Origin: Sediminibacterium ginsengisoli | GTDB taxonomy: Bacteria > Bacteroidota > Bacteroidia > Chitinophagales > Chitinophagaceae | DNA: 64,000 nt | Reading direction: 5' to 3' | NCBI GenBank assembly: GCA_945901845.1 | Contig: CAMDLR010000006.1 | Location: forward strand, 1 to 64,000 | In this document: in pieces, positions 1 through 64,000 of the stretch | Numbering within the stretch: position 1 is the stretch's first letter | Layout: each line of letters starts with the position of its first letter | Notes under the pieces: model-generated | The model's database searches: none | Told to the model about the DNA's origin: nothing | Seen by the model: only the letters and a program-made list of their open reading frames with translations | Translations under genes and position numbers: made by a program

Positions 1-483
1 CAACAAGTTTGGTTTGTGGTGTCTCCTCAAAATCCATTTAAACAGGCCGGTTCTTTATTAAATGAATACGACCGTCTACACCTTGTAAACCTCGCCATAG
101 AAAAAGATGAAACAAGATTGAGGGCTTCCGATGTTGAATTTAAATTACCGCGCCCCTCATATACTATCGATACACTTATTTATTTAGAAGAAAAATATCC
201 GCAACATGAATTCGCAATCGTTATGGGTAGCGATGGATTTATAAATATTAAGCGTTGGAAAAATGCGGATATCCTTTTAAAAAAATATTCCTTTTATGTA
301 TACCTGCGCCCGGGCTTTGAAACCGTTGACACGCTTGAGGCAAATGTTACAATTTTAAACGCACCACTTTTAAATATTTCTGCAACAGATATTAGAGATA
401 GTATCAAGGACCAAAAAACCATTCGCTATTTGGTTCCCGAAAATGTTAGAAAAGAAATTGAAGACCATCATTATTACAAATAA
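1..483 (+). CDS. nadD: Nicotinate-nucleotide adenylyltransferase, 5'-truncated by window edge
   Basis: Frame is open upstream of the listed ORF start (QQVWFVVSPQNPFKQ...); NadD-like VSPQNPFK, SYTIDTL, MGSDGF..I.RWKN, ISATDIR motifs. Confidence 0.9.
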   Translation, partial: QQVWFVVSPQNPFKQAGSLLNEYDRLHLVNLAIEKDETRLRASDVEFKLPRPSYTIDTLIYLEEKYPQHEFAIVMGSDGFINIKRWKNADILLKKYSFYVYLRPGFETVDTLEANVTILNAPLLNISATDIRDSIKDQKTIRYLVPENVRKEIEDHHYYK

Positions 484-518
484 AAAAGCCCCGAACCTAA
501 TAAGGCCGGGGCTTTTAA
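484..518. terminator. Bidirectional rho-independent terminator between convergent nadD and PpiD-like gene
   Basis: AAAAAGCCCCG-N11-CGGGGCTTTT hairpin. Confidence 0.85.
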
Positions 519-535
519 ATAAATAGTTTTTTCTA

Positions 536-2629
536 TTAATAAAAAGTAGCGCGGTTGTCTGTAATTTTTGCAGACTTCTTAATCGCTTCAAAACCTCTAA
601 ATATATTTGATTGAACTGCTTGCAATAAGGCAGATGATATAGCGGTAGGATCTTGCATAGTAGAAGCAGCACCAATACCTTCGGGCTTAACAGCAAACAC
701 ACCAGCTGTACCTTCAATGGCTGCGGTGTTTTTTCCAATGAGTGATTTATTAAATGCAGCACCCACTACTTTTGGTTCTGCGCCCAAACCCGGTACAAAG
801 GGAGAAGCAAAACTTAAACTATCAACACGCTGTGCTGGGAATCCAGCGCTCTTTACAAAATCCTCAAGTGTAGATCCTTTAAATTTAGATGCAATAATTT
901 GCTTTGCTTTTAACTCGTTTCTTACCAATCCCTCTACGAGCGGTTTCGCCTCCGCAACACCCATGGTTCCTTTCTCGCTAATTGAGGTAATCATAGCAAC
1001 AAAATATATGTCACCAATTTCGGTAGGCTCAGAAGATATTGTGCCTACTTTATTATCATACAACCAGCGCACCGTTTCTCTACTTTTTCCAAGGCCCGTA
1101 ATAGTGAAATCGTTTTTCTTAATATCTACACCGTTCAAAATTTGTAGTTTGTTTTTTAGTGCACTCTGTTCAAACTCTTTTTGAGATTTAGCATTTGCAA
1201 TAAAAGCAGCGGCAGCAGTAGAAGCAACAGTTACTGTTTCGCTACTAGCAACAATCGCTTTAGATAAATAAGCAATTTTGTAAGCTAGCGCAAAATTCTT
1301 TTGGTCTAGCACTTCGGTGTAATGATATCCATATTCAGATTTAACCACATCCTTTGTACCCTTTGGTTTTTCAAAAGAAAAATCGTTGAACGCTCCCACC
1401 ATTTTACCTTGTGGAAAATAGTCTAAAACGCCACCATTATTTTTACTACCACCATCGTCAGAATATTTTAGCGCAAGGGCTCCAAAGTCAGCACCACCAG
1501 CAATGGCTAATTTAATAGAGTCAATCAGATTTTTTGCAAGACTATCAGGTCTAATTTGTTGACCAGAACTTGGGTTTGATGTTGCAATTAAAATATGGCG
1601 CACTTTTGCGCTATCGGGCAAATTTTTCACCCCTATCATTTTAGCTAGTACATAAGCATTACCGTCTACGTAAGGACCATAAACAGTACCTGTAGGTATT
1701 TTAACAAGTGTGTCTTTATTGGTTTGTTGCATTCTATTTTTACTAAAATATCCGTCGTAGTATGCTATATCACTACCTACTCTATTTAAAAAACCTGCAT
1801 TATCGGTAGCTGCAGTAAAATCTTTTTTTTGTGCAACAACATCATTTAAAACGGCTGCACTATCTGCACTACTAGGCACGGCACTGAAAGTTACATAAGC
1901 GATAGATCTCGTTTCTTCCTCTTTTTTGTATGCAGAAGCATGTGCTTTAACATAATTGGCAATATCATCATCAGTAACTTTTACAGTACTATCAGCAATA
2001 CTTGCATATGGAACAAATACGACAGATGCACTTGCAATTTGGTTGTTATCAGCGGTTTGTTTTTCAACCATCCACTTAGGAATATATGCTGATTTTTGAA
2101 GCAACACACTATATTTAGTACGCAATACTTGTTCTAAAACAGGTTGAATATATACCTGGTTGATCATTTTAATCTGCTCCGCATTTTTACTTTTTTTAAT
2201 TTGAGCAAGTGCTTTTTTCGCATCTTCTACTTTAAATAGGCCTGTTGCAGGATCTGTAAACTCTTGTTTTAATGGAGAATTTTCAGAAAATAAAATATCA
2301 CTTAATTCTTTAGCTGTTACTTGTAAACCAAGTTTAGCACACTCAGCTTCAATCAATAAACGGTCCACTTCTTGATTCCATAAAGAACCGAGAAATTGAT
2401 CTCTTTGTGCACCCTGGCTAGCATACATTTTTTCTTGCATCGCTAATTTTTCATCGAAAGTAGCTTTTTCTAATTTTTGACCATTTACTTCACCAATAGT
2501 TGTTGTATTAGAAAACATACTTCCCCCTTTGCCAACACCATCTTGTAATATAAAAGCAAATAAAGCTATAGCGATCATAATAATAATGATCCAATTACCC
2601 CGGTCACGAATACTTTGAATAACAGACAT
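536..2629 (-). CDS. PpiD/SurA-like periplasmic peptidyl-prolyl isomerase (SurA_N + PpiC parvulin domains), N-terminal membrane anchor
   Basis: 697 aa; single N-terminal TM, IGEVNGQKL, VRHILIAT, ALKYSDDGGSKNNGGVLDYFPQG parvulin motif. Confidence 0.9.
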   Translation of the reverse strand: MSVIQSIRDRGNWIIIIMIAIALFAFILQDGVGKGGSMFSNTTTIGEVNGQKLEKATFDEKLAMQEKMYASQGAQRDQFLGSLWNQEVDRLLIEAECAKLGLQVTAKELSDILFSENSPLKQEFTDPATGLFKVEDAKKALAQIKKSKNAEQIKMINQVYIQPVLEQVLRTKYSVLLQKSAYIPKWMVEKQTADNNQIASASVVFVPYASIADSTVKVTDDDIANYVKAHASAYKKEEETRSIAYVTFSAVPSSADSAAVLNDVVAQKKDFTAATDNAGFLNRVGSDIAYYDGYFSKNRMQQTNKDTLVKIPTGTVYGPYVDGNAYVLAKMIGVKNLPDSAKVRHILIATSNPSSGQQIRPDSLAKNLIDSIKLAIAGGADFGALALKYSDDGGSKNNGGVLDYFPQGKMVGAFNDFSFEKPKGTKDVVKSEYGYHYTEVLDQKNFALAYKIAYLSKAIVASSETVTVASTAAAAFIANAKSQKEFEQSALKNKLQILNGVDIKKNDFTITGLGKSRETVRWLYDNKVGTISSEPTEIGDIYFVAMITSISEKGTMGVAEAKPLVEGLVRNELKAKQIIASKFKGSTLEDFVKSAGFPAQRVDSLSFASPFVPGLGAEPKVVGAAFNKSLIGKNTAAIEGTAGVFAVKPEGIGAASTMQDPTAISSALLQAVQSNIFRGFEAIKKSAKITDNRATFY

Positions 2630-2639
2630 AAAAACGAAT

Positions 2640-3168
2640 TATAATAAATAAAATAACCGGCAAATTACCGGAGGGCAAAAATAAGGTATTGCGGGCTTAT
2701 TTCTATCCACAAACTGCAGCTTAATAAGTAGTATTTTAGGTGGAAAACCACCCTTTTTTAAGATATTCTTGTGGATAGAAGTATAATAAGTAACAGGGTA
2801 AAAGGCAATTTTGGGCTAATAGGTTAAAATGAACCCATTTTACACACAGTTAATTAACAGTTTATAAATAGTGGATACTAAAAAAAATATAATATAATAA
2901 CCTACGGAAAAAACATAAATATTGGTTGATAAATCTATAAAGCATCTATAAAAATTGTTTATAAAATTGTGTATAGAAGTGTATAACCCGTTAACACTAA
3001 AAATATAAGTATGTGTATAAGAAGGTTATTAAGGTATTAACACCCGTAATAGTAATAGTTTATTTAAATAAAAAGGTATTAAATCTATTATTACGGGTTT
3101 TATTAACACACATATTTTAAAAAAAATTAGATTCAAAAAAATCAATTGCTTCTTGTAATTTCAATCTT
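2640..3168. other. oriC: Putative chromosomal replication origin (oriC) with DnaA-box-like cluster
   Basis: About 530-bp AT-rich intergenic region; CTATCCACA 2703-2711, TGTGGATAG 2770-2778, TTTTACACA 2838-2846, TGTGTATAG 2968-2976, AGTGTATAA 2978-2986, TGTGTATAA 3012-3020 (exact TGTGNATAA); TTCTATCCACAA (2701-2712) / TTGTGGATAGAA (2769-2780) is a perfect inverted pair; downstream genes mostly + strand. Confidence 0.7.
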
Positions 3169-5076
3169 ATGAAAATATTAAAATTTGTATTTGCGTTTTT
3201 GATGCTGTCTTACACAGTAAAAGCGCAACCTACTCAAAAACCTCCATTGCATGGAAAAAACTGGATGGCCATTACTGGTAAACCACTCGCTGCAACTGCT
3301 GGTTCTATTATTTTTAACAAAGGTGGAAATGCCGTAGATGCAGCCTGTGCTATGTTGGCGGCCACTTGTACGATGTGGGATGTATTAAGCTGGGGGGGTG
3401 AAACACAGGCGTTAATTTACAATCCAAAAACAAAACAAGTTATTGCCATATCCGCCATGGGCGTGGCTCCTACGGGTGCAACACCAGAATTTTTCAAAAA
3501 AAAAGGGATGAATTATCCACCCGAATATGGTCCATTAGCAGCAACAACACCAGGCACACCGGGCGGAATTTGTTTTATGCTTGCAGAATATGGAACCATG
3601 CGATTGGAAGAAGTTTTAAAACCAGCGATGCAACTTGCTGCTGGTTATCCAATTGATGCACAAACAGCAAATAGTATCGAACGAGGTAAACAAAGAATTA
3701 AAGATTGGCCTTATAGTAAAAAAGTTTTATTGCCACACTTTGGAGAAAAAAGAGAAGCACCTGAAGCCGGAGAAATTTTTATTCAAAAAGATTTACTAGC
3801 TACTTTACAAAAATTAGTAGACGCAGAAAAACAAGCACTTAAAAAAGGTAAATCTAGAAAGGAAGCTATTTATGCTGCATACGACCGTTTTTATAAAGGT
3901 GATATTGCTGAAGAGTTTGTGCGTGGTGCACAGGAGCAGGGTGGACTTATAACACGTCAAGATTTAGCCAATTGGAAACCCATTATTGAAACACCTTTAC
4001 AAATCAATTATAAAGGCATTGACGTTTATAAGCTACAGTCTTGGACACAAGGCCCCAGTATGTTACAAGCTTTAAATATTCTAGAAAATTATGACTTAAA
4101 ATCGATGGGATATAATTCACCTGCCTATATCCATACCGTATATCAGGCTATGAATTTAAGTTTCGCAGACCGCGATTTTTACTATGGCGATCCATTATTT
4201 TCTAAACAGATACCTATAAAAGGCTTACTCAGTAAGGATTACGCTAAAAAAAGAGCTTCAGAGATACCTGTTGGTTTCAATAATACAAATACAGCACCTG
4301 GAGATCCTTATCCTTTTGAGGGTAAAGAAAACCCGTTTTTAAATCTATTACAACAAAGAGCTGCGCTCTATAGTAACGACACAGCAACTAGAAAAACAGG
4401 GGTATTACCAAGTAATGACGGTACAGAAATAGCTAAAAATGAGGATTTAAACAATGAATTATACATGGACCGTTTATGGAGAGGTACTACTTCTGTAGAA
4501 GCTGCAGACACCAGCGGATGGGTAGTTTCAATTACACCAAGCGGCGGTTGGATTCCTGCATGTATTGCTGGTAATACAGGTGTTGGAATGAGTCAGCGTA
4601 TGCAATCTTTTGTTTTAGACTCTATTCAAAATCCCTTTAATGTTGTTGCACCCGGAAAAAGACCACGTGTTACATTAACACCAAGTCTTGCAATAAAAGA
4701 TGGAAAACCATTTTTATCTTTTGCAGTACAAGGTGGTGATACACAGGATCAAAATTTATTACAGTTTTTTTTAAACATGGTTGAATTTGGAATGACGGTA
4801 CAACAAGCAGCAGAAGCAGCGAATATTAATTCCAATCAACTATGGTTATCGCTCGGTGGTAATAAAATTTCCGACAGAAAGCCAAAGCCAGGTAATTTAA
4901 CACTCAATTCAAATACCCCAGAAAAAGTTAGAAACGAATTGAAAAACATGGGTTATAAATTAAGTTTTGATCCAAGAAGCAGCGGCCCTATTAATGCTAT
5001 ATATTTTGATTGGAAGCATGGAAGCCTTTGGGGTGGAAGCTCTAACAATGGAGAGGATTATGGTATTGGATGGTAA
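3169..5076 (+). CDS. Gamma-glutamyltransferase family protein, secreted
   Basis: 635 aa; signal peptide; GGNAVDAACA, PGTPGG, RGTTSVEAAD (catalytic Thr region), PRVTLTPSLAIKDGKPFLSFAVQGGD. Confidence 0.88.
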   Translation: MKILKFVFAFLMLSYTVKAQPTQKPPLHGKNWMAITGKPLAATAGSIIFNKGGNAVDAACAMLAATCTMWDVLSWGGETQALIYNPKTKQVIAISAMGVAPTGATPEFFKKKGMNYPPEYGPLAATTPGTPGGICFMLAEYGTMRLEEVLKPAMQLAAGYPIDAQTANSIERGKQRIKDWPYSKKVLLPHFGEKREAPEAGEIFIQKDLLATLQKLVDAEKQALKKGKSRKEAIYAAYDRFYKGDIAEEFVRGAQEQGGLITRQDLANWKPIIETPLQINYKGIDVYKLQSWTQGPSMLQALNILENYDLKSMGYNSPAYIHTVYQAMNLSFADRDFYYGDPLFSKQIPIKGLLSKDYAKKRASEIPVGFNNTNTAPGDPYPFEGKENPFLNLLQQRAALYSNDTATRKTGVLPSNDGTEIAKNEDLNNELYMDRLWRGTTSVEAADTSGWVVSITPSGGWIPACIAGNTGVGMSQRMQSFVLDSIQNPFNVVAPGKRPRVTLTPSLAIKDGKPFLSFAVQGGDTQDQNLLQFFLNMVEFGMTVQQAAEAANINSNQLWLSLGGNKISDRKPKPGNLTLNSNTPEKVRNELKNMGYKLSFDPRSSGPINAIYFDWKHGSLWGGSSNNGEDYGIGW

Positions 5077-5089
5077 ATATATAAATAAA

Positions 5090-5944
5090 ATGAAAAAATT
5101 AATTGTTTTAGTTGCTACGTTATTTTTTGTTGTAGGTGTTTTTGCACAGAAAAAAACACCATTTGTTTTATACGATAGCAAAGGAAAAAAAGTAAGCTAT
5201 AAAAAAATGATTCGTGTGTTAGCACAAAATGATATGGTGCTTTTTGGCGAATACCATAACAATGCCATTGCACACTGGCTCCAATTAAGTGTTACCAAAG
5301 ATTTATTCGAAAAAAGAAAATTAACGCTTGGCGCAGAAATGTTTGAAAGCGATAATCAAACACCATTAAATAATTATTTACAAGGAAAAATAAATGCGAA
5401 ACAATTTGATTCATCAGCGCGTTTATGGAAAAATTATCCAACCGATTATGCGCCTCTTGTAAATTTTGCTAAAGAAAAAAATATTCCATTTACGGCTACT
5501 AATATCCCGCGTAAATACGCATCACTTGTTTCTAAAAAAGGATTTACTGCATTTGATAGTTTAACGGCGCAGGAAAAATCTTTGATAGCTCCATTACCCA
5601 TGGCGTATGATCCAGAACTTCCGGGGTATAAAAACATGATTGCGATGATGGGTGGCCATGGTGGCGAAAACCTACCAAAAGCACAAGCCAGCAAAGATGC
5701 AACAATGGCTCATTTTATACTTACAACACAGCTACCGGGTAGCTTATTTATTCATTATAATGGTTCTTATCACTCCGAAAACTACGAGGGTATTGGTTGG
5801 TATTTAGCAAAATCAAACCCCTTACTAAAAATTAAAACCATCACTACGGTTAGCCAAAAAAACATACACAAGCTAGCAGCAGAAAACCAAAATAAGGCAC
5901 ATTATATTATTTGCGTAGATTCCGATATGACCAATACATATTGA
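5090..5944 (+). CDS. ChaN-family (haem-binding-like) secreted/lipoprotein
   Basis: Start trimmed to MKKLIVLVATLFFVVGVFAQ; VLFGEYHNNAIAHWLQ and GAEMFESDNQ motifs. Confidence 0.8.
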   Translation: MKKLIVLVATLFFVVGVFAQKKTPFVLYDSKGKKVSYKKMIRVLAQNDMVLFGEYHNNAIAHWLQLSVTKDLFEKRKLTLGAEMFESDNQTPLNNYLQGKINAKQFDSSARLWKNYPTDYAPLVNFAKEKNIPFTATNIPRKYASLVSKKGFTAFDSLTAQEKSLIAPLPMAYDPELPGYKNMIAMMGGHGGENLPKAQASKDATMAHFILTTQLPGSLFIHYNGSYHSENYEGIGWYLAKSNPLLKIKTITTVSQKNIHKLAAENQNKAHYIICVDSDMTNTY

Positions 5945-6103
5945 TAATCAGCACTTTGTGTTTTAGAAAACAAATTGCGCATAAATACGGCCTTGGTTTG
6001 TAAAAACCTTATTCTACTTTTATTGGACCGAAACAAAATAACCCCCGCTAAACCAGTTAGCTAAAAAATACTAAAAAAATTAGTTTATTTAACAAAGGGG
6101 TAT

Positions 6104-6111
6104 TATCTTTG
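6104..6111 (+). promoter_or_regulatory. Bacteroidota -7 element upstream of recA
   Basis: TATCTTTG matches TAnnTTTG 36 bp before the recA ATG. Confidence 0.5.
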
Positions 6112-6146
6112 TTATCTATTAGCACGTAACAAGTAAAAACAACCAT

Positions 6147-7160
6147 ATGAGTAACACTGAAAAATTAAAGGCGCTAAAATTAACAATCGACAAAATAGAC
6201 AAAGACTATGGCAAAGGTTCTGTCATGATGATGAACGAACGTAGCCAAGAACCCATGGAAGTAATTTCAACCGGTTCTATAGGACTTGATAGCGCACTTG
6301 GCATAGGTGGTTTACCAAAAGGTAGAATTATAGAAATATATGGTCCAGAATCTTCAGGTAAAACAACGCTTGCGATTCATGTAATTGCAGAAGCCCAAAA
6401 AAAGGGTGGCATGTGCGCCATCATCGATGCGGAGCATGCTTTTGATAGTGCGTATGCTAAAAAAATAGGCGTAGACGTAGATAGTTTACTCGTTTCTCAA
6501 CCAGATTATGGTGAGCAAGCATTAGAAATTGCCGACCGTTTAATATTATCAGGTGCACTAGATGTAGTGGTCATTGACTCAGTAGCAGCGCTCGTTCCAA
6601 AAAGTGAATTAGAAGGCGAAATGGGAGATTCTAAAATGGGCCTTCATGCAAGACTTATGAGCCAAGCGCTTCGTAAGCTTACAGCCACTATAAATAAAAC
6701 AGGAACGGTGTGTATTTTCATCAACCAATTACGCGAAAAAATTGGCGTCATGTTTGGTAACCCCGAAACAACAACTGGCGGTAACGCATTAAAATTCTAT
6801 GCTTCTGTAAGATTAGACATCAGAAGAATGACGCAAATCAAAGATGGTGATGCAGCGGTTGGTAACCACGTAAAAGTAAAAGTTGTAAAAAATAAGGTTG
6901 CACCTCCTTTTAGAGCTGCCGAATTTGATATCATTTTTGGAGAAGGTATCAGTAAACTAGGAGAAATAGTAGATATGGGCGTAGAGCTTGGTATTGTTCA
7001 AAAAAGCGGTAGCTGGTTTAGTTACGATACCAATAAATTGGGCCAAGGTAGAGAGTCTGTAAAAACACTTTTACACGACAACCCAGAATTAGCCAACGAA
7101 ATAGAGGCTAAAATTAGAGCCAAGGTTATCGAAGCAAGAACTGCAGCAGCAGAAGCTTAA
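6147..7160 (+). CDS. recA: Recombinase RecA
   Basis: [80 protein letters not shown]. Confidence 0.99.
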
Positions 7161-7204
7161 ATACAATAAAGTATATGGGTTTTTTGATGGGTTAGTAATA
7201 ATAA

Positions 7205-7240
7205 AGATAGCCGTCCTATATAAAGGGGCGGCTATTTTGT
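7205..7240 (+). terminator. Rho-independent terminator downstream of recA
   Basis: ATAGCCGTCC-loop-GGGGCGGCTAT followed by T-rich tract. Confidence 0.75.
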
Positions 7241-7262
7241 TTATTTTACAAAAAAAACAGGC

Positions 7263-8213
7263 TTGCTGTACCATATTTTACTTTTTTTGATACGCATGGC
7301 GCTCAAAATATTTTGTGTGTCTATCAAGGTGTACAATAAAACAGCGCTTCATCAAAAAGGACCCTTATTAATTGTGGCCAATCACCCCGATTCTTTTTTT
7401 GATGCACTTGTAATTGCGGCTAATTGTAAATACCCGGTTTCATTTTTGGCTAGAGGAGACGTGTTTACAAAGCCTTGGCATAATTTTTTTTTGCGCTCAC
7501 TTAATATGATGCCTGTTTACAGACAAAGAGAAGGTAAAGAACATTTACACAAAAATCAAAATAGTTTTGATGCTAGCGTAGAAGTATTAAAAAACGGTGG
7601 TATACTATTAATTTTTATAGAAGGCACTTGTTTAAATAAAAACGAAATTCAACCCTTTAAAAAAGGGGCTGCCAGAATTTTACAACAAGCCGTTGCCCAA
7701 GGGATAAGCCCTACCGTACTTCCAGCGGTTATCACGTACAATGGTTTTAAACATTTTGGCAAAAAAATATTGCTCATGCTCGGGAAAAATGTAGCTGCAA
7801 CCGATTTTTTTAAAACAAATACAGAACACCCTAACGCAGCACCTGAGCGAAATAATTTTAATAACCATGTCATGGAAGAAATGATGTCGCTTTTTAAAGA
7901 ACCGCCTTCCAAAAAATACAAACGCCCTATTTATTTATTTCCAATTATTGGAATAGCTTGGTTCTGGCACGCTCCATTATATGTATTGATAAAGACTTTT
8001 GTAGGACACAAAACAAAGGGCACCGTATTTTATGATTCGGTTTTATTTGCGATCCTGCTGTTTGTTTATCCACTTTATTTGATATTATTATTTATGCTTT
8101 TACACGCCACCGGTGTACCAAATTGGATGAATGCTTTTATCATCACCGCGCACCCATTACTCGCTATCATTTATACGCGATCAAAAAATAATTTAACTAC
8201 CTTTCTGCTTTAA
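7263..8213 (+). CDS. 1-acyl-sn-glycerol-3-phosphate acyltransferase (PlsC domain) family protein
   Basis: VANHPDSFFDALV (NHxxxxD-type), FIEGTCLN motif; C-terminal TM segments. Confidence 0.85.
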   Translation: MLYHILLFLIRMALKIFCVSIKVYNKTALHQKGPLLIVANHPDSFFDALVIAANCKYPVSFLARGDVFTKPWHNFFLRSLNMMPVYRQREGKEHLHKNQNSFDASVEVLKNGGILLIFIEGTCLNKNEIQPFKKGAARILQQAVAQGISPTVLPAVITYNGFKHFGKKILLMLGKNVAATDFFKTNTEHPNAAPERNNFNNHVMEEMMSLFKEPPSKKYKRPIYLFPIIGIAWFWHAPLYVLIKTFVGHKTKGTVFYDSVLFAILLFVYPLYLILLFMLLHATGVPNWMNAFIITAHPLLAIIYTRSKNNLTTFLL

Positions 8214-8224
8214 TAGAAACACCC

Positions 8225-8683
8225 ATGAAAAACATTAAAAAATTAGGTCCGCGAAAAAGAATAGCACTTGTGGCGCATGATAACAAAAAGGCCGATTTAA
8301 TGGCGTGGGTAGAACACAACAAAGTGGTGTTGTCTAAACACGAACTCATCGCAACGGGCACTACTGGAAAAATTATTGAAGAAAAAATTGATAGACCTGT
8401 AAAAAAATTAATGAGCGGCCCTATGGGCGGCGACCAGCAAATTGGCGCTATGATTGCATCTGGTGAAATAGACATGATGTTTTTTTTCTGGGACCCCATG
8501 GAAGCGCAACCCCACGATAGTGATGTAAAAGCGCTCTTAAGGCTTTGTGTACTTTGGAATATACCCATGGCTTGTGATAGAGCCACTGCCGATTTTGTTA
8601 TCACATCACCTTTTATGCAAGGGGATTATGATGCAACTATTCCTGATTACAGCGAATATTTAAACAGGAAGATTGTAAAGTAG
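8225..8683 (+). CDS. mgsA: Methylglyoxal synthase
   Basis: ALVAHDNKKADLMAWV, ATGTTG, SGPMGGDQQIGA, FFWDPMEAQPHDSDVKALLRL, CDRATADF. Confidence 0.97.
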   Translation: MKNIKKLGPRKRIALVAHDNKKADLMAWVEHNKVVLSKHELIATGTTGKIIEEKIDRPVKKLMSGPMGGDQQIGAMIASGEIDMMFFFWDPMEAQPHDSDVKALLRLCVLWNIPMACDRATADFVITSPFMQGDYDATIPDYSEYLNRKIVK

Positions 8684-8684
8684 G

Positions 8685-9188
8685 ATGCAAAAAATTAATA
8701 TCAGGAACTGGCAAATTAGTGATGCACAAGCCCTAGCCGCAGTTGCTAATAATAGAAACGTTTGGAATAGCATCAGAAATGAATTTCCAAGTCCTTACAC
8801 GGTGATGGATGCACTTGCTTGGATTAAGCACGCTAACGAAGCAAAGCCCGTTGCTAATTTTGCAATCGAAATTGGACATGTTGTGGCGGGAAATATTAGT
8901 TGTATATGGCACAAAGATGTGTATGCTAAAACAGTAGAGCTAGGATATTTTATTGGCGAAAACTATTGGGGTAAAGGGATTGCAACAGCAGCAGTTGCAC
9001 GAATGCTTGAGGCGATAAAAAAAAATAAAGAGATAGTGCGCGTAGAAGCAAAAATATTTGGAGGTAACGGAGCATCGGCGCGTGTACTAGAAAAAAACAA
9101 TTTTGTATTAGAAGGAATTCGAAAAAATGCAATATTTAAAAACGGCGTAATCGCCGATGAACAGGTATGGGTTTATTTAATAGCGTAA
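8685..9188 (+). CDS. GNAT family N-acetyltransferase (RimJ/RimL-like)
   Basis: ELGYFIGENYWGKGIATAAV, ARVLEKNNFVLEGIRKNAI. Confidence 0.9.
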   Translation: MQKINIRNWQISDAQALAAVANNRNVWNSIRNEFPSPYTVMDALAWIKHANEAKPVANFAIEIGHVVAGNISCIWHKDVYAKTVELGYFIGENYWGKGIATAAVARMLEAIKKNKEIVRVEAKIFGGNGASARVLEKNNFVLEGIRKNAIFKNGVIADEQVWVYLIA

Positions 9189-9799
9189 AAAATATTTATA
9201 AGTTCGGATACCGATACAACGCATTACTACTGTGCATTATGGCCCTGGTATTTTTTGCGTGCACGCAAAAAAAGCAGGCCAATCCGCGCATACAAATTGA
9301 AACCAAGTACGGTGTTATTGTGGCTGAACTATATCCTAACAAAGCCCCTCAAACCTGCGCTGCTATTTTATCATACGTCGATTCTGGTTTTTATGAAGAC
9401 GCTTCTTTTTACCGCGTATTAAACGTAACCAACCAGCCTTCCAACGCACCCAAAACCGAAATTTTGCAGGGTGGACTTTGGAAAACCAATTACATGAAGC
9501 TCTACGAAATGAAAGGGATTCCGCACGAACCAACTTCTAAAACGGGAATTAAACATACCGATGGCGTTTTATCATTGGCACGCAATGTACCAGGCACTGC
9601 TAACGCCGAATTTTTTATTTGCATTGGCAGCCAATCTGGACTTGACGAAGGCGGTGAAAATGTAGAAGACAAACTTGGGTATGCAGCTTTTGGAAAAGTG
9701 ATAAGGGGCATGTCTGTGGTTCGAAAAATATATATGTTAAACGATCACGAACAAATGCTCACGCCACCTGTTGCTATCTATAACATTACCAGAAAATAA
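9167..9799 (+). CDS. Cyclophilin-type peptidyl-prolyl isomerase lipoprotein (start uncertain; possibly ATG at 9239)
   Basis: LVFFAC lipobox; cyclophilin motifs YPNKAPQTCAAIL, GFYEDASFYRV, ILQGG, FFICIGSQSGLDEG. Confidence 0.9.
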   Translation: MGLFNSVKNIYKFGYRYNALLLCIMALVFFACTQKKQANPRIQIETKYGVIVAELYPNKAPQTCAAILSYVDSGFYEDASFYRVLNVTNQPSNAPKTEILQGGLWKTNYMKLYEMKGIPHEPTSKTGIKHTDGVLSLARNVPGTANAEFFICIGSQSGLDEGGENVEDKLGYAAFGKVIRGMSVVRKIYMLNDHEQMLTPPVAIYNITRK

Positions 9800-9804
9800 C
9801 GCGA

Positions 9805-11838
9805 ATGCCTTTTACACTTCAAGCACCCTATACACCAGCAGGTGATCAGCCTGGAGCTATTGCACAGCTTACCGCTGGCATACTAGAGGGAGAGCAGTAT
9901 CAAACACTGCTTGGTGTAACGGGAAGCGGTAAAACATTTACCATCGCCAATGTTATTCAAAACACACAACGCCCAACGCTGGTGCTCACGCACAACAAAA
10001 CCCTTGTGGCACAGCTTTATGGCGAGTTCAAACAGTTCTTTCCCGACAACGCGGTAGGTTATTTTGTAAGCTATTACGATTATTATCAGCCCGAAGCCTA
10101 TATGCCCGTTACGGGTGTATACATCGAAAAAGATTTAAGCATCAATGAAGAACTAGATAAATTAAGGCTCCAGGCAACGGCACAATTATTAAGTGGTCGT
10201 AGAGATATTATTATTGTTGCGAGCGTGAGTTGTATTTATGGTATGGGAAATCCTACCGAATATGAAAATGGTATTGTGCGTATTCATACGGGACAGGTGG
10301 TTTCAAGACAAGCATTTTTACACGCACTCATCAATTCGTTGTATTCGCGCACGCAAGATGATTTTAAACGTGGTTCGTTTAGGGTAAAGGGTGATACGGT
10401 AGATATTAATTTACCGTACGTAGATTTTGGTTACCGCATCACTTTTTTTGGCGACGAAATTGAATCCATAGAAAGTATTGAAACCGAAACCAGCAAACGC
10501 ATTGGTACCATGGACAATGCTGCTATTTTTCCAGCTAATTTATATTTAGCGCCCAAAGACATGATTGTAGAAGTGATACACGAGATACAAGATGAAATGC
10601 GTGCGCAGTACGAATATTTTATGCGCGTTGGAAAAAAACAAGAAGCCAACCGCATCAAAGAAAGGGTAGAATATGATTTAGAAATGATTCGCGAATTAGG
10701 GTATTGCTCCGGCATCGAAAACTATTCTCGTTTTTTTGATAGAAGAAAACCCGGTACCAGACCCTTTTGTTTACTCGATTATTTCCCAAAAGATTTTTTA
10801 TGCATCATTGATGAGAGCCATCAAACCATTCCGCAAGTCGCGGGCATGTATGGTGGCGATAGGTCTAGAAAAATGACGCTCGTAGATTATGGATTTCGTT
10901 TACCCAGCGCGATAGACAACCGACCACTTAATTTTCATGAGTTTGATAACATGATTGGTCAAACCATTTTTGTGAGCGCCACCCCTGCCGAATATGAACT
11001 TGAAAAAACCGGAGGTGTAGTGGTAGAACAGGTTGTAAGGCCCACCGGGCTTTTGGATCCCCCCATTGAGGTTCGTCCAAGTCATCATCAAATCGATGAT
11101 TTACTCCACGAAATAGATCTTCGTATTGCAAGTGGCGACCGCGTGCTTATTACAACACTAACCAAGCGCATGGCCGAAGAGATGAATAGTTATTTAGCCA
11201 AGCGAAATATAAAAGCCAAATACATCCATAGTGATGTGGATACACTTGAGCGCGTAGAAATTTTACGTGATCTGCGCCTTGGTGTAATAGACGTACTTGT
11301 CGGTGTAAACCTTTTAAGAGAGGGCCTTGATTTGCCAGAAGTTTCACTCGTTGCTATTTTAGACGCAGACAAAGAAGGTTTTTTACGGAATGAAAAATCA
11401 TTGACACAAACAGCGGGTCGTGCAGCCCGAAACGTAAATGGACTCGTTATTTTTTATGCCGATAAAATGACCATGAGCATGCAACGCACCATCGATGAAA
11501 CGTCTCGACGTAGAGCCAAACAAGTTACTTACAACGAGATACACAATATAACACCAACAACGGTTTCAAAAAGTAAGGAGCAGGTGTTTGCCCAAACATC
11601 GGTGCTTGATATTAAGGGGTACGATCCGTCTAACGCCATGCAACAAAACAACGACAAGAAAGAAAGTCAAACTTTTGCAGAGCAGGTGGTGTATTCAACC
11701 ATTCCTCAAATAGAAAAAGCCGTCAAGCAAGCTAAAAAAGAAATGGATGCCGCTGCAAAAGACATGGACTTTATAGAAGCCGCCCGCCTCAGAGATGAAA
11801 TGTTCCGTTTACAAAAAATAAGCGAGGAGATGAAATAA
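9805..11838 (+). CDS. uvrB: Excinuclease ABC subunit UvrB
   Basis: LLGVTGSGKTFTIANVI, SYYDYYQPEAYMP, SRKMTLVDYGFRLPSA, LLREGLDLPEVSLVAILDADKEGFLR; C-terminal UVR motif. Confidence 0.99.
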   Translation: MPFTLQAPYTPAGDQPGAIAQLTAGILEGEQYQTLLGVTGSGKTFTIANVIQNTQRPTLVLTHNKTLVAQLYGEFKQFFPDNAVGYFVSYYDYYQPEAYMPVTGVYIEKDLSINEELDKLRLQATAQLLSGRRDIIIVASVSCIYGMGNPTEYENGIVRIHTGQVVSRQAFLHALINSLYSRTQDDFKRGSFRVKGDTVDINLPYVDFGYRITFFGDEIESIESIETETSKRIGTMDNAAIFPANLYLAPKDMIVEVIHEIQDEMRAQYEYFMRVGKKQEANRIKERVEYDLEMIRELGYCSGIENYSRFFDRRKPGTRPFCLLDYFPKDFLCIIDESHQTIPQVAGMYGGDRSRKMTLVDYGFRLPSAIDNRPLNFHEFDNMIGQTIFVSATPAEYELEKTGGVVVEQVVRPTGLLDPPIEVRPSHHQIDDLLHEIDLRIASGDRVLITTLTKRMAEEMNSYLAKRNIKAKYIHSDVDTLERVEILRDLRLGVIDVLVGVNLLREGLDLPEVSLVAILDADKEGFLRNEKSLTQTAGRAARNVNGLVIFYADKMTMSMQRTIDETSRRRAKQVTYNEIHNITPTTVSKSKEQVFAQTSVLDIKGYDPSNAMQQNNDKKESQTFAEQVVYSTIPQIEKAVKQAKKEMDAAAKDMDFIEAARLRDEMFRLQKISEEMK

Positions 11839-11889
11839 CCGGTTCAGCCCTTTGTAGAAAGTATAGATTTCTTATCTTGTTATCCAACG

Positions 11890-12468
11890 ATGCTGCCTAT
11901 GCGCTTTTTTTGGTCTCTATTTGTATGGATTACCGGATGGAAAATTCAGAAAAACTTTCCCTATCATTTAGATAAGTGTGTATTAATTGTGGCACCGCAT
12001 ACCAGCGCCTGGGATTTTATAGTTGGTCTTGCCATAAGAAGTGTGAGGCATTTGGAACATGTTAAATACCTAGGTAAAGACTCTTTATTTAAGGGGCCCT
12101 TTGCTTTTATCTTTAAAAGCACGGGGGGCTTTCCCGTAGACCGGTTTAACAAGCACAATATGGTGGACCAGGTTGTTGCACTTTTTAATAGCCACGATAA
12201 ATTTGTGTTGGCGCTATCACCAGAGGGAACCAGAAAAAAAACAGAAAGATTGCGTACCGGCTTTTACCATATTGCAAAAAACGCAGGTGTGCCCATTGTA
12301 ATGATTGGATTAGACTTTGGTAAAAAGGAAGTCACGTTTGCCGAACCGTTTTATACCACCAATAACGAATCCGCCGATTTTTTAAAAATAATTACATTTT
12401 TTGCGCCTCTCCAAGGAAAAATTCCTGCATACGGAATGGCACATTTATTAGACACGTATAAAAAATAA
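11890..12468 (+). CDS. 1-acyl-sn-glycerol-3-phosphate acyltransferase-like
   Basis: VAPHTSAWDF, GGFPVDR, LSPEGTRKKTERLRTGFYHIA. Confidence 0.85.
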   Translation: MLPMRFFWSLFVWITGWKIQKNFPYHLDKCVLIVAPHTSAWDFIVGLAIRSVRHLEHVKYLGKDSLFKGPFAFIFKSTGGFPVDRFNKHNMVDQVVALFNSHDKFVLALSPEGTRKKTERLRTGFYHIAKNAGVPIVMIGLDFGKKEVTFAEPFYTTNNESADFLKIITFFAPLQGKIPAYGMAHLLDTYKK

Positions 12469-12470
12469 CC

Positions 12471-14111
12471 ATGGCTAATTATCCTACACTCATTGATAAG
12501 TTTTGTGCATTTGAACAATCACAACCGGATCAATTGTTTTTATCGGAACCAGTAGCGGGTAGCTATAAAAATTTTACTTGGGCAGAGGCCGGACAGCAAG
12601 TAAGAAAAATGGCTGCCGCATTAAATGCAATGGGTCTTGGCAAAGACGATAAAGTAGCGATACTAAGTAAAAATTGTGCGCACTGGATTATGGCAGATTT
12701 GGCCATTTCATTTGCAGGTTGTGTATCGGTACCGATGTATCCAAACATGACGCCTGATTCTATTCAACAAATTTTAGAACACAGCGAAGCCAAAGCTATT
12801 TTTTTTGGAAAACTAGATGGCGCAGATCAAATGCGAAAAGGTGTTCCAGAAAATTTAATCGTAATAGGTTTCCCCTTTTACCTCGAAAAAAAAACACAAA
12901 ACTGGGATGATTTAATTGCAGCGCAACAACCCGTAGAAGGCAATCCGGTAAAGGATCCTATGGCGCTTGCCACAATTATATATACTTCTGGAACCACGGG
13001 TCAGCCAAAGGGTGTGATGCATAATTTTCACGCAATTGGATTTGCGGTTGACAAATTTTTGAACCATATACATCAAATTAAAAAAGAAATATTTTTTTCT
13101 TATTTACCGCTTTGTCACGTAGCAGAAAAAATGCTCGTAAAGTGTGGTGCTATATTTACAGGAAGTACCATTTATTTTGTAGAAAGCCAAGATACCTTTA
13201 CTGCTAATTTGGTGCATACACAACCCACTGTATTTTTAGCGGTACCGCGTATCTGGGAAAAAATGCAAGAAGGTGTTTTATCAAAAATGCCACAAAGAAA
13301 ATTAAGCACACTACTTAGCATTCCTATTATTTCTTCTATTATTAAAAAAGCGATAAAAAAGAAACTAGGTCTTTCTAAAGCCAGGTTTATTTTTACCGGT
13401 GCTTCACCTATTAGTGTTGCGCTTCAAGAGTGGTTTGCCAAACTAGATATTATTATTTTAGAAGCGTACGGGATGACAGAAAACTCGGCGCTGTCTCACG
13501 CCAATAGGGTTGGCTTACATAGATTTGGTACGGTGGGTCAGACCTACACGGATGTAGAAGTAAGACTGAGTGCCGAAAATGAAGTGCAGGTTAAAAGTGA
13601 AGCGTCAATGCTAGGTTATTATAAAGAGCCCGGGCTAACCGCCGAATCTTTCGAAGACGGCTTCTTAAAAACGGGGGATGAGGGCGCTATCGATGAAAAT
13701 GGCTATCTAACCATTACGGGACGTATCAAAGACCAGTTTAAAACCAGCAAGGGTAAATACATTATGCCGGCACCTATCGAAAACAAACTATTGGAACACC
13801 CCCTCATTAGCCAGGCCTGTGTAGTAGGTTCGGGTATGAGTTCGCCATTTGTGCTTTGTACACTCGCCCCAACGGCACAAGTACCAACAGGCCTTGACGT
13901 TGATTTGAGCAACTTTTTGGAGAAAATTAATAGCAAACTAGACCACCACGAACGACTTTCTAAAATGGTCATTTGTAAAGAAGAGTGGAGTATTCCTAAT
14001 GGTCTTCTAACGCCAACGTTAAAAATTAAGCGAAAATCGATAGAATCGTATTATGGAAATAACTACGACCAGTGGCTAAAGGAGGAGAAAAAGGTTATTT
14101 TTGTATCTTAA
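12471..14111 (+). CDS. Long-chain acyl-CoA synthetase (AMP-binding)
   Basis: TIIYTSGTTGQPKGVMH, EAYGMTENSALSH, KTGDEGAIDENGYLTITGRIKDQFKTSKGKYI. Confidence 0.93.
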   Translation: MANYPTLIDKFCAFEQSQPDQLFLSEPVAGSYKNFTWAEAGQQVRKMAAALNAMGLGKDDKVAILSKNCAHWIMADLAISFAGCVSVPMYPNMTPDSIQQILEHSEAKAIFFGKLDGADQMRKGVPENLIVIGFPFYLEKKTQNWDDLIAAQQPVEGNPVKDPMALATIIYTSGTTGQPKGVMHNFHAIGFAVDKFLNHIHQIKKEIFFSYLPLCHVAEKMLVKCGAIFTGSTIYFVESQDTFTANLVHTQPTVFLAVPRIWEKMQEGVLSKMPQRKLSTLLSIPIISSIIKKAIKKKLGLSKARFIFTGASPISVALQEWFAKLDIIILEAYGMTENSALSHANRVGLHRFGTVGQTYTDVEVRLSAENEVQVKSEASMLGYYKEPGLTAESFEDGFLKTGDEGAIDENGYLTITGRIKDQFKTSKGKYIMPAPIENKLLEHPLISQACVVGSGMSSPFVLCTLAPTAQVPTGLDVDLSNFLEKINSKLDHHERLSKMVICKEEWSIPNGLLTPTLKIKRKSIESYYGNNYDQWLKEEKKVIFVS

Positions 14112-14184
14112 ACCCTATTAAAACGCAATTTTTTACCAATAAACGCGTTTATATATCGATTAACTATCAATAATTTATACTGTT

Positions 14185-15090
14185 ATGAAACTAAAACAAC
14201 TATTCACAGTAATCGGAGCTTCAGCATTGCTGGTTTCTTGTGTAAGCACAAAGAAGTTTAAAGAAAGTGAAGCTAAGTATGTTCAATTAAGTGGTTCTTA
14301 CTTAGATATGCAAGAAAAGTACCGTGCCCTTCAGGATGAAGTTAAAGCCATCCAGGCACAGTTAGACAAATCAAAATCTGCTAATTCTGAATTAAGCGCA
14401 AGAAAAGCCACACTAGAGGAGCAAATCTTAGGCTTAAATGAGCAAGTAGAATATTTGCGTAAAAACAGCAGCACTGCAATGGAACAGTTAAAAGATTTGT
14501 CTGTAATCACCGGCGCACAAGCTGAGAGCATTAAAAAATCTTTAGAAAATATTGGTGCAAAGGATATTTACATTAGAGACTTACAAGGTTCAATTGCGCG
14601 TAAAGATTCTTTAAACATGGCGCTTGTAATGAACCTAAAAGGTGCTATAGGAAATTTAGATGACCAAGACATCAATGTTAAAGTTGATAAGGGTGTTGTA
14701 TATGTAGATATTTCTGATAAATTATTATTTAAAACAGGAAGCTATGATGTTACTGAGCGCGCTAAAGTAGTGTTAGGTAAAGTAGCAAAAGTTTTAGCTG
14801 CACAACCGGATATTGAATTTATGGTTGAAGGTCACACAGATAATGTAGCGATCAGCACAGACGAATTAAATGACAACTGGGATTTGAGTGTTAAGCGTGC
14901 AACATCTATTGTTCGCATCTTACAAAAATCGTATGGACTTGACCCAAAACGCATGACAGCAGCGGGTCGTAGCGAATACTTGCCAGTATCAGATAATAGT
15001 ACTCTTGCAGGTAGAGCAACTAACAGAAGAACAAGAATTGTGGTATTACCTCAACTCGATCAGTTCTTCAAATTATTAGAAAAAAAGTAG
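14185..15090 (+). CDS. OmpA-family lipoprotein with coiled-coil
   Basis: LLVSCVS lipobox; coiled-coil; MVEGHTDNVAIS...NWDLSVKRATSIVRIL. Confidence 0.92.
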   Translation: MKLKQLFTVIGASALLVSCVSTKKFKESEAKYVQLSGSYLDMQEKYRALQDEVKAIQAQLDKSKSANSELSARKATLEEQILGLNEQVEYLRKNSSTAMEQLKDLSVITGAQAESIKKSLENIGAKDIYIRDLQGSIARKDSLNMALVMNLKGAIGNLDDQDINVKVDKGVVYVDISDKLLFKTGSYDVTERAKVVLGKVAKVLAAQPDIEFMVEGHTDNVAISTDELNDNWDLSVKRATSIVRILQKSYGLDPKRMTAAGRSEYLPVSDNSTLAGRATNRRTRIVVLPQLDQFFKLLEKK

Positions 15091-15115
15091 TCTTTACTAA
15101 CCCAATCCTATATTT

Positions 15116-15150
15116 GAGAGCGCTTCCTACAAGGAGGCGCTCTCTTTTTT
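15116..15150 (+). terminator. Terminator downstream of ompA-like gene
   Basis: GAGAGCGCTTCCTACAAGGAGGCGCTCTCTTTTTT hairpin + T tract. Confidence 0.85.
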
Positions 15151-15813
15151 GTAGACTGGCGCATATATAAAAAAGCAGGAGCCATCTTTAATTGATTCAA
15201 TTAAAGATTTATTAATTTTCTCTGGTACTGCTGGGCAACCCCAACTTCTTCCCATACCATATTTTTGTTTAGCCAAATTTTCATTCACATAGGGTGCGCC
15301 ATGAATGACAACCGATCTAGCTAATGCATGATCATTAATTCCCTTTTCTTTTCCATCTAGCTCCAAAGACAATCCATTTTTTCCGTTGTAGGTATTTTTA
15401 GTCACAAAAAAACCAAGACTACTTTTTAAGCTATTTATATTATTGGAAAAACTTTTTGCTATTGCAGCACCTGAATTTTTTCCATGCGCTACATAATCGT
15501 AAAAAATCAATTCTTGCGAAATCAAATTGATAACAAAGAGTCTTTTTTGTGAAGAAGGAAGGCTAAAGTCAACAATTGACAGCACGGCGCTGTTCATTAA
15601 TTTACCCTGTGCTAATAGTTTTTCAAAACCCCTTACGGCTAAGTCAAACGCTTTTTTTGAAAGACCGCGCTGCTCAAGATCCAGTTTTTGGTAAAGCTGC
15701 TCTTTTGGGAGGGGTTCGGCAAAACAGGCGTTGCTTAAGGTCAAAAAAAGGCAAAATGCCACCAATTTGGCGCCTTTTTTAAATAAATCTTGTATGTGTT
15801 GAAGCTTAATCAA
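15127..15813 (-). CDS. Murein L,D-transpeptidase catalytic-domain family protein
   Basis: Signal peptide; ARSVVIHGAPYVN...GRSWGCPAVP (H...SxGC motif). Confidence 0.87.
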   Translation of the reverse strand: MIKLQHIQDLFKKGAKLVAFCLFLTLSNACFAEPLPKEQLYQKLDLEQRGLSKKAFDLAVRGFEKLLAQGKLMNSAVLSIVDFSLPSSQKRLFVINLISQELIFYDYVAHGKNSGAAIAKSFSNNINSLKSSLGFFVTKNTYNGKNGLSLELDGKEKGINDHALARSVVIHGAPYVNENLAKQKYGMGRSWGCPAVPEKINKSLIESIKDGSCFFIYAPVYKKESASL

Positions 15814-15888
15814 GCAGTAAAGGTACCTGTTTTATAGCTTAAAAACTTGTTAAATAGCAAAAATGAAGCCTAAAACCTTGATTATCAA

Positions 15889-15926
15889 CAAAAAAAATCC
15901 CGCCTTAGGATTAACTATGGCGGGAA
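15889..15926 (-). terminator. Terminator downstream of adk (minus strand)
   Basis: On minus strand TCCCGCC-N14-GGCGGGA followed by T8. Confidence 0.75.
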
Positions 15927-15959
15927 AGCAGTTAGCTGTTGGTTAAACTAGCTATATAA

Positions 15960-16538
15960 CTAAGACAACCTTTTATCAATTTCGCTGCGTAGAGATGAAA
16001 ATATTTCTTCTACCGTTCCTTCTCCCTTGATTTTCACCACTTTATCAAAACCAGCATAGTAGTTTGCTACTACCGTTGTTTTTTGTTCGTATTCAGTAAT
16101 ACGTGCTTTAATCACCGTATCGTTGGTATCATCAGATCTTCCAGAGGTTAACCCCCTGTTTAATAAGCGTTTAACGAGCTCTTCTTCGCTTACTTCTAAT
16201 GCAAGCACTAAGCTAATTTCGGTTTCTTTGAGCGCTAAAAGCTTGTCAAGGGCAATACTTTGCGCCTCTGTACGTGGAAATCCATCAAATAAAAACCCCT
16301 TTGCAGCTGGATTGTTATCCAGGGCCGAGCTAATCATGCCAATTACTACCTCATCCGGAACCAACTGACCTTGATCCATAAAACGCTTGGCTTCTAGGCC
16401 AAGTGGCGTCTGATTGGCAATTTCACTTCTTAATAAATCGCCGGTAGAAAGGTGTTTTAATCCATAAGATGCAATTAGATTCTCGCTTTGCGTACCTTTT
16501 CCACTGCCAGGAGGTCCAAATAAAATAATATTAAACAT
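15960..16538 (-). CDS. adk: Adenylate kinase
   Basis: MFNIILFGPPGSGKGTQ, HLSTGDLLR, GFPRTEAQ; start trimmed to MFNI. Confidence 0.97.
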   Translation of the reverse strand: MFNIILFGPPGSGKGTQSENLIASYGLKHLSTGDLLRSEIANQTPLGLEAKRFMDQGQLVPDEVVIGMISSALDNNPAAKGFLFDGFPRTEAQSIALDKLLALKETEISLVLALEVSEEELVKRLLNRGLTSGRSDDTNDTVIKARITEYEQKTTVVANYYAGFDKVVKIKGEGTVEEIFSSLRSEIDKRLS

Positions 16539-16643
16539 GTTGATTGGGATTCTTGCTTGCAACAAATATACGAATTTGGCCTAATACACAACTAAACCAA
16601 GGACCCTTTTGTTATACCTTTAAATACCAGATCTTGGCAGAAT

Positions 16644-17183
16644 ATGAAAAAGATAATGCTCTATTTATTATGCTTGATAACCGTGCAAAGCTGCAGTGGA
16701 TCTACGTTACATCAAAAAGCGACAATTATGGAAGACACGACTAAAAACAATAATCCGCATTTTTCTAGAACCGATACCACTAAAATTGCTGTGGCAGAAG
16801 ATGCTTGGAAAAAAATATTATCGCCGGAGGTATTTTATATAGCTAGGCAAAAAGGAACCGAAAGACCTTGGACCAGTAAGTTTGAAGATTTTAAAGAATT
16901 AGGTACTTATTCTTGCGCCGTTTGTGGCAATGCGCTTTTTAAAAGCAACACCAAATTTGATAGTGGTTGTGGATGGCCTAGTTTTTTTGAGCCACTTACA
17001 AAAACGTCTATTATTTATTTACAAGACAATACGCTTGGGATGAAAAGAACAGAGGTTCAGTGCGGCAGGTGCGAATCTCACCTAGGTCATGTGTTTGAAG
17101 ACGGCCCCCCACCAACAGGACTCCGCTATTGTATTAATGGTGTCGTATTGGATTTTGTGCCTAAACCAGCCGACAAAAAATAA
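16644..17183 (+). CDS. msrB: Peptide-methionine (R)-S-oxide reductase, lipoprotein form
   Basis: TVQSCSG lipobox; GTERPWTSKF, CAVCGNALFKSNTKFDSGCGWPSF, RCESHLGHVFEDGPPPTGLRYCINGVVLDF. Confidence 0.96.
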   Translation: MKKIMLYLLCLITVQSCSGSTLHQKATIMEDTTKNNNPHFSRTDTTKIAVAEDAWKKILSPEVFYIARQKGTERPWTSKFEDFKELGTYSCAVCGNALFKSNTKFDSGCGWPSFFEPLTKTSIIYLQDNTLGMKRTEVQCGRCESHLGHVFEDGPPPTGLRYCINGVVLDFVPKPADKK

Positions 17184-17267
17184 ATCCATTTTTCGATATC
17201 CGAAAAATTGCGTGGGGCCGCTACTCCCCCGATAAATTTGTTTATTTTTGTTATTCAATTTGATACT

Positions 17268-17867
17268 ATGATTACTACAGGAAGCTCTATCATTAGCATT
17301 TATACCGAGATGACCCCCAATCCTGAAACCATGAAATTTGTGGCAAACAAATTATTGTATCCAGGAAAAAGCCTAGATGTTGCCGACGAAACACTTGCGG
17401 TCGCATCTCCGCTTGCAAAAGAGTTATTTAGTTTTCCTTTTATCAAAGCTGTATTTATTGCTTCAAATTTTGTAACACTTACAAAAACCCCAGATACTGA
17501 CGATTGGCAGGATGTTATTCCAACCATTAAAACTTTTTTACAAGAGTATCTAGAAAATGGCGGTGTTGTAGTGAACGAAGAAGAGGTAGCAAAAATGAAA
17601 CAAGAAGCGACCAATACGGTTAATGCAGATGATGATGATATTGTAAAGCGTGTAAAAGAATTATTAGAAAATTACGTGAAGCCAGCCGTAGAAATGGATG
17701 GCGGTGCGATACAATTTAAAAGCTACAATGATGGCGTTGTAAACTTAATGTTACAAGGTAGTTGTAGTGGATGCCCTTCTTCGATGGTAACATTAAAAGC
17801 CGGTATCGAAGGTATGATGAAACGCATGATACCCGAAGTGAAAGAAGTGGTTGCAGAGGCCGAATAA
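17268..17867 (+). CDS. NifU-family Fe-S scaffold protein (Nfu-type)
   Basis: TEMTPNPETMKFVANK; C-terminal GSCSGCPSSMVTLKAGIE. Confidence 0.94.
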   Translation: MITTGSSIISIYTEMTPNPETMKFVANKLLYPGKSLDVADETLAVASPLAKELFSFPFIKAVFIASNFVTLTKTPDTDDWQDVIPTIKTFLQEYLENGGVVVNEEEVAKMKQEATNTVNADDDDIVKRVKELLENYVKPAVEMDGGAIQFKSYNDGVVNLMLQGSCSGCPSSMVTLKAGIEGMMKRMIPEVKEVVAEAE

Positions 17868-17868
17868 A

Positions 17869-18492
17869 ATGAGCCCCGATAGTTTATACCAATCTTTCAT
17901 AGATGGTTTATTACAAACATCCGCACTAGAATTTATTGCCGTGCTTGCAGGTATTGCAAGTGTATGGTTTAGCAAAAAAGAACAGGTACTCGTGTATCCT
18001 GTGGGCCTTATCAATACCACCATTTTTGTTTACTTAAGTTTTAAAGGTCACCTACTTGGTGAAGCCAGTGTAAATATTTATTACACGGTTATGAGTATTT
18101 ATGGATGGTGGTTGTGGACGCGCAAAAACGATCAGCAACAAACAATTATACAGATCCAGTTTTCAAACAACAAAGAACTTTTACAACAGCTCTTATTTTT
18201 TGGATTTTTTTATATCGTACTCTATACTGCGCTTTATTTTTCTAAAGCTTCTTTTGCACCAGGCGCAATACCTTGGGCCGATGCATTATCAAGTGCAGCA
18301 GCCTACACAGGCATGTGGTTAATGGCCAAGAAAAAAGTAGAAAGTTGGTACTATTGGATAGCCACAAATATTTTTTCGATACCCCTTTATTTTGTGAAAG
18401 GGTATGTATTTACCAGTGTTCAATTTTTTGTTTTGTTGATGCTCGCTATTGCAGGACTCATTGAATGGCGTAAAAAAGCGCAGTCCGTATGA
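17869..18492 (+). CDS. pnuC: Nicotinamide riboside transporter PnuC
   Basis: LEFIAVLAGIASVWFSKKEQVLVYPVGLINTTIFVYL, YGWWLWTRKN. Confidence 0.9.
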   Translation: MSPDSLYQSFIDGLLQTSALEFIAVLAGIASVWFSKKEQVLVYPVGLINTTIFVYLSFKGHLLGEASVNIYYTVMSIYGWWLWTRKNDQQQTIIQIQFSNNKELLQQLLFFGFFYIVLYTALYFSKASFAPGAIPWADALSSAAAYTGMWLMAKKKVESWYYWIATNIFSIPLYFVKGYVFTSVQFFVLLMLAIAGLIEWRKKAQSV

Positions 18493-19055
18493 ATACGAAA
18501 TTAGCCCTTAAAAAAATAGTGGTGATAGGTCCCGAAAGCACCGGTAAATCTACACTTTGCGTGTATTTAGCGGATTATTATAATACCCTTTCGTGCCCGG
18601 AGTTTGCTAGGGAATATTTATTAGAAAACGGAACTACTTATACGGTTGATGATTTAATGACCATTGCAAAAGGTCAGTTAGAAGCACAAAAAAAACATGT
18701 TGATTTATTACAAACACAAATTGATCAAACAGGTATTGTAAAACCGCTTATCATTGATACTGATATGTACGTGATGAAAGTGTGGGCCGAATATGTATTT
18801 GGTAATTGTCCTACTTTTATTTTGGATGAAATTAACAAGCAACAATATGATTTGTATTTGCTTTGTAAGCCAGACATACCATGGGTGAAAGATGAACTAA
18901 GGGAATACCCCGACGAAAAACCTCGTCAAGAATTATTTCAGATGTATAAAGACATTTTACTAAACCAACAAACGCCTTGGGTAGAAATTAGTGGCGGTTT
19001 TGAAGCGCGAAATCAAAAAGCAGTAGCTGCTATAGAAGCTATTTTAGCGCGCTAA
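18489..19055 (+). CDS. NadR-like AAA ATPase / ribosylnicotinamide kinase-like
   Basis: VVIGPESTGKSTLCVYLADYYNTLSCPEFAREYL; overlaps pnuC by 4 bp. Confidence 0.8.
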   Translation: MNTKLALKKIVVIGPESTGKSTLCVYLADYYNTLSCPEFAREYLLENGTTYTVDDLMTIAKGQLEAQKKHVDLLQTQIDQTGIVKPLIIDTDMYVMKVWAEYVFGNCPTFILDEINKQQYDLYLLCKPDIPWVKDELREYPDEKPRQELFQMYKDILLNQQTPWVEISGGFEARNQKAVAAIEAILAR

Positions 19056-19612
19056 TAAATAGCCATGGTATATTTTTTACCAATGGGTAAATATGCTTTG
19101 TGTTTTTGTTTTTGAAGGGCCCCTATTCCATAAAAGCCAGCAGCAATAAGTAGTCTGGTGCTATTGGCAGCATCCAACAATGGCATGCCTTTTAATAAAC
19201 TGTTGGTTATGTTCAAAAACATATAAGCGCCACTTCCTAGCCTAAAAAGTGCGCCGTTGGTAAAAAGGCCAGATTTATAGCGCGACTGTGGCATACCCGA
19301 TATTTCGTTGATACTTATTTTTAAAAAACCAAGCCAGGTAGTATCAACCCTAAAACCACCAAACACAGTAGGTGATTGCTGCGCGCGGTACATATTAATA
19401 AGCAAGGAGTCTTTCAAAACAGATTTTATTTTTCCATCTATCCACTGTGTGTTGCTAAATCTAAATGTGATACAATCTTTTTCAATCCAGCTCTGAATGG
19501 TTCTGCCTTTTTCTTTTAATACTAGCGTATTGCCCCCTTGTGCATGCGAAATAGCAATCGTTAATAAAGTAATTACAAGTATGACCAACATGTATTTGAA
19601 TGCAAACATCAT
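19052..19612 (-). CDS. Hypothetical secreted/membrane protein
   Basis: 186-aa ORF with N-terminal signal peptide, correct operon spacing. Confidence 0.6.
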   Translation of the reverse strand: MMFAFKYMLVILVITLLTIAISHAQGGNTLVLKEKGRTIQSWIEKDCITFRFSNTQWIDGKIKSVLKDSLLINMYRAQQSPTVFGGFRVDTTWLGFLKISINEISGMPQSRYKSGLFTNGALFRLGSGAYMFLNITNSLLKGMPLLDAANSTRLLIAAGFYGIGALQKQKHKAYLPIGKKYTMAIY

Positions 19613-19613
19613 T

Positions 19614-20252
19614 TTATTTTAACGCTCCATAAAAAAGGAACACACCAAACCCTATGAGAATAACGCCGGCAATTTGATTGATTAAATGTAAGTTTTTAGT
19701 GTTGAGTTTTGGCCTTAATTTTTCTGATAAAATAACTTTAACAATATCGGAGGCAAGCACAAAAACAAGACAGGTAATAAAAACAACCGCTTTGTAATTG
19801 GCTGGATTGCTTGCTGCTGATGCGTCTGCTACAATCGCTGCGGTCCAAGCAAACCAAAATAAAAACACACCAGGGTTTAATGTGTTCATAAAAAAACCAG
19901 ATAAAAAGAGACCAACATATTTTTGCCAACTTAATTTTTCTTGCGCATCACTTGTCTTTTCAGCAATACTTACTTTTTTAAATAGTAGTGTATAAATGCC
20001 AAGTCCAATTAAAAAAACACTTCCCGCTAATGCTATTTTACTTTTATTCGCTAGGGCTGTTGCAAAAAGTCCGGTAAAAAAATTACAAAATAATACCAGC
20101 GAAATATCTGAAGCTGAAACCCCTGCCACAAAGCTTAATCCCGCCTTACGACCACTGTTGATGCTATGTTTAATGATTGCAAAAATGATGGGACCCACCG
20201 AAATGCTTAATATCAAACCCAGTAACAAACCTTTTATTAGCGGCGCTACCAT
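19614..20252 (-). CDS. LysE/RhtB family translocator
   Basis: Polytopic; GLILSISVGPIIFAIIKHSINSGRKAGLSFVAGVSASD. Confidence 0.88.
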   Translation of the reverse strand: MVAPLIKGLLLGLILSISVGPIIFAIIKHSINSGRKAGLSFVAGVSASDISLVLFCNFFTGLFATALANKSKIALAGSVFLIGLGIYTLLFKKVSIAEKTSDAQEKLSWQKYVGLFLSGFFMNTLNPGVFLFWFAWTAAIVADASAASNPANYKAVVFITCLVFVLASDIVKVILSEKLRPKLNTKNLHLINQIAGVILIGFGVFLFYGALK

Positions 20253-20255
20253 TTT

Positions 20256-21746
20256 TTATGAATTACGTATGAAAGTTTCAAATGCCTCTAATAGTTTACC
20301 TTTTAATACCCTCGGAAACTTATGTTGTCCGCCTAATTTTCCTTGCGACTCCATAAAACCGCGAACTACATCTTCATTAATCACGGTTACTGAAACGTTT
20401 TGTAAGGCACTCTTTCTTTCGGTGGCGTAATCATCATTGATGGTACAGAGGTACTGATCAATAGCGGTTGCTAATTCGTTTTCATTAACAGTGTCATTGC
20501 AGGCCACATACCATTTATGCCCAAAGAAATTTCCATGCGGAACTCCTGTTACTGTATATTCTGGAATGCTAATGTTAAAAGCGTGACTTACTGTTTCAAC
20601 CGCCTTGTTCATATTATCTACACTTAAGTGCTCGCCTACTAAACTTAAAAAGTGTTTCGTTCTGCCCGTAATAATAATTTGTGCATTTTGCTTATCAATA
20701 AATTTAACGGTATCACCAATAAGATATCGCCAAGCGCCTGCAGCTGTACTAATTAAAATGGCATAATCAGTTCCTTCTTTCACTTCATCTATTAGTAATG
20801 CAGTTGCATTGTCTTTTATTTCTCCGTCTTCGTCAAAATTATCTTCATTAAAAGGAACGAATTCTAAAAACAAGTGCTGACCTGTTACAAGTCGCATCCC
20901 TACTGCGTTTTGATGGTCTTGGTAAGCAATAAAACCCTCGCTCGCTAAATAAGTTTCTATATAGGTAATTGGTTTACCTAATAATTTTTCAAAGCCTTTT
21001 TTATAGGGTTCAAAACTTACACCACCATGTCCAAAAAAAGATAAATTAGGCCAGAGCTCATGTATATTATTGAGTTCATACTTTTTGATAATCATTTCGA
21101 TGCAGAGCTGGATCCAAGCTGGCACGCCTATTAAAAATCCAATATCCCAATTGGGCGCTTCTGCTACAATCTCTTCTAATTTTTTATTCCAATCTTTTTC
21201 TTTGGCTATTTTTTTTCCTGGTTTATAAAAAGGCTGAAACCAAGAAGGTAATTTTTTCGCAGTGATACCACTTAAATCACCGGCGTAAAATCCGGCTCCT
21301 TTTTGTAGTTCTGTGCTGCCACCAATAGCGAGCCAACCCTTTGCGATAGAAGTATATGGAATATTATTATAGTGCCTAAGGCCTAAGAGCTGTTTAACCA
21401 TAATGGTTTTGTTACCAGATAAAAGCGCATTTGTAATAGGTATGTACTTGCTAGACGCTTCGGATGTTCCGCTACTTAATGCGTAATATTTTATTTTACC
21501 CGGCCAACAAACGTCTGATTCGCCCTCAATACATTTGTGCCACCACTCGTTGTAAATTTTATTGTAATTAAAAATAGGCACTACTTTTTGAAAATCTTTT
21601 GCAATGGTTTTGCTTTTTAACAGCGGGTCAAACTGATACGTATTTCCAAATGCCGTGTTTTTTGCACGACGGAGTAATTTTTTTAAAACACGGTCCTGTT
21701 CTTTTTTTGTGTTTTTAGGAGATAAGGATAGGTCAAATAAGGCCAT
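20256..21746 (-). CDS. GH3 family (auxin-responsive promoter-like) acyl-adenylating protein
   Basis: YYALSSGTSEASSKYIPIT, YLIGDTVKFIDKQNAQIIITGRTKHFLSLVGEHLS. Confidence 0.9.
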   Translation of the reverse strand: MALFDLSLSPKNTKKEQDRVLKKLLRRAKNTAFGNTYQFDPLLKSKTIAKDFQKVVPIFNYNKIYNEWWHKCIEGESDVCWPGKIKYYALSSGTSEASSKYIPITNALLSGNKTIMVKQLLGLRHYNNIPYTSIAKGWLAIGGSTELQKGAGFYAGDLSGITAKKLPSWFQPFYKPGKKIAKEKDWNKKLEEIVAEAPNWDIGFLIGVPAWIQLCIEMIIKKYELNNIHELWPNLSFFGHGGVSFEPYKKGFEKLLGKPITYIETYLASEGFIAYQDHQNAVGMRLVTGQHLFLEFVPFNEDNFDEDGEIKDNATALLIDEVKEGTDYAILISTAAGAWRYLIGDTVKFIDKQNAQIIITGRTKHFLSLVGEHLSVDNMNKAVETVSHAFNISIPEYTVTGVPHGNFFGHKWYVACNDTVNENELATAIDQYLCTINDDYATERKSALQNVSVTVINEDVVRGFMESQGKLGGQHKFPRVLKGKLLEAFETFIRNS

Positions 21747-21777
21747 GCTACAAAGCTAAAGCAAAATGATACAAAAC

Positions 21778-21808
21778 TTGAATAGTGGCCGCATCTTCGT
21801 TACTTTTG
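21778..21808 (+). promoter_or_regulatory. Bacteroidota promoter of inositol-phosphatase gene
   Basis: TTG (21778-21780) -N20- TACTTTTG (21801-21808), 4 bp before the ATG. Confidence 0.55.
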
Positions 21809-21812
21809 CGAT

Positions 21813-22592
21813 ATGTTAGCAGAAACACTGATAGCGGCCACAAAAGCCGGTGCCGCCGAGTTGCAAAGGTATTTTAATGGTGCATTTGAAATTAGCCACA
21901 AAGAGGGCGTTAATAACCTTGTAACAGAGGCAGACCATGCTGCAGAGCGGGCCATTATTGGTGTAATTCAGGCTGCTTTTCCAGATCATTTTATTTTAAG
22001 TGAAGAAACGGGTGAAATTATAACGAGCTCTGAATACAAATGGATTATAGACCCAATTGATGGTACGGTAAACTTTGCAAACGGTATACCTATTTGCTGT
22101 GTAAGTGTAGGCCTCGAAAAAGCCGGCGAAATCATTATGGGCGCGGTATATAACCCCATCATGCATGAATTTTATTTTGCTGAAAAAGGAAAGGGTGCCT
22201 ATTTAAACGATAAAAAAATTAGCGTTGGCAAAAAAACCAAAGTCATTGAATCATGCCTCGTAACAGGCTTTCCGTATACGTATTTAGATACGCCCAATGG
22301 ACCCCTTCAAGTATTTGAAAAATTAATTCGAAAAGGCATACCTGTGCGCAGGCTAGGTAGTGCTGCCATTGATTTGTGCTGGGTAGCAGCCGGTAAATTT
22401 GATGGTTTTTATGAACATAAATTACAAGCCTGGGATAGCGCGGCAGGTTTTTTAATGGTACAAGAGGCGGGCGGAAAAGTAACCGATTATGCAGGTAAAG
22501 ATTACTCCGTATACCAACCACATTTATTAGCGACCAATGGACATATTCATGATGAGTTACTAGCAATTATAAATGGCGGAGCCGTACAATAA
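21813..22592 (+). CDS. Inositol monophosphatase family protein
   Basis: SEETGEI, WIIDPIDGTVNFANGIP, LQAWDSAAGFLMVQEAGG. Confidence 0.93.
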   Translation: MLAETLIAATKAGAAELQRYFNGAFEISHKEGVNNLVTEADHAAERAIIGVIQAAFPDHFILSEETGEIITSSEYKWIIDPIDGTVNFANGIPICCVSVGLEKAGEIIMGAVYNPIMHEFYFAEKGKGAYLNDKKISVGKKTKVIESCLVTGFPYTYLDTPNGPLQVFEKLIRKGIPVRRLGSAAIDLCWVAAGKFDGFYEHKLQAWDSAAGFLMVQEAGGKVTDYAGKDYSVYQPHLLATNGHIHDELLAIINGGAVQ

Positions 22593-22602
22593 AAAATAAA
22601 AC

Positions 22603-23640
22603 ATGAGCGAACAAAGAACAGAAATTACTACACTTGGTGAGTTTGGATTAATAGAACACCTTACTAAAAATTTTGAAACGCATAACGCATCTACTGTTTT
22701 ATCGGTGGGCGATGATGCAGCAGTGATAGATCATTTTGGAAAACAAACAGTGGTCACTACCGATTTATTATTAGAGGGTATTCATTTTGATTTGATGTAT
22801 ACGCCCCTAAAGCACCTCGGCTACAAAGCAGTGATGGTAAACCTTTCGGACGTTTATGCCATGAATGCGCAGCCTACACAAATCACCATTAGTATTGGGA
22901 TTAGTAACCGGTTTAGCGTAGAAGCTATCACTGAATTTTATGAAGGTGTTCATATTGCTTGTGAAAAACACGGCGTAGATTTAGTAGGTGGTGATACCTC
23001 TTCTTCACAAAAAGGATTTGTTATTTCTGTAACAGCTATTGGCGAAGTGGCGCCTGACAAATTTGTAAAAAGAAGTACCGCAGGTGTTGGTGATTTAATT
23101 TGTGTGTCTGGCGATTTGGGTGGTGCGTTTTTAGGATTAACACTCATGGAAAGAGAAAAAAAGATATATCTCGAAAACCCAGGCGTACAACCTGATTTAG
23201 AAGATGAAAGTTATATTGTAGGAAGACTTCTAAAACCAGAAGCACGCAAAGAAATCATTTCATTTTTTGCCGAAAATAATATTACACCAACTGCTATGAT
23301 GGACGTGAGCGATGGTATTAGTAGCGACGTGTTACACCTTTGTAAGCAAAGCGTTGTTGGTTGCAGGATTTACGAAGAAAAACTGCCTATATCTGATGAG
23401 AGTAGAAGAGCGGCATTTAAGTTTGGACTAGACCCTACGGTATGCGCACTCAATGGCGGCGAAGATTATGAACTACTCTTTACACTTAAACAAGAAGACC
23501 ATGATAAAATTACGCTCAACGAAGACATTAGTGTAATTGGTTACGTGGTTGATATCAATGAGGGATCAAAACTATTAACGAAGGGGGGCAACACTTTTGA
23601 TATAACAGCACAGGGTTGGACGGCATTTAAAGAATCCTAA
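22603..23640 (+). CDS. thiL: Thiamine-phosphate kinase
   Basis: GDDAAVI, DLLLEGIHFD, MNAQPTQ, GGDTSSS, DVSDGISSD, LNGGEDYELLFT. Confidence 0.95.
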   Translation: MSEQRTEITTLGEFGLIEHLTKNFETHNASTVLSVGDDAAVIDHFGKQTVVTTDLLLEGIHFDLMYTPLKHLGYKAVMVNLSDVYAMNAQPTQITISIGISNRFSVEAITEFYEGVHIACEKHGVDLVGGDTSSSQKGFVISVTAIGEVAPDKFVKRSTAGVGDLICVSGDLGGAFLGLTLMEREKKIYLENPGVQPDLEDESYIVGRLLKPEARKEIISFFAENNITPTAMMDVSDGISSDVLHLCKQSVVGCRIYEEKLPISDESRRAAFKFGLDPTVCALNGGEDYELLFTLKQEDHDKITLNEDISVIGYVVDINEGSKLLTKGGNTFDITAQGWTAFKES

Positions 23641-23655
23641 TTTTAATTAAAAACT

Positions 23656-25143
23656 ATGCACGCCTGTACTGGTTACAAAACTGTTTTGTTTTTCTGTTGC
23701 CTACTTTTTTGGGCACCCATCATGGCGCAAAAAAAATTAGCAGATGCGCCAAAAATAGCGCCAGCAAAGCTTTTACAAGATTTACAAACCCTGCACAAGG
23801 TGCTGGAACAAAACCATCCTAGTATGTATTGGTATACGCCAAAAGATAGTATGGATTTACATTTTTCTCGCGCCCTAGCTTCTGTTAAAGATTCCATGTC
23901 GGCGTGGCAATTTAGAAATGTTGTAGCTACTTATTTAGCGCAAATAAAGTGTGGTCATACGTCGGTACATTTTTCGCCAAAACTTACAAAGTGGTATACT
24001 GCTTTTAGGTTTCCGCAGTTTCCGCTTCAACTAAAAGTATGGAAAGATTCGGCCGTTGTCATTGGAAACTTGTATGCCAAAGACAGCCTATTAAAAAGAG
24101 GCACTATTGTTACTAGCATCAACCAGTTACCCGTTAGCGCACTGGTAGATAGTATGTATAGCATCATAAGCACAGACGGCAACAGTATTAATTTTAAAAG
24201 TCAGGTGCTGACCAATAATTTTTCGAATTGGTATAAAGCCAGGTTTGGTAATGTAGATAGCGTGTATCAGATTTCTTATATAGATAGCCTAGGTAATAAG
24301 CAAACCACTCAGATTGCGGCCTATGCTCGACCAAAGCCAAAAAAAGACAGCATCAAAAAAACAACCGAGACTGTAAGTAAATCTAAAACAATAAAACCCG
24401 TAGTACCCAAAAAGTGGACGCTCCTTATTGATAGTGCTACAAATACTGCTTTTATAAACCTGAGTAGTTTTTCGGGCAGGGGTTTTAAAAAGTTTATCAC
24501 AAAAAGTTTTAGAAATATTAAAGTATCCGGTGTTAAAAATTTGGTCATCGATCTACGAAGCAACGGAGGTGGTGAATTAAAAAATTCTACACTTCTTACG
24601 AAATATGTTTCAGATCATTCCTTCAAAATAGCTGATAGTGTATTTGCAAATAATAGAGGCATTCGTAAAATTCCGTTTGGTAGTTATTTTTCGGTGATGG
24701 GGCATACGCTCGCCAAACTAATGATTTCTAAAAAAATGGATGGCGGTGGCTATCATTTAAAAAGGTACGAAACGCATTATTACCAGCCATTTACTAAAAA
24801 TCATTTTGATGGAAACGTATATATTTTGCAGGGTGGTTATACGTTTTCTGCATCTACCTTATTTACTTCTCCGCTCATCAAGCAAAAAAATGTTACCATT
24901 ATTGGCGAAGAAACAGGTGGTGGTTATTATGGTAATACTGCTATTTTAATACCTACCATTAAACTTCCGCGCTCAAAATTATTATTTAGACTTCCATTAT
25001 ACCGTATGGTGATGGATAAAACAAGACCCAAAGGCAGAGGCGTTGTTCCAGATATTTTAGTAGAACCCAATTCCTATGCTATCAAAATGGGTGTAGACAA
25101 TAAATTGGAAGCGGTAAAAAAAATGATTCAGCAAAAAAATTAA
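23656..25143 (+). CDS. S41 family (C-terminal processing-like) peptidase
   Basis: NLVIDLRSNGGGE, GGYTFSASTLFTSPL, GEETGGGYYGN. Confidence 0.88.
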   Translation: MHACTGYKTVLFFCCLLFWAPIMAQKKLADAPKIAPAKLLQDLQTLHKVLEQNHPSMYWYTPKDSMDLHFSRALASVKDSMSAWQFRNVVATYLAQIKCGHTSVHFSPKLTKWYTAFRFPQFPLQLKVWKDSAVVIGNLYAKDSLLKRGTIVTSINQLPVSALVDSMYSIISTDGNSINFKSQVLTNNFSNWYKARFGNVDSVYQISYIDSLGNKQTTQIAAYARPKPKKDSIKKTTETVSKSKTIKPVVPKKWTLLIDSATNTAFINLSSFSGRGFKKFITKSFRNIKVSGVKNLVIDLRSNGGGELKNSTLLTKYVSDHSFKIADSVFANNRGIRKIPFGSYFSVMGHTLAKLMISKKMDGGGYHLKRYETHYYQPFTKNHFDGNVYILQGGYTFSASTLFTSPLIKQKNVTIIGEETGGGYYGNTAILIPTIKLPRSKLLFRLPLYRMVMDKTRPKGRGVVPDILVEPNSYAIKMGVDNKLEAVKKMIQQKN

Positions 25144-25922
25144 AGCCCAACAGAAAACGAATCGGCGTCGCGTCCAAAAGGAAACTTTTCTCTAACCCCA
25201 AGCACTACTTCTTTTTCTAATTCCATGTACACGGTGTCTTCGTCATCGGCTTTGTAATAAAGTACTTGTCCCATTGGATCAACAATCATACTATCACCAC
25301 TATGGTTTATTTGATTTCCATCTTTGCCAACTCTGTTAACGCCTACCACATAGGTTTGATTTTCTATGGCACGCGCGCATAGTAAGGTTTTCCAGGCGTG
25401 GTTGCGTCTTTCGGGCCAATTGGCTACATAGAGTAACAGGTCATATTCGTCGGGTGTTTGTTTGCGCGCCCATACTGGAAAACGTAGGTCGTAACATATT
25501 TGCAAACAAATTTTCCATCCGTTTACTTGTGCAATTAATCTTTTATTGCCCGCTGTATATTCTTTGTCTTCGCCAGCAAATGCAAACAAGTGTCTTTTGT
25601 TGTAATAAGCCACTTGACCATTTGGTAATACCCAGAGTAAGCGGTTGTAAAACCTATTGTCTTCTTCTATAATAACACTGCCTGTTAAAATTATTTTATG
25701 CATTGCCGCCTGTTCTACCATCCACTCAACGGTAGGGCCTTCCATGGTTTCGGCAAATAATTTGGGTTGCATGCTAAAACCGGTGTTAAACATTTCGGGT
25801 AATACCACAATTTGTGTAGCCGCTTCAACAGCTGCTATTTTTTTTTCGAGCATCTCAAGGTTTCTAAACTTGTCTTCCCAGAAAAGATCGGTTTGTATGA
25901 GGCTGATGTGTAAATTACCCAT
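25140..25922 (-). CDS. Nitrilase-family amidohydrolase (omega-amidase-like)
   Basis: VVLPEMFNTGFSM, YNKRHLFAFAGED, ICLQICYDLRFPVW. Confidence 0.92.
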   Translation of the reverse strand: MGNLHISLIQTDLFWEDKFRNLEMLEKKIAAVEAATQIVVLPEMFNTGFSMQPKLFAETMEGPTVEWMVEQAAMHKIILTGSVIIEEDNRFYNRLLWVLPNGQVAYYNKRHLFAFAGEDKEYTAGNKRLIAQVNGWKICLQICYDLRFPVWARKQTPDEYDLLLYVANWPERRNHAWKTLLCARAIENQTYVVGVNRVGKDGNQINHSGDSMIVDPMGQVLYYKADDEDTVYMELEKEVVLGVREKFPFGRDADSFSVGL

Positions 25923-25939
25923 GCTGCAATGTAAGAATT

Positions 25940-26425
25940 TTATTGGAGGCCTGCTTTTATTTTGGCAATAGCGGCCTGAACCCGTGGAGACTCAAACCCA
26001 CGGCTCACTAGGTACTGCATCACTTTGGCTTGTCTGGTGTAACCAACTTCACCCTTACACTTCTCCCATTTATCAACTACTAATTTATCGATGGTTTGTT
26101 CGTATGCTTCTTCTTCGATGGTGGCTAATCCGGCTTTAATATTATAAGCGCTTACCCTTTTTTGCTTGAGCTCGTAAGCGATTTTTACGCGCCCCCATTT
26201 TTTGGTTCTAAAATGACCGCCAGCAAATAAAGTAGCAAAACGTGTTTCGTTTAAATAGTCTTCTTCGATGAGTTTAGAAAGTAATACCTCCACATCTTTG
26301 GTGGATAAGCCATACCCATACAACCGGTCTTTGGTTTCTTGGTGGCTTCGCTCTTGATAGGCACAGAAGTGCTTAATTTTTTGCCAAGCCTGATCCGGTG
26401 TGAGGTATTTTTTTATCATGAGCAA
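25940..26425 (-). CDS. recX: Regulatory protein RecX
   Basis: YLTPDQAWQKIKHFCAYQERSHQETKDRLYGYGLS, LIEEDYLNETRFA, KKWGRVKIAYELKQKRVS. Confidence 0.9.
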   Translation of the reverse strand: MLMIKKYLTPDQAWQKIKHFCAYQERSHQETKDRLYGYGLSTKDVEVLLSKLIEEDYLNETRFATLFAGGHFRTKKWGRVKIAYELKQKRVSAYNIKAGLATIEEEAYEQTIDKLVVDKWEKCKGEVGYTRQAKVMQYLVSRGFESPRVQAAIAKIKAGLQ

Positions 26426-26579
26426 TAAATATACAGACTTGCCACAAAACTGCCCTCATTTGCCCTGCCAATCCACAACTGATTCACATTAAAGCGGTTG
26501 TTATCCATCTGCACTATTTAGGGCATCAAAGTATTGGAATTTTGGAGTAGGTTTGCAGGGTACCTATAACACATGTAGC

Positions 26580-27695
26580 ATGAAATTTATTGTTTCTTCT
26601 TCTTCGCTTCTAAAACACCTTCAACAAATTGGTGGTGTAATTAACGCAAACACCGTGTTGCCTATTTTAGAAGACTTTTTATTTGAAATTACAGACAAAA
26701 AATTAAGCATTGTAGCAACTGATTTAGAAACAGTGATGCGTGTAGAAATGGACGTAGAAAGCAAGGCCAATGGTCGTGTTTGTATTCCTGCTAAAATTTT
26801 GTTGGATTCATTAAAAAATATTGCTGATCAGCCGCTCACTTTTAATATCGATAAAAACTTTGCTGTAGAAATTACAAGTGACAACGGTAAGTATAAAGTG
26901 ATGGGTGAAAATCCAGATAACTTTCCTAAAGAACCTTCTGCAGATGATACCAGCAGTTTTGATATGATTAGTGGTGCTTTGTTAACTGCCATCAACAAAA
27001 CATTATTTGCTGTTAGTAACGACGATTTACGTCCAGCTATGACAGGGGTATTTTTTGAATTATCTACAACTGGCGTTCAATTTGTTGCTACCGATGCGCA
27101 CAGACTAGTGCGTTATAAAAGAACAGATGCAAAAGCACCAAAAACAGATTCATTTATTGTGCCACGCAAGCCACTTAATTTATTAAAAAATGCATTACCA
27201 GATAATGAAGATGCTATTACCATAAGCTACAATAGCAATCATTTATTTGTGAACCACGGTTCTACGCAAATGATATGTAGGCTTATTGATGCGCGTTTCC
27301 CAGACTATAAAGTGGTGATTCCTGCAGACAATCCGTACAAGCTTGTTGTAAACAAACATGATTTTCAAAATGCACTTCGTCGTGTAAATGTATTTAGTAA
27401 TAAGAGCACCAATCAAGTGGCGCTAAATATTACTGGCAGCGAGTTACAGATGGCTGCGCAAGATGTTGATTTTAGTTTTGAAGGTAACGAGCGTATGAAT
27501 TGTATGTATGATGGTGAAGATTTACAAATCGCTTTCAATGCAAAGTTTTTAATTGAAATGTTAAACGCTGCAGACACCGATGATGTAAAAATGGAATTAT
27601 CAACTTCTACAAAAGCGGGCCTTATCAAACCTACCGAGCAAGGAGCTGGTGAAGATTTATTGATGCTTGTGATGCCACTCATGTTAAATAATTAA
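26580..27695 (+). CDS. dnaN: DNA polymerase III sliding clamp (beta subunit)
   Basis: MKFIVSSSSLLKHLQQIGGVI...LPILEDFLFEI, FVATDAHRLVRY, C-terminal LLMLVMPLMLNN. Confidence 0.97.
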   Translation: MKFIVSSSSLLKHLQQIGGVINANTVLPILEDFLFEITDKKLSIVATDLETVMRVEMDVESKANGRVCIPAKILLDSLKNIADQPLTFNIDKNFAVEITSDNGKYKVMGENPDNFPKEPSADDTSSFDMISGALLTAINKTLFAVSNDDLRPAMTGVFFELSTTGVQFVATDAHRLVRYKRTDAKAPKTDSFIVPRKPLNLLKNALPDNEDAITISYNSNHLFVNHGSTQMICRLIDARFPDYKVVIPADNPYKLVVNKHDFQNALRRVNVFSNKSTNQVALNITGSELQMAAQDVDFSFEGNERMNCMYDGEDLQIAFNAKFLIEMLNAADTDDVKMELSTSTKAGLIKPTEQGAGEDLLMLVMPLMLNN

Positions 27696-27701
27696 TAGCA
27701 G

Positions 27702-28523
27702 ATGCTAGAAAATTTAATTGAATATTTTAATCAGATTCCAAGTACGCACCGCGCGCTTATTTTAGCTGGCGGCATAACATTTTTTTGGATCATTGAAGGC
27801 GCTATTCCGCTGTTTTCATTTTCATACCAAAAGTGGAAGCACGCCGCTATCAATATTTTTTTTACACTCACAACAGTTGTTATCAATTTTGCTTTTGCAC
27901 TTGTTATTGTTAAAGCATCTGATTGGGCCGTGGCGCAAAAATTTGGACTCTTGCAACTTGTTCAAATGCCAACATGGGTGTTTATCATTGGCGGACTTAT
28001 GCTACTTGATTTAGTAGGTGCTTGGTTCATTCATTTTATTGAACATAAAATCAAAATTTTGTGGAAATTTCACATGGTGCATCACGCAGATACCCATGTA
28101 GATACCACCACTGCTAACCGTCATCATCCGGGAGAAAGTGTTTTTAGGGTCGTGTTTACATTAATCGGTGTCGTTGTTTGCGGCGCCCCTATGTGGCTTG
28201 TGATGCTGTACCAAAGCTTAAGTGCTGTGTTTTCTCAATTCAACCACGCCAATATTAGACTCCCATTGTGGCTAGACACCGCTATTAGCTATGTGATTGT
28301 GTCGCCCAATATGCATAAGGTGCACCACCATTATATGCGCCCACAAACCGACTCTAATTACGGTAATATATTTTCTATCTGGGACCGCCTTTTTGGAACT
28401 TTTGATGCAACGCCCATGGAAAACTTGCGATATGGCCTTGATGTGCTCGATGATAGCACCGATCAAAGTTTGGCCTATCAATTAAAGGTCCCTTTTGACA
28501 AATCGGTGAAGACAGATTATTAA
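27702..28523 (+). CDS. Sterol desaturase / fatty acid hydroxylase family protein
   Basis: HFIEHK, WKFHMVHHAD, ANRHHPGE, HKVHHHYMRPQTDSNYG histidine boxes. Confidence 0.92.
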   Translation: MLENLIEYFNQIPSTHRALILAGGITFFWIIEGAIPLFSFSYQKWKHAAINIFFTLTTVVINFAFALVIVKASDWAVAQKFGLLQLVQMPTWVFIIGGLMLLDLVGAWFIHFIEHKIKILWKFHMVHHADTHVDTTTANRHHPGESVFRVVFTLIGVVVCGAPMWLVMLYQSLSAVFSQFNHANIRLPLWLDTAISYVIVSPNMHKVHHHYMRPQTDSNYGNIFSIWDRLFGTFDATPMENLRYGLDVLDDSTDQSLAYQLKVPFDKSVKTDY

Positions 28524-28557
28524 ATATGCCGTTTCTTTGCATCACAATTTGATGTTC

Positions 28558-29286
28558 ATGAAAACTTGTGCTTTTATTCCTGCTAGATATGCTGCTACGC
28601 GCTTTCCTGCTAAATTGATGCAGCAGCTAGGTGATAAATCTGTAATACGCCACACGTATGATAATACGGTAGCAACCGGACTTTTTTCAGATGTGTTTGT
28701 AGTAACAGATAGCACTATTATTTTTGACGAAATAACTAATAATGGCGGCAAAGCTATTATGAGCATGCGCCCCCACGAAAGCGGTAGCGATCGTATTGCT
28801 GAAGCCATTGCTCATTTAGATATTGATGTGGTGGTAAATGTGCAAGGTGATGAGCCGTTTGTAAAAAAAGAGCCGCTACAAAAATTACTAGAAGTATTTA
28901 AGGACCCAGCTCAAAATGTACGTGTGGCATCACTGATGCAAGTGCTTACGTCACAACAAAGTATCGAAGATTCCAATTATGTAAAAGTAGCGATTGATAA
29001 AAATAACAATGCCTTATTTTTTTCGCGAAGTGTGATACCATATCCTAGAAGCACCGAGAGCCCAATCACTTATTACGAACATATTGGAGTGTATGCATTT
29101 AAAAAAGAAGCACTGCTTGCATTTACCAACTGGGAAATGACGCCACTTGAAGCCGCAGAAAAAATTGAGTGCCTTCGTTATTTAGAAAATGGCGTATCCA
29201 TAAAAATGGTGACAACAAATTATATGGGCGTAGAAATTGATACCCCCGAAGACTTAGAAAAAGCAGCAAAGCTTTTACAACAATAA
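28558..29286 (+). CDS. kdsB: 3-deoxy-manno-octulosonate cytidylyltransferase (KdsB family)
   Basis: FIPARYAATRFPAKLM, VNVQGDEPFV, HIGVYAFKKEAL; start trimmed. Confidence 0.94.
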   Translation: MKTCAFIPARYAATRFPAKLMQQLGDKSVIRHTYDNTVATGLFSDVFVVTDSTIIFDEITNNGGKAIMSMRPHESGSDRIAEAIAHLDIDVVVNVQGDEPFVKKEPLQKLLEVFKDPAQNVRVASLMQVLTSQQSIEDSNYVKVAIDKNNNALFFSRSVIPYPRSTESPITYYEHIGVYAFKKEALLAFTNWEMTPLEAAEKIECLRYLENGVSIKMVTTNYMGVEIDTPEDLEKAAKLLQQ

Positions 29287-29311
29287 ATAATACCCCAATA
29301 AAAATAACGAT

Positions 29312-30385
29312 ATGAGTTTTAGAAATTTTAAAATGGTTGACTATGTGGTGTATGGACGCGGTAGTTTTAATCAACTTGGTGAAATTTTAGCACCCAATAG
29401 AAAAGGCGATGCCCCTATGATTTTTTTAGTGGATCATTTTTTTGAAGGGAAGCCACTCGTGCAAAGAATTCCACTTATTGGAAAAGATAAAATTGTTTTT
29501 GCAGACGTTACACATGAGCCTAAAACAAAGCAGGTAGACGCTTTGGCGGCATTACTACGCGAAGAATTTGGTACCGTAAGTGGTATTGTAGGCATTGGTG
29601 GTGGCTCTACCATGGACCTTGCAAAAGCAGTTTCACTCATGATGACCAATCCGGGTTCTTCTGCCGATTATCAGGGCTGGGACCTCGTAAAAAATGCAGG
29701 TGTTTATAAAGTTGGTATTCCTACATTATCTGGAACGGGTGCCGAAGTGAGTAGAACAACGGTGTTAACAGGTCCTGTGCGAAAGCTGGGTATGAACTCC
29801 GATTTTACTCCGTTTAATCAAATTGTACTCGATCCAGATTTAGCAAAAGACGCACCGGCCAATCAACGTTTTTACACGGGTATGGATTGTTATATTCATT
29901 GCATTGAATCTTTAGAGGGTACGTACTTAAATGAGTTTAGTAAAAGCTATGGCGAAAAGGCACTGGATCTTTGCAGAAAAGTTTTTGTTGAAAAAAATAC
30001 TTGGGATGATGAAAGTGACGAGCAATTAATGATGGCATCATTTGCCGGCGGTATGAGTATTGCATATAGTCAGGTGGGTGTTGCGCATGCAGTGAGCTAT
30101 GGATTAAGTTATTTACTAGGTACCAAACATGGTATTGGCAACTGTATTGTGATGAATCATTTAGAGGAATATTATCCAGCAGGTGTTGAAGAATTTAAAT
30201 TCATGGTTCAAAAAAATAACATAGAAATTCCGGTGGGTATTTGTGCAGGATTATCGGACCAAGATTTTAATACCATGATTGATATTTCATTAAGTTTAAA
30301 ACCATTGTGGGAAAACGCACTTGGTAAAAACTGGGAAACAATAATGACGCGTCAAAAACTGCGTGCACTCTACGAAAAGCTGTAA
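29312..30385 (+). CDS. kdnB: Iron-containing alcohol dehydrogenase, likely 3-deoxy-manno-octulosonate 8-oxidase (KdnB-like)
   Basis: GIVGIGGGSTMDLAKAVSLMM, SGTGAEVSRTTVLT, adjacent to kdsB. Confidence 0.75.
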   Translation: MSFRNFKMVDYVVYGRGSFNQLGEILAPNRKGDAPMIFLVDHFFEGKPLVQRIPLIGKDKIVFADVTHEPKTKQVDALAALLREEFGTVSGIVGIGGGSTMDLAKAVSLMMTNPGSSADYQGWDLVKNAGVYKVGIPTLSGTGAEVSRTTVLTGPVRKLGMNSDFTPFNQIVLDPDLAKDAPANQRFYTGMDCYIHCIESLEGTYLNEFSKSYGEKALDLCRKVFVEKNTWDDESDEQLMMASFAGGMSIAYSQVGVAHAVSYGLSYLLGTKHGIGNCIVMNHLEEYYPAGVEEFKFMVQKNNIEIPVGICAGLSDQDFNTMIDISLSLKPLWENALGKNWETIMTRQKLRALYEKL

Positions 30386-30410
30386 AGAATACGCTATTGT
30401 AATAGATTAT

Positions 30411-30440
30411 AAGATAGGGCCGTAATAAGCCCTATCTTTG
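30411..30440 (+). promoter_or_regulatory. Perfect 10-bp inverted repeat overlapping -7 element between kdnB-like and helicase genes
   Basis: AAGATAGGGC-N8-GCCCTATCTT; TATCTTTG at 30433-30440. Confidence 0.5.
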
Positions 30441-30466
30441 TTTATAGACACATTAAATATTTTATT

Positions 30467-31672
30467 TTGAAGTTTATAGATTTAGGATTGGATCAGCGGA
30501 TACTGGATGGTATTGATGCGATGGGATATGAGACCGCAACGCCGGTGCAACAACAAGTAATGGTTCCAATATTAGAAGGGAAAGATATTATTGCTGCTGC
30601 GCAAACAGGAACTGGAAAAACGGCGGCATTTTTATTGCCACTACTCCATAGATTATTAACCACACAGCACGACTCTCACGATATCAATGCACTTGTTATT
30701 GTTCCAACACGTGAGTTAGCGATTCAAATTGCAGAAAGCCTAGAAGGCCTTTCATATTTTACAGACGTAAGTTCTATTGCCGTTTATGGTGGTGGTGATG
30801 GCAGTTCTTTTGCTGCCGAAAAAAAAGCATTAAACACAGGTGTTGATATTGTAGTGTGTACGCCGGGCCGCATGATTGCGCATTTAAACATGGGCTATGT
30901 AAAACTAAAAGGCTTAAAATATTTAGTGCTCGATGAGGCAGACCGTATGCTAGACATGGGTTTCAACGATGACATTCAAAAAATAATTTCTTTTTTACCG
31001 GCGCAAAGACAAAACCTTTTGTTTTCTGCCACCATGCCTGTAAAAATGCGCGACCTCGCTAGAAAAATATTGACCAATCCGGTAGAAATAAATATTGCGA
31101 TTTCAAAACCACCTGAGCAAATCATACAAAAAGCATTTGTCGTTTACGAACCACAAAAAGTGCCTATTATAACCGATATGCTCAGCAGTAATGTTTATAA
31201 AAATGTAATTGTGTTTTGTTCTAAAAAACAAAATGTAAAACAACTTACACAAGAATTAAAAAGAGCCAAACTTGCCGCCGAAGAAATTCATTCGGATTTG
31301 GATCAAAAACAAAGAGAGCAGGTACTACAAGATTTTAGAAACCACAAGCTTTCTATACTAGTTGCTACCGATATTTTAAGCCGCGGCATCGACATAGAAG
31401 AAATTGACCTAGTTATTAATTACGACGTTCCTAACGATGGTGAAGATTATATTCACCGCATTGGCCGAACGGCCCGCGCAGCCACTACAGGAACGGCTTT
31501 CACACTCATTAGTGAACAGGAACAATATAAGTTTTTAGCCATCGAAGAACTACTAGGTTCTCCGGTTCCAAAAGGTGCCGTCCCGCCCGAATTTGGCGAA
31601 ACACCGGAATATGCTCCCAAGCAAAGAAGCAGAGGTAATTTTAAGCAAAGACCGGGTCACAAAAAGCGTTAA
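30467..31672 (+). CDS. DEAD/DEAH-box RNA helicase (RhlE-like)
   Basis: AAAQTGTGKTAAFLLPLL, VLDEADRMLDMGF, SAT, HRIGRTARAATTG; TTG start. Confidence 0.95.
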   Translation: MKFIDLGLDQRILDGIDAMGYETATPVQQQVMVPILEGKDIIAAAQTGTGKTAAFLLPLLHRLLTTQHDSHDINALVIVPTRELAIQIAESLEGLSYFTDVSSIAVYGGGDGSSFAAEKKALNTGVDIVVCTPGRMIAHLNMGYVKLKGLKYLVLDEADRMLDMGFNDDIQKIISFLPAQRQNLLFSATMPVKMRDLARKILTNPVEINIAISKPPEQIIQKAFVVYEPQKVPIITDMLSSNVYKNVIVFCSKKQNVKQLTQELKRAKLAAEEIHSDLDQKQREQVLQDFRNHKLSILVATDILSRGIDIEEIDLVINYDVPNDGEDYIHRIGRTARAATTGTAFTLISEQEQYKFLAIEELLGSPVPKGAVPPEFGETPEYAPKQRSRGNFKQRPGHKKR

Positions 31673-31730
31673 ATAATTTAGCAGATATGCAAAAAACGTT
31701 TTAATTTATACTTCAATTAAAACGCTTGCC

Positions 31731-33059
31731 ATGTCAACTAGAAGAAATTTTTTACAAAACGCAGGACTCTTAACGGGAGGCTCTGTACTTGCATCTGCAC
31801 TGGGTAATGAAAGTTTTGCCTATTTTAAAAACAGTGTCATGCCTTCCGACCGTGTTAATATTGGTGTGATAGGACTCAATGGCATGGGATGGGCTAACGC
31901 CGCTACTGCCATGCGCCTTCCAGGCGTTGTGATTGCTGCACTTTGTGACATTGATACGACAGTTATTGATGGCCGCATAGCAGAATTAAAATCTAAAAAT
32001 ATTGATACTTCTAAAATTGCGATCTATTCCGATTATAGAAAACTATTAGAAAATAAAGACGTAGATGTTGTGATTATTGGTACGCCCGATCATTGGCATG
32101 CACTACAAATGATTCATGCTTGTCAGGCAGGTAAAGACATTTATGTAGAAAAGCCAGTAGGCAATTCTATTGTAGAGTGTAACGCCATGGTGGCGGCTCA
32201 AGAAAAGTACGGAAGAGCGGTGCAAGCGGGTCAGTGGCAGCGCAGCCAACAACATTTTGGTGACGCCGTAAATTTTGTACATACTGGAAAATTGGGTGCT
32301 ATCAGAAATGTAAAAGTGTGGTGCTATTCTCAATCTAGCCCCATGCAGCCTAAAGCAGATGCGCCAGTACCTGCCGGTGTTGATTATAAAACATGGCTTG
32401 GTCCCGCTCAGTTAAGACCGTATAACCGCAACCGTTTCCATTATTCTTTTAGATGGTTTTGGGATTATGCAGGTGGTTTAATGACCGACTGGGGAGTGCA
32501 TTTATTGGATTATGCATTACTAGGCATGAAAGAAACGGCGCCTAATACGATTTCTGCAGTGGGTGGCAAATACGCTGATCCTAACGCTGCAAGCGAAACG
32601 CCAGATATGTTAAACGTACTATATGGCTTTGATAAATTTAGTGTGTCTTGGGAACAAACCATGGGCATTACCAATGGTAACTACGGAAGAGACCATGGTG
32701 TTGCGTTTCAAGGCGATAACGGCACGCTTATTTTAAATAGAAATGGTTGGGAAGTCATTGAAGAATCAAGAAGTGTCAATAAAATAATTGTTCCACTTAA
32801 CAGTTCGGTAGATAATGGCGTAGAAAAACATTGGATTAACTTTTTAGAAGTGGTTAAGTCGCGTGATTTTTCTAAACTACATTGTTCGATTCAAGAAGGT
32901 GCAAAAGTGGCCACTATTTGTCAGATGGGAAACATTGCACACCGCAGTGGCAAACAGTTACAGTGGGATCATGCTAAAAAACAATTTACGGATGCTGCGG
33001 TTAATGCAAAATATTTATCAGCTGTTTACCACAATGGATACAGCATTCCAAAAATATAA
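31731..33059 (+). CDS. Gfo/Idh/MocA family oxidoreductase with Tat-like signal
   Basis: MSTRRNFLQNAGLLTGGSVLAS; GTPDHWHALQMIHACQAGKDIYVEKPVG. Confidence 0.93.
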   Translation: MSTRRNFLQNAGLLTGGSVLASALGNESFAYFKNSVMPSDRVNIGVIGLNGMGWANAATAMRLPGVVIAALCDIDTTVIDGRIAELKSKNIDTSKIAIYSDYRKLLENKDVDVVIIGTPDHWHALQMIHACQAGKDIYVEKPVGNSIVECNAMVAAQEKYGRAVQAGQWQRSQQHFGDAVNFVHTGKLGAIRNVKVWCYSQSSPMQPKADAPVPAGVDYKTWLGPAQLRPYNRNRFHYSFRWFWDYAGGLMTDWGVHLLDYALLGMKETAPNTISAVGGKYADPNAASETPDMLNVLYGFDKFSVSWEQTMGITNGNYGRDHGVAFQGDNGTLILNRNGWEVIEESRSVNKIIVPLNSSVDNGVEKHWINFLEVVKSRDFSKLHCSIQEGAKVATICQMGNIAHRSGKQLQWDHAKKQFTDAAVNAKYLSAVYHNGYSIPKI

Positions 33060-33063
33060 ATTG

Positions 33064-33840
33064 ATGAAAAAAATTATAGTAACGCTACTTGGTGTAACAC
33101 TCATTACTACAAGCGCGCTTGCGCAACAAAGTAGAGAGGACAGTTTAAATAGAGAAGCGGCTAAAACGGAAATTTGGGAACCGAAGCCTACAAAAGTAGA
33201 ACCCGGTAAAACGCCTTCCGACGCGCCCTCCGATGCTATTGTATTATACAATGGAAAAAATTTGGATGCTTGGCACCGTTTAGGTGGTGGTAAGGCAGGC
33301 TGGAAAATAGAAAAAGACGGTACGTTAACTGTGGTTAAAGGTTCTGGCGCCATAGAAACCAATATGCCTTTTGGTAGTTGTCAATTGCACATCGAGTGGC
33401 GATCACCCGCAGAAATTAAACAGTCGGGCCAGTACCGTGCCAATAGTGGGGTGTTTTTTATGGGTAAATATGAAATTCAAATACTGGATTCGTATACCAA
33501 TCAAACCTATGTGAATGGACAAGCGGGCGCTTTATACAAACAGCATATTCCACTTGTAAATGCAACCAAAAAACCAGGTGAATGGCAGACCTATGATATC
33601 ATTTTTACGGCTCCACAATTTTATGCCGATGGTAAAGTGCAAGTGCCAGGAAGATTTACCGTACTACACAATGGCGTACTCATTCAAAACAATGTAGATA
33701 TAAAAGGAACGATTCAGTGGGTTGGTCCAGCTGTATATGAAGCGCATCCAGCTAAACTTCCATTTTATTTACAAGACCACGACCTCGATGGCGGTAGCCC
33801 AGTGAGTTTTAAAAATATTTGGATTCGTCCATTAGATTAG
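33064..33840 (+). CDS. DUF1080 / 3-keto-glycoside hydrolase-like secreted protein
   Basis: MKKIIVTLLGVTLITTSALAQ; IVLYNGKNLDAWH, GVFFMGKYEIQILDS, PFYLQDHDLDGGSPVSFKNIWIRPL. Confidence 0.88.
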   Translation: MKKIIVTLLGVTLITTSALAQQSREDSLNREAAKTEIWEPKPTKVEPGKTPSDAPSDAIVLYNGKNLDAWHRLGGGKAGWKIEKDGTLTVVKGSGAIETNMPFGSCQLHIEWRSPAEIKQSGQYRANSGVFFMGKYEIQILDSYTNQTYVNGQAGALYKQHIPLVNATKKPGEWQTYDIIFTAPQFYADGKVQVPGRFTVLHNGVLIQNNVDIKGTIQWVGPAVYEAHPAKLPFYLQDHDLDGGSPVSFKNIWIRPLD

Positions 33841-33995
33841 TATTTTTTGATACTACGTATAAACACCTAATGTCCTTTGTTACCCTTGGTTTCAATCATG
33901 TAATATTTTTTTGAGGCAATGTAATAGCGTCTAGTTGTCAGCAATAATTAGGAAGTGATATTTATTATTTCCAAATTGAATAATAAAATTATTGC

Positions 33996-34754
33996 ATGTC
34001 GGAACAGCCCAGCTTTTACACGCTTATTTTGTTTTCCATACCGCTGCTCGGTGTATTTATATTTTTATTTATTTGTGTGATTTATTTCTACCACAAAAAA
34101 AATAAAACCTTACTCCACCAACTCATAACCACCGAAATTACGGCTGCCGAAAAAGAACGTAAGCGCATTGCCGCAGATTTGCATGATGATTTTGGCCAAC
34201 TACTTTCTGTTATAAGGCTTCAAGTGAGCAGCATCAATCCCGTATCTCAAGCCGATAGACAACTCATTAAAGAAGCCGCCACACACATAGATGACGTGTT
34301 AAAACGTATGCGTGTAATGAGCGAAGCCATTGTGCCCAATCAGTTATTAGCAGCGGGTTTTTGTTGGGGCGTAGAAGAACTCGTAAGCACTTTTAATAAA
34401 CTAGGAAACATTCATGTGTACTGGGAACTAAGTGGCGAACTTCCCGAATCAGAACCCGATCATTGGTTGCATCATTACCGTATTATTCAGGAAATACTCA
34501 ACAATGCAATAAAGCATTCCTGTGCAAAAAATGTTTGGATACACGCGTCACTCAACGATAAATATTTTTTCTTATCTATTACAGATGACGGTATTGGTTT
34601 TGATAAAGAGGCAGTAGCTAGGGCGGCCACTGGTTCGGGACTTAGAAATATTTTTAACCGCGTTGCACTTCTTCGTGGTCAAGTTATTATAGACACGTTG
34701 CCACAGCAAGGTGTGCGTTATCAAATAAAAACTCCCCTTAATTATGCTAAGTAA
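33996..34754 (+). CDS. Sensor histidine kinase (HisKA_3/NarX-type)
   Basis: EKERKRIAADLHDDFGQLLS; EILNNAIKHS; DDGIGFD. Confidence 0.9.
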   Translation: MSEQPSFYTLILFSIPLLGVFIFLFICVIYFYHKKNKTLLHQLITTEITAAEKERKRIAADLHDDFGQLLSVIRLQVSSINPVSQADRQLIKEAATHIDDVLKRMRVMSEAIVPNQLLAAGFCWGVEELVSTFNKLGNIHVYWELSGELPESEPDHWLHHYRIIQEILNNAIKHSCAKNVWIHASLNDKYFFLSITDDGIGFDKEAVARAATGSGLRNIFNRVALLRGQVIIDTLPQQGVRYQIKTPLNYAK

Positions 34755-35409
34755 AAAAATCAAAATTGTCATTGCCGATGATCACCGTATTTTTAGAGAA
34801 GGCTTAAAGCAAATGCTGGCAAGCGTTCCAAGTATCGATGTTATTGGTGAAGCCGCCGATGGCGCACAATTAATTGCGCTTGTTGCATCTGGCGCGCCCG
34901 ATGTAATTATTACGGATGTAAAAATGCCAAATCTTACTGGTACCGAAGCTGTAAAAATTTTGTGTGCAAAATATCCGGGCATCCGAATTATTGCACTCAC
35001 ATCATTTGGCGAAGATCAACAAATCATTGAAATGATTGAAGCGGGCGCCATGGGTTTTTTATCCAAAAATATTGTGCATGAAGAACTCGTAAGTGCCATT
35101 AACTCGGTGTATATGCATAATGCTTATTTTTCTCAAAGTATTACCGAAAGACTTTCAAAAATTATTGCTCAAAAAACTACGGTCCGCCACCACAATGGAA
35201 GCATCAGTTTTACCGAAGTCGAAAAACAAATTATTGGCTTGATTTGTAAAGAACTCACCAGTAAAGAAATAGCCGGTCAATTAAAAATTGGCAAACGAAC
35301 CGTAGAGAGTTACCGTATTCGAATTATGGACAAAATTGGCGCTAAGAGCTTGGCCGGAATTATCACCTATGCAGCTGGATATTTGCCTAAAAATCAACAA
35401 ATTGCGTAA
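34744..35409 (+). CDS. NarL/FixJ-family response regulator
   Basis: IVIADDHRIFREGLKQML, DVIITDVKMP, LTSKEIAGQLKIGKRTVESYRIRIMDKIGA. Confidence 0.95.
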   Translation: MLSKKIKIVIADDHRIFREGLKQMLASVPSIDVIGEAADGAQLIALVASGAPDVIITDVKMPNLTGTEAVKILCAKYPGIRIIALTSFGEDQQIIEMIEAGAMGFLSKNIVHEELVSAINSVYMHNAYFSQSITERLSKIIAQKTTVRHHNGSISFTEVEKQIIGLICKELTSKEIAGQLKIGKRTVESYRIRIMDKIGAKSLAGIITYAAGYLPKNQQIA

Positions 35410-35523
35410 AATTGGCCTTAAAAACCAAAATAAAGCAGTTTTGACTAATTTTTAACCACCGCCTTGATGTCAATTCAGTTATTTTTGTGGCCAATTGTAT
35501 TTATACAGCGAACCAAACGAACA

Positions 35524-36261
35524 ATGAAAAAATTAGTATTCTTAAGCCTCGCGCTAACTGCTGCCCTTTTTGCAACCGCTCAAACAGCAAAAAAACCAAC
35601 CAAAGACTGGAGTAAATTTGATTTTACCAATCGTGCCGCAGATCATCTTGTCATTCAGTACGGAGCAGACGCTTGGCTAAATAGGCCTACGGCACTTCGC
35701 ACCGGAAATGGTTTTAGCAGACATTTTAATGTTTATTTCATGTTTGACAAGCCTGTAAAATCAAATCCTAAATATAGTGTTGCTTATGGTATTGGTTTAG
35801 GAACTAGTCATATATTTTTTGACAACACAAGAGTCGATTTTAAATCTGGCGCCCCTACACTTCAATACACAGCGGTGGATAGTGTAGATCATTTCAAAAA
35901 AAATAAAGCCACAAGTATTTACGCCGAAATTCCTGCCGAAATCAGATACTATTCTAACCCAGAAAATCCTAACAAATCTTGGAAGGCCGCTATTGGTGTT
36001 AAAGTGGGTTCTTTATTAAAAGCATATACAAAAGGGAAAAACCTAATTAATAAACAAGGTGAATCGGTGTATGGCACGGCTTACATAGAAAAAAATGTTT
36101 CCAAGCGTTACATTAATGGAACCAGCCTTGCCGTTACAGGTAGAGTTGGTTATGGTAGCTTATCACTTCATGCGGGCTATCAATTTAATAGTGTTCTTAA
36201 AGAAGGATTTGGACCTACCATGCAACGTTTATCTGTAGGTATTACACTCAGCGGTTTATAA
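35524..36261 (+). CDS. Outer-membrane beta-barrel (PorT-like) protein
   Basis: Signal peptide MKKLVFLSLALTAALFATAQ; alternating beta-strand pattern, terminal QRLSVGITLSGL. Confidence 0.75.
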   Translation: MKKLVFLSLALTAALFATAQTAKKPTKDWSKFDFTNRAADHLVIQYGADAWLNRPTALRTGNGFSRHFNVYFMFDKPVKSNPKYSVAYGIGLGTSHIFFDNTRVDFKSGAPTLQYTAVDSVDHFKKNKATSIYAEIPAEIRYYSNPENPNKSWKAAIGVKVGSLLKAYTKGKNLINKQGESVYGTAYIEKNVSKRYINGTSLAVTGRVGYGSLSLHAGYQFNSVLKEGFGPTMQRLSVGITLSGL

Positions 36262-36272
36262 ATTTTGATATT

Positions 36273-37460
36273 TTGATTGAGAAGCAACACAAAATTAGAA
36301 AAGAGGAGAAAGCGGTTCTTGTTGGCCTCATTCAAAAAGAAGTAACACCTGATCAAGTAAGAGAATACCTAGACGAACTTTCATTTTTAGCTGAAACGGC
36401 TGGTGCTATTGCCATAGAAAGGTTTACGCAACGACTTCCGCATCCTGATAGCCGCACATTTGTTGGAAAAGGAAAGTTAGAAGAAATCAAACAATACGTT
36501 GCGTCTAGAGATATTAACGTAGTGATATTTGATGATGAACTTACGGGCTCACAAATTTCCAATATTGAAAAAGAAGTAAAGTGTCGGGTTATTGACCGAA
36601 GCGATTTAATCCTAGATATATTTGCATCTCGTGCAAGAACTGCACAAGCTAAAGTGCAAGTAGAGTTAGCGCAATACCAATATATTTTACCACGCTTAAA
36701 AGGAATGTGGACGCACCTTGAGCGTCAGGGAGCAGGTATTGGTTCACGTGGTCCGGGTGAAACAGAAATTGAAACAGATAGACGTATTGTAAAAGATAAA
36801 ATTTCATTACTTCGCGGCCGTTTAAAAGAAATTGACAAGCAATCTATTACCCAGCGTAAAGAACGTGGAGAATTTATTCGCGTTGCTTTAGTGGGCTACA
36901 CAAACGTTGGTAAAAGCACGCTTATGAATGTGCTTAGCAAATCGGATGTGTTTGCAGAAAATAAATTGTTTGCAACACTTGATACCACGACTCGAAAAAT
37001 CGTTTACGAAAACACACCTTTTTTATTAAGTGATACCGTTGGATTTATTAGAAAACTACCACACCATTTAGTGGAAAGTTTTAAGAGCACACTTGATGAA
37101 GTGCGTGAGGCCGATATTTTATTGCACGTTGTTGACGTTTCACATCCTTTATATGAAGATCAAATAGGTGTTGTGAATCATACATTGCAAGAGCTAAAAG
37201 CTTTTGACAAACCCATTTTGACCATCTTTAATAAATTGGATTTATACGAATCCAACACTTTTGATGAGTGGCTTGAAGATGAAGTAAAACAAGAATTACT
37301 TTTAGAACTTAAAGAAAAATGGGACCGCGCTACCAATAATAATTGTGTTTTTATTTCGGCACTTGAAAAGAAAAACATTGATGCACTTCGTGAAATCATT
37401 TTAACCAAAGTGCGCGAACTCTATTTAATTCGTTACCCATACAGAGACATACATTTTTAA
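36273..37460 (+). CDS. hflX: GTPase HflX
   Basis: THLERQGAGIGSRGPGETEIETDRR; VALVGYTNVGKSTLMNVL; DTVGFIRKLPHHLVESFKSTLDEV. Confidence 0.97.
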   Translation: MIEKQHKIRKEEKAVLVGLIQKEVTPDQVREYLDELSFLAETAGAIAIERFTQRLPHPDSRTFVGKGKLEEIKQYVASRDINVVIFDDELTGSQISNIEKEVKCRVIDRSDLILDIFASRARTAQAKVQVELAQYQYILPRLKGMWTHLERQGAGIGSRGPGETEIETDRRIVKDKISLLRGRLKEIDKQSITQRKERGEFIRVALVGYTNVGKSTLMNVLSKSDVFAENKLFATLDTTTRKIVYENTPFLLSDTVGFIRKLPHHLVESFKSTLDEVREADILLHVVDVSHPLYEDQIGVVNHTLQELKAFDKPILTIFNKLDLYESNTFDEWLEDEVKQELLLELKEKWDRATNNNCVFISALEKKNIDALREIILTKVRELYLIRYPYRDIHF

Positions 37461-37463
37461 AGC

Positions 37464-37802
37464 ATGCTTTCTCTTTTTTCCAATACACCTACTTGGCATA
37501 AAATTACAGAGACGCCTGTATCGCTTATTTGGCAATCCAATAATATGTGTATTGTAGAAGTGGCCGGTAAAAAAATAACCCTAGGTAAATTTCAGGATCA
37601 AATTTTTGCTTTTGCGCAAAAGTGCCCACATGCCAGCGGCATCATGGCAGATGGCTTTATAGACGCCGCCGGAATGGTGGTATGTCCATTGCACCGATAC
37701 CGGTTTAGCCTCCAAAATGGGCGCAATACCAGCGGCGAAGGCTATTATTTAAAAACATACCCGACCCAAATGCGTGAAGACGGCCTTTATGTTGCTTATT
37801 AG
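37464..37802 (+). CDS. Rieske [2Fe-2S] domain protein
   Basis: CPHASGIMADGFIDAAGMVVCPLHRYRFSLQNG (CxH...CxxH). Confidence 0.9.
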   Translation: MLSLFSNTPTWHKITETPVSLIWQSNNMCIVEVAGKKITLGKFQDQIFAFAQKCPHASGIMADGFIDAAGMVVCPLHRYRFSLQNGRNTSGEGYYLKTYPTQMREDGLYVAY

Positions 37803-37833
37803 CACTGTTTTTTAATGATTTTTGCAACTAGAT

Positions 37834-37863
37834 TTTGCCAGATTGCAAATTTTCCTATTTTTG
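37834..37863 (+). promoter_or_regulatory. Promoter of tRNA-Asn
   Basis: TTTG (37834-37837) -N18- TATTTTTG (37856-37863). Confidence 0.65.
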
Positions 37864-37896
37864 CAACCCCGTGGTACTCAACCATGGGAAACATAT

Positions 37897-37970
37897 TCCT
37901 CCTTAGCTCAGTTGGTTAGAGCATCTGACTGTTAATCAGAGGGTCTCTGGTTCAAGTCCAGAAGGGGGAG
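37897..37970 (+). tRNA. tRNA-Asn (GTT anticodon)
   Basis: 74 nt TCCTCCTTAGCTCAGTTGGTTAGAGCATCTGACTGTTAATCAGAGGGTCTCTGGTTCAAGTCCAGAAGGGGGAG; acceptor TCCTCCT/AGGGGGA pairs; anticodon loop CTGTTAA. Confidence 0.97.
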
Positions 37971-37980
37971 CGTTGATAAT

Positions 37981-38012
37981 AAAAGGGTTACAGAAATGTA
38001 GCCCTTTTTTAT
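37981..38012 (+). terminator. Terminator after tRNA-Asn
   Basis: AAAGGGTTACAGAAATGTAGCCCTTTTTT hairpin + T tract. Confidence 0.85.
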
Positions 38013-38166
38013 TTTATGAATACGTCACATTTACGTCACAAATAGCGTTTTAAGAGCGTTAATAATATTCTTGAACATTCAGACTTTATCTTTATATCCT
38101 TACAATCTAAAACATTAATTCTTAATAAGGAATTGTATGAATGATTGGTAAGATTTATATTTATGT

Positions 38167-38787
38167 ATGAAAAAATTAATTTTAGTTTTATTTGTAATCG
38201 TAGGTTGTGGTGGTCTGAATAAAGAGCAAAAACAAAAGGACTTAAAAGATTCACTAGAAGAAATTAAGGTACAGAATATTAATTTAAAAGCAAAGTTAAA
38301 TTCACTTACAAAGACTAATAATATCGATTCGTTAAGTGAAATTAATGCTATAAATGAAATATTAGGAGACTATGAAAGTAACGAACAATATTTAGTTCAA
38401 TATGCCGCGGCTGATATTCCTGGTGGGCCAACTATGATTATAGGGATTTCTCAAATTAAAGATAAAATAATTTTAAAGCAAGTTTATACGGGTGACGTAC
38501 CTTATGGATGTGAAGGCCCACTTACAGAGGCCAGCGCTGAAATGGTGAAAATAGAAAAAATTGAAAGTGGTATTTACAAAATGAAAGTGAAAAAGCTGAA
38601 ATGTAACTTTACAAACTCTGACGTCAACTGTGAACATAAAGAGATATTAGAACAAAATAATAATATTGAATTTTATTTATCTGTGAACTTAAAGAAAAAA
38701 AAAGAAATAATATTTCACTCAAAAGCAACTAAAACTAAATGCTCACACGCTTGGGATTTCACAGGATTGACTTTTATAAAGAAATAA
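38167..38787 (+). CDS. Hypothetical lipoprotein
   Basis: MKKLILVLFVIVGCGG lipobox; coiled-coil after signal. Confidence 0.65.
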   Translation: MKKLILVLFVIVGCGGLNKEQKQKDLKDSLEEIKVQNINLKAKLNSLTKTNNIDSLSEINAINEILGDYESNEQYLVQYAAADIPGGPTMIIGISQIKDKIILKQVYTGDVPYGCEGPLTEASAEMVKIEKIESGIYKMKVKKLKCNFTNSDVNCEHKEILEQNNNIEFYLSVNLKKKKEIIFHSKATKTKCSHAWDFTGLTFIKK

Positions 38788-38915
38788 GGCTATAATTCAA
38801 TAGAAATTTTATTAGGTAATACAATATTGATGTACCTTATGTATATGCAATCGTAATAACTAAGTCTTCCTTGATAATAGGGAACATACCACTACAGGCT
38901 TTTAAACGCTGGTTT

Positions 38916-39220
38916 CTATAAAGACTTTACGGCACGAACATAGTAATTGGCGGGCTTGCCGGCGGTGTTGGTTAATCCATTATCGAAGGACTGTATCCAC
39001 GCGAAAATATTATTATACTCGGTTGAATTCGAATAATAATCACTTCCAAAACCACCAATTTTTTTCTATTCTTATATAAAATATTTAACTCACTCTTAGA
39101 AGGTAATCTCCAACCATCTCCTAAATCAGCACAGGTTCTTTTAGCATCTGACCATCTCATTTGTTCAGGAAAATCATTTTGGGCTACAAATAGATTTCAA
39201 ATTTTAATAAAGCTAACATA
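38916..39220 (-). pseudogene. Frameshifted, 5'-truncated tandem duplicate of the DUF1566-type gene at 39283-39693
   Basis: Two frames together give NLFVAQNDFPEQMRWSDAKRTCADLGDGWRLPSKSELNILYKNRKK / IGGFGSDYYSNSTEYNNIFAWIQSFDNG...NYYVRAVKSL*, parallel to the intact neighbour. Confidence 0.8.
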
Positions 39221-39282
39221 AATAAATAGCATTGATATTTGATTTTGGAACTTTTCTCATTTTTAGTTTTTAGGACTTTCAA

Positions 39283-39693
39283 CTATTTAATAGTCCTAAC
39301 AGCACGAACATAGAGTGTAGGAGGAGAATCGGAGGCTAATCCATATCTTATATTTTCTAAAGACTGAACGCCGTTATAGAAATATTGCTGCCAGACAGTC
39401 CCTCTAATGGGCTCCGTTGAACTCCAATAAAAGTAATCTGAAAACCCGCCAATTTTATCTTTGTTCTTATATAAAATATTTAACTCTGTCTTAGTGGGCA
39501 ATCTCCATCCTTTTCCTAAAGTTTTACACGCTTCTTTAGCATCATCCCATCCCATTTGTTCAGGAAAATCAATTTGTGCTATTATTAGATTGCCGATTTT
39601 AACAGACTTATCAATTATCTTTTCTGCCTCTGTATATTGAGCAAAACAAAAGGATGTAATCATTAACAAAGGGAGTAGTAATAACTTTTTCAT
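39283..39693 (-). CDS. DUF1566 (Lcl C-terminal-like) secreted protein
   Basis: Signal peptide; MGWDDAKEACKTLGKGWRLPTKTELNILYKNKDKIGGF, YWSSTE, YVRAVR. Confidence 0.75.
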   Translation of the reverse strand: MKKLLLLPLLMITSFCFAQYTEAEKIIDKSVKIGNLIIAQIDFPEQMGWDDAKEACKTLGKGWRLPTKTELNILYKNKDKIGGFSDYFYWSSTEPIRGTVWQQYFYNGVQSLENIRYGLASDSPPTLYVRAVRTIK

Positions 39694-39795
39694 AGATATA
39701 ATTAATTTAATATAAATCTACGGCATATTTTCAAATCAACAAACTTTGGATATTAAAGTAACATCACAATATTGTCTTGCCTGGTTTATATACAA

Positions 39796-39830
39796 TCTCT
39801 ATCAGGTAGTTAGACTAGTTGCATCTTTTT
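39796..39830 (+). repeat. 35-bp repeat S1
   Basis: TCTCTATCAGGTAGTTAGACTAGTTGCATCTTTTT, about 5 mismatches to S2 at 41221-41255. Confidence 0.7.
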
Positions 39831-39872
39831 GTTTTTTCTTTAATTAACTTTAATGAAAAATCTGAAAACAGA

Positions 39873-40211
39873 ATGATTAACTACAATCACAAGTCATTTC
39901 GACCTATTCAAAATACTGATAACGGGGAAACATCATCAGAAACCCTATTTTATTTCAAACAAGAAGGCAATGTTATTTCTTCTGAATATAAAGGGGGTAA
40001 AATAATTCACGGTCACTTAATTGGGTTAGTTAATGAAGAGGGATGTATTGAAATGTGTTATCATCAAATCAATATCAACAACGAAATTATGACCGGTAAG
40101 TGCTTTTCAAAACCTGAGATGTTAGTTAACGGGAAAATTCGTTTACACGAAACTTGGCAATGGACTTCCGGAGATTTTTCATCAGGAACTTCAATAATAG
40201 AAGAAATTTAA
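39873..40211 (+). CDS. Small conserved protein of a family often labelled 'n-acetylglutamate synthase'-like
   Basis: MINYNHKSFRPIQNTDNGETSSETLFYFKQEGNVISSEYKGGKIIHGHLIGLV...RLHETWQWTSGD. Confidence 0.65.
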   Translation: MINYNHKSFRPIQNTDNGETSSETLFYFKQEGNVISSEYKGGKIIHGHLIGLVNEEGCIEMCYHQININNEIMTGKCFSKPEMLVNGKIRLHETWQWTSGDFSSGTSIIEEI

Positions 40212-40217
40212 CCCTTT

Positions 40218-40282
40218 AATTTCCTGATTGTTACATACTCAATCATCGCATTATAGTTGCATCTTTCGTAGAAAAGGGGAGC
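40218..40282 (+). repeat. 65-bp repeat copy 1
   Basis: AATTTCCTGATTGTTACATACTCAATCATCGCATTATAGTTGCATCTTTCGTAGAAAAGGGGAGC. Confidence 0.9.
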
Positions 40283-40294
40283 TGATATAAATTT

Positions 40295-40330
40295 AAAAGG
40301 GTTATACTTGTATAGTGTAACCCTTTTTAA
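40295..40330 (+). terminator. Terminator-like hairpin after repeat copy 1
   Basis: AAAAGGGTTATACTTGTATAGTGTAACCCTTTTT. Confidence 0.75.
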
Positions 40331-40331
40331 T

Positions 40332-41054
40332 TTAAACCCTTTTAAGAATTGAAAAGGGTATTATTCTTAATAAGAAGGCAATTAACCTCCACCTCTTTGT
40401 GATATAAACCACCTTTTTTCTTTGTTTGATGGCTTCAAATATTTGTTCAGCAGCCTTTTGAACAGGGGCTACCCAAAAGAGACCTTCACCTTTCGCCATT
40501 GCAGTATCAACAAATCCAGGACGTACATCAGTAATCGTGATACCTGAGCCATACTCCTTTACATTTATTCTTAATCCCTCTAAATAATTGATTTGATATG
40601 CCTTTGTCGCATTATATGAAGGAGCATTTCCATTTCCCCTGATTCCAGCAATAGAACTAATGTTGACGAGATGACCATTACCTTGTTCTTTAAAATACCG
40701 TACAGCCCAGTCAGCAATACAAGTAAATCCCTGAATATTCGTTTTTATTACACTATTCTCAACATCAAAATTTAAGTGCTTATTCTCCTCACCGATTCCA
40801 GCTGAAATAATCAATAAATCCAAGCCTCCCATCTGACTCACAAATGCATTACAGATTGGCTCTATAGTTGATAAATCCTGAACATCCATTTTCTTAAAGA
40901 CAATTCGACTAGCCCCTTGGGTCTTTATGGATTGAAATAATTCCTCACGTCTGCCAGTTACTCCAACTACAAAACCTTCTCGCAAAAGAAACTCAGCCAT
41001 TGATTTGCCTATTCCACTTGTTGCTCCTATGATGATAGCTTTTTTCATTTTCAT
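40332..41054 (-). CDS. Short-chain dehydrogenase/reductase
   Basis: KKAIIIGATSGIGKSMAEFL; NISSIAGIRGNGNAPSYNATKA (YxxxK). Confidence 0.92.
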   Translation of the reverse strand: MKMKKAIIIGATSGIGKSMAEFLLREGFVVGVTGRREELFQSIKTQGASRIVFKKMDVQDLSTIEPICNAFVSQMGGLDLLIISAGIGEENKHLNFDVENSVIKTNIQGFTCIADWAVRYFKEQGNGHLVNISSIAGIRGNGNAPSYNATKAYQINYLEGLRINVKEYGSGITITDVRPGFVDTAMAKGEGLFWVAPVQKAAEQIFEAIKQRKKVVYITKRWRLIAFLLRIIPFSILKRV

Positions 41055-41117
41055 AAAAGTAGATAAACTAAGTATGAATGCCAACTTCCTGCAAATTGAC
41101 ACGAAGTTTAAGTCTTC

Positions 41118-41182
41118 AATTTCCTAATAGTCACATACTCAATCATCGCATTATAGTTGCATCTTTTGTCGAAAAGGGGAGC
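41118..41182 (+). repeat. 65-bp repeat copy 2
   Basis: AATTTCCTAATAGTCACATACTCAATCATCGCATTATAGTTGCATCTTTTGTCGAAAAGGGGAGC. Confidence 0.9.
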
Positions 41183-41192
41183 CACACTGGAC

Positions 41193-41220
41193 AAGCCATC
41201 AGAAATGATGGCTTTTTCTT
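41193..41220 (+). terminator. Terminator-like hairpin after repeat copy 2
   Basis: AAGCCATCAGAAATGATGGCTTTTTCTTT. Confidence 0.75.
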
Positions 41221-41255
41221 TGTCTATCAGTGAGTTAGGCTAGTTGCATCTTTTC
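41221..41255 (+). repeat. 35-bp repeat S2
   Basis: TGTCTATCAGTGAGTTAGGCTAGTTGCATCTTTTC. Confidence 0.7.
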
Positions 41256-41268
41256 TTATATTTACCTT

Positions 41269-41763
41269 ATGAAAAACATCTTATTAGCAACTGCGTTTTT
41301 GCTCCTATGCTCATCTTTAAATGCACAAACAGTCCAAGTCAAAGATTTATATAATTCAGTTGGTAGCTGGGAAGGTAAATTAACCTATTTGGATTATGCC
41401 TCTGGCAAACCATTTACAATGCTAGCCAATATCAATATTGGTTTAACTGCAGATACAAAAGGGTATGTTATGGGATATGAATATCCCAAAGAACCCCAAG
41501 CCAACTCTAGGGATACCACATTTATTGTCGGGAACTATTTTGGCAAAGACAAAATTGTTTAATTTAAAAAAGATTTAGATGGCGGTTATAAAATGATTAC
41601 CGAAGTAGGTGGGAATGACGGCAATGATAATAAGAAGGCTATTTTAAGACACACTTATATATTAAAGTCTAATACCTATTCAATCATTAAGGATGTAAAA
41701 TTTGAGGGTACGGATAAGTGGATAAAAAGAAATGAATATTTACTAAACAGAGGGGAACACTAA
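41269..41763 (+). pseudogene. Secreted hypothetical protein interrupted by an in-frame TAA at 41560-41562
   Basis: Same frame stays open for 66 further codons: ...GNYFGKDKIV*FKKDLDGGYKMITEVGGNDGNDNKKAILRHTYILKSNTYSIIKDVKFEGTDKWIKRNEYLLNRGEH*. Confidence 0.8.
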
Positions 41764-41826
41764 TTTCCCGATAGTCACAAACTCTATCATAACATTATAG
41801 TTGCATCTTTCGTCGAAAAGGGGAGC
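41762..41826 (+). repeat. 65-bp repeat copy 3
   Basis: AATTTCCCGATAGTCACAAACTCTATCATAACATTATAGTTGCATCTTTCGTCGAAAAGGGGAGC. Confidence 0.9.
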
Positions 41827-41835
41827 ACTAATAAT

Positions 41836-41870
41836 AAAAAGGTTATACTTTTGTAGTATAACCTTTTTAT
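41836..41870 (+). terminator. Terminator-like hairpin after repeat copy 3
   Basis: AAAAGGTTATACTTTTGTAGTATAACCTTTTTAT. Confidence 0.75.
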
Positions 41871-41875
41871 GTTTT

Positions 41876-41983
41876 ATGGATAAACTATCTCAATTTTTAA
41901 AAAAGTACCGAAACGAAGTTATCGTGGGTGTAATTGTATTTCTCTTCTTGATTTTCAGAGATGTAATTAAGAACCTCTTTTAA
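41876..41983 (+). CDS. 35-aa single-pass membrane microprotein candidate
   Basis: MDKLSQFLKKYRNEVIVGVIVFLFLIFRDVIKNLF*. Confidence 0.4.
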   Translation: MDKLSQFLKKYRNEVIVGVIVFLFLIFRDVIKNLF

Positions 41984-42063
41984 AATAGAGGGATGTTATG
42001 CCCTTGATTTTCTGATATTCTCGCAAATAAATAATTTACACACTGAGGGGTTGCTGCTTCCTT

Positions 42064-43182
42064 CTACTTATTGATGGATATATTTCCTTGCGCATCAATT
42101 CTTAATGCACTTTCTGGAAAATCTTCTGTCGATAACCGCTTTATTAAATTAGCCGCAGCGTTGGTTCCATCCTTCACGGGCCCCCCTTCGCCTAGTTGCA
42201 AGAAGGAATGTATTTTACCCTCGGTAAATGCACCATTTTGGTCCACTTTAAAAGTAAGCAGCGGTGCATAACCACTTATGCCTTTAAGATTAAATTTAGC
42301 ATAGGTGCAAAAATTACCTAGGCTATAAGCAATAAGCCTAGACTTATAAAGTTCTAGTGCTCTAGGAACGTGTGGCCCATGGCCAAGCACCACATCGGCA
42401 CCAGCATCAATCACCGCATGGGCAGCCTCGTATACATCTCCTCTATCTTGTCCTAAGAAAATTTCATGTCGTCTTGGAACCCTAGTCGCTTTCGATCCTT
42501 CTGCACCAGCATGAAAAGAAACGATTAGTACATCACATTTTAGTTTTACTTGTTTTACCAAGGCTATCGCCGCCTGAAGTTCATTAAGATTGAGGCAACC
42601 ATTATGAGGAGCAAAGGCCACCAAACCAATTTTAACGCCTTCTCTTTCAATTATTGAAAATGGATTAGTTTTATTGCCTGCGAATTTCAAGCCATTGGCT
42701 TCAAAAACCCTACTGGTACTTTCTACACCTATGGCGCCAAAATCATAGGCGTGATTGTTTGCGATACTGAGCAAATCGAATCCATACTTTTTTAGAATAG
42801 TACCATATGATTCAGGTTGCCTAAAATTGTACACATTAGCTCCGGAACCCTTAGATTTTCCACCCTTGTTAAGAAATACGCCTTCAGCATTACCAAATGT
42901 AACAGAAGCGTTGCGCAATAGGGAGTCGGCGGGCATTAGCAATGCACTAGCATCCGGAGGAAGTGTTGATATATCTGGAAAATTTGTTCCCAACATGATG
43001 TCGCCAACAGCCGCTATGTCAATGATTTGTATTTTTTTGGATTTATTGGTTGAGGTATCAGAAAATTGTTCATTTTTATCATGAATTGCTAATAAGGGTT
43101 CAGTTGAAGATTTATTATCAACACTTTGACTGCATCCCAAAAACACCATTGATAAAGCATAGGACAAAATGATATTTATCAT
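42064..43182 (-). CDS. CapA-family (poly-gamma-glutamate synthesis type) metallophosphatase-fold lipoprotein
   Basis: MVFLGCSQ lipobox; AVGDIMLGTNFP, SIANNHAYDFGAIGVEST, VSFHAGAEGS, DVVLGHGPHVPRALE, YSLGNF. Confidence 0.93.
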   Translation of the reverse strand: MINIILSYALSMVFLGCSQSVDNKSSTEPLLAIHDKNEQFSDTSTNKSKKIQIIDIAAVGDIMLGTNFPDISTLPPDASALLMPADSLLRNASVTFGNAEGVFLNKGGKSKGSGANVYNFRQPESYGTILKKYGFDLLSIANNHAYDFGAIGVESTSRVFEANGLKFAGNKTNPFSIIEREGVKIGLVAFAPHNGCLNLNELQAAIALVKQVKLKCDVLIVSFHAGAEGSKATRVPRRHEIFLGQDRGDVYEAAHAVIDAGADVVLGHGPHVPRALELYKSRLIAYSLGNFCTYAKFNLKGISGYAPLLTFKVDQNGAFTEGKIHSFLQLGEGGPVKDGTNAAANLIKRLSTEDFPESALRIDAQGNISINK

Positions 43183-43712
43183 TTCAAATTATTTTTAGGT
43201 CTAAAAATAGAATAGATATTATTGAGTTGATATTCACCAAATTTACCGGGTGTTTTTTTGTTCATACCCGCATAGCTTAGGGTAACTGCTATTTTATTCG
43301 CAAAATCTTTCCAGCAAACAAAAATAGCGCTGTGCTCGCTGTTGTTAAATTGATGATTGATATGGTAAATCCAATCTCCCGGCTTCACGAGGCTCGAAGC
43401 TGCAAAAGGTCCTTTTTTACGAGATCTAAAAATAGTCTCTTTAGCGTCCCCAAAACCAGAACGATGATACACTTCATTCACAAAATCCCAACATGAACCT
43501 TGGACTATACTCATGTCAACCAAGGCCATCTTGTAGCCAGTTTTCAAAACTTTAAAACTTCCGTTATTTTCCGAAGAAGTGTCCGCATTTATAAAGACAT
43601 GCTCGCATTGGCAATAGTTTTCCAAACTGCTGATATTAGGCTTATTTATTTGTGCTATTACTGAACAACTTAACGAAATAAATATGGTGCAGAAAAATAT
43701 ATACCTTTTCAT
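43179..43712 (-). CDS. Secreted NlpC/P60-like (papain-fold) candidate peptidase/amidase
   Basis: Signal peptide MKRYIFFCTIFISLSCSVIA; GSCWDFVNEVYHRSGF...LVKPGDWIYHINHQFNNSEHSAIFVCW Cys/His arrangement; 4-bp overlap with capA-like gene. Confidence 0.55.
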   Translation of the reverse strand: MKRYIFFCTIFISLSCSVIAQINKPNISSLENYCQCEHVFINADTSSENNGSFKVLKTGYKMALVDMSIVQGSCWDFVNEVYHRSGFGDAKETIFRSRKKGPFAASSLVKPGDWIYHINHQFNNSEHSAIFVCWKDFANKIAVTLSYAGMNKKTPGKFGEYQLNNIYSIFRPKNNLK

Positions 43713-43903
43713 AGCAGTAAGTAAATAGGAATAATAGTTTAGTAAATACAACACCAAATTTACATTATATTCTTTTAAAAAATGAAATAGAATCCATTTT
43801 TACCAATTATACGATTGATAATCAGTCGTTTTAAAAAGCCAGCCGCCTCAAATTTATTACAAAAAATATTATTTATTTTTGTTCTAATTTAAATAGACTC
43901 AAA

Positions 43904-44146
43904 ATGAACGCACCTTTTAACAAATTTCTCTACATTGGTTTTTTATTATTAGGATTATATCAAGCAATTATCTCTAAAGACTATATGCAAGCAGCAGCGT
44001 CTCTTGGGATTGGATTAGCATTTGATCCATTTGATCCAGCACAAAAATGGAATGAAAGACCTACTTGGCAAAAGGCGGTTTTGATTATTCATCTAGCGCT
44101 TGTTGCTGCCATTTTTGGATTTGGTATAGGCTTGAATGATAAGTAA
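43904..44146 (+). CDS. Small membrane protein
   Basis: 80 aa, two TM segments. Confidence 0.6.
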   Translation: MNAPFNKFLYIGFLLLGLYQAIISKDYMQAAASLGIGLAFDPFDPAQKWNERPTWQKAVLIIHLALVAAIFGFGIGLNDK

Positions 44147-44256
44147 ATTTCTAATGTTTCCGTATGACTCGTTTACATTACAAACCACCCATTTATAGTA
44201 TGATCAATCGAAAAAAATCTTAAAAGGAAAAGGTTTATATTTGCGCAAAATTACAC

Positions 44257-44922
44257 ATGTGTGATATAAATATGTCAAATCAAGTGAAAGTATCCGTTTT
44301 AATGACGGTTTTCAATACCAATTTTACTTATACGAAACGAGCCATTGACTCAGTTTTAAAACAGGATTTTACAAATTTTGAGTTAATAATTATTGACGAT
44401 GGCAGCAAGGAAAATGACAGGGAGTTGTTAATGGATTATGTTGAAAAAAACGAGGACAAAATTAGCTATATCCGCCACAGCAATCGCGGTCAATCTGAAT
44501 CCATCAATCGGGGCATTTTATATAGTTTGGGGGAATACATTACAATTATTGATAGCGACGACGAATATAAACCCAATCATTTGAGCAGTTGTTTACAGGA
44601 AATAAAAGACGTAGACTTAATTTGCTCAACCTCTGAAACAATAGTTGATAACGATAATGACTATTATGTGCCAGATAAAAACGACCTAACTAAACTTATT
44701 CATTTAGATGAAGTTACTTTGTTTGGAACTTTATTTGGCCGAAAAAAAGTATTTAACAGTATTGCTTTTAAAACTGGTTTTGCCGCTGATGCCGATTTTT
44801 ACGAAAGAGCTACTCAATTATTTTCTGTAAAAAAGTTAGACTTACGCACTTATGTTTATCACCGAAATATTCCAAATAGTATTTGTGCTACAGTCAAAAA
44901 AAATAATTTAATCAGCAATTAA
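44257..44922 (+). CDS. Glycosyltransferase family 2
   Basis: VSVLMTVFNTN..YTKRAIDSVLKQDFTNFELIIIDDGS, IDSDDEY. Confidence 0.93.
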   Translation: MCDINMSNQVKVSVLMTVFNTNFTYTKRAIDSVLKQDFTNFELIIIDDGSKENDRELLMDYVEKNEDKISYIRHSNRGQSESINRGILYSLGEYITIIDSDDEYKPNHLSSCLQEIKDVDLICSTSETIVDNDNDYYVPDKNDLTKLIHLDEVTLFGTLFGRKKVFNSIAFKTGFAADADFYERATQLFSVKKLDLRTYVYHRNIPNSICATVKKNNLISN

Positions 44923-44924
44923 AC

Positions 44925-45692
44925 ATGGCTGTTGAATCTCCTCTTTTCGATCAAAATACAAATCTAGTAATGGCCTGTCACATTACTGGTGTATACGATG
45001 TTAACCGAAACATTACACTAGTTGATGACGCTTACGATTTAGTGAAGGATTGGGCCGAATCCATTAAAGCCGCGAATTTACAAGGTCTAATCTTTCATAA
45101 TAATTTCTCCGAAGAAACCTGTAAATCATTCGGAAATGAAAATATTTCGTTTATTAAAATCGATTATAACCCCCAATATAATCCCAATGTATTTCGTTAT
45201 TTTATTTATAGGGATTTTTTACACCAGCATCTTCAACAAATAAATAGCTTATTTATTACGGATATAACCGATGTGGTAGTTGTTAACAACCCATTTATAG
45301 CTTCGTTTTTTATTGAAAATCCGACTTCGCTTTTTTGTGGTGATGAACCTAAAATATTGAATAACGATTGGATGAACGCTCATTCCGAAAATTTACGCGA
45401 AAACATAGTTGATTATGCAACTTATGAAAGCACTTTTGGAAATGAGACTTTGCTCAATTGTGGAATTATTGGTGGTAATGCTTCAATAATTTTTAATTTT
45501 TTACAACAACTTTGTGCAATTCACCAACATGCCAATTACAATAATAAAACCGCCTACACTGGTGACATGGGCGCATTTAATTATTTAGCACGCACAGTAT
45601 TCAACCAGCAACTAATTCATGGCGCACCAGTAAACACGGTTTTTAAAGGTTATGAAATCGATCGAAACGATTGCTGGTTCAGACACAAATAA
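44925..45692 (+). CDS. Putative GT-A-type glycosyltransferase-like protein
   Basis: FRYFIYRDFL...INSLFITDITDVVVVNNPF; LLNCGIIGGNASIIFNFL; adjacent to GT2. Confidence 0.55.
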   Translation: MAVESPLFDQNTNLVMACHITGVYDVNRNITLVDDAYDLVKDWAESIKAANLQGLIFHNNFSEETCKSFGNENISFIKIDYNPQYNPNVFRYFIYRDFLHQHLQQINSLFITDITDVVVVNNPFIASFFIENPTSLFCGDEPKILNNDWMNAHSENLRENIVDYATYESTFGNETLLNCGIIGGNASIIFNFLQQLCAIHQHANYNNKTAYTGDMGAFNYLARTVFNQQLIHGAPVNTVFKGYEIDRNDCWFRHK

Positions 45693-45725
45693 TATTTTGG
45701 TAAATAGGGTTGTATTTTTAGCCAA

Positions 45726-47888
45726 TTACAAGCGTATTTTAATCCCACCATTAATTACAAACCCATCAACAGGCGCATAAATATCTCTGAAAATAGGATC
45801 CTGTATGGTGCCTGTAAACACTTTATCAAATTTTGACTGTCTTGTGTCTGTAAAGTTTTCAAAATTGATAAAGACAGACCATTTTTCCCAAAGTTTTTCC
45901 GCCATAAAACCAGTTATCCAATAAGACTTTCCAAAACTACCATCGCTTAAACGTTGTTTGCTAAAATAGTAAGCTTCTAGTCCCAATTTAAGTTTGTCTT
46001 CAATTTCATACATCAACACATTGTTTAGACGGTGCCGTGCCGTGAGTGGTAACCACTGTTTTGCATTATCAAAATGTGTATTTGCGTTGGTATATGTGTA
46101 TCCTATAAACAATTTAAAATCGGCGTAAGTTAGTCTTACATTGGTTTCCATTCCTTTGGTGTCCAAGCTTCCATTCGCATTTTTAAAAGCAAAAATTGTT
46201 CCCGAGGTATTGCTTAAAACGAGCGGCTGTGCTAGATGGGTATAAAAAAATAATTGGTTAAAGCTAAAGCTGATATCTCCAAACTTTGTTTTATAATTAA
46301 TATCCCAATTCAATCCTTTTGATCTTTCGTTTCTAGCATTAATCATATCAATAGGTGAGATATTTCTAAATTGTCTTCTTTCGGCATCCTCTGTAAAAAT
46401 AGTAGGTGGTTTATAGCCAAAGCCACCGCCAATCCGGGTTGTTAACTTAGGCGTAATTTTAAACATCGTTGAAATACGCGGAAGTAATTCAAAACCTAAT
46501 TCGTTTACATCATCTCCCCTGAGTCCAGTTTCGATCGTAATATTTTCATGAACACTCCATACATTTTGTATAAAAACACCAAATGTGTTTAAATTATAAT
46601 CACGTTTACGATCTATACCGTTTGGAACTTCTGTTAAGTTTTCTGTAACCAAATTGGTGCCAATGACCCAATCTAAAGTTGATCCATTTTTATTCCAGGT
46701 TAATTCAGTAAAAGAAGATTGCTGTAATGCATCAAAAAAATAATTTGGAATGTGTAGCGCTCTATCAAATCTGCTAAAACTATTTTTAAATTGAATGTTG
46801 CTACTTTCTGTTAAACGGTGCGTGACGCCAAATTGAGTGGTAAATCTCCTGGTATCATTTTTTTCATAAAAGCCATTACCATTATTATTAATGTAGTTCA
46901 TGCTACCACCCGTTCTATTTTCTGAAATAAACGTGACACCCACATCGGCGGTTGTTTTATTCGCATATATAAAAAGTCGAGGGTTGATGGTATAACGTTC
47001 AAATTTTGGTATTGCGGTAAGTCCAATTGCTGCTGGATCAAAAGCGCGATTACTATTTCTAGAAGTAAAAACCGTGAGTCCAACCTTTCCATATTTTTCA
47101 CTATAAAAGCCACTGAGGTCGATACCACCTGCATTAGTTACATTGGATAAAAAATTAAGTTCTCTATTATCTGTGGGCGTTTTAGATACAAGATTTACCA
47201 AGCCCGCAATAGCACCCCCACCAAATAATGTAGATGCAGCACCTTTGATAACTTCCACTTGTTTTAAATCTAGTGGTGCAATTTGTAAGAGTGAAAGACT
47301 GGATGCAAATCCACCATACATGGGATACCCATCTCTAAGTAATTGTGTATAACGTCCATCAAGCCCCTGAATGCGTATACCTGCATTGAAAGAGGTTGCA
47401 GATGTTTGTTGGGTTTGAATACCCGTACTCTCGTTTAGGAGCATTCTAATATCACCGGGTTTCATGTTGCCCTTTTCAGTAAGTTCTTCACCAGAAATCA
47501 CCTCTGTTCGTGTAGGTGTATTGGCAATGGTTCTACTAATACGCGTTGCGGTTACTATAACCTCCTCTTCCTCCTCTTCTTCATTTTCCTCCATCAAAAT
47601 GGATACTATTGAATCAGTAGCCAAAGGCGTTGTAATACGTATCGTTTTATCTGCAAAACCAAGGTAGTAAATAGATAGGGTATGTGTTCCATTCGGTATT
47701 TTTTCAAAAACTATAATACCTGTAGTATCGGCGATAGCTGTTTTGTTTAAGGGCATTAATTTTGCAGTAGCAGCAGATAGCGGTTCTCTTGTATTTGAAT
47801 TTTGAACTAATATTTTAATCGTTGTTTGAGCATCTAGATTATAAGATCCAAGTATCATTAATAGCGCTACAAAAATTATATGCTTCAT
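45726..47888 (-). CDS. TonB-dependent outer-membrane receptor with N-terminal carboxypeptidase-regulatory-like domain
   Basis: TREPLSAATAKL...VIVTATRISRTIANTPTRTEVISGEEL plug; beta-barrel to C-term. Confidence 0.93.
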   Translation of the reverse strand: MKHIIFVALLMILGSYNLDAQTTIKILVQNSNTREPLSAATAKLMPLNKTAIADTTGIIVFEKIPNGTHTLSIYYLGFADKTIRITTPLATDSIVSILMEENEEEEEEEVIVTATRISRTIANTPTRTEVISGEELTEKGNMKPGDIRMLLNESTGIQTQQTSATSFNAGIRIQGLDGRYTQLLRDGYPMYGGFASSLSLLQIAPLDLKQVEVIKGAASTLFGGGAIAGLVNLVSKTPTDNRELNFLSNVTNAGGIDLSGFYSEKYGKVGLTVFTSRNSNRAFDPAAIGLTAIPKFERYTINPRLFIYANKTTADVGVTFISENRTGGSMNYINNNGNGFYEKNDTRRFTTQFGVTHRLTESSNIQFKNSFSRFDRALHIPNYFFDALQQSSFTELTWNKNGSTLDWVIGTNLVTENLTEVPNGIDRKRDYNLNTFGVFIQNVWSVHENITIETGLRGDDVNELGFELLPRISTMFKITPKLTTRIGGGFGYKPPTIFTEDAERRQFRNISPIDMINARNERSKGLNWDINYKTKFGDISFSFNQLFFYTHLAQPLVLSNTSGTIFAFKNANGSLDTKGMETNVRLTYADFKLFIGYTYTNANTHFDNAKQWLPLTARHRLNNVLMYEIEDKLKLGLEAYYFSKQRLSDGSFGKSYWITGFMAEKLWEKWSVFINFENFTDTRQSKFDKVFTGTIQDPIFRDIYAPVDGFVINGGIKIRL

Positions 47889-47999
47889 AACTATGAAATA
47901 TTGATGAGGTTATATTTTTATTATAACTTAACCGCAAAGATATTCGAATACTAAACTAATTACTTGTATCTTTTTTACTATTTTCATTCAAAATATTTT

Positions 48000-48512
48000 A
48001 TGCCTAGACCCAGCGCATCCGAATACGGAAGTTTCTACCAAACGTATATCAACTACACAAGTGGTAAAGACTACGCCATATTAGTTCAACAATACAACGA
48101 ACGAATTATTGCGTTTTGGGATGCCATTCCGCTAGAAAAAATCAATTATGCGTATGCGCCAGGTAAATGGACAATTAAGCAAATGTTCCAACACGTAATT
48201 GATACCGAACGCATACTTGCCTACCGGTCACTTGCAATTTCTAGAAAAGAAAAAACACCTATTCCAGGATTCGACGAAAACGAATATGCCAATAATGCAA
48301 CAGCGGCCAATAGGAATTGGAAAGATATGTTAGTAGAATGGAGGGTGGTAAGGCAATCAACCAATCTTTTATATGCATCCTTTACAGACGATCAAATGAA
48401 AAGCTTGGGTACCGCAAGCGACAAACCTATTTCTGTAAATGCACTTGGCTTTATCATTTTTGGCCATGCTTTACACCATTTGCATATACTAAAGGAACGT
48501 TACAGTATTTAG
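48000..48512 (+). CDS. DinB family protein
   Basis: YAYAPGKWTIKQMFQHVIDTERILAYRSL, FGHALHHLHILKERY. Confidence 0.9.
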   Translation: MPRPSASEYGSFYQTYINYTSGKDYAILVQQYNERIIAFWDAIPLEKINYAYAPGKWTIKQMFQHVIDTERILAYRSLAISRKEKTPIPGFDENEYANNATAANRNWKDMLVEWRVVRQSTNLLYASFTDDQMKSLGTASDKPISVNALGFIIFGHALHHLHILKERYSI

Positions 48513-48588
48513 CCTCAAATTTTACAAATTGATGCAAAATACTTATCTTGAATTAGGAAACTAATTATTAATATCTAAAAACAAAACT

Positions 48589-49071
48589 TTGAAAAAATTA
48601 TTATTGCTTTGTGTGATTGCTGGACTAGTATCATGCAATTCTAAAAACGACAAAAACGCCGAATTAAGTAAAAAAAATGTTGAGTTTTACTCTAATATTT
48701 GGGAAGTAGCTGTTAATGAAGGCCGTGTAAATATTTTAGATTCAGCTTATGTAGACGATGCTGTACTTCATACCGTTCCTGAAATTAAAGGAAAAGCCAA
48801 TGCTAAAGCATACTATGAAAATTATGTAGTAGGTTTTTCTGAAAGACAATTTACAATTAAAGAAATTTTTGCTGATGGAGATAAGTTGGTAAAGTATTGG
48901 CAGTTTAAAGGCAAGCATACTGGAACATTTTTTGGAATTCCTGCAACTGGTAAAACTGTGGATGTTATTGGTTGTACGATTGTTAAAATGAAAGATGGTA
49001 AAATTGCAGAAGAGCAAGATTTTATGGATAATCTTGAATTTATGCAGCAGATTGGTTTAATTCCAAGATAG
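48589..49071 (+). CDS. SnoaL-like/ester-cyclase lipoprotein
   Basis: GLVSCNS lipobox; GTFFGIPATGKTVDVIGCTIVKMKDGKIAEEQDFMDNL; TTG start. Confidence 0.85.
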   Translation: MKKLLLLCVIAGLVSCNSKNDKNAELSKKNVEFYSNIWEVAVNEGRVNILDSAYVDDAVLHTVPEIKGKANAKAYYENYVVGFSERQFTIKEIFADGDKLVKYWQFKGKHTGTFFGIPATGKTVDVIGCTIVKMKDGKIAEEQDFMDNLEFMQQIGLIPR

Positions 49072-49146
49072 TATATAGTAAAAGACATTTTCGAAAAAGC
49101 TGTCAGTAATGATGGCTTTTCTTTTTTAACTATTTAGTAGATTATT

Positions 49147-49722
49147 ATGGCAAATAGAAAAATATATTTAATACTGTTTTTGTTTTTTATTATCACAAAT
49201 TTAAGTGCACAAAAGGCACACACAATTTTGATTACCTATCATTCTAAATCAGGAAAAACAGCCTCAATGGCTAAAGCCATTGCAAAAGGAGCTGCAATAA
49301 ATGATAACATAGCCATTATCGTAAAAACAATTGAGCAAACAACAAAAGATGATTTGTTACATGCTGATGCAATTATTTTAGGAAGTCCTGTTTATAATGC
49401 CAACCCTTCTTCAGATGTTTTAAAATTTATAGAATCATGGCCGTTTGCGGGCACCCCTTTAAAAAATAAAATAGGTGCAGCGTTTGTTACTGGTGGGGGA
49501 ATCTCTTCAGGTGAAGAGTTGGTGCAGGTCTCAATTTTACACGCCATGCTTGTTTTTGGTATGGTAGTGGTAGGCGGTGACGACTGGACTGCTCCATTTG
49601 GTGCAGCTGCTATCACTAATGAAGCCCCTTTTGATACCCAGATGAATGATGCCTTTTTACTGAAAGGTCAGAATTTAGGCAAAAGAGTTGCAAATACGGT
49701 TTTACGTTGGCAAAAAAAGTAA
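49147..49722 (+). CDS. Flavodoxin-fold NAD(P)H oxidoreductase-like protein with signal peptide
   Basis: MANRKIYLILFLFFIITNLSAQ then ILITYHSKSGKTASMAKAIAKG, AIILGSPVYNANPSSDVLKFI, FVTGGGISSGEE. Confidence 0.85.
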   Translation: MANRKIYLILFLFFIITNLSAQKAHTILITYHSKSGKTASMAKAIAKGAAINDNIAIIVKTIEQTTKDDLLHADAIILGSPVYNANPSSDVLKFIESWPFAGTPLKNKIGAAFVTGGGISSGEELVQVSILHAMLVFGMVVVGGDDWTAPFGAAAITNEAPFDTQMNDAFLLKGQNLGKRVANTVLRWQKK

Positions 49723-49743
49723 GGATGTCTTATTGATTCAAAA

Positions 49744-52700
49744 CTATTTACAGTTTCTATAACTATTTATAGCGCTACTATTTCCCAAATCTGCAGCTCT
49801 TTTGTAATCTAAACATGCTTCTGCTTTTTTATTAAGATTATAGTAGCTGCTGGCTCTATTATTATAAAACATTCCAATATTCTCTTTACTTTCACTTTTA
49901 CCTGTTCTTATAGCTGCTGTATAATCTTCAATTGATTTTTGGTATACTCTTTTTTTATAATAGCAACTACCTCTATTGTTATAAGCCATAGAAGAAGTTT
50001 GATAGTTATTTATATAGGTAGTATAACTTTCTATTGCATTGTCTGTCAGTCCTATTGAATTTTCGGAATATGCTTTATTAAAATAAAATGAAAAATCCTG
50101 AGGATTTTTATAAACCATTTTTTGATACGATTCTAAAGCCTCCCTATAATATTTTTTCTCATAATTATATGCAGCTTTTTCCGATAATATATCTGCATTG
50201 TCATCGTCTATTTCTATTGCTTTGTCAAAATATTTTATTGCCTCACTATAGTAGTTTTTTTCTTTATAAGTATGCGCTAATTCTACATACGCAATTTTAT
50301 TCTTTGGATTTAACGCTATTGCTTTTTGTAATAAATCGATTGCTTGATCTCTCTCATTTTCGTCATAAATAAATGATCTGGCTTTGTTTACTAGCTCATT
50401 TGATTCAAATTCTGAAAAATCAATCTCAGAACTCATTAATATTTGATTTTTTGCATTTAAATAAACCTCTACATCATTGTATAAACCCTTTGTATAGTTC
50501 AAATAGTAACTTACTGATTTAAAGGATTTTGTTACTTTTTCAAGTTCTTTGGTACTAATAGTAAATTTATAAAACTCTGAAATTTCATTATCTAATTGTT
50601 TGGTAAGGAAAATATATTTTTTATCCTTAGAATAGGCTTGCAAATTAAAATCATTTAAAAGCGTTTCTCCTTTTGTGTTTATGATTTTATTTTTTGAAGC
50701 ACCATTCTCTGTAATTGTTACTGAGGCTAATCCATTAATAAATGCAGTTGCATAATTATATATAATTGGTATTACAATTTGCCCCTTTTTATTAATGTAG
50801 CCATATTTTTCTCCAATTTGTACAACTGTTAAACCATCAGAAAAATCATAATTACTTTTCCATATCGACTCTTCAATGGAATTTTTAGTGATATCTATAA
50901 ATGAACAATCGGAGTATAAAGATGTCATGTTATTTTCGGAATAATCGCCTTCACCTTCACCATCTCCTCCTTCCATGCCAATATATGAATAACCAAGACT
51001 AGATTTTTCATATATCGGTTCAATGATTAAATCTCCATTTTCGTTTATGTAACCTATTTTCTCATTCATTAAAACCGCAAGCAATCCTTCTGAAAAAGTG
51101 GTAGAAATGTCTTGATATGGTTTTAAATTTAAATACTTCTTCAATTTTACACTGAATAACCTTATTTGTAAATTATCAGGAGTATAGTTTTCATTTCTAA
51201 TTACATACACACCGTTTGATAAATAACTAATAATATTTTGTCCTGGTTGAATTAAAATATTTTTAGAAGAATCAATAAGTGACGATTTATTATCTGCCGT
51301 TGTAACAATATAATATTTTCCAGAGCTATCAGAAACTATATTCTTGTATATGATTGGTAAAATTAACCTGCCTTTATAGTCTGTAACCCCAAACTTAGAT
51401 TTACTTTCTGCTATAAAAACTGAACTATTTAAGGCTTTACCTTCATTTGCCAAATAATAGCTACTGTAGTTAGAACTATAAACACTTTTTCCGCCCCCAT
51501 CTAAAAGCAGTTTGAGACTTCCTTTCTTAGCTATAAAACCGTCCGGAATTATAGAGATATCATCATATGTAAATGGAATAATAATCTGAAGTAAAGTATC
51601 GGCAAATGCGTAATAATTCTTACCCTCAATTCCTTTAGCAATTAAATATCCTCTATTTGCTACTACTTGAACCGAAGTAAGTGTAGGTTGAATTACTAAT
51701 TCCCCATTTGTATTTATAAAACCATATTTTCCACCTATACTAATTTGGGCAAATCCATTTATAAATTCGCCTATACAATCATAAGTTATTTGTTGTGAAA
51801 TTTTGCCGTCCTGGTCGATTATACCCCGTTTATTATATTTAGTAACTAAAAACTTTCCTTTCTCTAAAATCAATATCTGATCATACTCATTGATATCTAT
51901 TATTTGGTTCGTTGTAACATTGTATAATTGATATTTTTTATTTTTATTAAGATATGGTAGGACGTCACTTTTTAATTCTTTAATTTTTAGATTAGCAAGA
52001 TCTGTATACTTTGAATTTTTAAATAGTACTTTAAACTTTTCAAAATCTGATAAAACCTTTGAATCTGCTATAGCGGCCCAACTTGTGCTTTCTAGTTTTT
52101 CTTTTGCTTCATTGATATACTGAGAAGTTGAAAACTGAGTTATAAATTTATTATAACCTTCTATTGAATTTTCATTTAATGTTTTATTCCAAGAAAGGTT
52201 TTCAATTTTATCATTCGCTAGTTTAGTATTTTCTGATTTAGGATATTTGGATATATATGTTTTGAAGTCATCTATGTTTTTTGATTCTTTTATTTTATCC
52301 CACTCAATATTTTCTATATTTTTCTTTGCATCTTTTACCTGCGGGGCGTTTGAGTATTTTTTGATAAATATTTTAAATGATTCAATTGAGTTTATTTTTA
52401 AGGCATTTTCATATGCTATTTTCCAGAGGTTAATTGTAGCATCTTCAATTTCTATGGCATCTGGATATTTTGATATAAATAATGTATAGCTATCCTCGGT
52501 ATAAATTAAATTAGCTTCACGATATGCTAATTTATTTCGCCATTGGGTTATCTCATATGAATATTTACTCTTAGGATATTTCTTCAAAAAAGATGTTACC
52601 ACCAAGAAACTTTCGTTTTTTAAATAAGCACGACTTAATGTACTATCCAGTCTTTCAAATAGAATCCTTACATTTTCTATACAAAATCCAATGCTTTTAC

Positions 52701-53004
52701 ATAATTCTTCTTTGTCTTTATCATTTTCTATCTTAGAAAGTTGCAATTCTGCCTCTGATAAATCAATAAAAGCACTATCAAGTTTTAAATAATCATCAAT
52801 TTCGTTTACACCAATACATGCTTTGATATAATAATATTCTGCGCGTCTTCCTTCCTTTTTTTCATAAGTAGCTAGATTTTCGTATGCTTTAGTAAGGTCA
52901 TTTTTTATTATCTCTTCTTGAGCTCTTTTCAAAAAACGTTCCTGTGCATTTAGATTATTCAAGCCAACACAGATAATTAGAAAGTATATAAGTCGTGATT
53001 TCAT
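49744..53004 (-). CDS. Large secreted WG-repeat + TPR protein
   Basis: 1086 aa; signal peptide; ~35-40-aa F..FI.KYP.S...A...IE.L.W repeats; KYGFINTNGELVIQP / KIGYINENGDLIIEPIY / KYGYINKKGQIVIPIIY WG repeats; C-terminal TPRs. Confidence 0.88.
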   Translation of the reverse strand: MKSRLIYFLIICVGLNNLNAQERFLKRAQEEIIKNDLTKAYENLATYEKKEGRRAEYYYIKACIGVNEIDDYLKLDSAFIDLSEAELQLSKIENDKDKEELCKSIGFCIENVRILFERLDSTLSRAYLKNESFLVVTSFLKKYPKSKYSYEITQWRNKLAYREANLIYTEDSYTLFISKYPDAIEIEDATINLWKIAYENALKINSIESFKIFIKKYSNAPQVKDAKKNIENIEWDKIKESKNIDDFKTYISKYPKSENTKLANDKIENLSWNKTLNENSIEGYNKFITQFSTSQYINEAKEKLESTSWAAIADSKVLSDFEKFKVLFKNSKYTDLANLKIKELKSDVLPYLNKNKKYQLYNVTTNQIIDINEYDQILILEKGKFLVTKYNKRGIIDQDGKISQQITYDCIGEFINGFAQISIGGKYGFINTNGELVIQPTLTSVQVVANRGYLIAKGIEGKNYYAFADTLLQIIIPFTYDDISIIPDGFIAKKGSLKLLLDGGGKSVYSSNYSSYYLANEGKALNSSVFIAESKSKFGVTDYKGRLILPIIYKNIVSDSSGKYYIVTTADNKSSLIDSSKNILIQPGQNIISYLSNGVYVIRNENYTPDNLQIRLFSVKLKKYLNLKPYQDISTTFSEGLLAVLMNEKIGYINENGDLIIEPIYEKSSLGYSYIGMEGGDGEGEGDYSENNMTSLYSDCSFIDITKNSIEESIWKSNYDFSDGLTVVQIGEKYGYINKKGQIVIPIIYNYATAFINGLASVTITENGASKNKIINTKGETLLNDFNLQAYSKDKKYIFLTKQLDNEISEFYKFTISTKELEKVTKSFKSVSYYLNYTKGLYNDVEVYLNAKNQILMSSEIDFSEFESNELVNKARSFIYDENERDQAIDLLQKAIALNPKNKIAYVELAHTYKEKNYYSEAIKYFDKAIEIDDDNADILSEKAAYNYEKKYYREALESYQKMVYKNPQDFSFYFNKAYSENSIGLTDNAIESYTTYINNYQTSSMAYNNRGSCYYKKRVYQKSIEDYTAAIRTGKSESKENIGMFYNNRASSYYNLNKKAEACLDYKRAADLGNSSAINSYRNCK

Positions 53005-53165
53005 AATTGAGAAGTATAAGTTAAGAACACATTAAAAAAACATATATATTAAATCAAATTTAGATATAATCATAGTGTTTACATTTATTTGTTTACAAAT
53101 GTATTAATTTTATTATGTCTAATGCATCATTTTAGCCTTAGTTGGCACTAAATAACACTTAAATA

Positions 53166-54506
53166 ATGGATAAAGTTAAAGTTGGTTTTAATACAGCTTA
53201 TTCTGTGGTTGTTGCAAACATGATTGGTGTAGGAGTATTTACCTCATTGGGTTTTCAATTAATTGGATTACAAAGCTATATATCAATTACGGTTTTGTGG
53301 TTATTTGGAGGTTTTTTAGCTTTAAATGGATCTTTTTGTTATGCCGAATTAAGTGCCGCTTATCCAAAATCTGGAGGAGAATATAATTTTTTAAGAGAAG
53401 CATTTGGCGATCGGGTTGGATTTTTGTCTGGTTGGACTTCTTCAATAGTTGGATTTGCAGCTCCAATTGCTGCAGCAGCACACGCTTTTTCAAAATACTT
53501 TATTGACATGAGTAGTTTCAGTATTAATCCAATTTATATCTCAATCCCATTAATATTAATTTTAACAGCTGTTCATTGTATTAGTTTATCTCATAGTTCG
53601 ATTCTTCAAATATTTACTTCTTTTTCAAAAATTTTATTATTGGTATTGTTTATTGTTATTGGTTTTATAGCAGTATTCTACAGTAAACAAAATTCTATAG
53701 GAACCACTAATTTAGTGGTCGGGAATTACAAGCAAGAAATGTTATCCCCTGCATTTTGGATTGGTTTGATTTATGTCTCATATGCTTATTCAGGATGGAA
53801 TGCATCATCTTATATTATCGATGATATAAAAAATCCTCAAAAGGTAGTTCCAAGATCTATTTTACTTGGCGTGGTATCAGTAATTGTAATTTATACCTTA
53901 CTAAATCTTGTTTTCTTATTATCAAGTAAACAAGATCAATTGGTAGGAAAAGAAGATTTTGTTTTTGATGTTGCAAAAAATTTATTTACAAAAAATGGAG
54001 CCATTTTAATTTCTTCATTAATTTCATTCTTTTTAATTTCTTCCATTGGCGCTTTAATAATGGTAGGCCCAAGAGTTATACATACTATATCACAAGACTA
54101 TCCTTTTTTCTCGTTTTTTATTAAAAGCAATAAAAACGGCATTCCATATAGATCAATAATTACACAGTCTTTTATTGCAATAGTAATATTGTCAACTAGT
54201 AGTTTTGATTTTATAATATCTACAATGGGTTTAATCCTTTGTCTTTTCACAACACTTACATCAATTGCTGTAATAATACTACGTTATAAATCTCCGCAGC
54301 TTCACAGACCTATTAAAGTTCCCCTATATCCATTACCACCAATTTTATATGCTGTATTTAATATTTGGATTATGTATTATGTTGTAACAGCTAAGCCTGA
54401 ACAAGCAATCTATTGTTTAGTATTTTTATTGATTGGATTAATAATCTATTATTTAGCTAGTAAGAAAAAAACAAGTTCTTCAACCCTTGCCAAATACTTT
54501 CCATAA
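53166..54506 (+). CDS. APC family amino acid permease
   Basis: VVANMIGVGVFTSLGFQL, YPKSGGEYNFLREAFGDRVGFLSGW; about 12 TM. Confidence 0.93.
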   Translation: MDKVKVGFNTAYSVVVANMIGVGVFTSLGFQLIGLQSYISITVLWLFGGFLALNGSFCYAELSAAYPKSGGEYNFLREAFGDRVGFLSGWTSSIVGFAAPIAAAAHAFSKYFIDMSSFSINPIYISIPLILILTAVHCISLSHSSILQIFTSFSKILLLVLFIVIGFIAVFYSKQNSIGTTNLVVGNYKQEMLSPAFWIGLIYVSYAYSGWNASSYIIDDIKNPQKVVPRSILLGVVSVIVIYTLLNLVFLLSSKQDQLVGKEDFVFDVAKNLFTKNGAILISSLISFFLISSIGALIMVGPRVIHTISQDYPFFSFFIKSNKNGIPYRSIITQSFIAIVILSTSSFDFIISTMGLILCLFTTLTSIAVIILRYKSPQLHRPIKVPLYPLPPILYAVFNIWIMYYVVTAKPEQAIYCLVFLLIGLIIYYLASKKKTSSSTLAKYFP

Positions 54507-54703
54507 ATACTCTCTAAATAGTTGTATAAAATACTTTAATATATATTTCAATTATATTATTTAATGAAAATACACCAAAAACATAGTAGTTAATTCACAT
54601 ATGTAAAAAAAATAATTTAATTTTACTTTTTATGTGCATTAGGCGTTAATCTTAAATTTCCCCATTTCTATTCATAAAATACATTTAATCAATTTTATAG
54701 GTT

Positions 54704-56044
54704 ATGTTGAAAAAATCAAAATGGCTTTTATTTGCATCGTTACTCATTGCATTTGCTATTCTACTTTTCATTTTCAATTATTCAAATAAAAAAAAGGAAC
54801 TTGTAAAAGATAGAAGTAATTCATCTAAATTGACAACACGCAAGAACCTTGATTCATTGTCTATTGAAGAAATTAGAGCACGGTATTTGAACAATCCCTG
54901 TTATTTGGCTTTATTAAAAGATCCAAATATGTGGGAAAAAGATACAAGACCTGGGTTTGATTATAAGGATTTAATTAATGATTCTTTGTCAGGTAATCAT
55001 CCATATAATAATAGATTCATTGTAGGAGACTTTAACTCAATGCCACTAGATGGTAAAAAGATTGGTATATATGAAATTTATCCTAGTTTATCATCTCTTT
55101 CAGAATTTAAGTCTTACCCTAAAGAGCTTTTAGAAAAATTAGATACAATCGTTTATTCAGAAAATAATTTAAAAATTGTTTATGCTGATATAAAAACAAA
55201 ATATGGCTCAAAGGCTGATCGCTTGATAAACTTTATTGAAAAGGTATGGAAGTATAAAATTATCCCGATTTCTAGAGAGTATTCAATTAATGGCGATAAA
55301 GTATATGCTGCTGGACAGGTAATGGTATTATGCGAAGCTTGTAGCGATACGCTCAAATTAGTTGGAAAATTTGCAACTTCAGCAAAAAGACAAGATTTCA
55401 TGTTCAGAACGGATGCCAATGGTAATAAGATTAAAGCAACTATAGAATATGCTCCTGTTGGAGATCGAAGAGGTTATTATGCAGGTCTTAATAGAATAAC
55501 TAGTAAAAATTGGGAAACAGAACGCTCTTATGATTCACTTGACATCGAACGTGACAATGAGGTAGGTGGAGGCAATAATAGAATTACTATTTATGATAGA
55601 AAAGTAGAATTGCCCAATTTTTTATTGATACAGCCTGATAAGTCTTATCCGAAATCAATGAGACAAAATGGAATTCATGAAATTGCATTGAATTACCTAC
55701 CTCGTGGGATGTTGGGTACTCCTAATAGTATTGGATGTTTGAGGGTTTCAGATTTTGGATCGAAATTTTTTCGTTGGTGGGTACCACAAAATGCCAAATT
55801 ATTCATTGCATATAACGATAGCTTATATTTAAAAAAGCATGATTCTAATCCAATGTCTTATTTGCCATTTAAAAACCAAACAGACGGAGATAAATTTAGA
55901 AAATGGATAAATATAAATTATCCTGATTTTGCAAAACGGTTTGACATTAGTATTGATGGTGATTATAAGAATGGGTTTATCATTGATGGATATTACTTCT
56001 TTAAGAAAGAGTATGATAATTATTTAAATAAAAATCAGAACTAA
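54704..56044 (+). CDS. L,D-transpeptidase (YkuD-like), membrane-anchored
   Basis: GIHEIALNYLPRGMLGTPNSIGCLRVSDF (HE...S.GC.R catalytic motif); N-terminal TM. Confidence 0.85.
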   Translation: MLKKSKWLLFASLLIAFAILLFIFNYSNKKKELVKDRSNSSKLTTRKNLDSLSIEEIRARYLNNPCYLALLKDPNMWEKDTRPGFDYKDLINDSLSGNHPYNNRFIVGDFNSMPLDGKKIGIYEIYPSLSSLSEFKSYPKELLEKLDTIVYSENNLKIVYADIKTKYGSKADRLINFIEKVWKYKIIPISREYSINGDKVYAAGQVMVLCEACSDTLKLVGKFATSAKRQDFMFRTDANGNKIKATIEYAPVGDRRGYYAGLNRITSKNWETERSYDSLDIERDNEVGGGNNRITIYDRKVELPNFLLIQPDKSYPKSMRQNGIHEIALNYLPRGMLGTPNSIGCLRVSDFGSKFFRWWVPQNAKLFIAYNDSLYLKKHDSNPMSYLPFKNQTDGDKFRKWININYPDFAKRFDISIDGDYKNGFIIDGYYFFKKEYDNYLNKNQN

Positions 56045-57087
56045 TGGCTAAAAAAGGTATTTATATAATTTCTATTTTAATATTCTGTTTATTAATACAA
56101 TCAGAAAAAATTAATGCACTAAATATTAGTCCGTCAATTTTTAGTTTACATACTGATACAGTAATCAATTTAATAACAAAGGATACAGTATTTGAGGAGT
56201 CTTATCCAAAAGATTCCATAATTAAAAAAGAGCTTTATTCATTTAAAAAAAATTGGACTACAACAAAACCACTAGAAAGTGATAGCGCGTCGGCAATTTC
56301 TGAAAAGCTCCTTTCTGAAAATCCAATATTTTTAGAATACTGGGACAACACTCAAGTTTTTACTTATGAAAATCTTACCTATTCAGATTTACCACTAAAA
56401 ATCGAAATACCCTTAGTTAAAAATGAAGAAAAGTTTCAAATAACATGGTATGGAAACCTGAACTTTAAATACGGGTTGAGATGGGGGAGAATGCATCGGG
56501 GATTGGATTTATTTTTACGAACAGGTGATTCAGTAGTTTCTGCATTTAATGGAGTTGTGCGATATGCTAAATTTAATTCCTCTGGTTTTGGAAACTGTGT
56601 TGTAGTGAGACATCTTAATGGTTTGGAAACTGTTTATGGACACCTAAGCAAAATCAGTGTATCTGAAAATCAATATGTACAGGCTGGAGAATTAGTAGGC
56701 TTAGGAGGAACTACTGGCCGATCGAATGGACCACATTTGCATTTTGAAACACGCTATAAAGATTTTTCAATTGATCCAGAAACATTTGCCGATGTTCGAA
56801 GTAGTAAACTACTATCAGAAACATTTGTCTTGTATAAAAGCGCACTTCAGGAGATACGATATCCGACGGCTTCAGTAAGCAAAAAGAAGATTAAATATTC
56901 AAAAAAACAACCAGTTAAAAAGTCTAAGTATAAAAAAGCAACATCAAAAAAATCAATAAAAAGTAAACCAAAAAGCAAAAAAAAGCCTGTAACATCAAAG
57001 AAAACAGTAAAAAAACCTACAGCTAAGAAACCGATAAAAAAATCGACTTCAAGCAATAAAAAGCCTATTAAAAAAAAGAAAAAATAA
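56044..57087 (+). CDS. M23 (LytM) peptidase with about 70-aa Lys-rich C-terminal tail
   Basis: MHRGLDLFLRTGDSVVSAFNGVV, GNCVVVRHLNGLETVYGHLS, GRSNGPHLHFE; tail KKKIKYSKKQPVKKSK...KKPIKKKKK; TAATG overlap with previous gene. Confidence 0.93.
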   Translation: MAKKGIYIISILIFCLLIQSEKINALNISPSIFSLHTDTVINLITKDTVFEESYPKDSIIKKELYSFKKNWTTTKPLESDSASAISEKLLSENPIFLEYWDNTQVFTYENLTYSDLPLKIEIPLVKNEEKFQITWYGNLNFKYGLRWGRMHRGLDLFLRTGDSVVSAFNGVVRYAKFNSSGFGNCVVVRHLNGLETVYGHLSKISVSENQYVQAGELVGLGGTTGRSNGPHLHFETRYKDFSIDPETFADVRSSKLLSETFVLYKSALQEIRYPTASVSKKKIKYSKKQPVKKSKYKKATSKKSIKSKPKSKKKPVTSKKTVKKPTAKKPIKKSTSSNKKPIKKKKK

Positions 57088-57095
57088 AATTCTAA

Positions 57096-58253
57096 ATGAA
57101 AAACATATTTAAGCTATTCTTAATCATTGTATTATTTAATGCATGCAAAGGAAAAAATGATAGCAATTCGTCGGAAGAAAAGAAATCAAAAGTTAAGATT
57201 GATTATCAAGTTGATTCGTTATATAATAATTATGCCCAAAGAGTCGCTGCAAAAGACACTACGCCATTTAACGATATAGACCAATCTTCTCTTGTATCTT
57301 TTTATCATTTGCAAAATGATAAAATAAATCCAATTATTGAAAATAGATTAAGCCTAATTACTAATTGGAATCAAAGTATACTGAGCAGAAATAAAGTGTC
57401 AGATTCTAGTTTTGTTTTTTATCCATTTTCTGGTGCTGATTTTATTCATGCCTATTATTTATATCCGAATGCTTCTGAATATTTTATGTCAGCAATTGAA
57501 AATATTGGTGATATAGTTGACGTCACTAAACTAAACAAAGTAGAGTTTTTTGAGTATGTAAAAGATTTCGATACAGTAATGCGAGATATTTATATGCGCA
57601 GTTATTTTATAACAAAAAATATGGAAGAAGATTTTAGTAAGAAAACAAAAATTAATGGCGTATTGCCAATTTTATTATGGTCTGCTGCTATGACCAATCA
57701 TGATATCATTCATGTTAAATATTTTATTATCGATAGTAGTTTCGAAAAAAAATATGTTGACTTATTTGCTAGAAATAAAAATAAATTGAGTGTAGAAATA
57801 AAATTATTTGACAAGACAAATAATAAGTTTCAATTATTAAACTATTATTCTGCTGATTTGTCAAATAATGGTTTAAGAAACTCTTCTAAATCATTAAAAT
57901 TTATGAAAAACTATATTTCTGATAGTTCTAATGGATTTGTTAAATCTGCTTCATATTTAATGCATTATGACTCATCGTTTAGTACTATCCAACAACTGGT
58001 TTTAAATAAAAATATGTATTTAGTACAAGATGATACGGGAGTGCCATTCAAGAAATTTGATTTGACTAAATGGAATATTGAACTGTATGGCGTATATGAG
58101 AAACCAATTAAAGATTTTTCTGAAACTTTGTATCAGAAATCATTAGATGATGCTTATCAAAATAACAAATACTATAAAGGTGGACTTAAATTTTCACTCG
58201 GTTACCATTGGAGCTCTAAAAACCAGAATCAATTAGTTGCAATCAAAAAATAA
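57096..58253 (+). CDS. Hypothetical lipoprotein
   Basis: MKNIFKLFLIIVLFNACKG lipobox; 385 aa, 8 bp after the M23 gene. Confidence 0.7.
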   Translation: MKNIFKLFLIIVLFNACKGKNDSNSSEEKKSKVKIDYQVDSLYNNYAQRVAAKDTTPFNDIDQSSLVSFYHLQNDKINPIIENRLSLITNWNQSILSRNKVSDSSFVFYPFSGADFIHAYYLYPNASEYFMSAIENIGDIVDVTKLNKVEFFEYVKDFDTVMRDIYMRSYFITKNMEEDFSKKTKINGVLPILLWSAAMTNHDIIHVKYFIIDSSFEKKYVDLFARNKNKLSVEIKLFDKTNNKFQLLNYYSADLSNNGLRNSSKSLKFMKNYISDSSNGFVKSASYLMHYDSSFSTIQQLVLNKNMYLVQDDTGVPFKKFDLTKWNIELYGVYEKPIKDFSETLYQKSLDDAYQNNKYYKGGLKFSLGYHWSSKNQNQLVAIKK

Positions 58254-58263
58254 TTTTATAAAA

Positions 58264-58504
58264 AATGAAAATATTCAATATCCCGAATTCGTCATTGCTC
58301 AGTCAAAAATGGAAACAGGTTGGATGAATTGTAAAGTGGCGTTCAAAATTTCCTGATAAAGATTACTATCATTTTCTGAAATACGTTAAGTATGCCACTG
58401 GGGATCCATACAATCGGTCTTTGAAGCATTTCGTAACATGGATTAATAAAAATTTAGTACTTCCTAGGTCTTTCGTTGAAATCGTTAAGTCAAGTGTGAA
58501 CTAG
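58264..58504 (+). pseudogene. Remnant of a glucosaminidase (GH73-like) domain
   Basis: NENIQYPEFVIAQSKMETGWMNCK in one frame, then KWRSKFPDKDYYHFLKYVKYATGDPYNRSLKHFVTWINKN...* in another; middle of the domain missing. Confidence 0.75.
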
Positions 58505-58509
58505 ATGAC

Positions 58510-59142
58510 TTATTTTTTCAAAATAAAAATAGCAATTTCTGTTTCTTCACCAGCAACACGAATTTTTTTTGTTTTGTGTATGTACGCGCTAAGTTTTTCA
58601 ATAAAAGGGTTTGAAGATAACCGATTAGGTGTTGCTAGTATAATAGTACTGCCTTCATTTATAAATTTATCAATTAGTAAAGCTAAATTATTATGAGCAG
58701 CAGGTTCGTAATTGGTATCACTTAGTAAAATAGTATCTGCGTTTATATGCTCAGGCATATGATTCCAATCTAATACTGTTGCTACAACGTTTGTTATATT
58801 TAAATGTGCTATGTTTTTATTAGCAAGAGATATTGCTTCCCTGTCGTAATCCGAAATTATTATACTATTCGCCTTGTGTGCTATTGAAAATGACGGGAAC
58901 CCAATGCCTGCACCAATTTCTAGCACATGTTTATTTTCTATCCAGTTAGGTTCTTCTTGTAAAAAAGCAACCATTGCCCTAGACGAGGCCCATATTTTAG
59001 CCCAAAACGGAAAAGGTAAATTCGGTTCTTGTAATTTTAACTTTTCGAATACTGGTTTAACTGCAGGAGCATCTGGTATCCACAGAGCAACTTCTGGACT
59101 TAATTGTTCAAGTATAATTGGATACACTATTCTACTTAACAA
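58510..59142 (-). CDS. SAM-dependent methyltransferase (Methyltransf_16-like)
   Basis: PFWAKIWASSRAMVAFL, VLEIGAGIGFPSFSIAHKANSIIISDYD. Confidence 0.88.
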   Translation of the reverse strand: MLSRIVYPIILEQLSPEVALWIPDAPAVKPVFEKLKLQEPNLPFPFWAKIWASSRAMVAFLQEEPNWIENKHVLEIGAGIGFPSFSIAHKANSIIISDYDREAISLANKNIAHLNITNVVATVLDWNHMPEHINADTILLSDTNYEPAAHNNLALLIDKFINEGSTIILATPNRLSSNPFIEKLSAYIHKTKKIRVAGEETEIAIFILKK

Positions 59143-60283
59143 TTAAATTATCATATAAAGCGTTCACTGTTTTTCTAATTACAGTATTGAAACCATTACT
59201 ATACCCAGGATGACAACCATTACTAATTACTACTATTCCAAATTTTTCTTCTGGATTAAAAAACATAGCACTAAAAAGCCCATAGGCAGATCCTGTATGT
59301 CCAACCATTTTTTTTCCTTCAATTAATTTAGAAGTTGTTTCTATTGCAAATCCATAACTTCTATTATCTGAAAGGGGTGTTTGCATTTGAAGTGCACTAT
59401 TTTTTGAAATTATCCTTGCGCCGATGTATTTGCCATAGTTAGCATGCATCATCATATAAGTAGCTAAATCTGTAGCAGATATTTTCATACCGCCAGTTGG
59501 TGAAAATATAGGTGTACTATACCCCATTTGATAAGCAGCTATTTCAGCAGATCTGGCTGCATAGGCATTAGGTGAAAGTATAAATTTTGCAGAATCAGTC
59601 CTGTACTCATAAATATTTGCAAATCTTGTTTTATCTAAGTCATTTACATAATAACCCCCATATAATTGTAATGGTTTCAAAATATGATTTTGAATGTAGG
59701 CATCAAATCTTTCGCCACTTACTTTTTCAATAATAGTTCCAATCATATTAAAATTAAGGTTACAATACATATAGCCTTTACCGGGTTCGTAATTATTATA
59801 ACACTTATCCCAATTTGCAGATTTTGCAGGGTTAATAGAATCGAGTGAAAAATAACCTTGATCATCATTAATAGATGAAAGGTGTGATAACATAAGCCTT
59901 AATGTAATAACTGTTTCAGGAAATTTAGGGTTACGCACTTTAAATCCAACTAGTTCACTAACATCTTGGTCTAGACTAAGTTTGTTGGCTTCCAATAATT
60001 GCATGATAGCCGTTGCAGAAAAAGACTTTGAGATAGAAGCGATTCTAAAAATATTTTCATTACTAAGTGGAGTATTAGTTGCTGCGTCTTTCAAACCAAA
60101 AGATTGTGCGTAAATAATTTTATTATTTTTTACAACGGCTACAGATAGCCCTATAACAGGGGTTTCCTGCATAATTTGTCGAATGGCTGCCGCTACTTTA
60201 TTTTCTTGCGCATTGCTTTTTAATGGAAAGTATAATGCACATAATGTGATAATTTGTAAGACCCACTTAATTGTATTTTTCAT
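59132..60283 (-). CDS. Serine hydrolase (beta-lactamase/PBP4-type)
   Basis: FRIASISKSFSATAIMQL (SxxK), YMYCNLNFN (YxN), GHTGSAYG. Confidence 0.92.
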   Translation of the reverse strand: MKNTIKWVLQIITLCALYFPLKSNAQENKVAAAIRQIMQETPVIGLSVAVVKNNKIIYAQSFGLKDAATNTPLSNENIFRIASISKSFSATAIMQLLEANKLSLDQDVSELVGFKVRNPKFPETVITLRLMLSHLSSINDDQGYFSLDSINPAKSANWDKCYNNYEPGKGYMYCNLNFNMIGTIIEKVSGERFDAYIQNHILKPLQLYGGYYVNDLDKTRFANIYEYRTDSAKFILSPNAYAARSAEIAAYQMGYSTPIFSPTGGMKISATDLATYMMMHANYGKYIGARIISKNSALQMQTPLSDNRSYGFAIETTSKLIEGKKMVGHTGSAYGLFSAMFFNPEEKFGIVVISNGCHPGYSNGFNTVIRKTVNALYDNLIVK

Positions 60284-60347
60284 AGCAAATTGTATTAATT
60301 TTAATGCAAGAATTATAAATACAAGATACTGATTTAAAATTATTCAA

Positions 60348-60691
60348 TTGAGTAGAAGTAAAAACAAATGGCTAGTAGCTGCTACAAGTATTGGTTTTTT
60401 ATATGCACTTGTATTATTGGTTTTTGCGGCAGATGTTTTTAGTAAAGAACAAAGTATTTCACAAAAGGTTTCTGATTTATTCTTGCATCTTGTGCCAACG
60501 GCGCTTGTGTTATTATTTGTAGTTGTTGGGTATAAATGGCCATTGATTGGCGCTATCATTTTTTTACTAACTGGCACAACTTATATATTTATAGGTGGTA
60601 CAACATCCACTGGACAGCCCATATTCTAATTGCGGGCCCTATCTTGTTGGTAAGCCTTTTATACGTAATAGCTTACAAATCAATCAAATAG
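60348..60691 (+). pseudogene. Small polytopic membrane protein with apparent C-terminal frameshift
   Basis: ORF 60348-60629; alternative frame from 60602 encodes the hydrophobic continuation NIHWTAHILIAGPILLVSLLYVIAYKSIK*. Confidence 0.55.
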
Positions 60692-60700
60692 ACTAACCTC

Positions 60701-60739
60701 TTTGAAATATCACCTATTAATCGTAATATTGCGATTAAT
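60701..60739 (+). promoter_or_regulatory. arsR promoter/operator
   Basis: TTTG 60701-60704 -N19- TAATATTG 60724-60731; near-palindrome ATTAATCGTAATATTGCGATTAAT 60716-60739 ending at the ATG. Confidence 0.65.
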
Positions 60740-61072
60740 ATGGGTGCCAGTAAAATCATCAATTATTCAGAAGCCGAGCTGCAAATAGCAAAATTTGCAA
60801 AAGCTTTATCACATCCTGCACGAGTTGCCATCTTGCAACTATTAATTCAAAAGCAGTCTTGTATCTGTGGTGATATTGTAGATGAATTGCCTATTGCGCA
60901 ATCTACTGTATCGCAACACTTGAAAGAATTAAAACAAGCCGGCCTCATTAAAGGAAATATAGACGGCGCTTCTATTTGTTATTGTGTAGATACAGAGGTT
61001 TTGCAAACAGCTAACCAAATATTAAATAACGTATTAGCTGTATCTATTCTTACCCCTACATCTTGTTGTTAA
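60740..61072 (+). CDS. arsR: ArsR-family metalloregulator
   Basis: [53 protein letters not shown]-terminal TSCC. Confidence 0.93.
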
Positions 61073-61088
61073 ACTAAAAAATATAAAA

Positions 61089-61937
61089 ATGCAAACAGAC
61101 GAACAACTTAAAGAAATTGTAAAAAATAAATACAGTGAAATAGCATTACAAGACAAAGAAACAAATATGTCTTCTTGTTGCGGTGCTGGCGGCTGTTCTA
61201 CCGAAATGTATAACATTATGTCTGAAGATTATACCACACTTGATGGATATACTGCAGACGCTGATCTAGGTCTTGGTTGTGGGCTACCTACACAATTTGC
61301 GCGTATTAAAAAAGGCGACCTTGTAATTGATTTAGGTAGTGGCGCTGGTAACGATTGTTTTATTGCTAGACATGAAACAGGTGAAACAGGAAAAGTAATT
61401 GGAATAGATTTTACACCAGCAATGGTAAATAAAGCACGGGCCAATGCCGAGGCTCGTGGATTTAACAATGTAGAATTTAGACAAGGTGATATTGAAAATA
61501 TGCCCATCACTTCTAATGTAGCAGATGTCATTGTAAGCAATTGCGTTTTAAATTTGGTGCCTAATAAACATGGCGTATTTACTGAAATGTTTAGGGTGTT
61601 AAAACCTGGAGGTCATTTTAGTATTAGTGATGTAGTACTTGTAGGCGCCTTACCTGAAGGTTTACGAAAAGATGCTGAAATGTATGCTGGATGTGTATCT
61701 GGAGCTATTCAAAAAAATGTTTATCTCGAATTAATAAACGCCAATGGTTTTGAAAATGTAACCATTCAAAAAGAAAAAGCTATAGTAATACCTGATGATA
61801 TTTTAGTTAGCTATTTATCAGCTGCCGAAATATCCGCATTTAAATCAGGTAGTACAGGAATTATGAGTATTACCGTATTTGCGCAAAAACCATTAGAAAA
61901 TAAAACAGCCTGTGTGCCAGGCGGCGGCTGTTGTTAA
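61089..61937 (+). CDS. arsM: Arsenite S-adenosylmethyltransferase
   Basis: DLGLGCGLPTQFARIKKGDLVIDLGSGAGNDCFIA, SNCVLNLVPNK, FRVLKPGGHFSISDVV, YAGCVSGA. Confidence 0.97.
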   Translation: MQTDEQLKEIVKNKYSEIALQDKETNMSSCCGAGGCSTEMYNIMSEDYTTLDGYTADADLGLGCGLPTQFARIKKGDLVIDLGSGAGNDCFIARHETGETGKVIGIDFTPAMVNKARANAEARGFNNVEFRQGDIENMPITSNVADVIVSNCVLNLVPNKHGVFTEMFRVLKPGGHFSISDVVLVGALPEGLRKDAEMYAGCVSGAIQKNVYLELINANGFENVTIQKEKAIVIPDDILVSYLSAAEISAFKSGSTGIMSITVFAQKPLENKTACVPGGGCC

Positions 61938-61948
61938 TAATTACATAG

Positions 61949-62362
61949 ATGAAAAATATTTTAGTATTGTGTACCGGTAATAGTTGCCGAAGTCAAATAG
62001 CACATGGTTATTTAAAAACATTTGCAGCAGATAAAGCCAATGTTTATAGTGCCGGGGTAGAAACACATGGTGTCAATCCAAGGGCTATTCAAACCATGAA
62101 AGAGGATGGCATTGATATTTCTGGCCATACCTCAAATAATGTGTTAGAATATACAGATGTTGATTTTGATTTTGTGATTACGGTTTGTGATCACGCCAAA
62201 GAAGTATGTCCCTATTATCCAAGCAATGCTCAAAAATTTCATTATAATTTTCCGGATCCTGCAAAAGCAAGTGGTACCGAAGATGAAATTGATAGATCTT
62301 TTGTAGAAGTGCGTGAGATGGTTAAAAAATACTGTTTACAGTTTGTAAAAGAAAATTTATGA
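61949..62362 (+). CDS. arsC: Arsenate reductase (LMW-PTP family)
   Basis: ILVLCTGNSCRSQIAHGYL; FVITVCDHAKEVCPYYP; FPDPAKASG. Confidence 0.93.
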   Translation: MKNILVLCTGNSCRSQIAHGYLKTFAADKANVYSAGVETHGVNPRAIQTMKEDGIDISGHTSNNVLEYTDVDFDFVITVCDHAKEVCPYYPSNAQKFHYNFPDPAKASGTEDEIDRSFVEVREMVKKYCLQFVKENL

Positions 62363-63012
62363 GTGGTCTTACAGCCTTAGTTATTGGAGCTACAGGTGCA
62401 ACAGGTACAGAACTTGTAAATCAATTAATTAAAGACAACCAATATACTAGCGTGGTTGTATTTTCTAGAAGACCCTTATTGGTTTCCCATTCAATTTTGA
62501 CATCGCATATTGTTGATTTTGACAACCCCCAAGCTTGGGCGCATTTAGTAAAAGGTGATGTGCTATTTTCGGCACTAGCTACTACCCTCAAGCAGGCGGG
62601 AAGCCAAAAAGAACAATACAAAATTGATTATACCTATCAATACCAAACAGCTGCTACAGCTGCGGCTAACGGAGTAGCAAAATATGTGTTGGTATCTGCT
62701 ATGGGTGCCAACGCAAAATCTTGGCTATTTTACACCCGCATTAAAGGGGAACTCGATAACGCTGTTGCAGCATTACCATTTAAGCAGATACATATATTTA
62801 GACCCGGATTTTTACTAAGGCAGCCAGATAAAATAAGGCCAATGGAGAAACTAGGCATTGCCATCATTCACTTTTTTAACAAGTTAAGTTTATTTAAAAG
62901 CCAAAAGCCACTTCCTGTTGATGTACTCGCGCAAAAAATGCGTTTCGTATTATCAAATCAGGTTGCCCAACAATTTCAAGTCTATTCTTTGGATTCAATA
63001 TTTGATTTGTAG
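62359..63012 (+). CDS. NAD(P)H-binding Rossmann oxidoreductase-like protein
   Basis: LVIGATGATGTELVNQLI; YVLVSAMGANAKS; 4-bp overlap with arsC. Confidence 0.88.
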   Translation: MSGLTALVIGATGATGTELVNQLIKDNQYTSVVVFSRRPLLVSHSILTSHIVDFDNPQAWAHLVKGDVLFSALATTLKQAGSQKEQYKIDYTYQYQTAATAAANGVAKYVLVSAMGANAKSWLFYTRIKGELDNAVAALPFKQIHIFRPGFLLRQPDKIRPMEKLGIAIIHFFNKLSLFKSQKPLPVDVLAQKMRFVLSNQVAQQFQVYSLDSIFDL

Positions 63013-63040
63013 TATCTTACTATTTCAAATATTGATTGTC

Positions 63041-64000
63041 ATGAAAAAATTTGTTACGATTATTATTGCTTTTGTATTATTTATTAGTACTAGCCTTGCG
63101 CAAGTATTATCGCCCCTTGTTACAAGATCTAAAAATTTAGATCGAGTTAAACTTGCACAGATTGATACCTTATTTAATGAGTATGTTAAAAATAATTGGT
63201 TGGTAGGTGCTTCAACTATTATTGTAAAAGACAATCAAGTTGTTTACTACAAAGGACATGGTTTTGCAGATAAGGCTTCAAAAAAACCGATGGATCCAAA
63301 TTCTATTTTTAGAATCATGAGTCAAACCAAGGCTATTACTAGTTTAGCGGTATTACAATTGTTTGAAAATGGTAAACTCAATTTAGATCAAGCAGTAGGT
63401 GATTTTATACCAACTTTTTATAAGCAATCTGTTTTAAAAGATTTTAATGCTACAGATACAAGCTATACAACAGTTCCAGCAAAAAGAAATATTACCATTA
63501 GAGATTTATTAACGCATTCTTCTGGTATTGATTATGCTGGAATTGGTTCTGAAAAAATGAAAGCTATTTATGCAAAAGCAGGTATACCATCAGGACTAGG
63601 AAAAATTAATGGTACTTTATTAGAGCACATGAAAGCACTTGGAACTTTACCACTTATACATCAGTCAGGCGAAAAATTTACCTATGGTTTAAATTCTGAT
63701 TTGTTGGGTTGTATTGTTGAAGTTGTTTCTGGCATGCCACTCGACGCGTATTTCAATAAATATATTTTTGAACCCATGGATATGAAGGATACTTATTTTA
63801 ATGTTCCTGCTTCAAAAGCAAATAGGCTTCCAACGGTTTACACCGAAGACAGCAATAAGAAAATTATAGAATGGGGACCTACATTTAGAAATATTGATCC
63901 TAACTATCCATTACTAGGGACAATCTATTTTTCCGGTGGCGCTGGTTTGTCTTCCACTGCATTTGACTATGCTATATTTTTACAAATGATATTAAATGGC
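63041..64000 (+). CDS. Serine hydrolase (class C beta-lactamase-like), truncated by window edge; not in ORF track
   Basis: MKKFVTIIIAFVLFISTSLAQ; FRIMSQTKAITSLAVLQL (SxxK); TYGLNSDLLG (YxN); frame open to window end. Confidence 0.9.
   Translation, partial: MKKFVTIIIAFVLFISTSLAQVLSPLVTRSKNLDRVKLAQIDTLFNEYVKNNWLVGASTIIVKDNQVVYYKGHGFADKASKKPMDPNSIFRIMSQTKAITSLAVLQLFENGKLNLDQAVGDFIPTFYKQSVLKDFNATDTSYTTVPAKRNITIRDLLTHSSGIDYAGIGSEKMKAIYAKAGIPSGLGKINGTLLEHMKALGTLPLIHQSGEKFTYGLNSDLLGCIVEVVSGMPLDAYFNKYIFEPMDMKDTYFNVPASKANRLPTVYTEDSNKKIIEWGPTFRNIDPNYPLLGTIYFSGGAGLSSTAFDYAIFLQMILNG

Follow-up and report, generated by a model that had tools for sequence, protein, structure and literature searches.

The window analysed here, a 64,000-nucleotide stretch from the genome of a freshwater Bacteroidota (a 2.1 Mb draft, 97% complete), carries five open reading frames between positions 49744 and 58253, and their positions and lengths agreed with those given in the earlier note when checked against the predicted frames. 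A secreted 1086-aa WG-repeat/TPR protein (49744..53004, reverse strand; Pfam WG_beta_rep, 4.1e-29, plus TPR) is oriented divergently from four forward-strand genes. These encode a predicted LAT-type APC amino-acid permease of 446 aa (53166..54506; PF13520, 2e-52), a divergent YkuD-like protein, also of 446 aa, predicted from its catalytic motif to be an L,D-transpeptidase or L,D-carboxypeptidase (54704..56044; hereafter LDT), an M23 metallopeptidase of 347 aa with a Lys-rich C-terminal tail (56044..57087; PF01551, 1.9e-29), and a 385-aa lipoprotein of an unnamed family with its lipobox cysteine at C17 (57096..58253), which we propose as an ectodomain partner of the permease. As reported earlier, the LDT and M23 frames overlap in TAATG, and the lipoprotein follows M23 after 8 bp; the 197-bp gap between the permease and the LDT contains no remnants of the genes that relatives have there. 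The GC content of the genes between 49744 and 58253 is 27-31% against a mean of 36.8% for the genes of the window, an AT-richness consistent with accessory origin, and PADLOC returned no match to an anti-phage defence system.

The identification of the M23 gene is secure, as both zinc motifs, HxxxD and HxH, are present, and H151/D155 and H231-x-H233 are invariant across its homologues. The Lys-rich tail is likewise real and is common to four members of the window's lineage, while LysM stands in its place in the M23 proteins of Algoriphagus and G041 and in the one adjoining a permease-lipoprotein fusion at locus L063. From this replacement, the tail plausibly takes the role of LysM as a wall anchor. 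The stretch following the lipoprotein (58260..58504, forward strand) had been read as the remnant of a GH73 glucosaminidase, a reading that was not borne out: the likeness to PF01832 extends over 21 residues (E 0.027; 15.6 bits against a cut-off of 30.2), the second half of the stretch gave no match, and a tblastn search with the genome's own intact GH73 protein reached E 4 at best. In none of the relatives examined does a glucosaminidase occupy this fourth position. Given the weak 21-residue match and the missing counterpart in relatives, GH73 was dropped as a member of the module and the degenerate stretch is not counted as part of it. The sole match to its second half among relatives, in G003, falls in unrelated sequence, and an intact GH73 gene lies elsewhere in the window genome, as in all 41 genomes searched.

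The gene upstream of M23 had been called an L,D-transpeptidase, a claim that stands on its catalytic motif and falls short at the level of family membership. In an alignment of nine LDT homologues, H325, S342, G344, C345 and R347 are invariant, and H325...S342-x-G344-C345-x-R347 is the arrangement of the YkuD active site; the N-terminus contains a membrane helix. No Pfam or NCBIfam model matched the window protein, the YkuD model was matched by two of the nine homologues (best E 0.0021), and one of these two scored a sub-threshold 17.9 bits against the Pfam cut-off of 23.4. When hhalign was used to compare it with the YkuD proteins of the same genome, 12 columns aligned, comprising the SxGCxR motif alone. 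The AF2 model, with a pLDDT of 57 overall and below 50 in the catalytic region, was too poor for a fold search, and a profile search of the PDB with this protein gave nothing meaningful. Because the YkuD scores are sub-threshold and the profile comparison aligns just SxGCxR, the predicted product is named YkuD-like here and is not filed as a YkuD member. It may be a cross-link former or a carboxypeptidase of the Csd6 type, between which the sequence does not choose; Csd6 is a precedent for a YkuD-fold enzyme acting as a pure L,D-carboxypeptidase that frees D-Ala (PMC4599014).

The lipoprotein matched no Pfam or NCBIfam model, in agreement with the earlier statement that it belongs to no known family. 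Across 45 homologues, 36 columns are at least 85% conserved, including D115, E135, K283 and D312, S286 is also among the strongly conserved polar residues, and the lipobox cysteine C17 is retained in 42. Its AF2 model is of good quality (pLDDT 81, pTM 0.83), and Foldseek found no PDB match at E<=0.001; a weak likeness to Rossmann-type class I methyltransferases was seen (4pwy, probability 0.82, E 0.023), and a PDB profile search yielded nothing meaningful. Profile searches detected the family in 83 of 345 genomes of the class, representing 40 of 177 genera, and it also occurs in some families outside class Bacteroidia. The LDT was detected in one of the same 345 genomes and in one of 150 genomes of the family, in both cases the window genome alone, with further matches in two of 60 relatives, G007 and G041, and at six loci recovered from a search of genome contigs. 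Both the lipoprotein and the LDT are present in 2 of 37 same-genus genomes. Almost none of the genomes that carry the lipoprotein also have the LDT, which is therefore not regarded as core.

The nearest solved structure to the permease is BasC, an alanine-serine-cysteine exchanger (6f2g, 1.8e-46 over residues 8-436), followed by the human SLC7 LATs. The TM5 lysine of LATs (BasC Lys154) corresponds to K155 of the permease and is present in 24 of 29 homologues; the best NCBIfam match, TIGR00911, was under its cut-off. End-to-end homology to BasC and LATs, together with this lysine, places the protein in the LAT type by prediction. When neighbourhoods were read around the lipoprotein at 40 loci in 39 Bacteroidia genera, a LAT-type permease was found beside it, on the same strand and within 1.5 kb, at 26 loci, a class A beta-lactamase-like serine hydrolase (PF13354) was near it at 16, and M23 at eight; at the remaining 14 loci the lipoprotein had no adjacent permease. 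In most of the 26 the permease touches or nearly touches the lipoprotein, with one gene between them in one case; the genes most often run M23, permease, lipoprotein, hydrolase, with several neighbours overlapping. Since 2-7 APC permeases were counted in each genome checked, adjacency by chance would be expected at well under 1% per locus. In five additional loci from outside the class or from other lineages, a permease adjoins in three (L114, L115 and L117; not L113 or L116), and locus L118, from the window's own family, showed no adjacent permease in the stretch read. A mirror-tree analysis correlated the lipoprotein with the permease (r 0.65; 0 of 2000 permutations), a result that was set aside since the species phylogeny they share accounts for it. 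At L066, L068, L087 and L102, the M23-permease-lipoprotein operon adjoins a divergent gene of 849-889 aa that, judged by its first residues, may be alaS (alanyl-tRNA synthetase).

Direct fusion of the two genes was also observed. In three close relatives, L013, L018 and L020, permease and lipoprotein form one open reading frame of 817-818 aa; at L063, from another genus of the window's family, the fused frame is 810 aa long. Each junction retains a hydrophobic stretch that ends in a lipobox, LGSC in L013, LGAC in L018, LGSC in L020 and LIAC in L063, and the presence of this motif inside the frame means that signal peptidase II may split the chain into permease and lipoprotein. The window permease ends in ...SSSTLAKYFP, unlike the fusions, which read ...INSTLIAVGIM at the same place, and this difference suggests that the window permease has lost a fused ectodomain. 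As the beta-lactamase-like serine hydrolase is absent from the entire window genome, the window copy is best described as a reduced version. The earlier note had linked the permease to its neighbours by proximity only; yet across the class no partner of the lipoprotein is better conserved, several genomes have the two fused, and the permease-lipoprotein pairing is the best-supported link of the module.

A neighbourhood search, which the earlier note had itself proposed as a check, showed that the genes do recur together in other genomes. LDT, M23, lipoprotein and permease are found together in three related MAGs and one Algoriphagus MAG, G041 has the set minus an adjacent lipoprotein, and a fifth lineage has it minus M23; all nine LDT homologues sit inside this neighbourhood. 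In G007/L013 and L020, the genes lie on one strand in the order WG, TPR, permease-lipoprotein fusion, beta-lactamase-like hydrolase, esterase, LDT, M23 with Lys tail, lipoprotein, and L018 shows the same order starting at the fusion. The Algoriphagus locus L023 reads permease, lipoprotein, NlpC-like, LDT and M23-LysM; L021 reads permease, lipoprotein, NlpC-like and LDT, without M23, and its lipoprotein is 76% identical to that of L023; L022, on a cut contig, shows the end of the lipoprotein, NlpC-like and LDT. G041 has permease, LDT, LDT and M23-LysM. Both the gene order and the sequence of L021 (CAMDEU010000003.1) agree with Algoriphagus L022 and L023, and its Spirosoma fluviale title is probably wrong.

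Several other genes recur at the edges of these loci. WG and TPR genes stand directly upstream of the permease fusion in G007 and L020, and at L063 a protein resembling residues 837-1086 of the window WG protein adjoins M23. WG or TPR proteins are thus neighbours of the module in relatives too, but it is the repeats that drive their similarity. The window also encodes a CapA/PGA_cap protein (42064..43182, reverse strand; PF09587, 8.4e-46) and a small NlpC/P60-like protein (43179..43712, reverse strand; 43-47% identity to the L021, L022 and L023 proteins) as possible satellites of the module; a poly-gamma-glutamate capsule role was also considered for the CapA-like gene. At L063 a CapA homologue separates M23 from the permease-lipoprotein fusion, and homologues of the NlpC/P60-like protein, which match NLPC_P60 at E 0.03 and no better, lie between lipoprotein and LDT in Algoriphagus. 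In the window these two genes overlap by 4 bp. At G000:C3 (L084) their two families are paired again, accompanied by a PBP transpeptidase, a canonical YkuD enzyme, a PQQ propeller and a muramidase-like gene, a neighbourhood that suggests a second wall module in the window genome. Separately, the window has an intact YkuD_2 gene (15127..15597, reverse strand; PF13645, 4.7e-60), a homologue of which immediately precedes the WG/TPR/permease cluster in L020.

The explanation that best accounts for these observations, and which we put forward tentatively, is that the window holds a lineage-specific form of a widespread Bacteroidia operon, with a LAT permease and its dedicated lipoprotein as the core, to which peptidoglycan enzymes are attached and which would import alanine-like products. 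M23 would cut peptidoglycan cross-links, and the YkuD-like enzyme would trim stem peptides and release terminal D-Ala, as the beta-lactamase-like serine hydrolase would likewise do in relatives. The membrane-anchored lipoprotein would associate with the permease as its extracytoplasmic subunit, the BasC-like permease would import the freed alanine or another small amino acid like it, and the fused chain of relatives would be split at its junction lipobox by signal peptidase II. Conservation of the operon argues for this explanation, with a same-strand permease within 1.5 kb at 26 of 40 loci despite only a handful of such permeases per genome, as do the four in-frame fusions with their junction lipoboxes, the placement of every LDT homologue within the module neighbourhood, the active-site residues kept in LDT and M23 and, as S-x-x-K and S-x-N, in the serine hydrolase, and the Csd6 precedent for release of D-Ala by a YkuD fold (PMC4599014). 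Against it, similarity to BasC does not fix the permease substrate, and a LAT exchanger could equally work as an exporter; the window permease is without a fused ectodomain and the window genome without the serine hydrolase, which itself has no conserved KTG box; and 14 of the 40 lipoprotein loci have no adjacent permease, and nearly all lipoprotein genomes no LDT. A bolder proposal, and a rather doubtful one at present, is that this is an independently evolved bacterial heteromeric LAT, in which an alanine-type permease and an unrelated lipoprotein ectodomain, made as a polyprotein in some species and matured by signal peptidase II, would couple peptidoglycan trimming to amino-acid recovery.

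The earlier note had instead proposed a dedicated wall-remodelling module. Spelled out here, that account would have the YkuD enzyme make 3-3 cross-links, M23 open 4-3 cross-links, the lipoprotein take a wall-binding or regulatory role and the permease be a passenger. This idea was right in that the genes recur together, and it can call on the overlapping or 8-bp-spaced frames of LDT, M23 and lipoprotein, on an M23 tail or LysM suited to wall binding, and on the WG, CapA and NlpC-like genes that recur nearby. It fails in that the glucosaminidase is no member and the permease no incidental neighbour: the lipoprotein's commonest partner is the permease (26 of 40 loci, against eight for M23), to which it is also fused, and the LDT is found in 1 of 345 genomes against 83 for the lipoprotein. 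With an inner-membrane amino-acid transporter in the core, wall remodelling is incomplete as a function, and we consider this account rather unlikely. Similarly unlikely, by a slightly lower estimate, is that the lipoprotein is an alpha-beta-fold transferase or hydrolase acting on peptidoglycan or peptides, whose product the permease imports without direct contact. Strong conservation of D115, E135, K283, S286 and D312 in the 45 homologues and the weak methyltransferase likeness (4pwy) would suit an enzyme, but no fold match was significant at E<=0.001, SAM is to our knowledge not expected outside the cytoplasm, and the fusion to the permease speaks for contact.

General scavenging, in which the serine hydrolase and M23 would digest external or envelope peptides, rather than the cell's own wall in particular, and the permease would import the products, draws on the trio of permease, lipoprotein and serine hydrolase, which often stands without a clear wall enzyme. 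The families added to this trio, M23 and YkuD-type, are specific to the wall, though, and the window M23 keeps all of its catalytic residues, and we regard this explanation as improbable. The prospect that an accessory island without functional unity was assembled by horizontal transfer of AT-rich genes is slighter by far; it would fit the low GC content and the patchy distribution (2 of 37 same-genus genomes for lipoprotein and LDT alike), but unrelated lineages keep identical genes in the same order, with overlapping frames and fusion, and an order conserved across 39 genera contradicts it.

If the proposed operon function is correct, the gene team may let the cell regain amino acids that are released as its own wall is trimmed, suggesting a route for peptidoglycan amino-acid recovery in Bacteroidia and giving a function to a lipoprotein family that has no Pfam or NCBIfam model and occurs in about a quarter of the sampled genomes. 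A bacterial LAT with its own, sometimes fused, lipid-anchored partner would, if true, represent an independent solution that is simple to approach by experiment. Searches of the open-access literature yielded no account of the permease-lipoprotein pair.

Compared with known systems, every part of the module except the lipoprotein is of a known or similar kind, and what is new is the pairing and the fusion. The M23 domain resembles the models of MepM, DipM and ShyA, with the zinc-motif residues invariant, and its homologues carry LysM as enzymes of that type do, whereas in the window's lineage the Lys-rich tail replaces it. The window LDT has the His...SxGCxR arrangement of YkuD and Csd6 and differs in remaining below the Pfam cut-off and in its long N-terminal region without a recognised fold. 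The serine hydrolase of relatives shares conserved SxxK and SxN with class A beta-lactamases, but not the KTG box. The permease shows end-to-end alignment with BasC (1.8e-46) and the human SLC7 LATs and keeps the LAT lysine. As in LAT-4F2hc, it may have an ectodomain partner with a single anchor, proposed here from adjacency and gene fusion. SLC3 heavy-chain subunits reportedly first arose in metazoans (PMC6472337); unlike the SLC3 heavy chain, the proposed partner is an unrelated lipoprotein, encoded beside the permease or fused to it.
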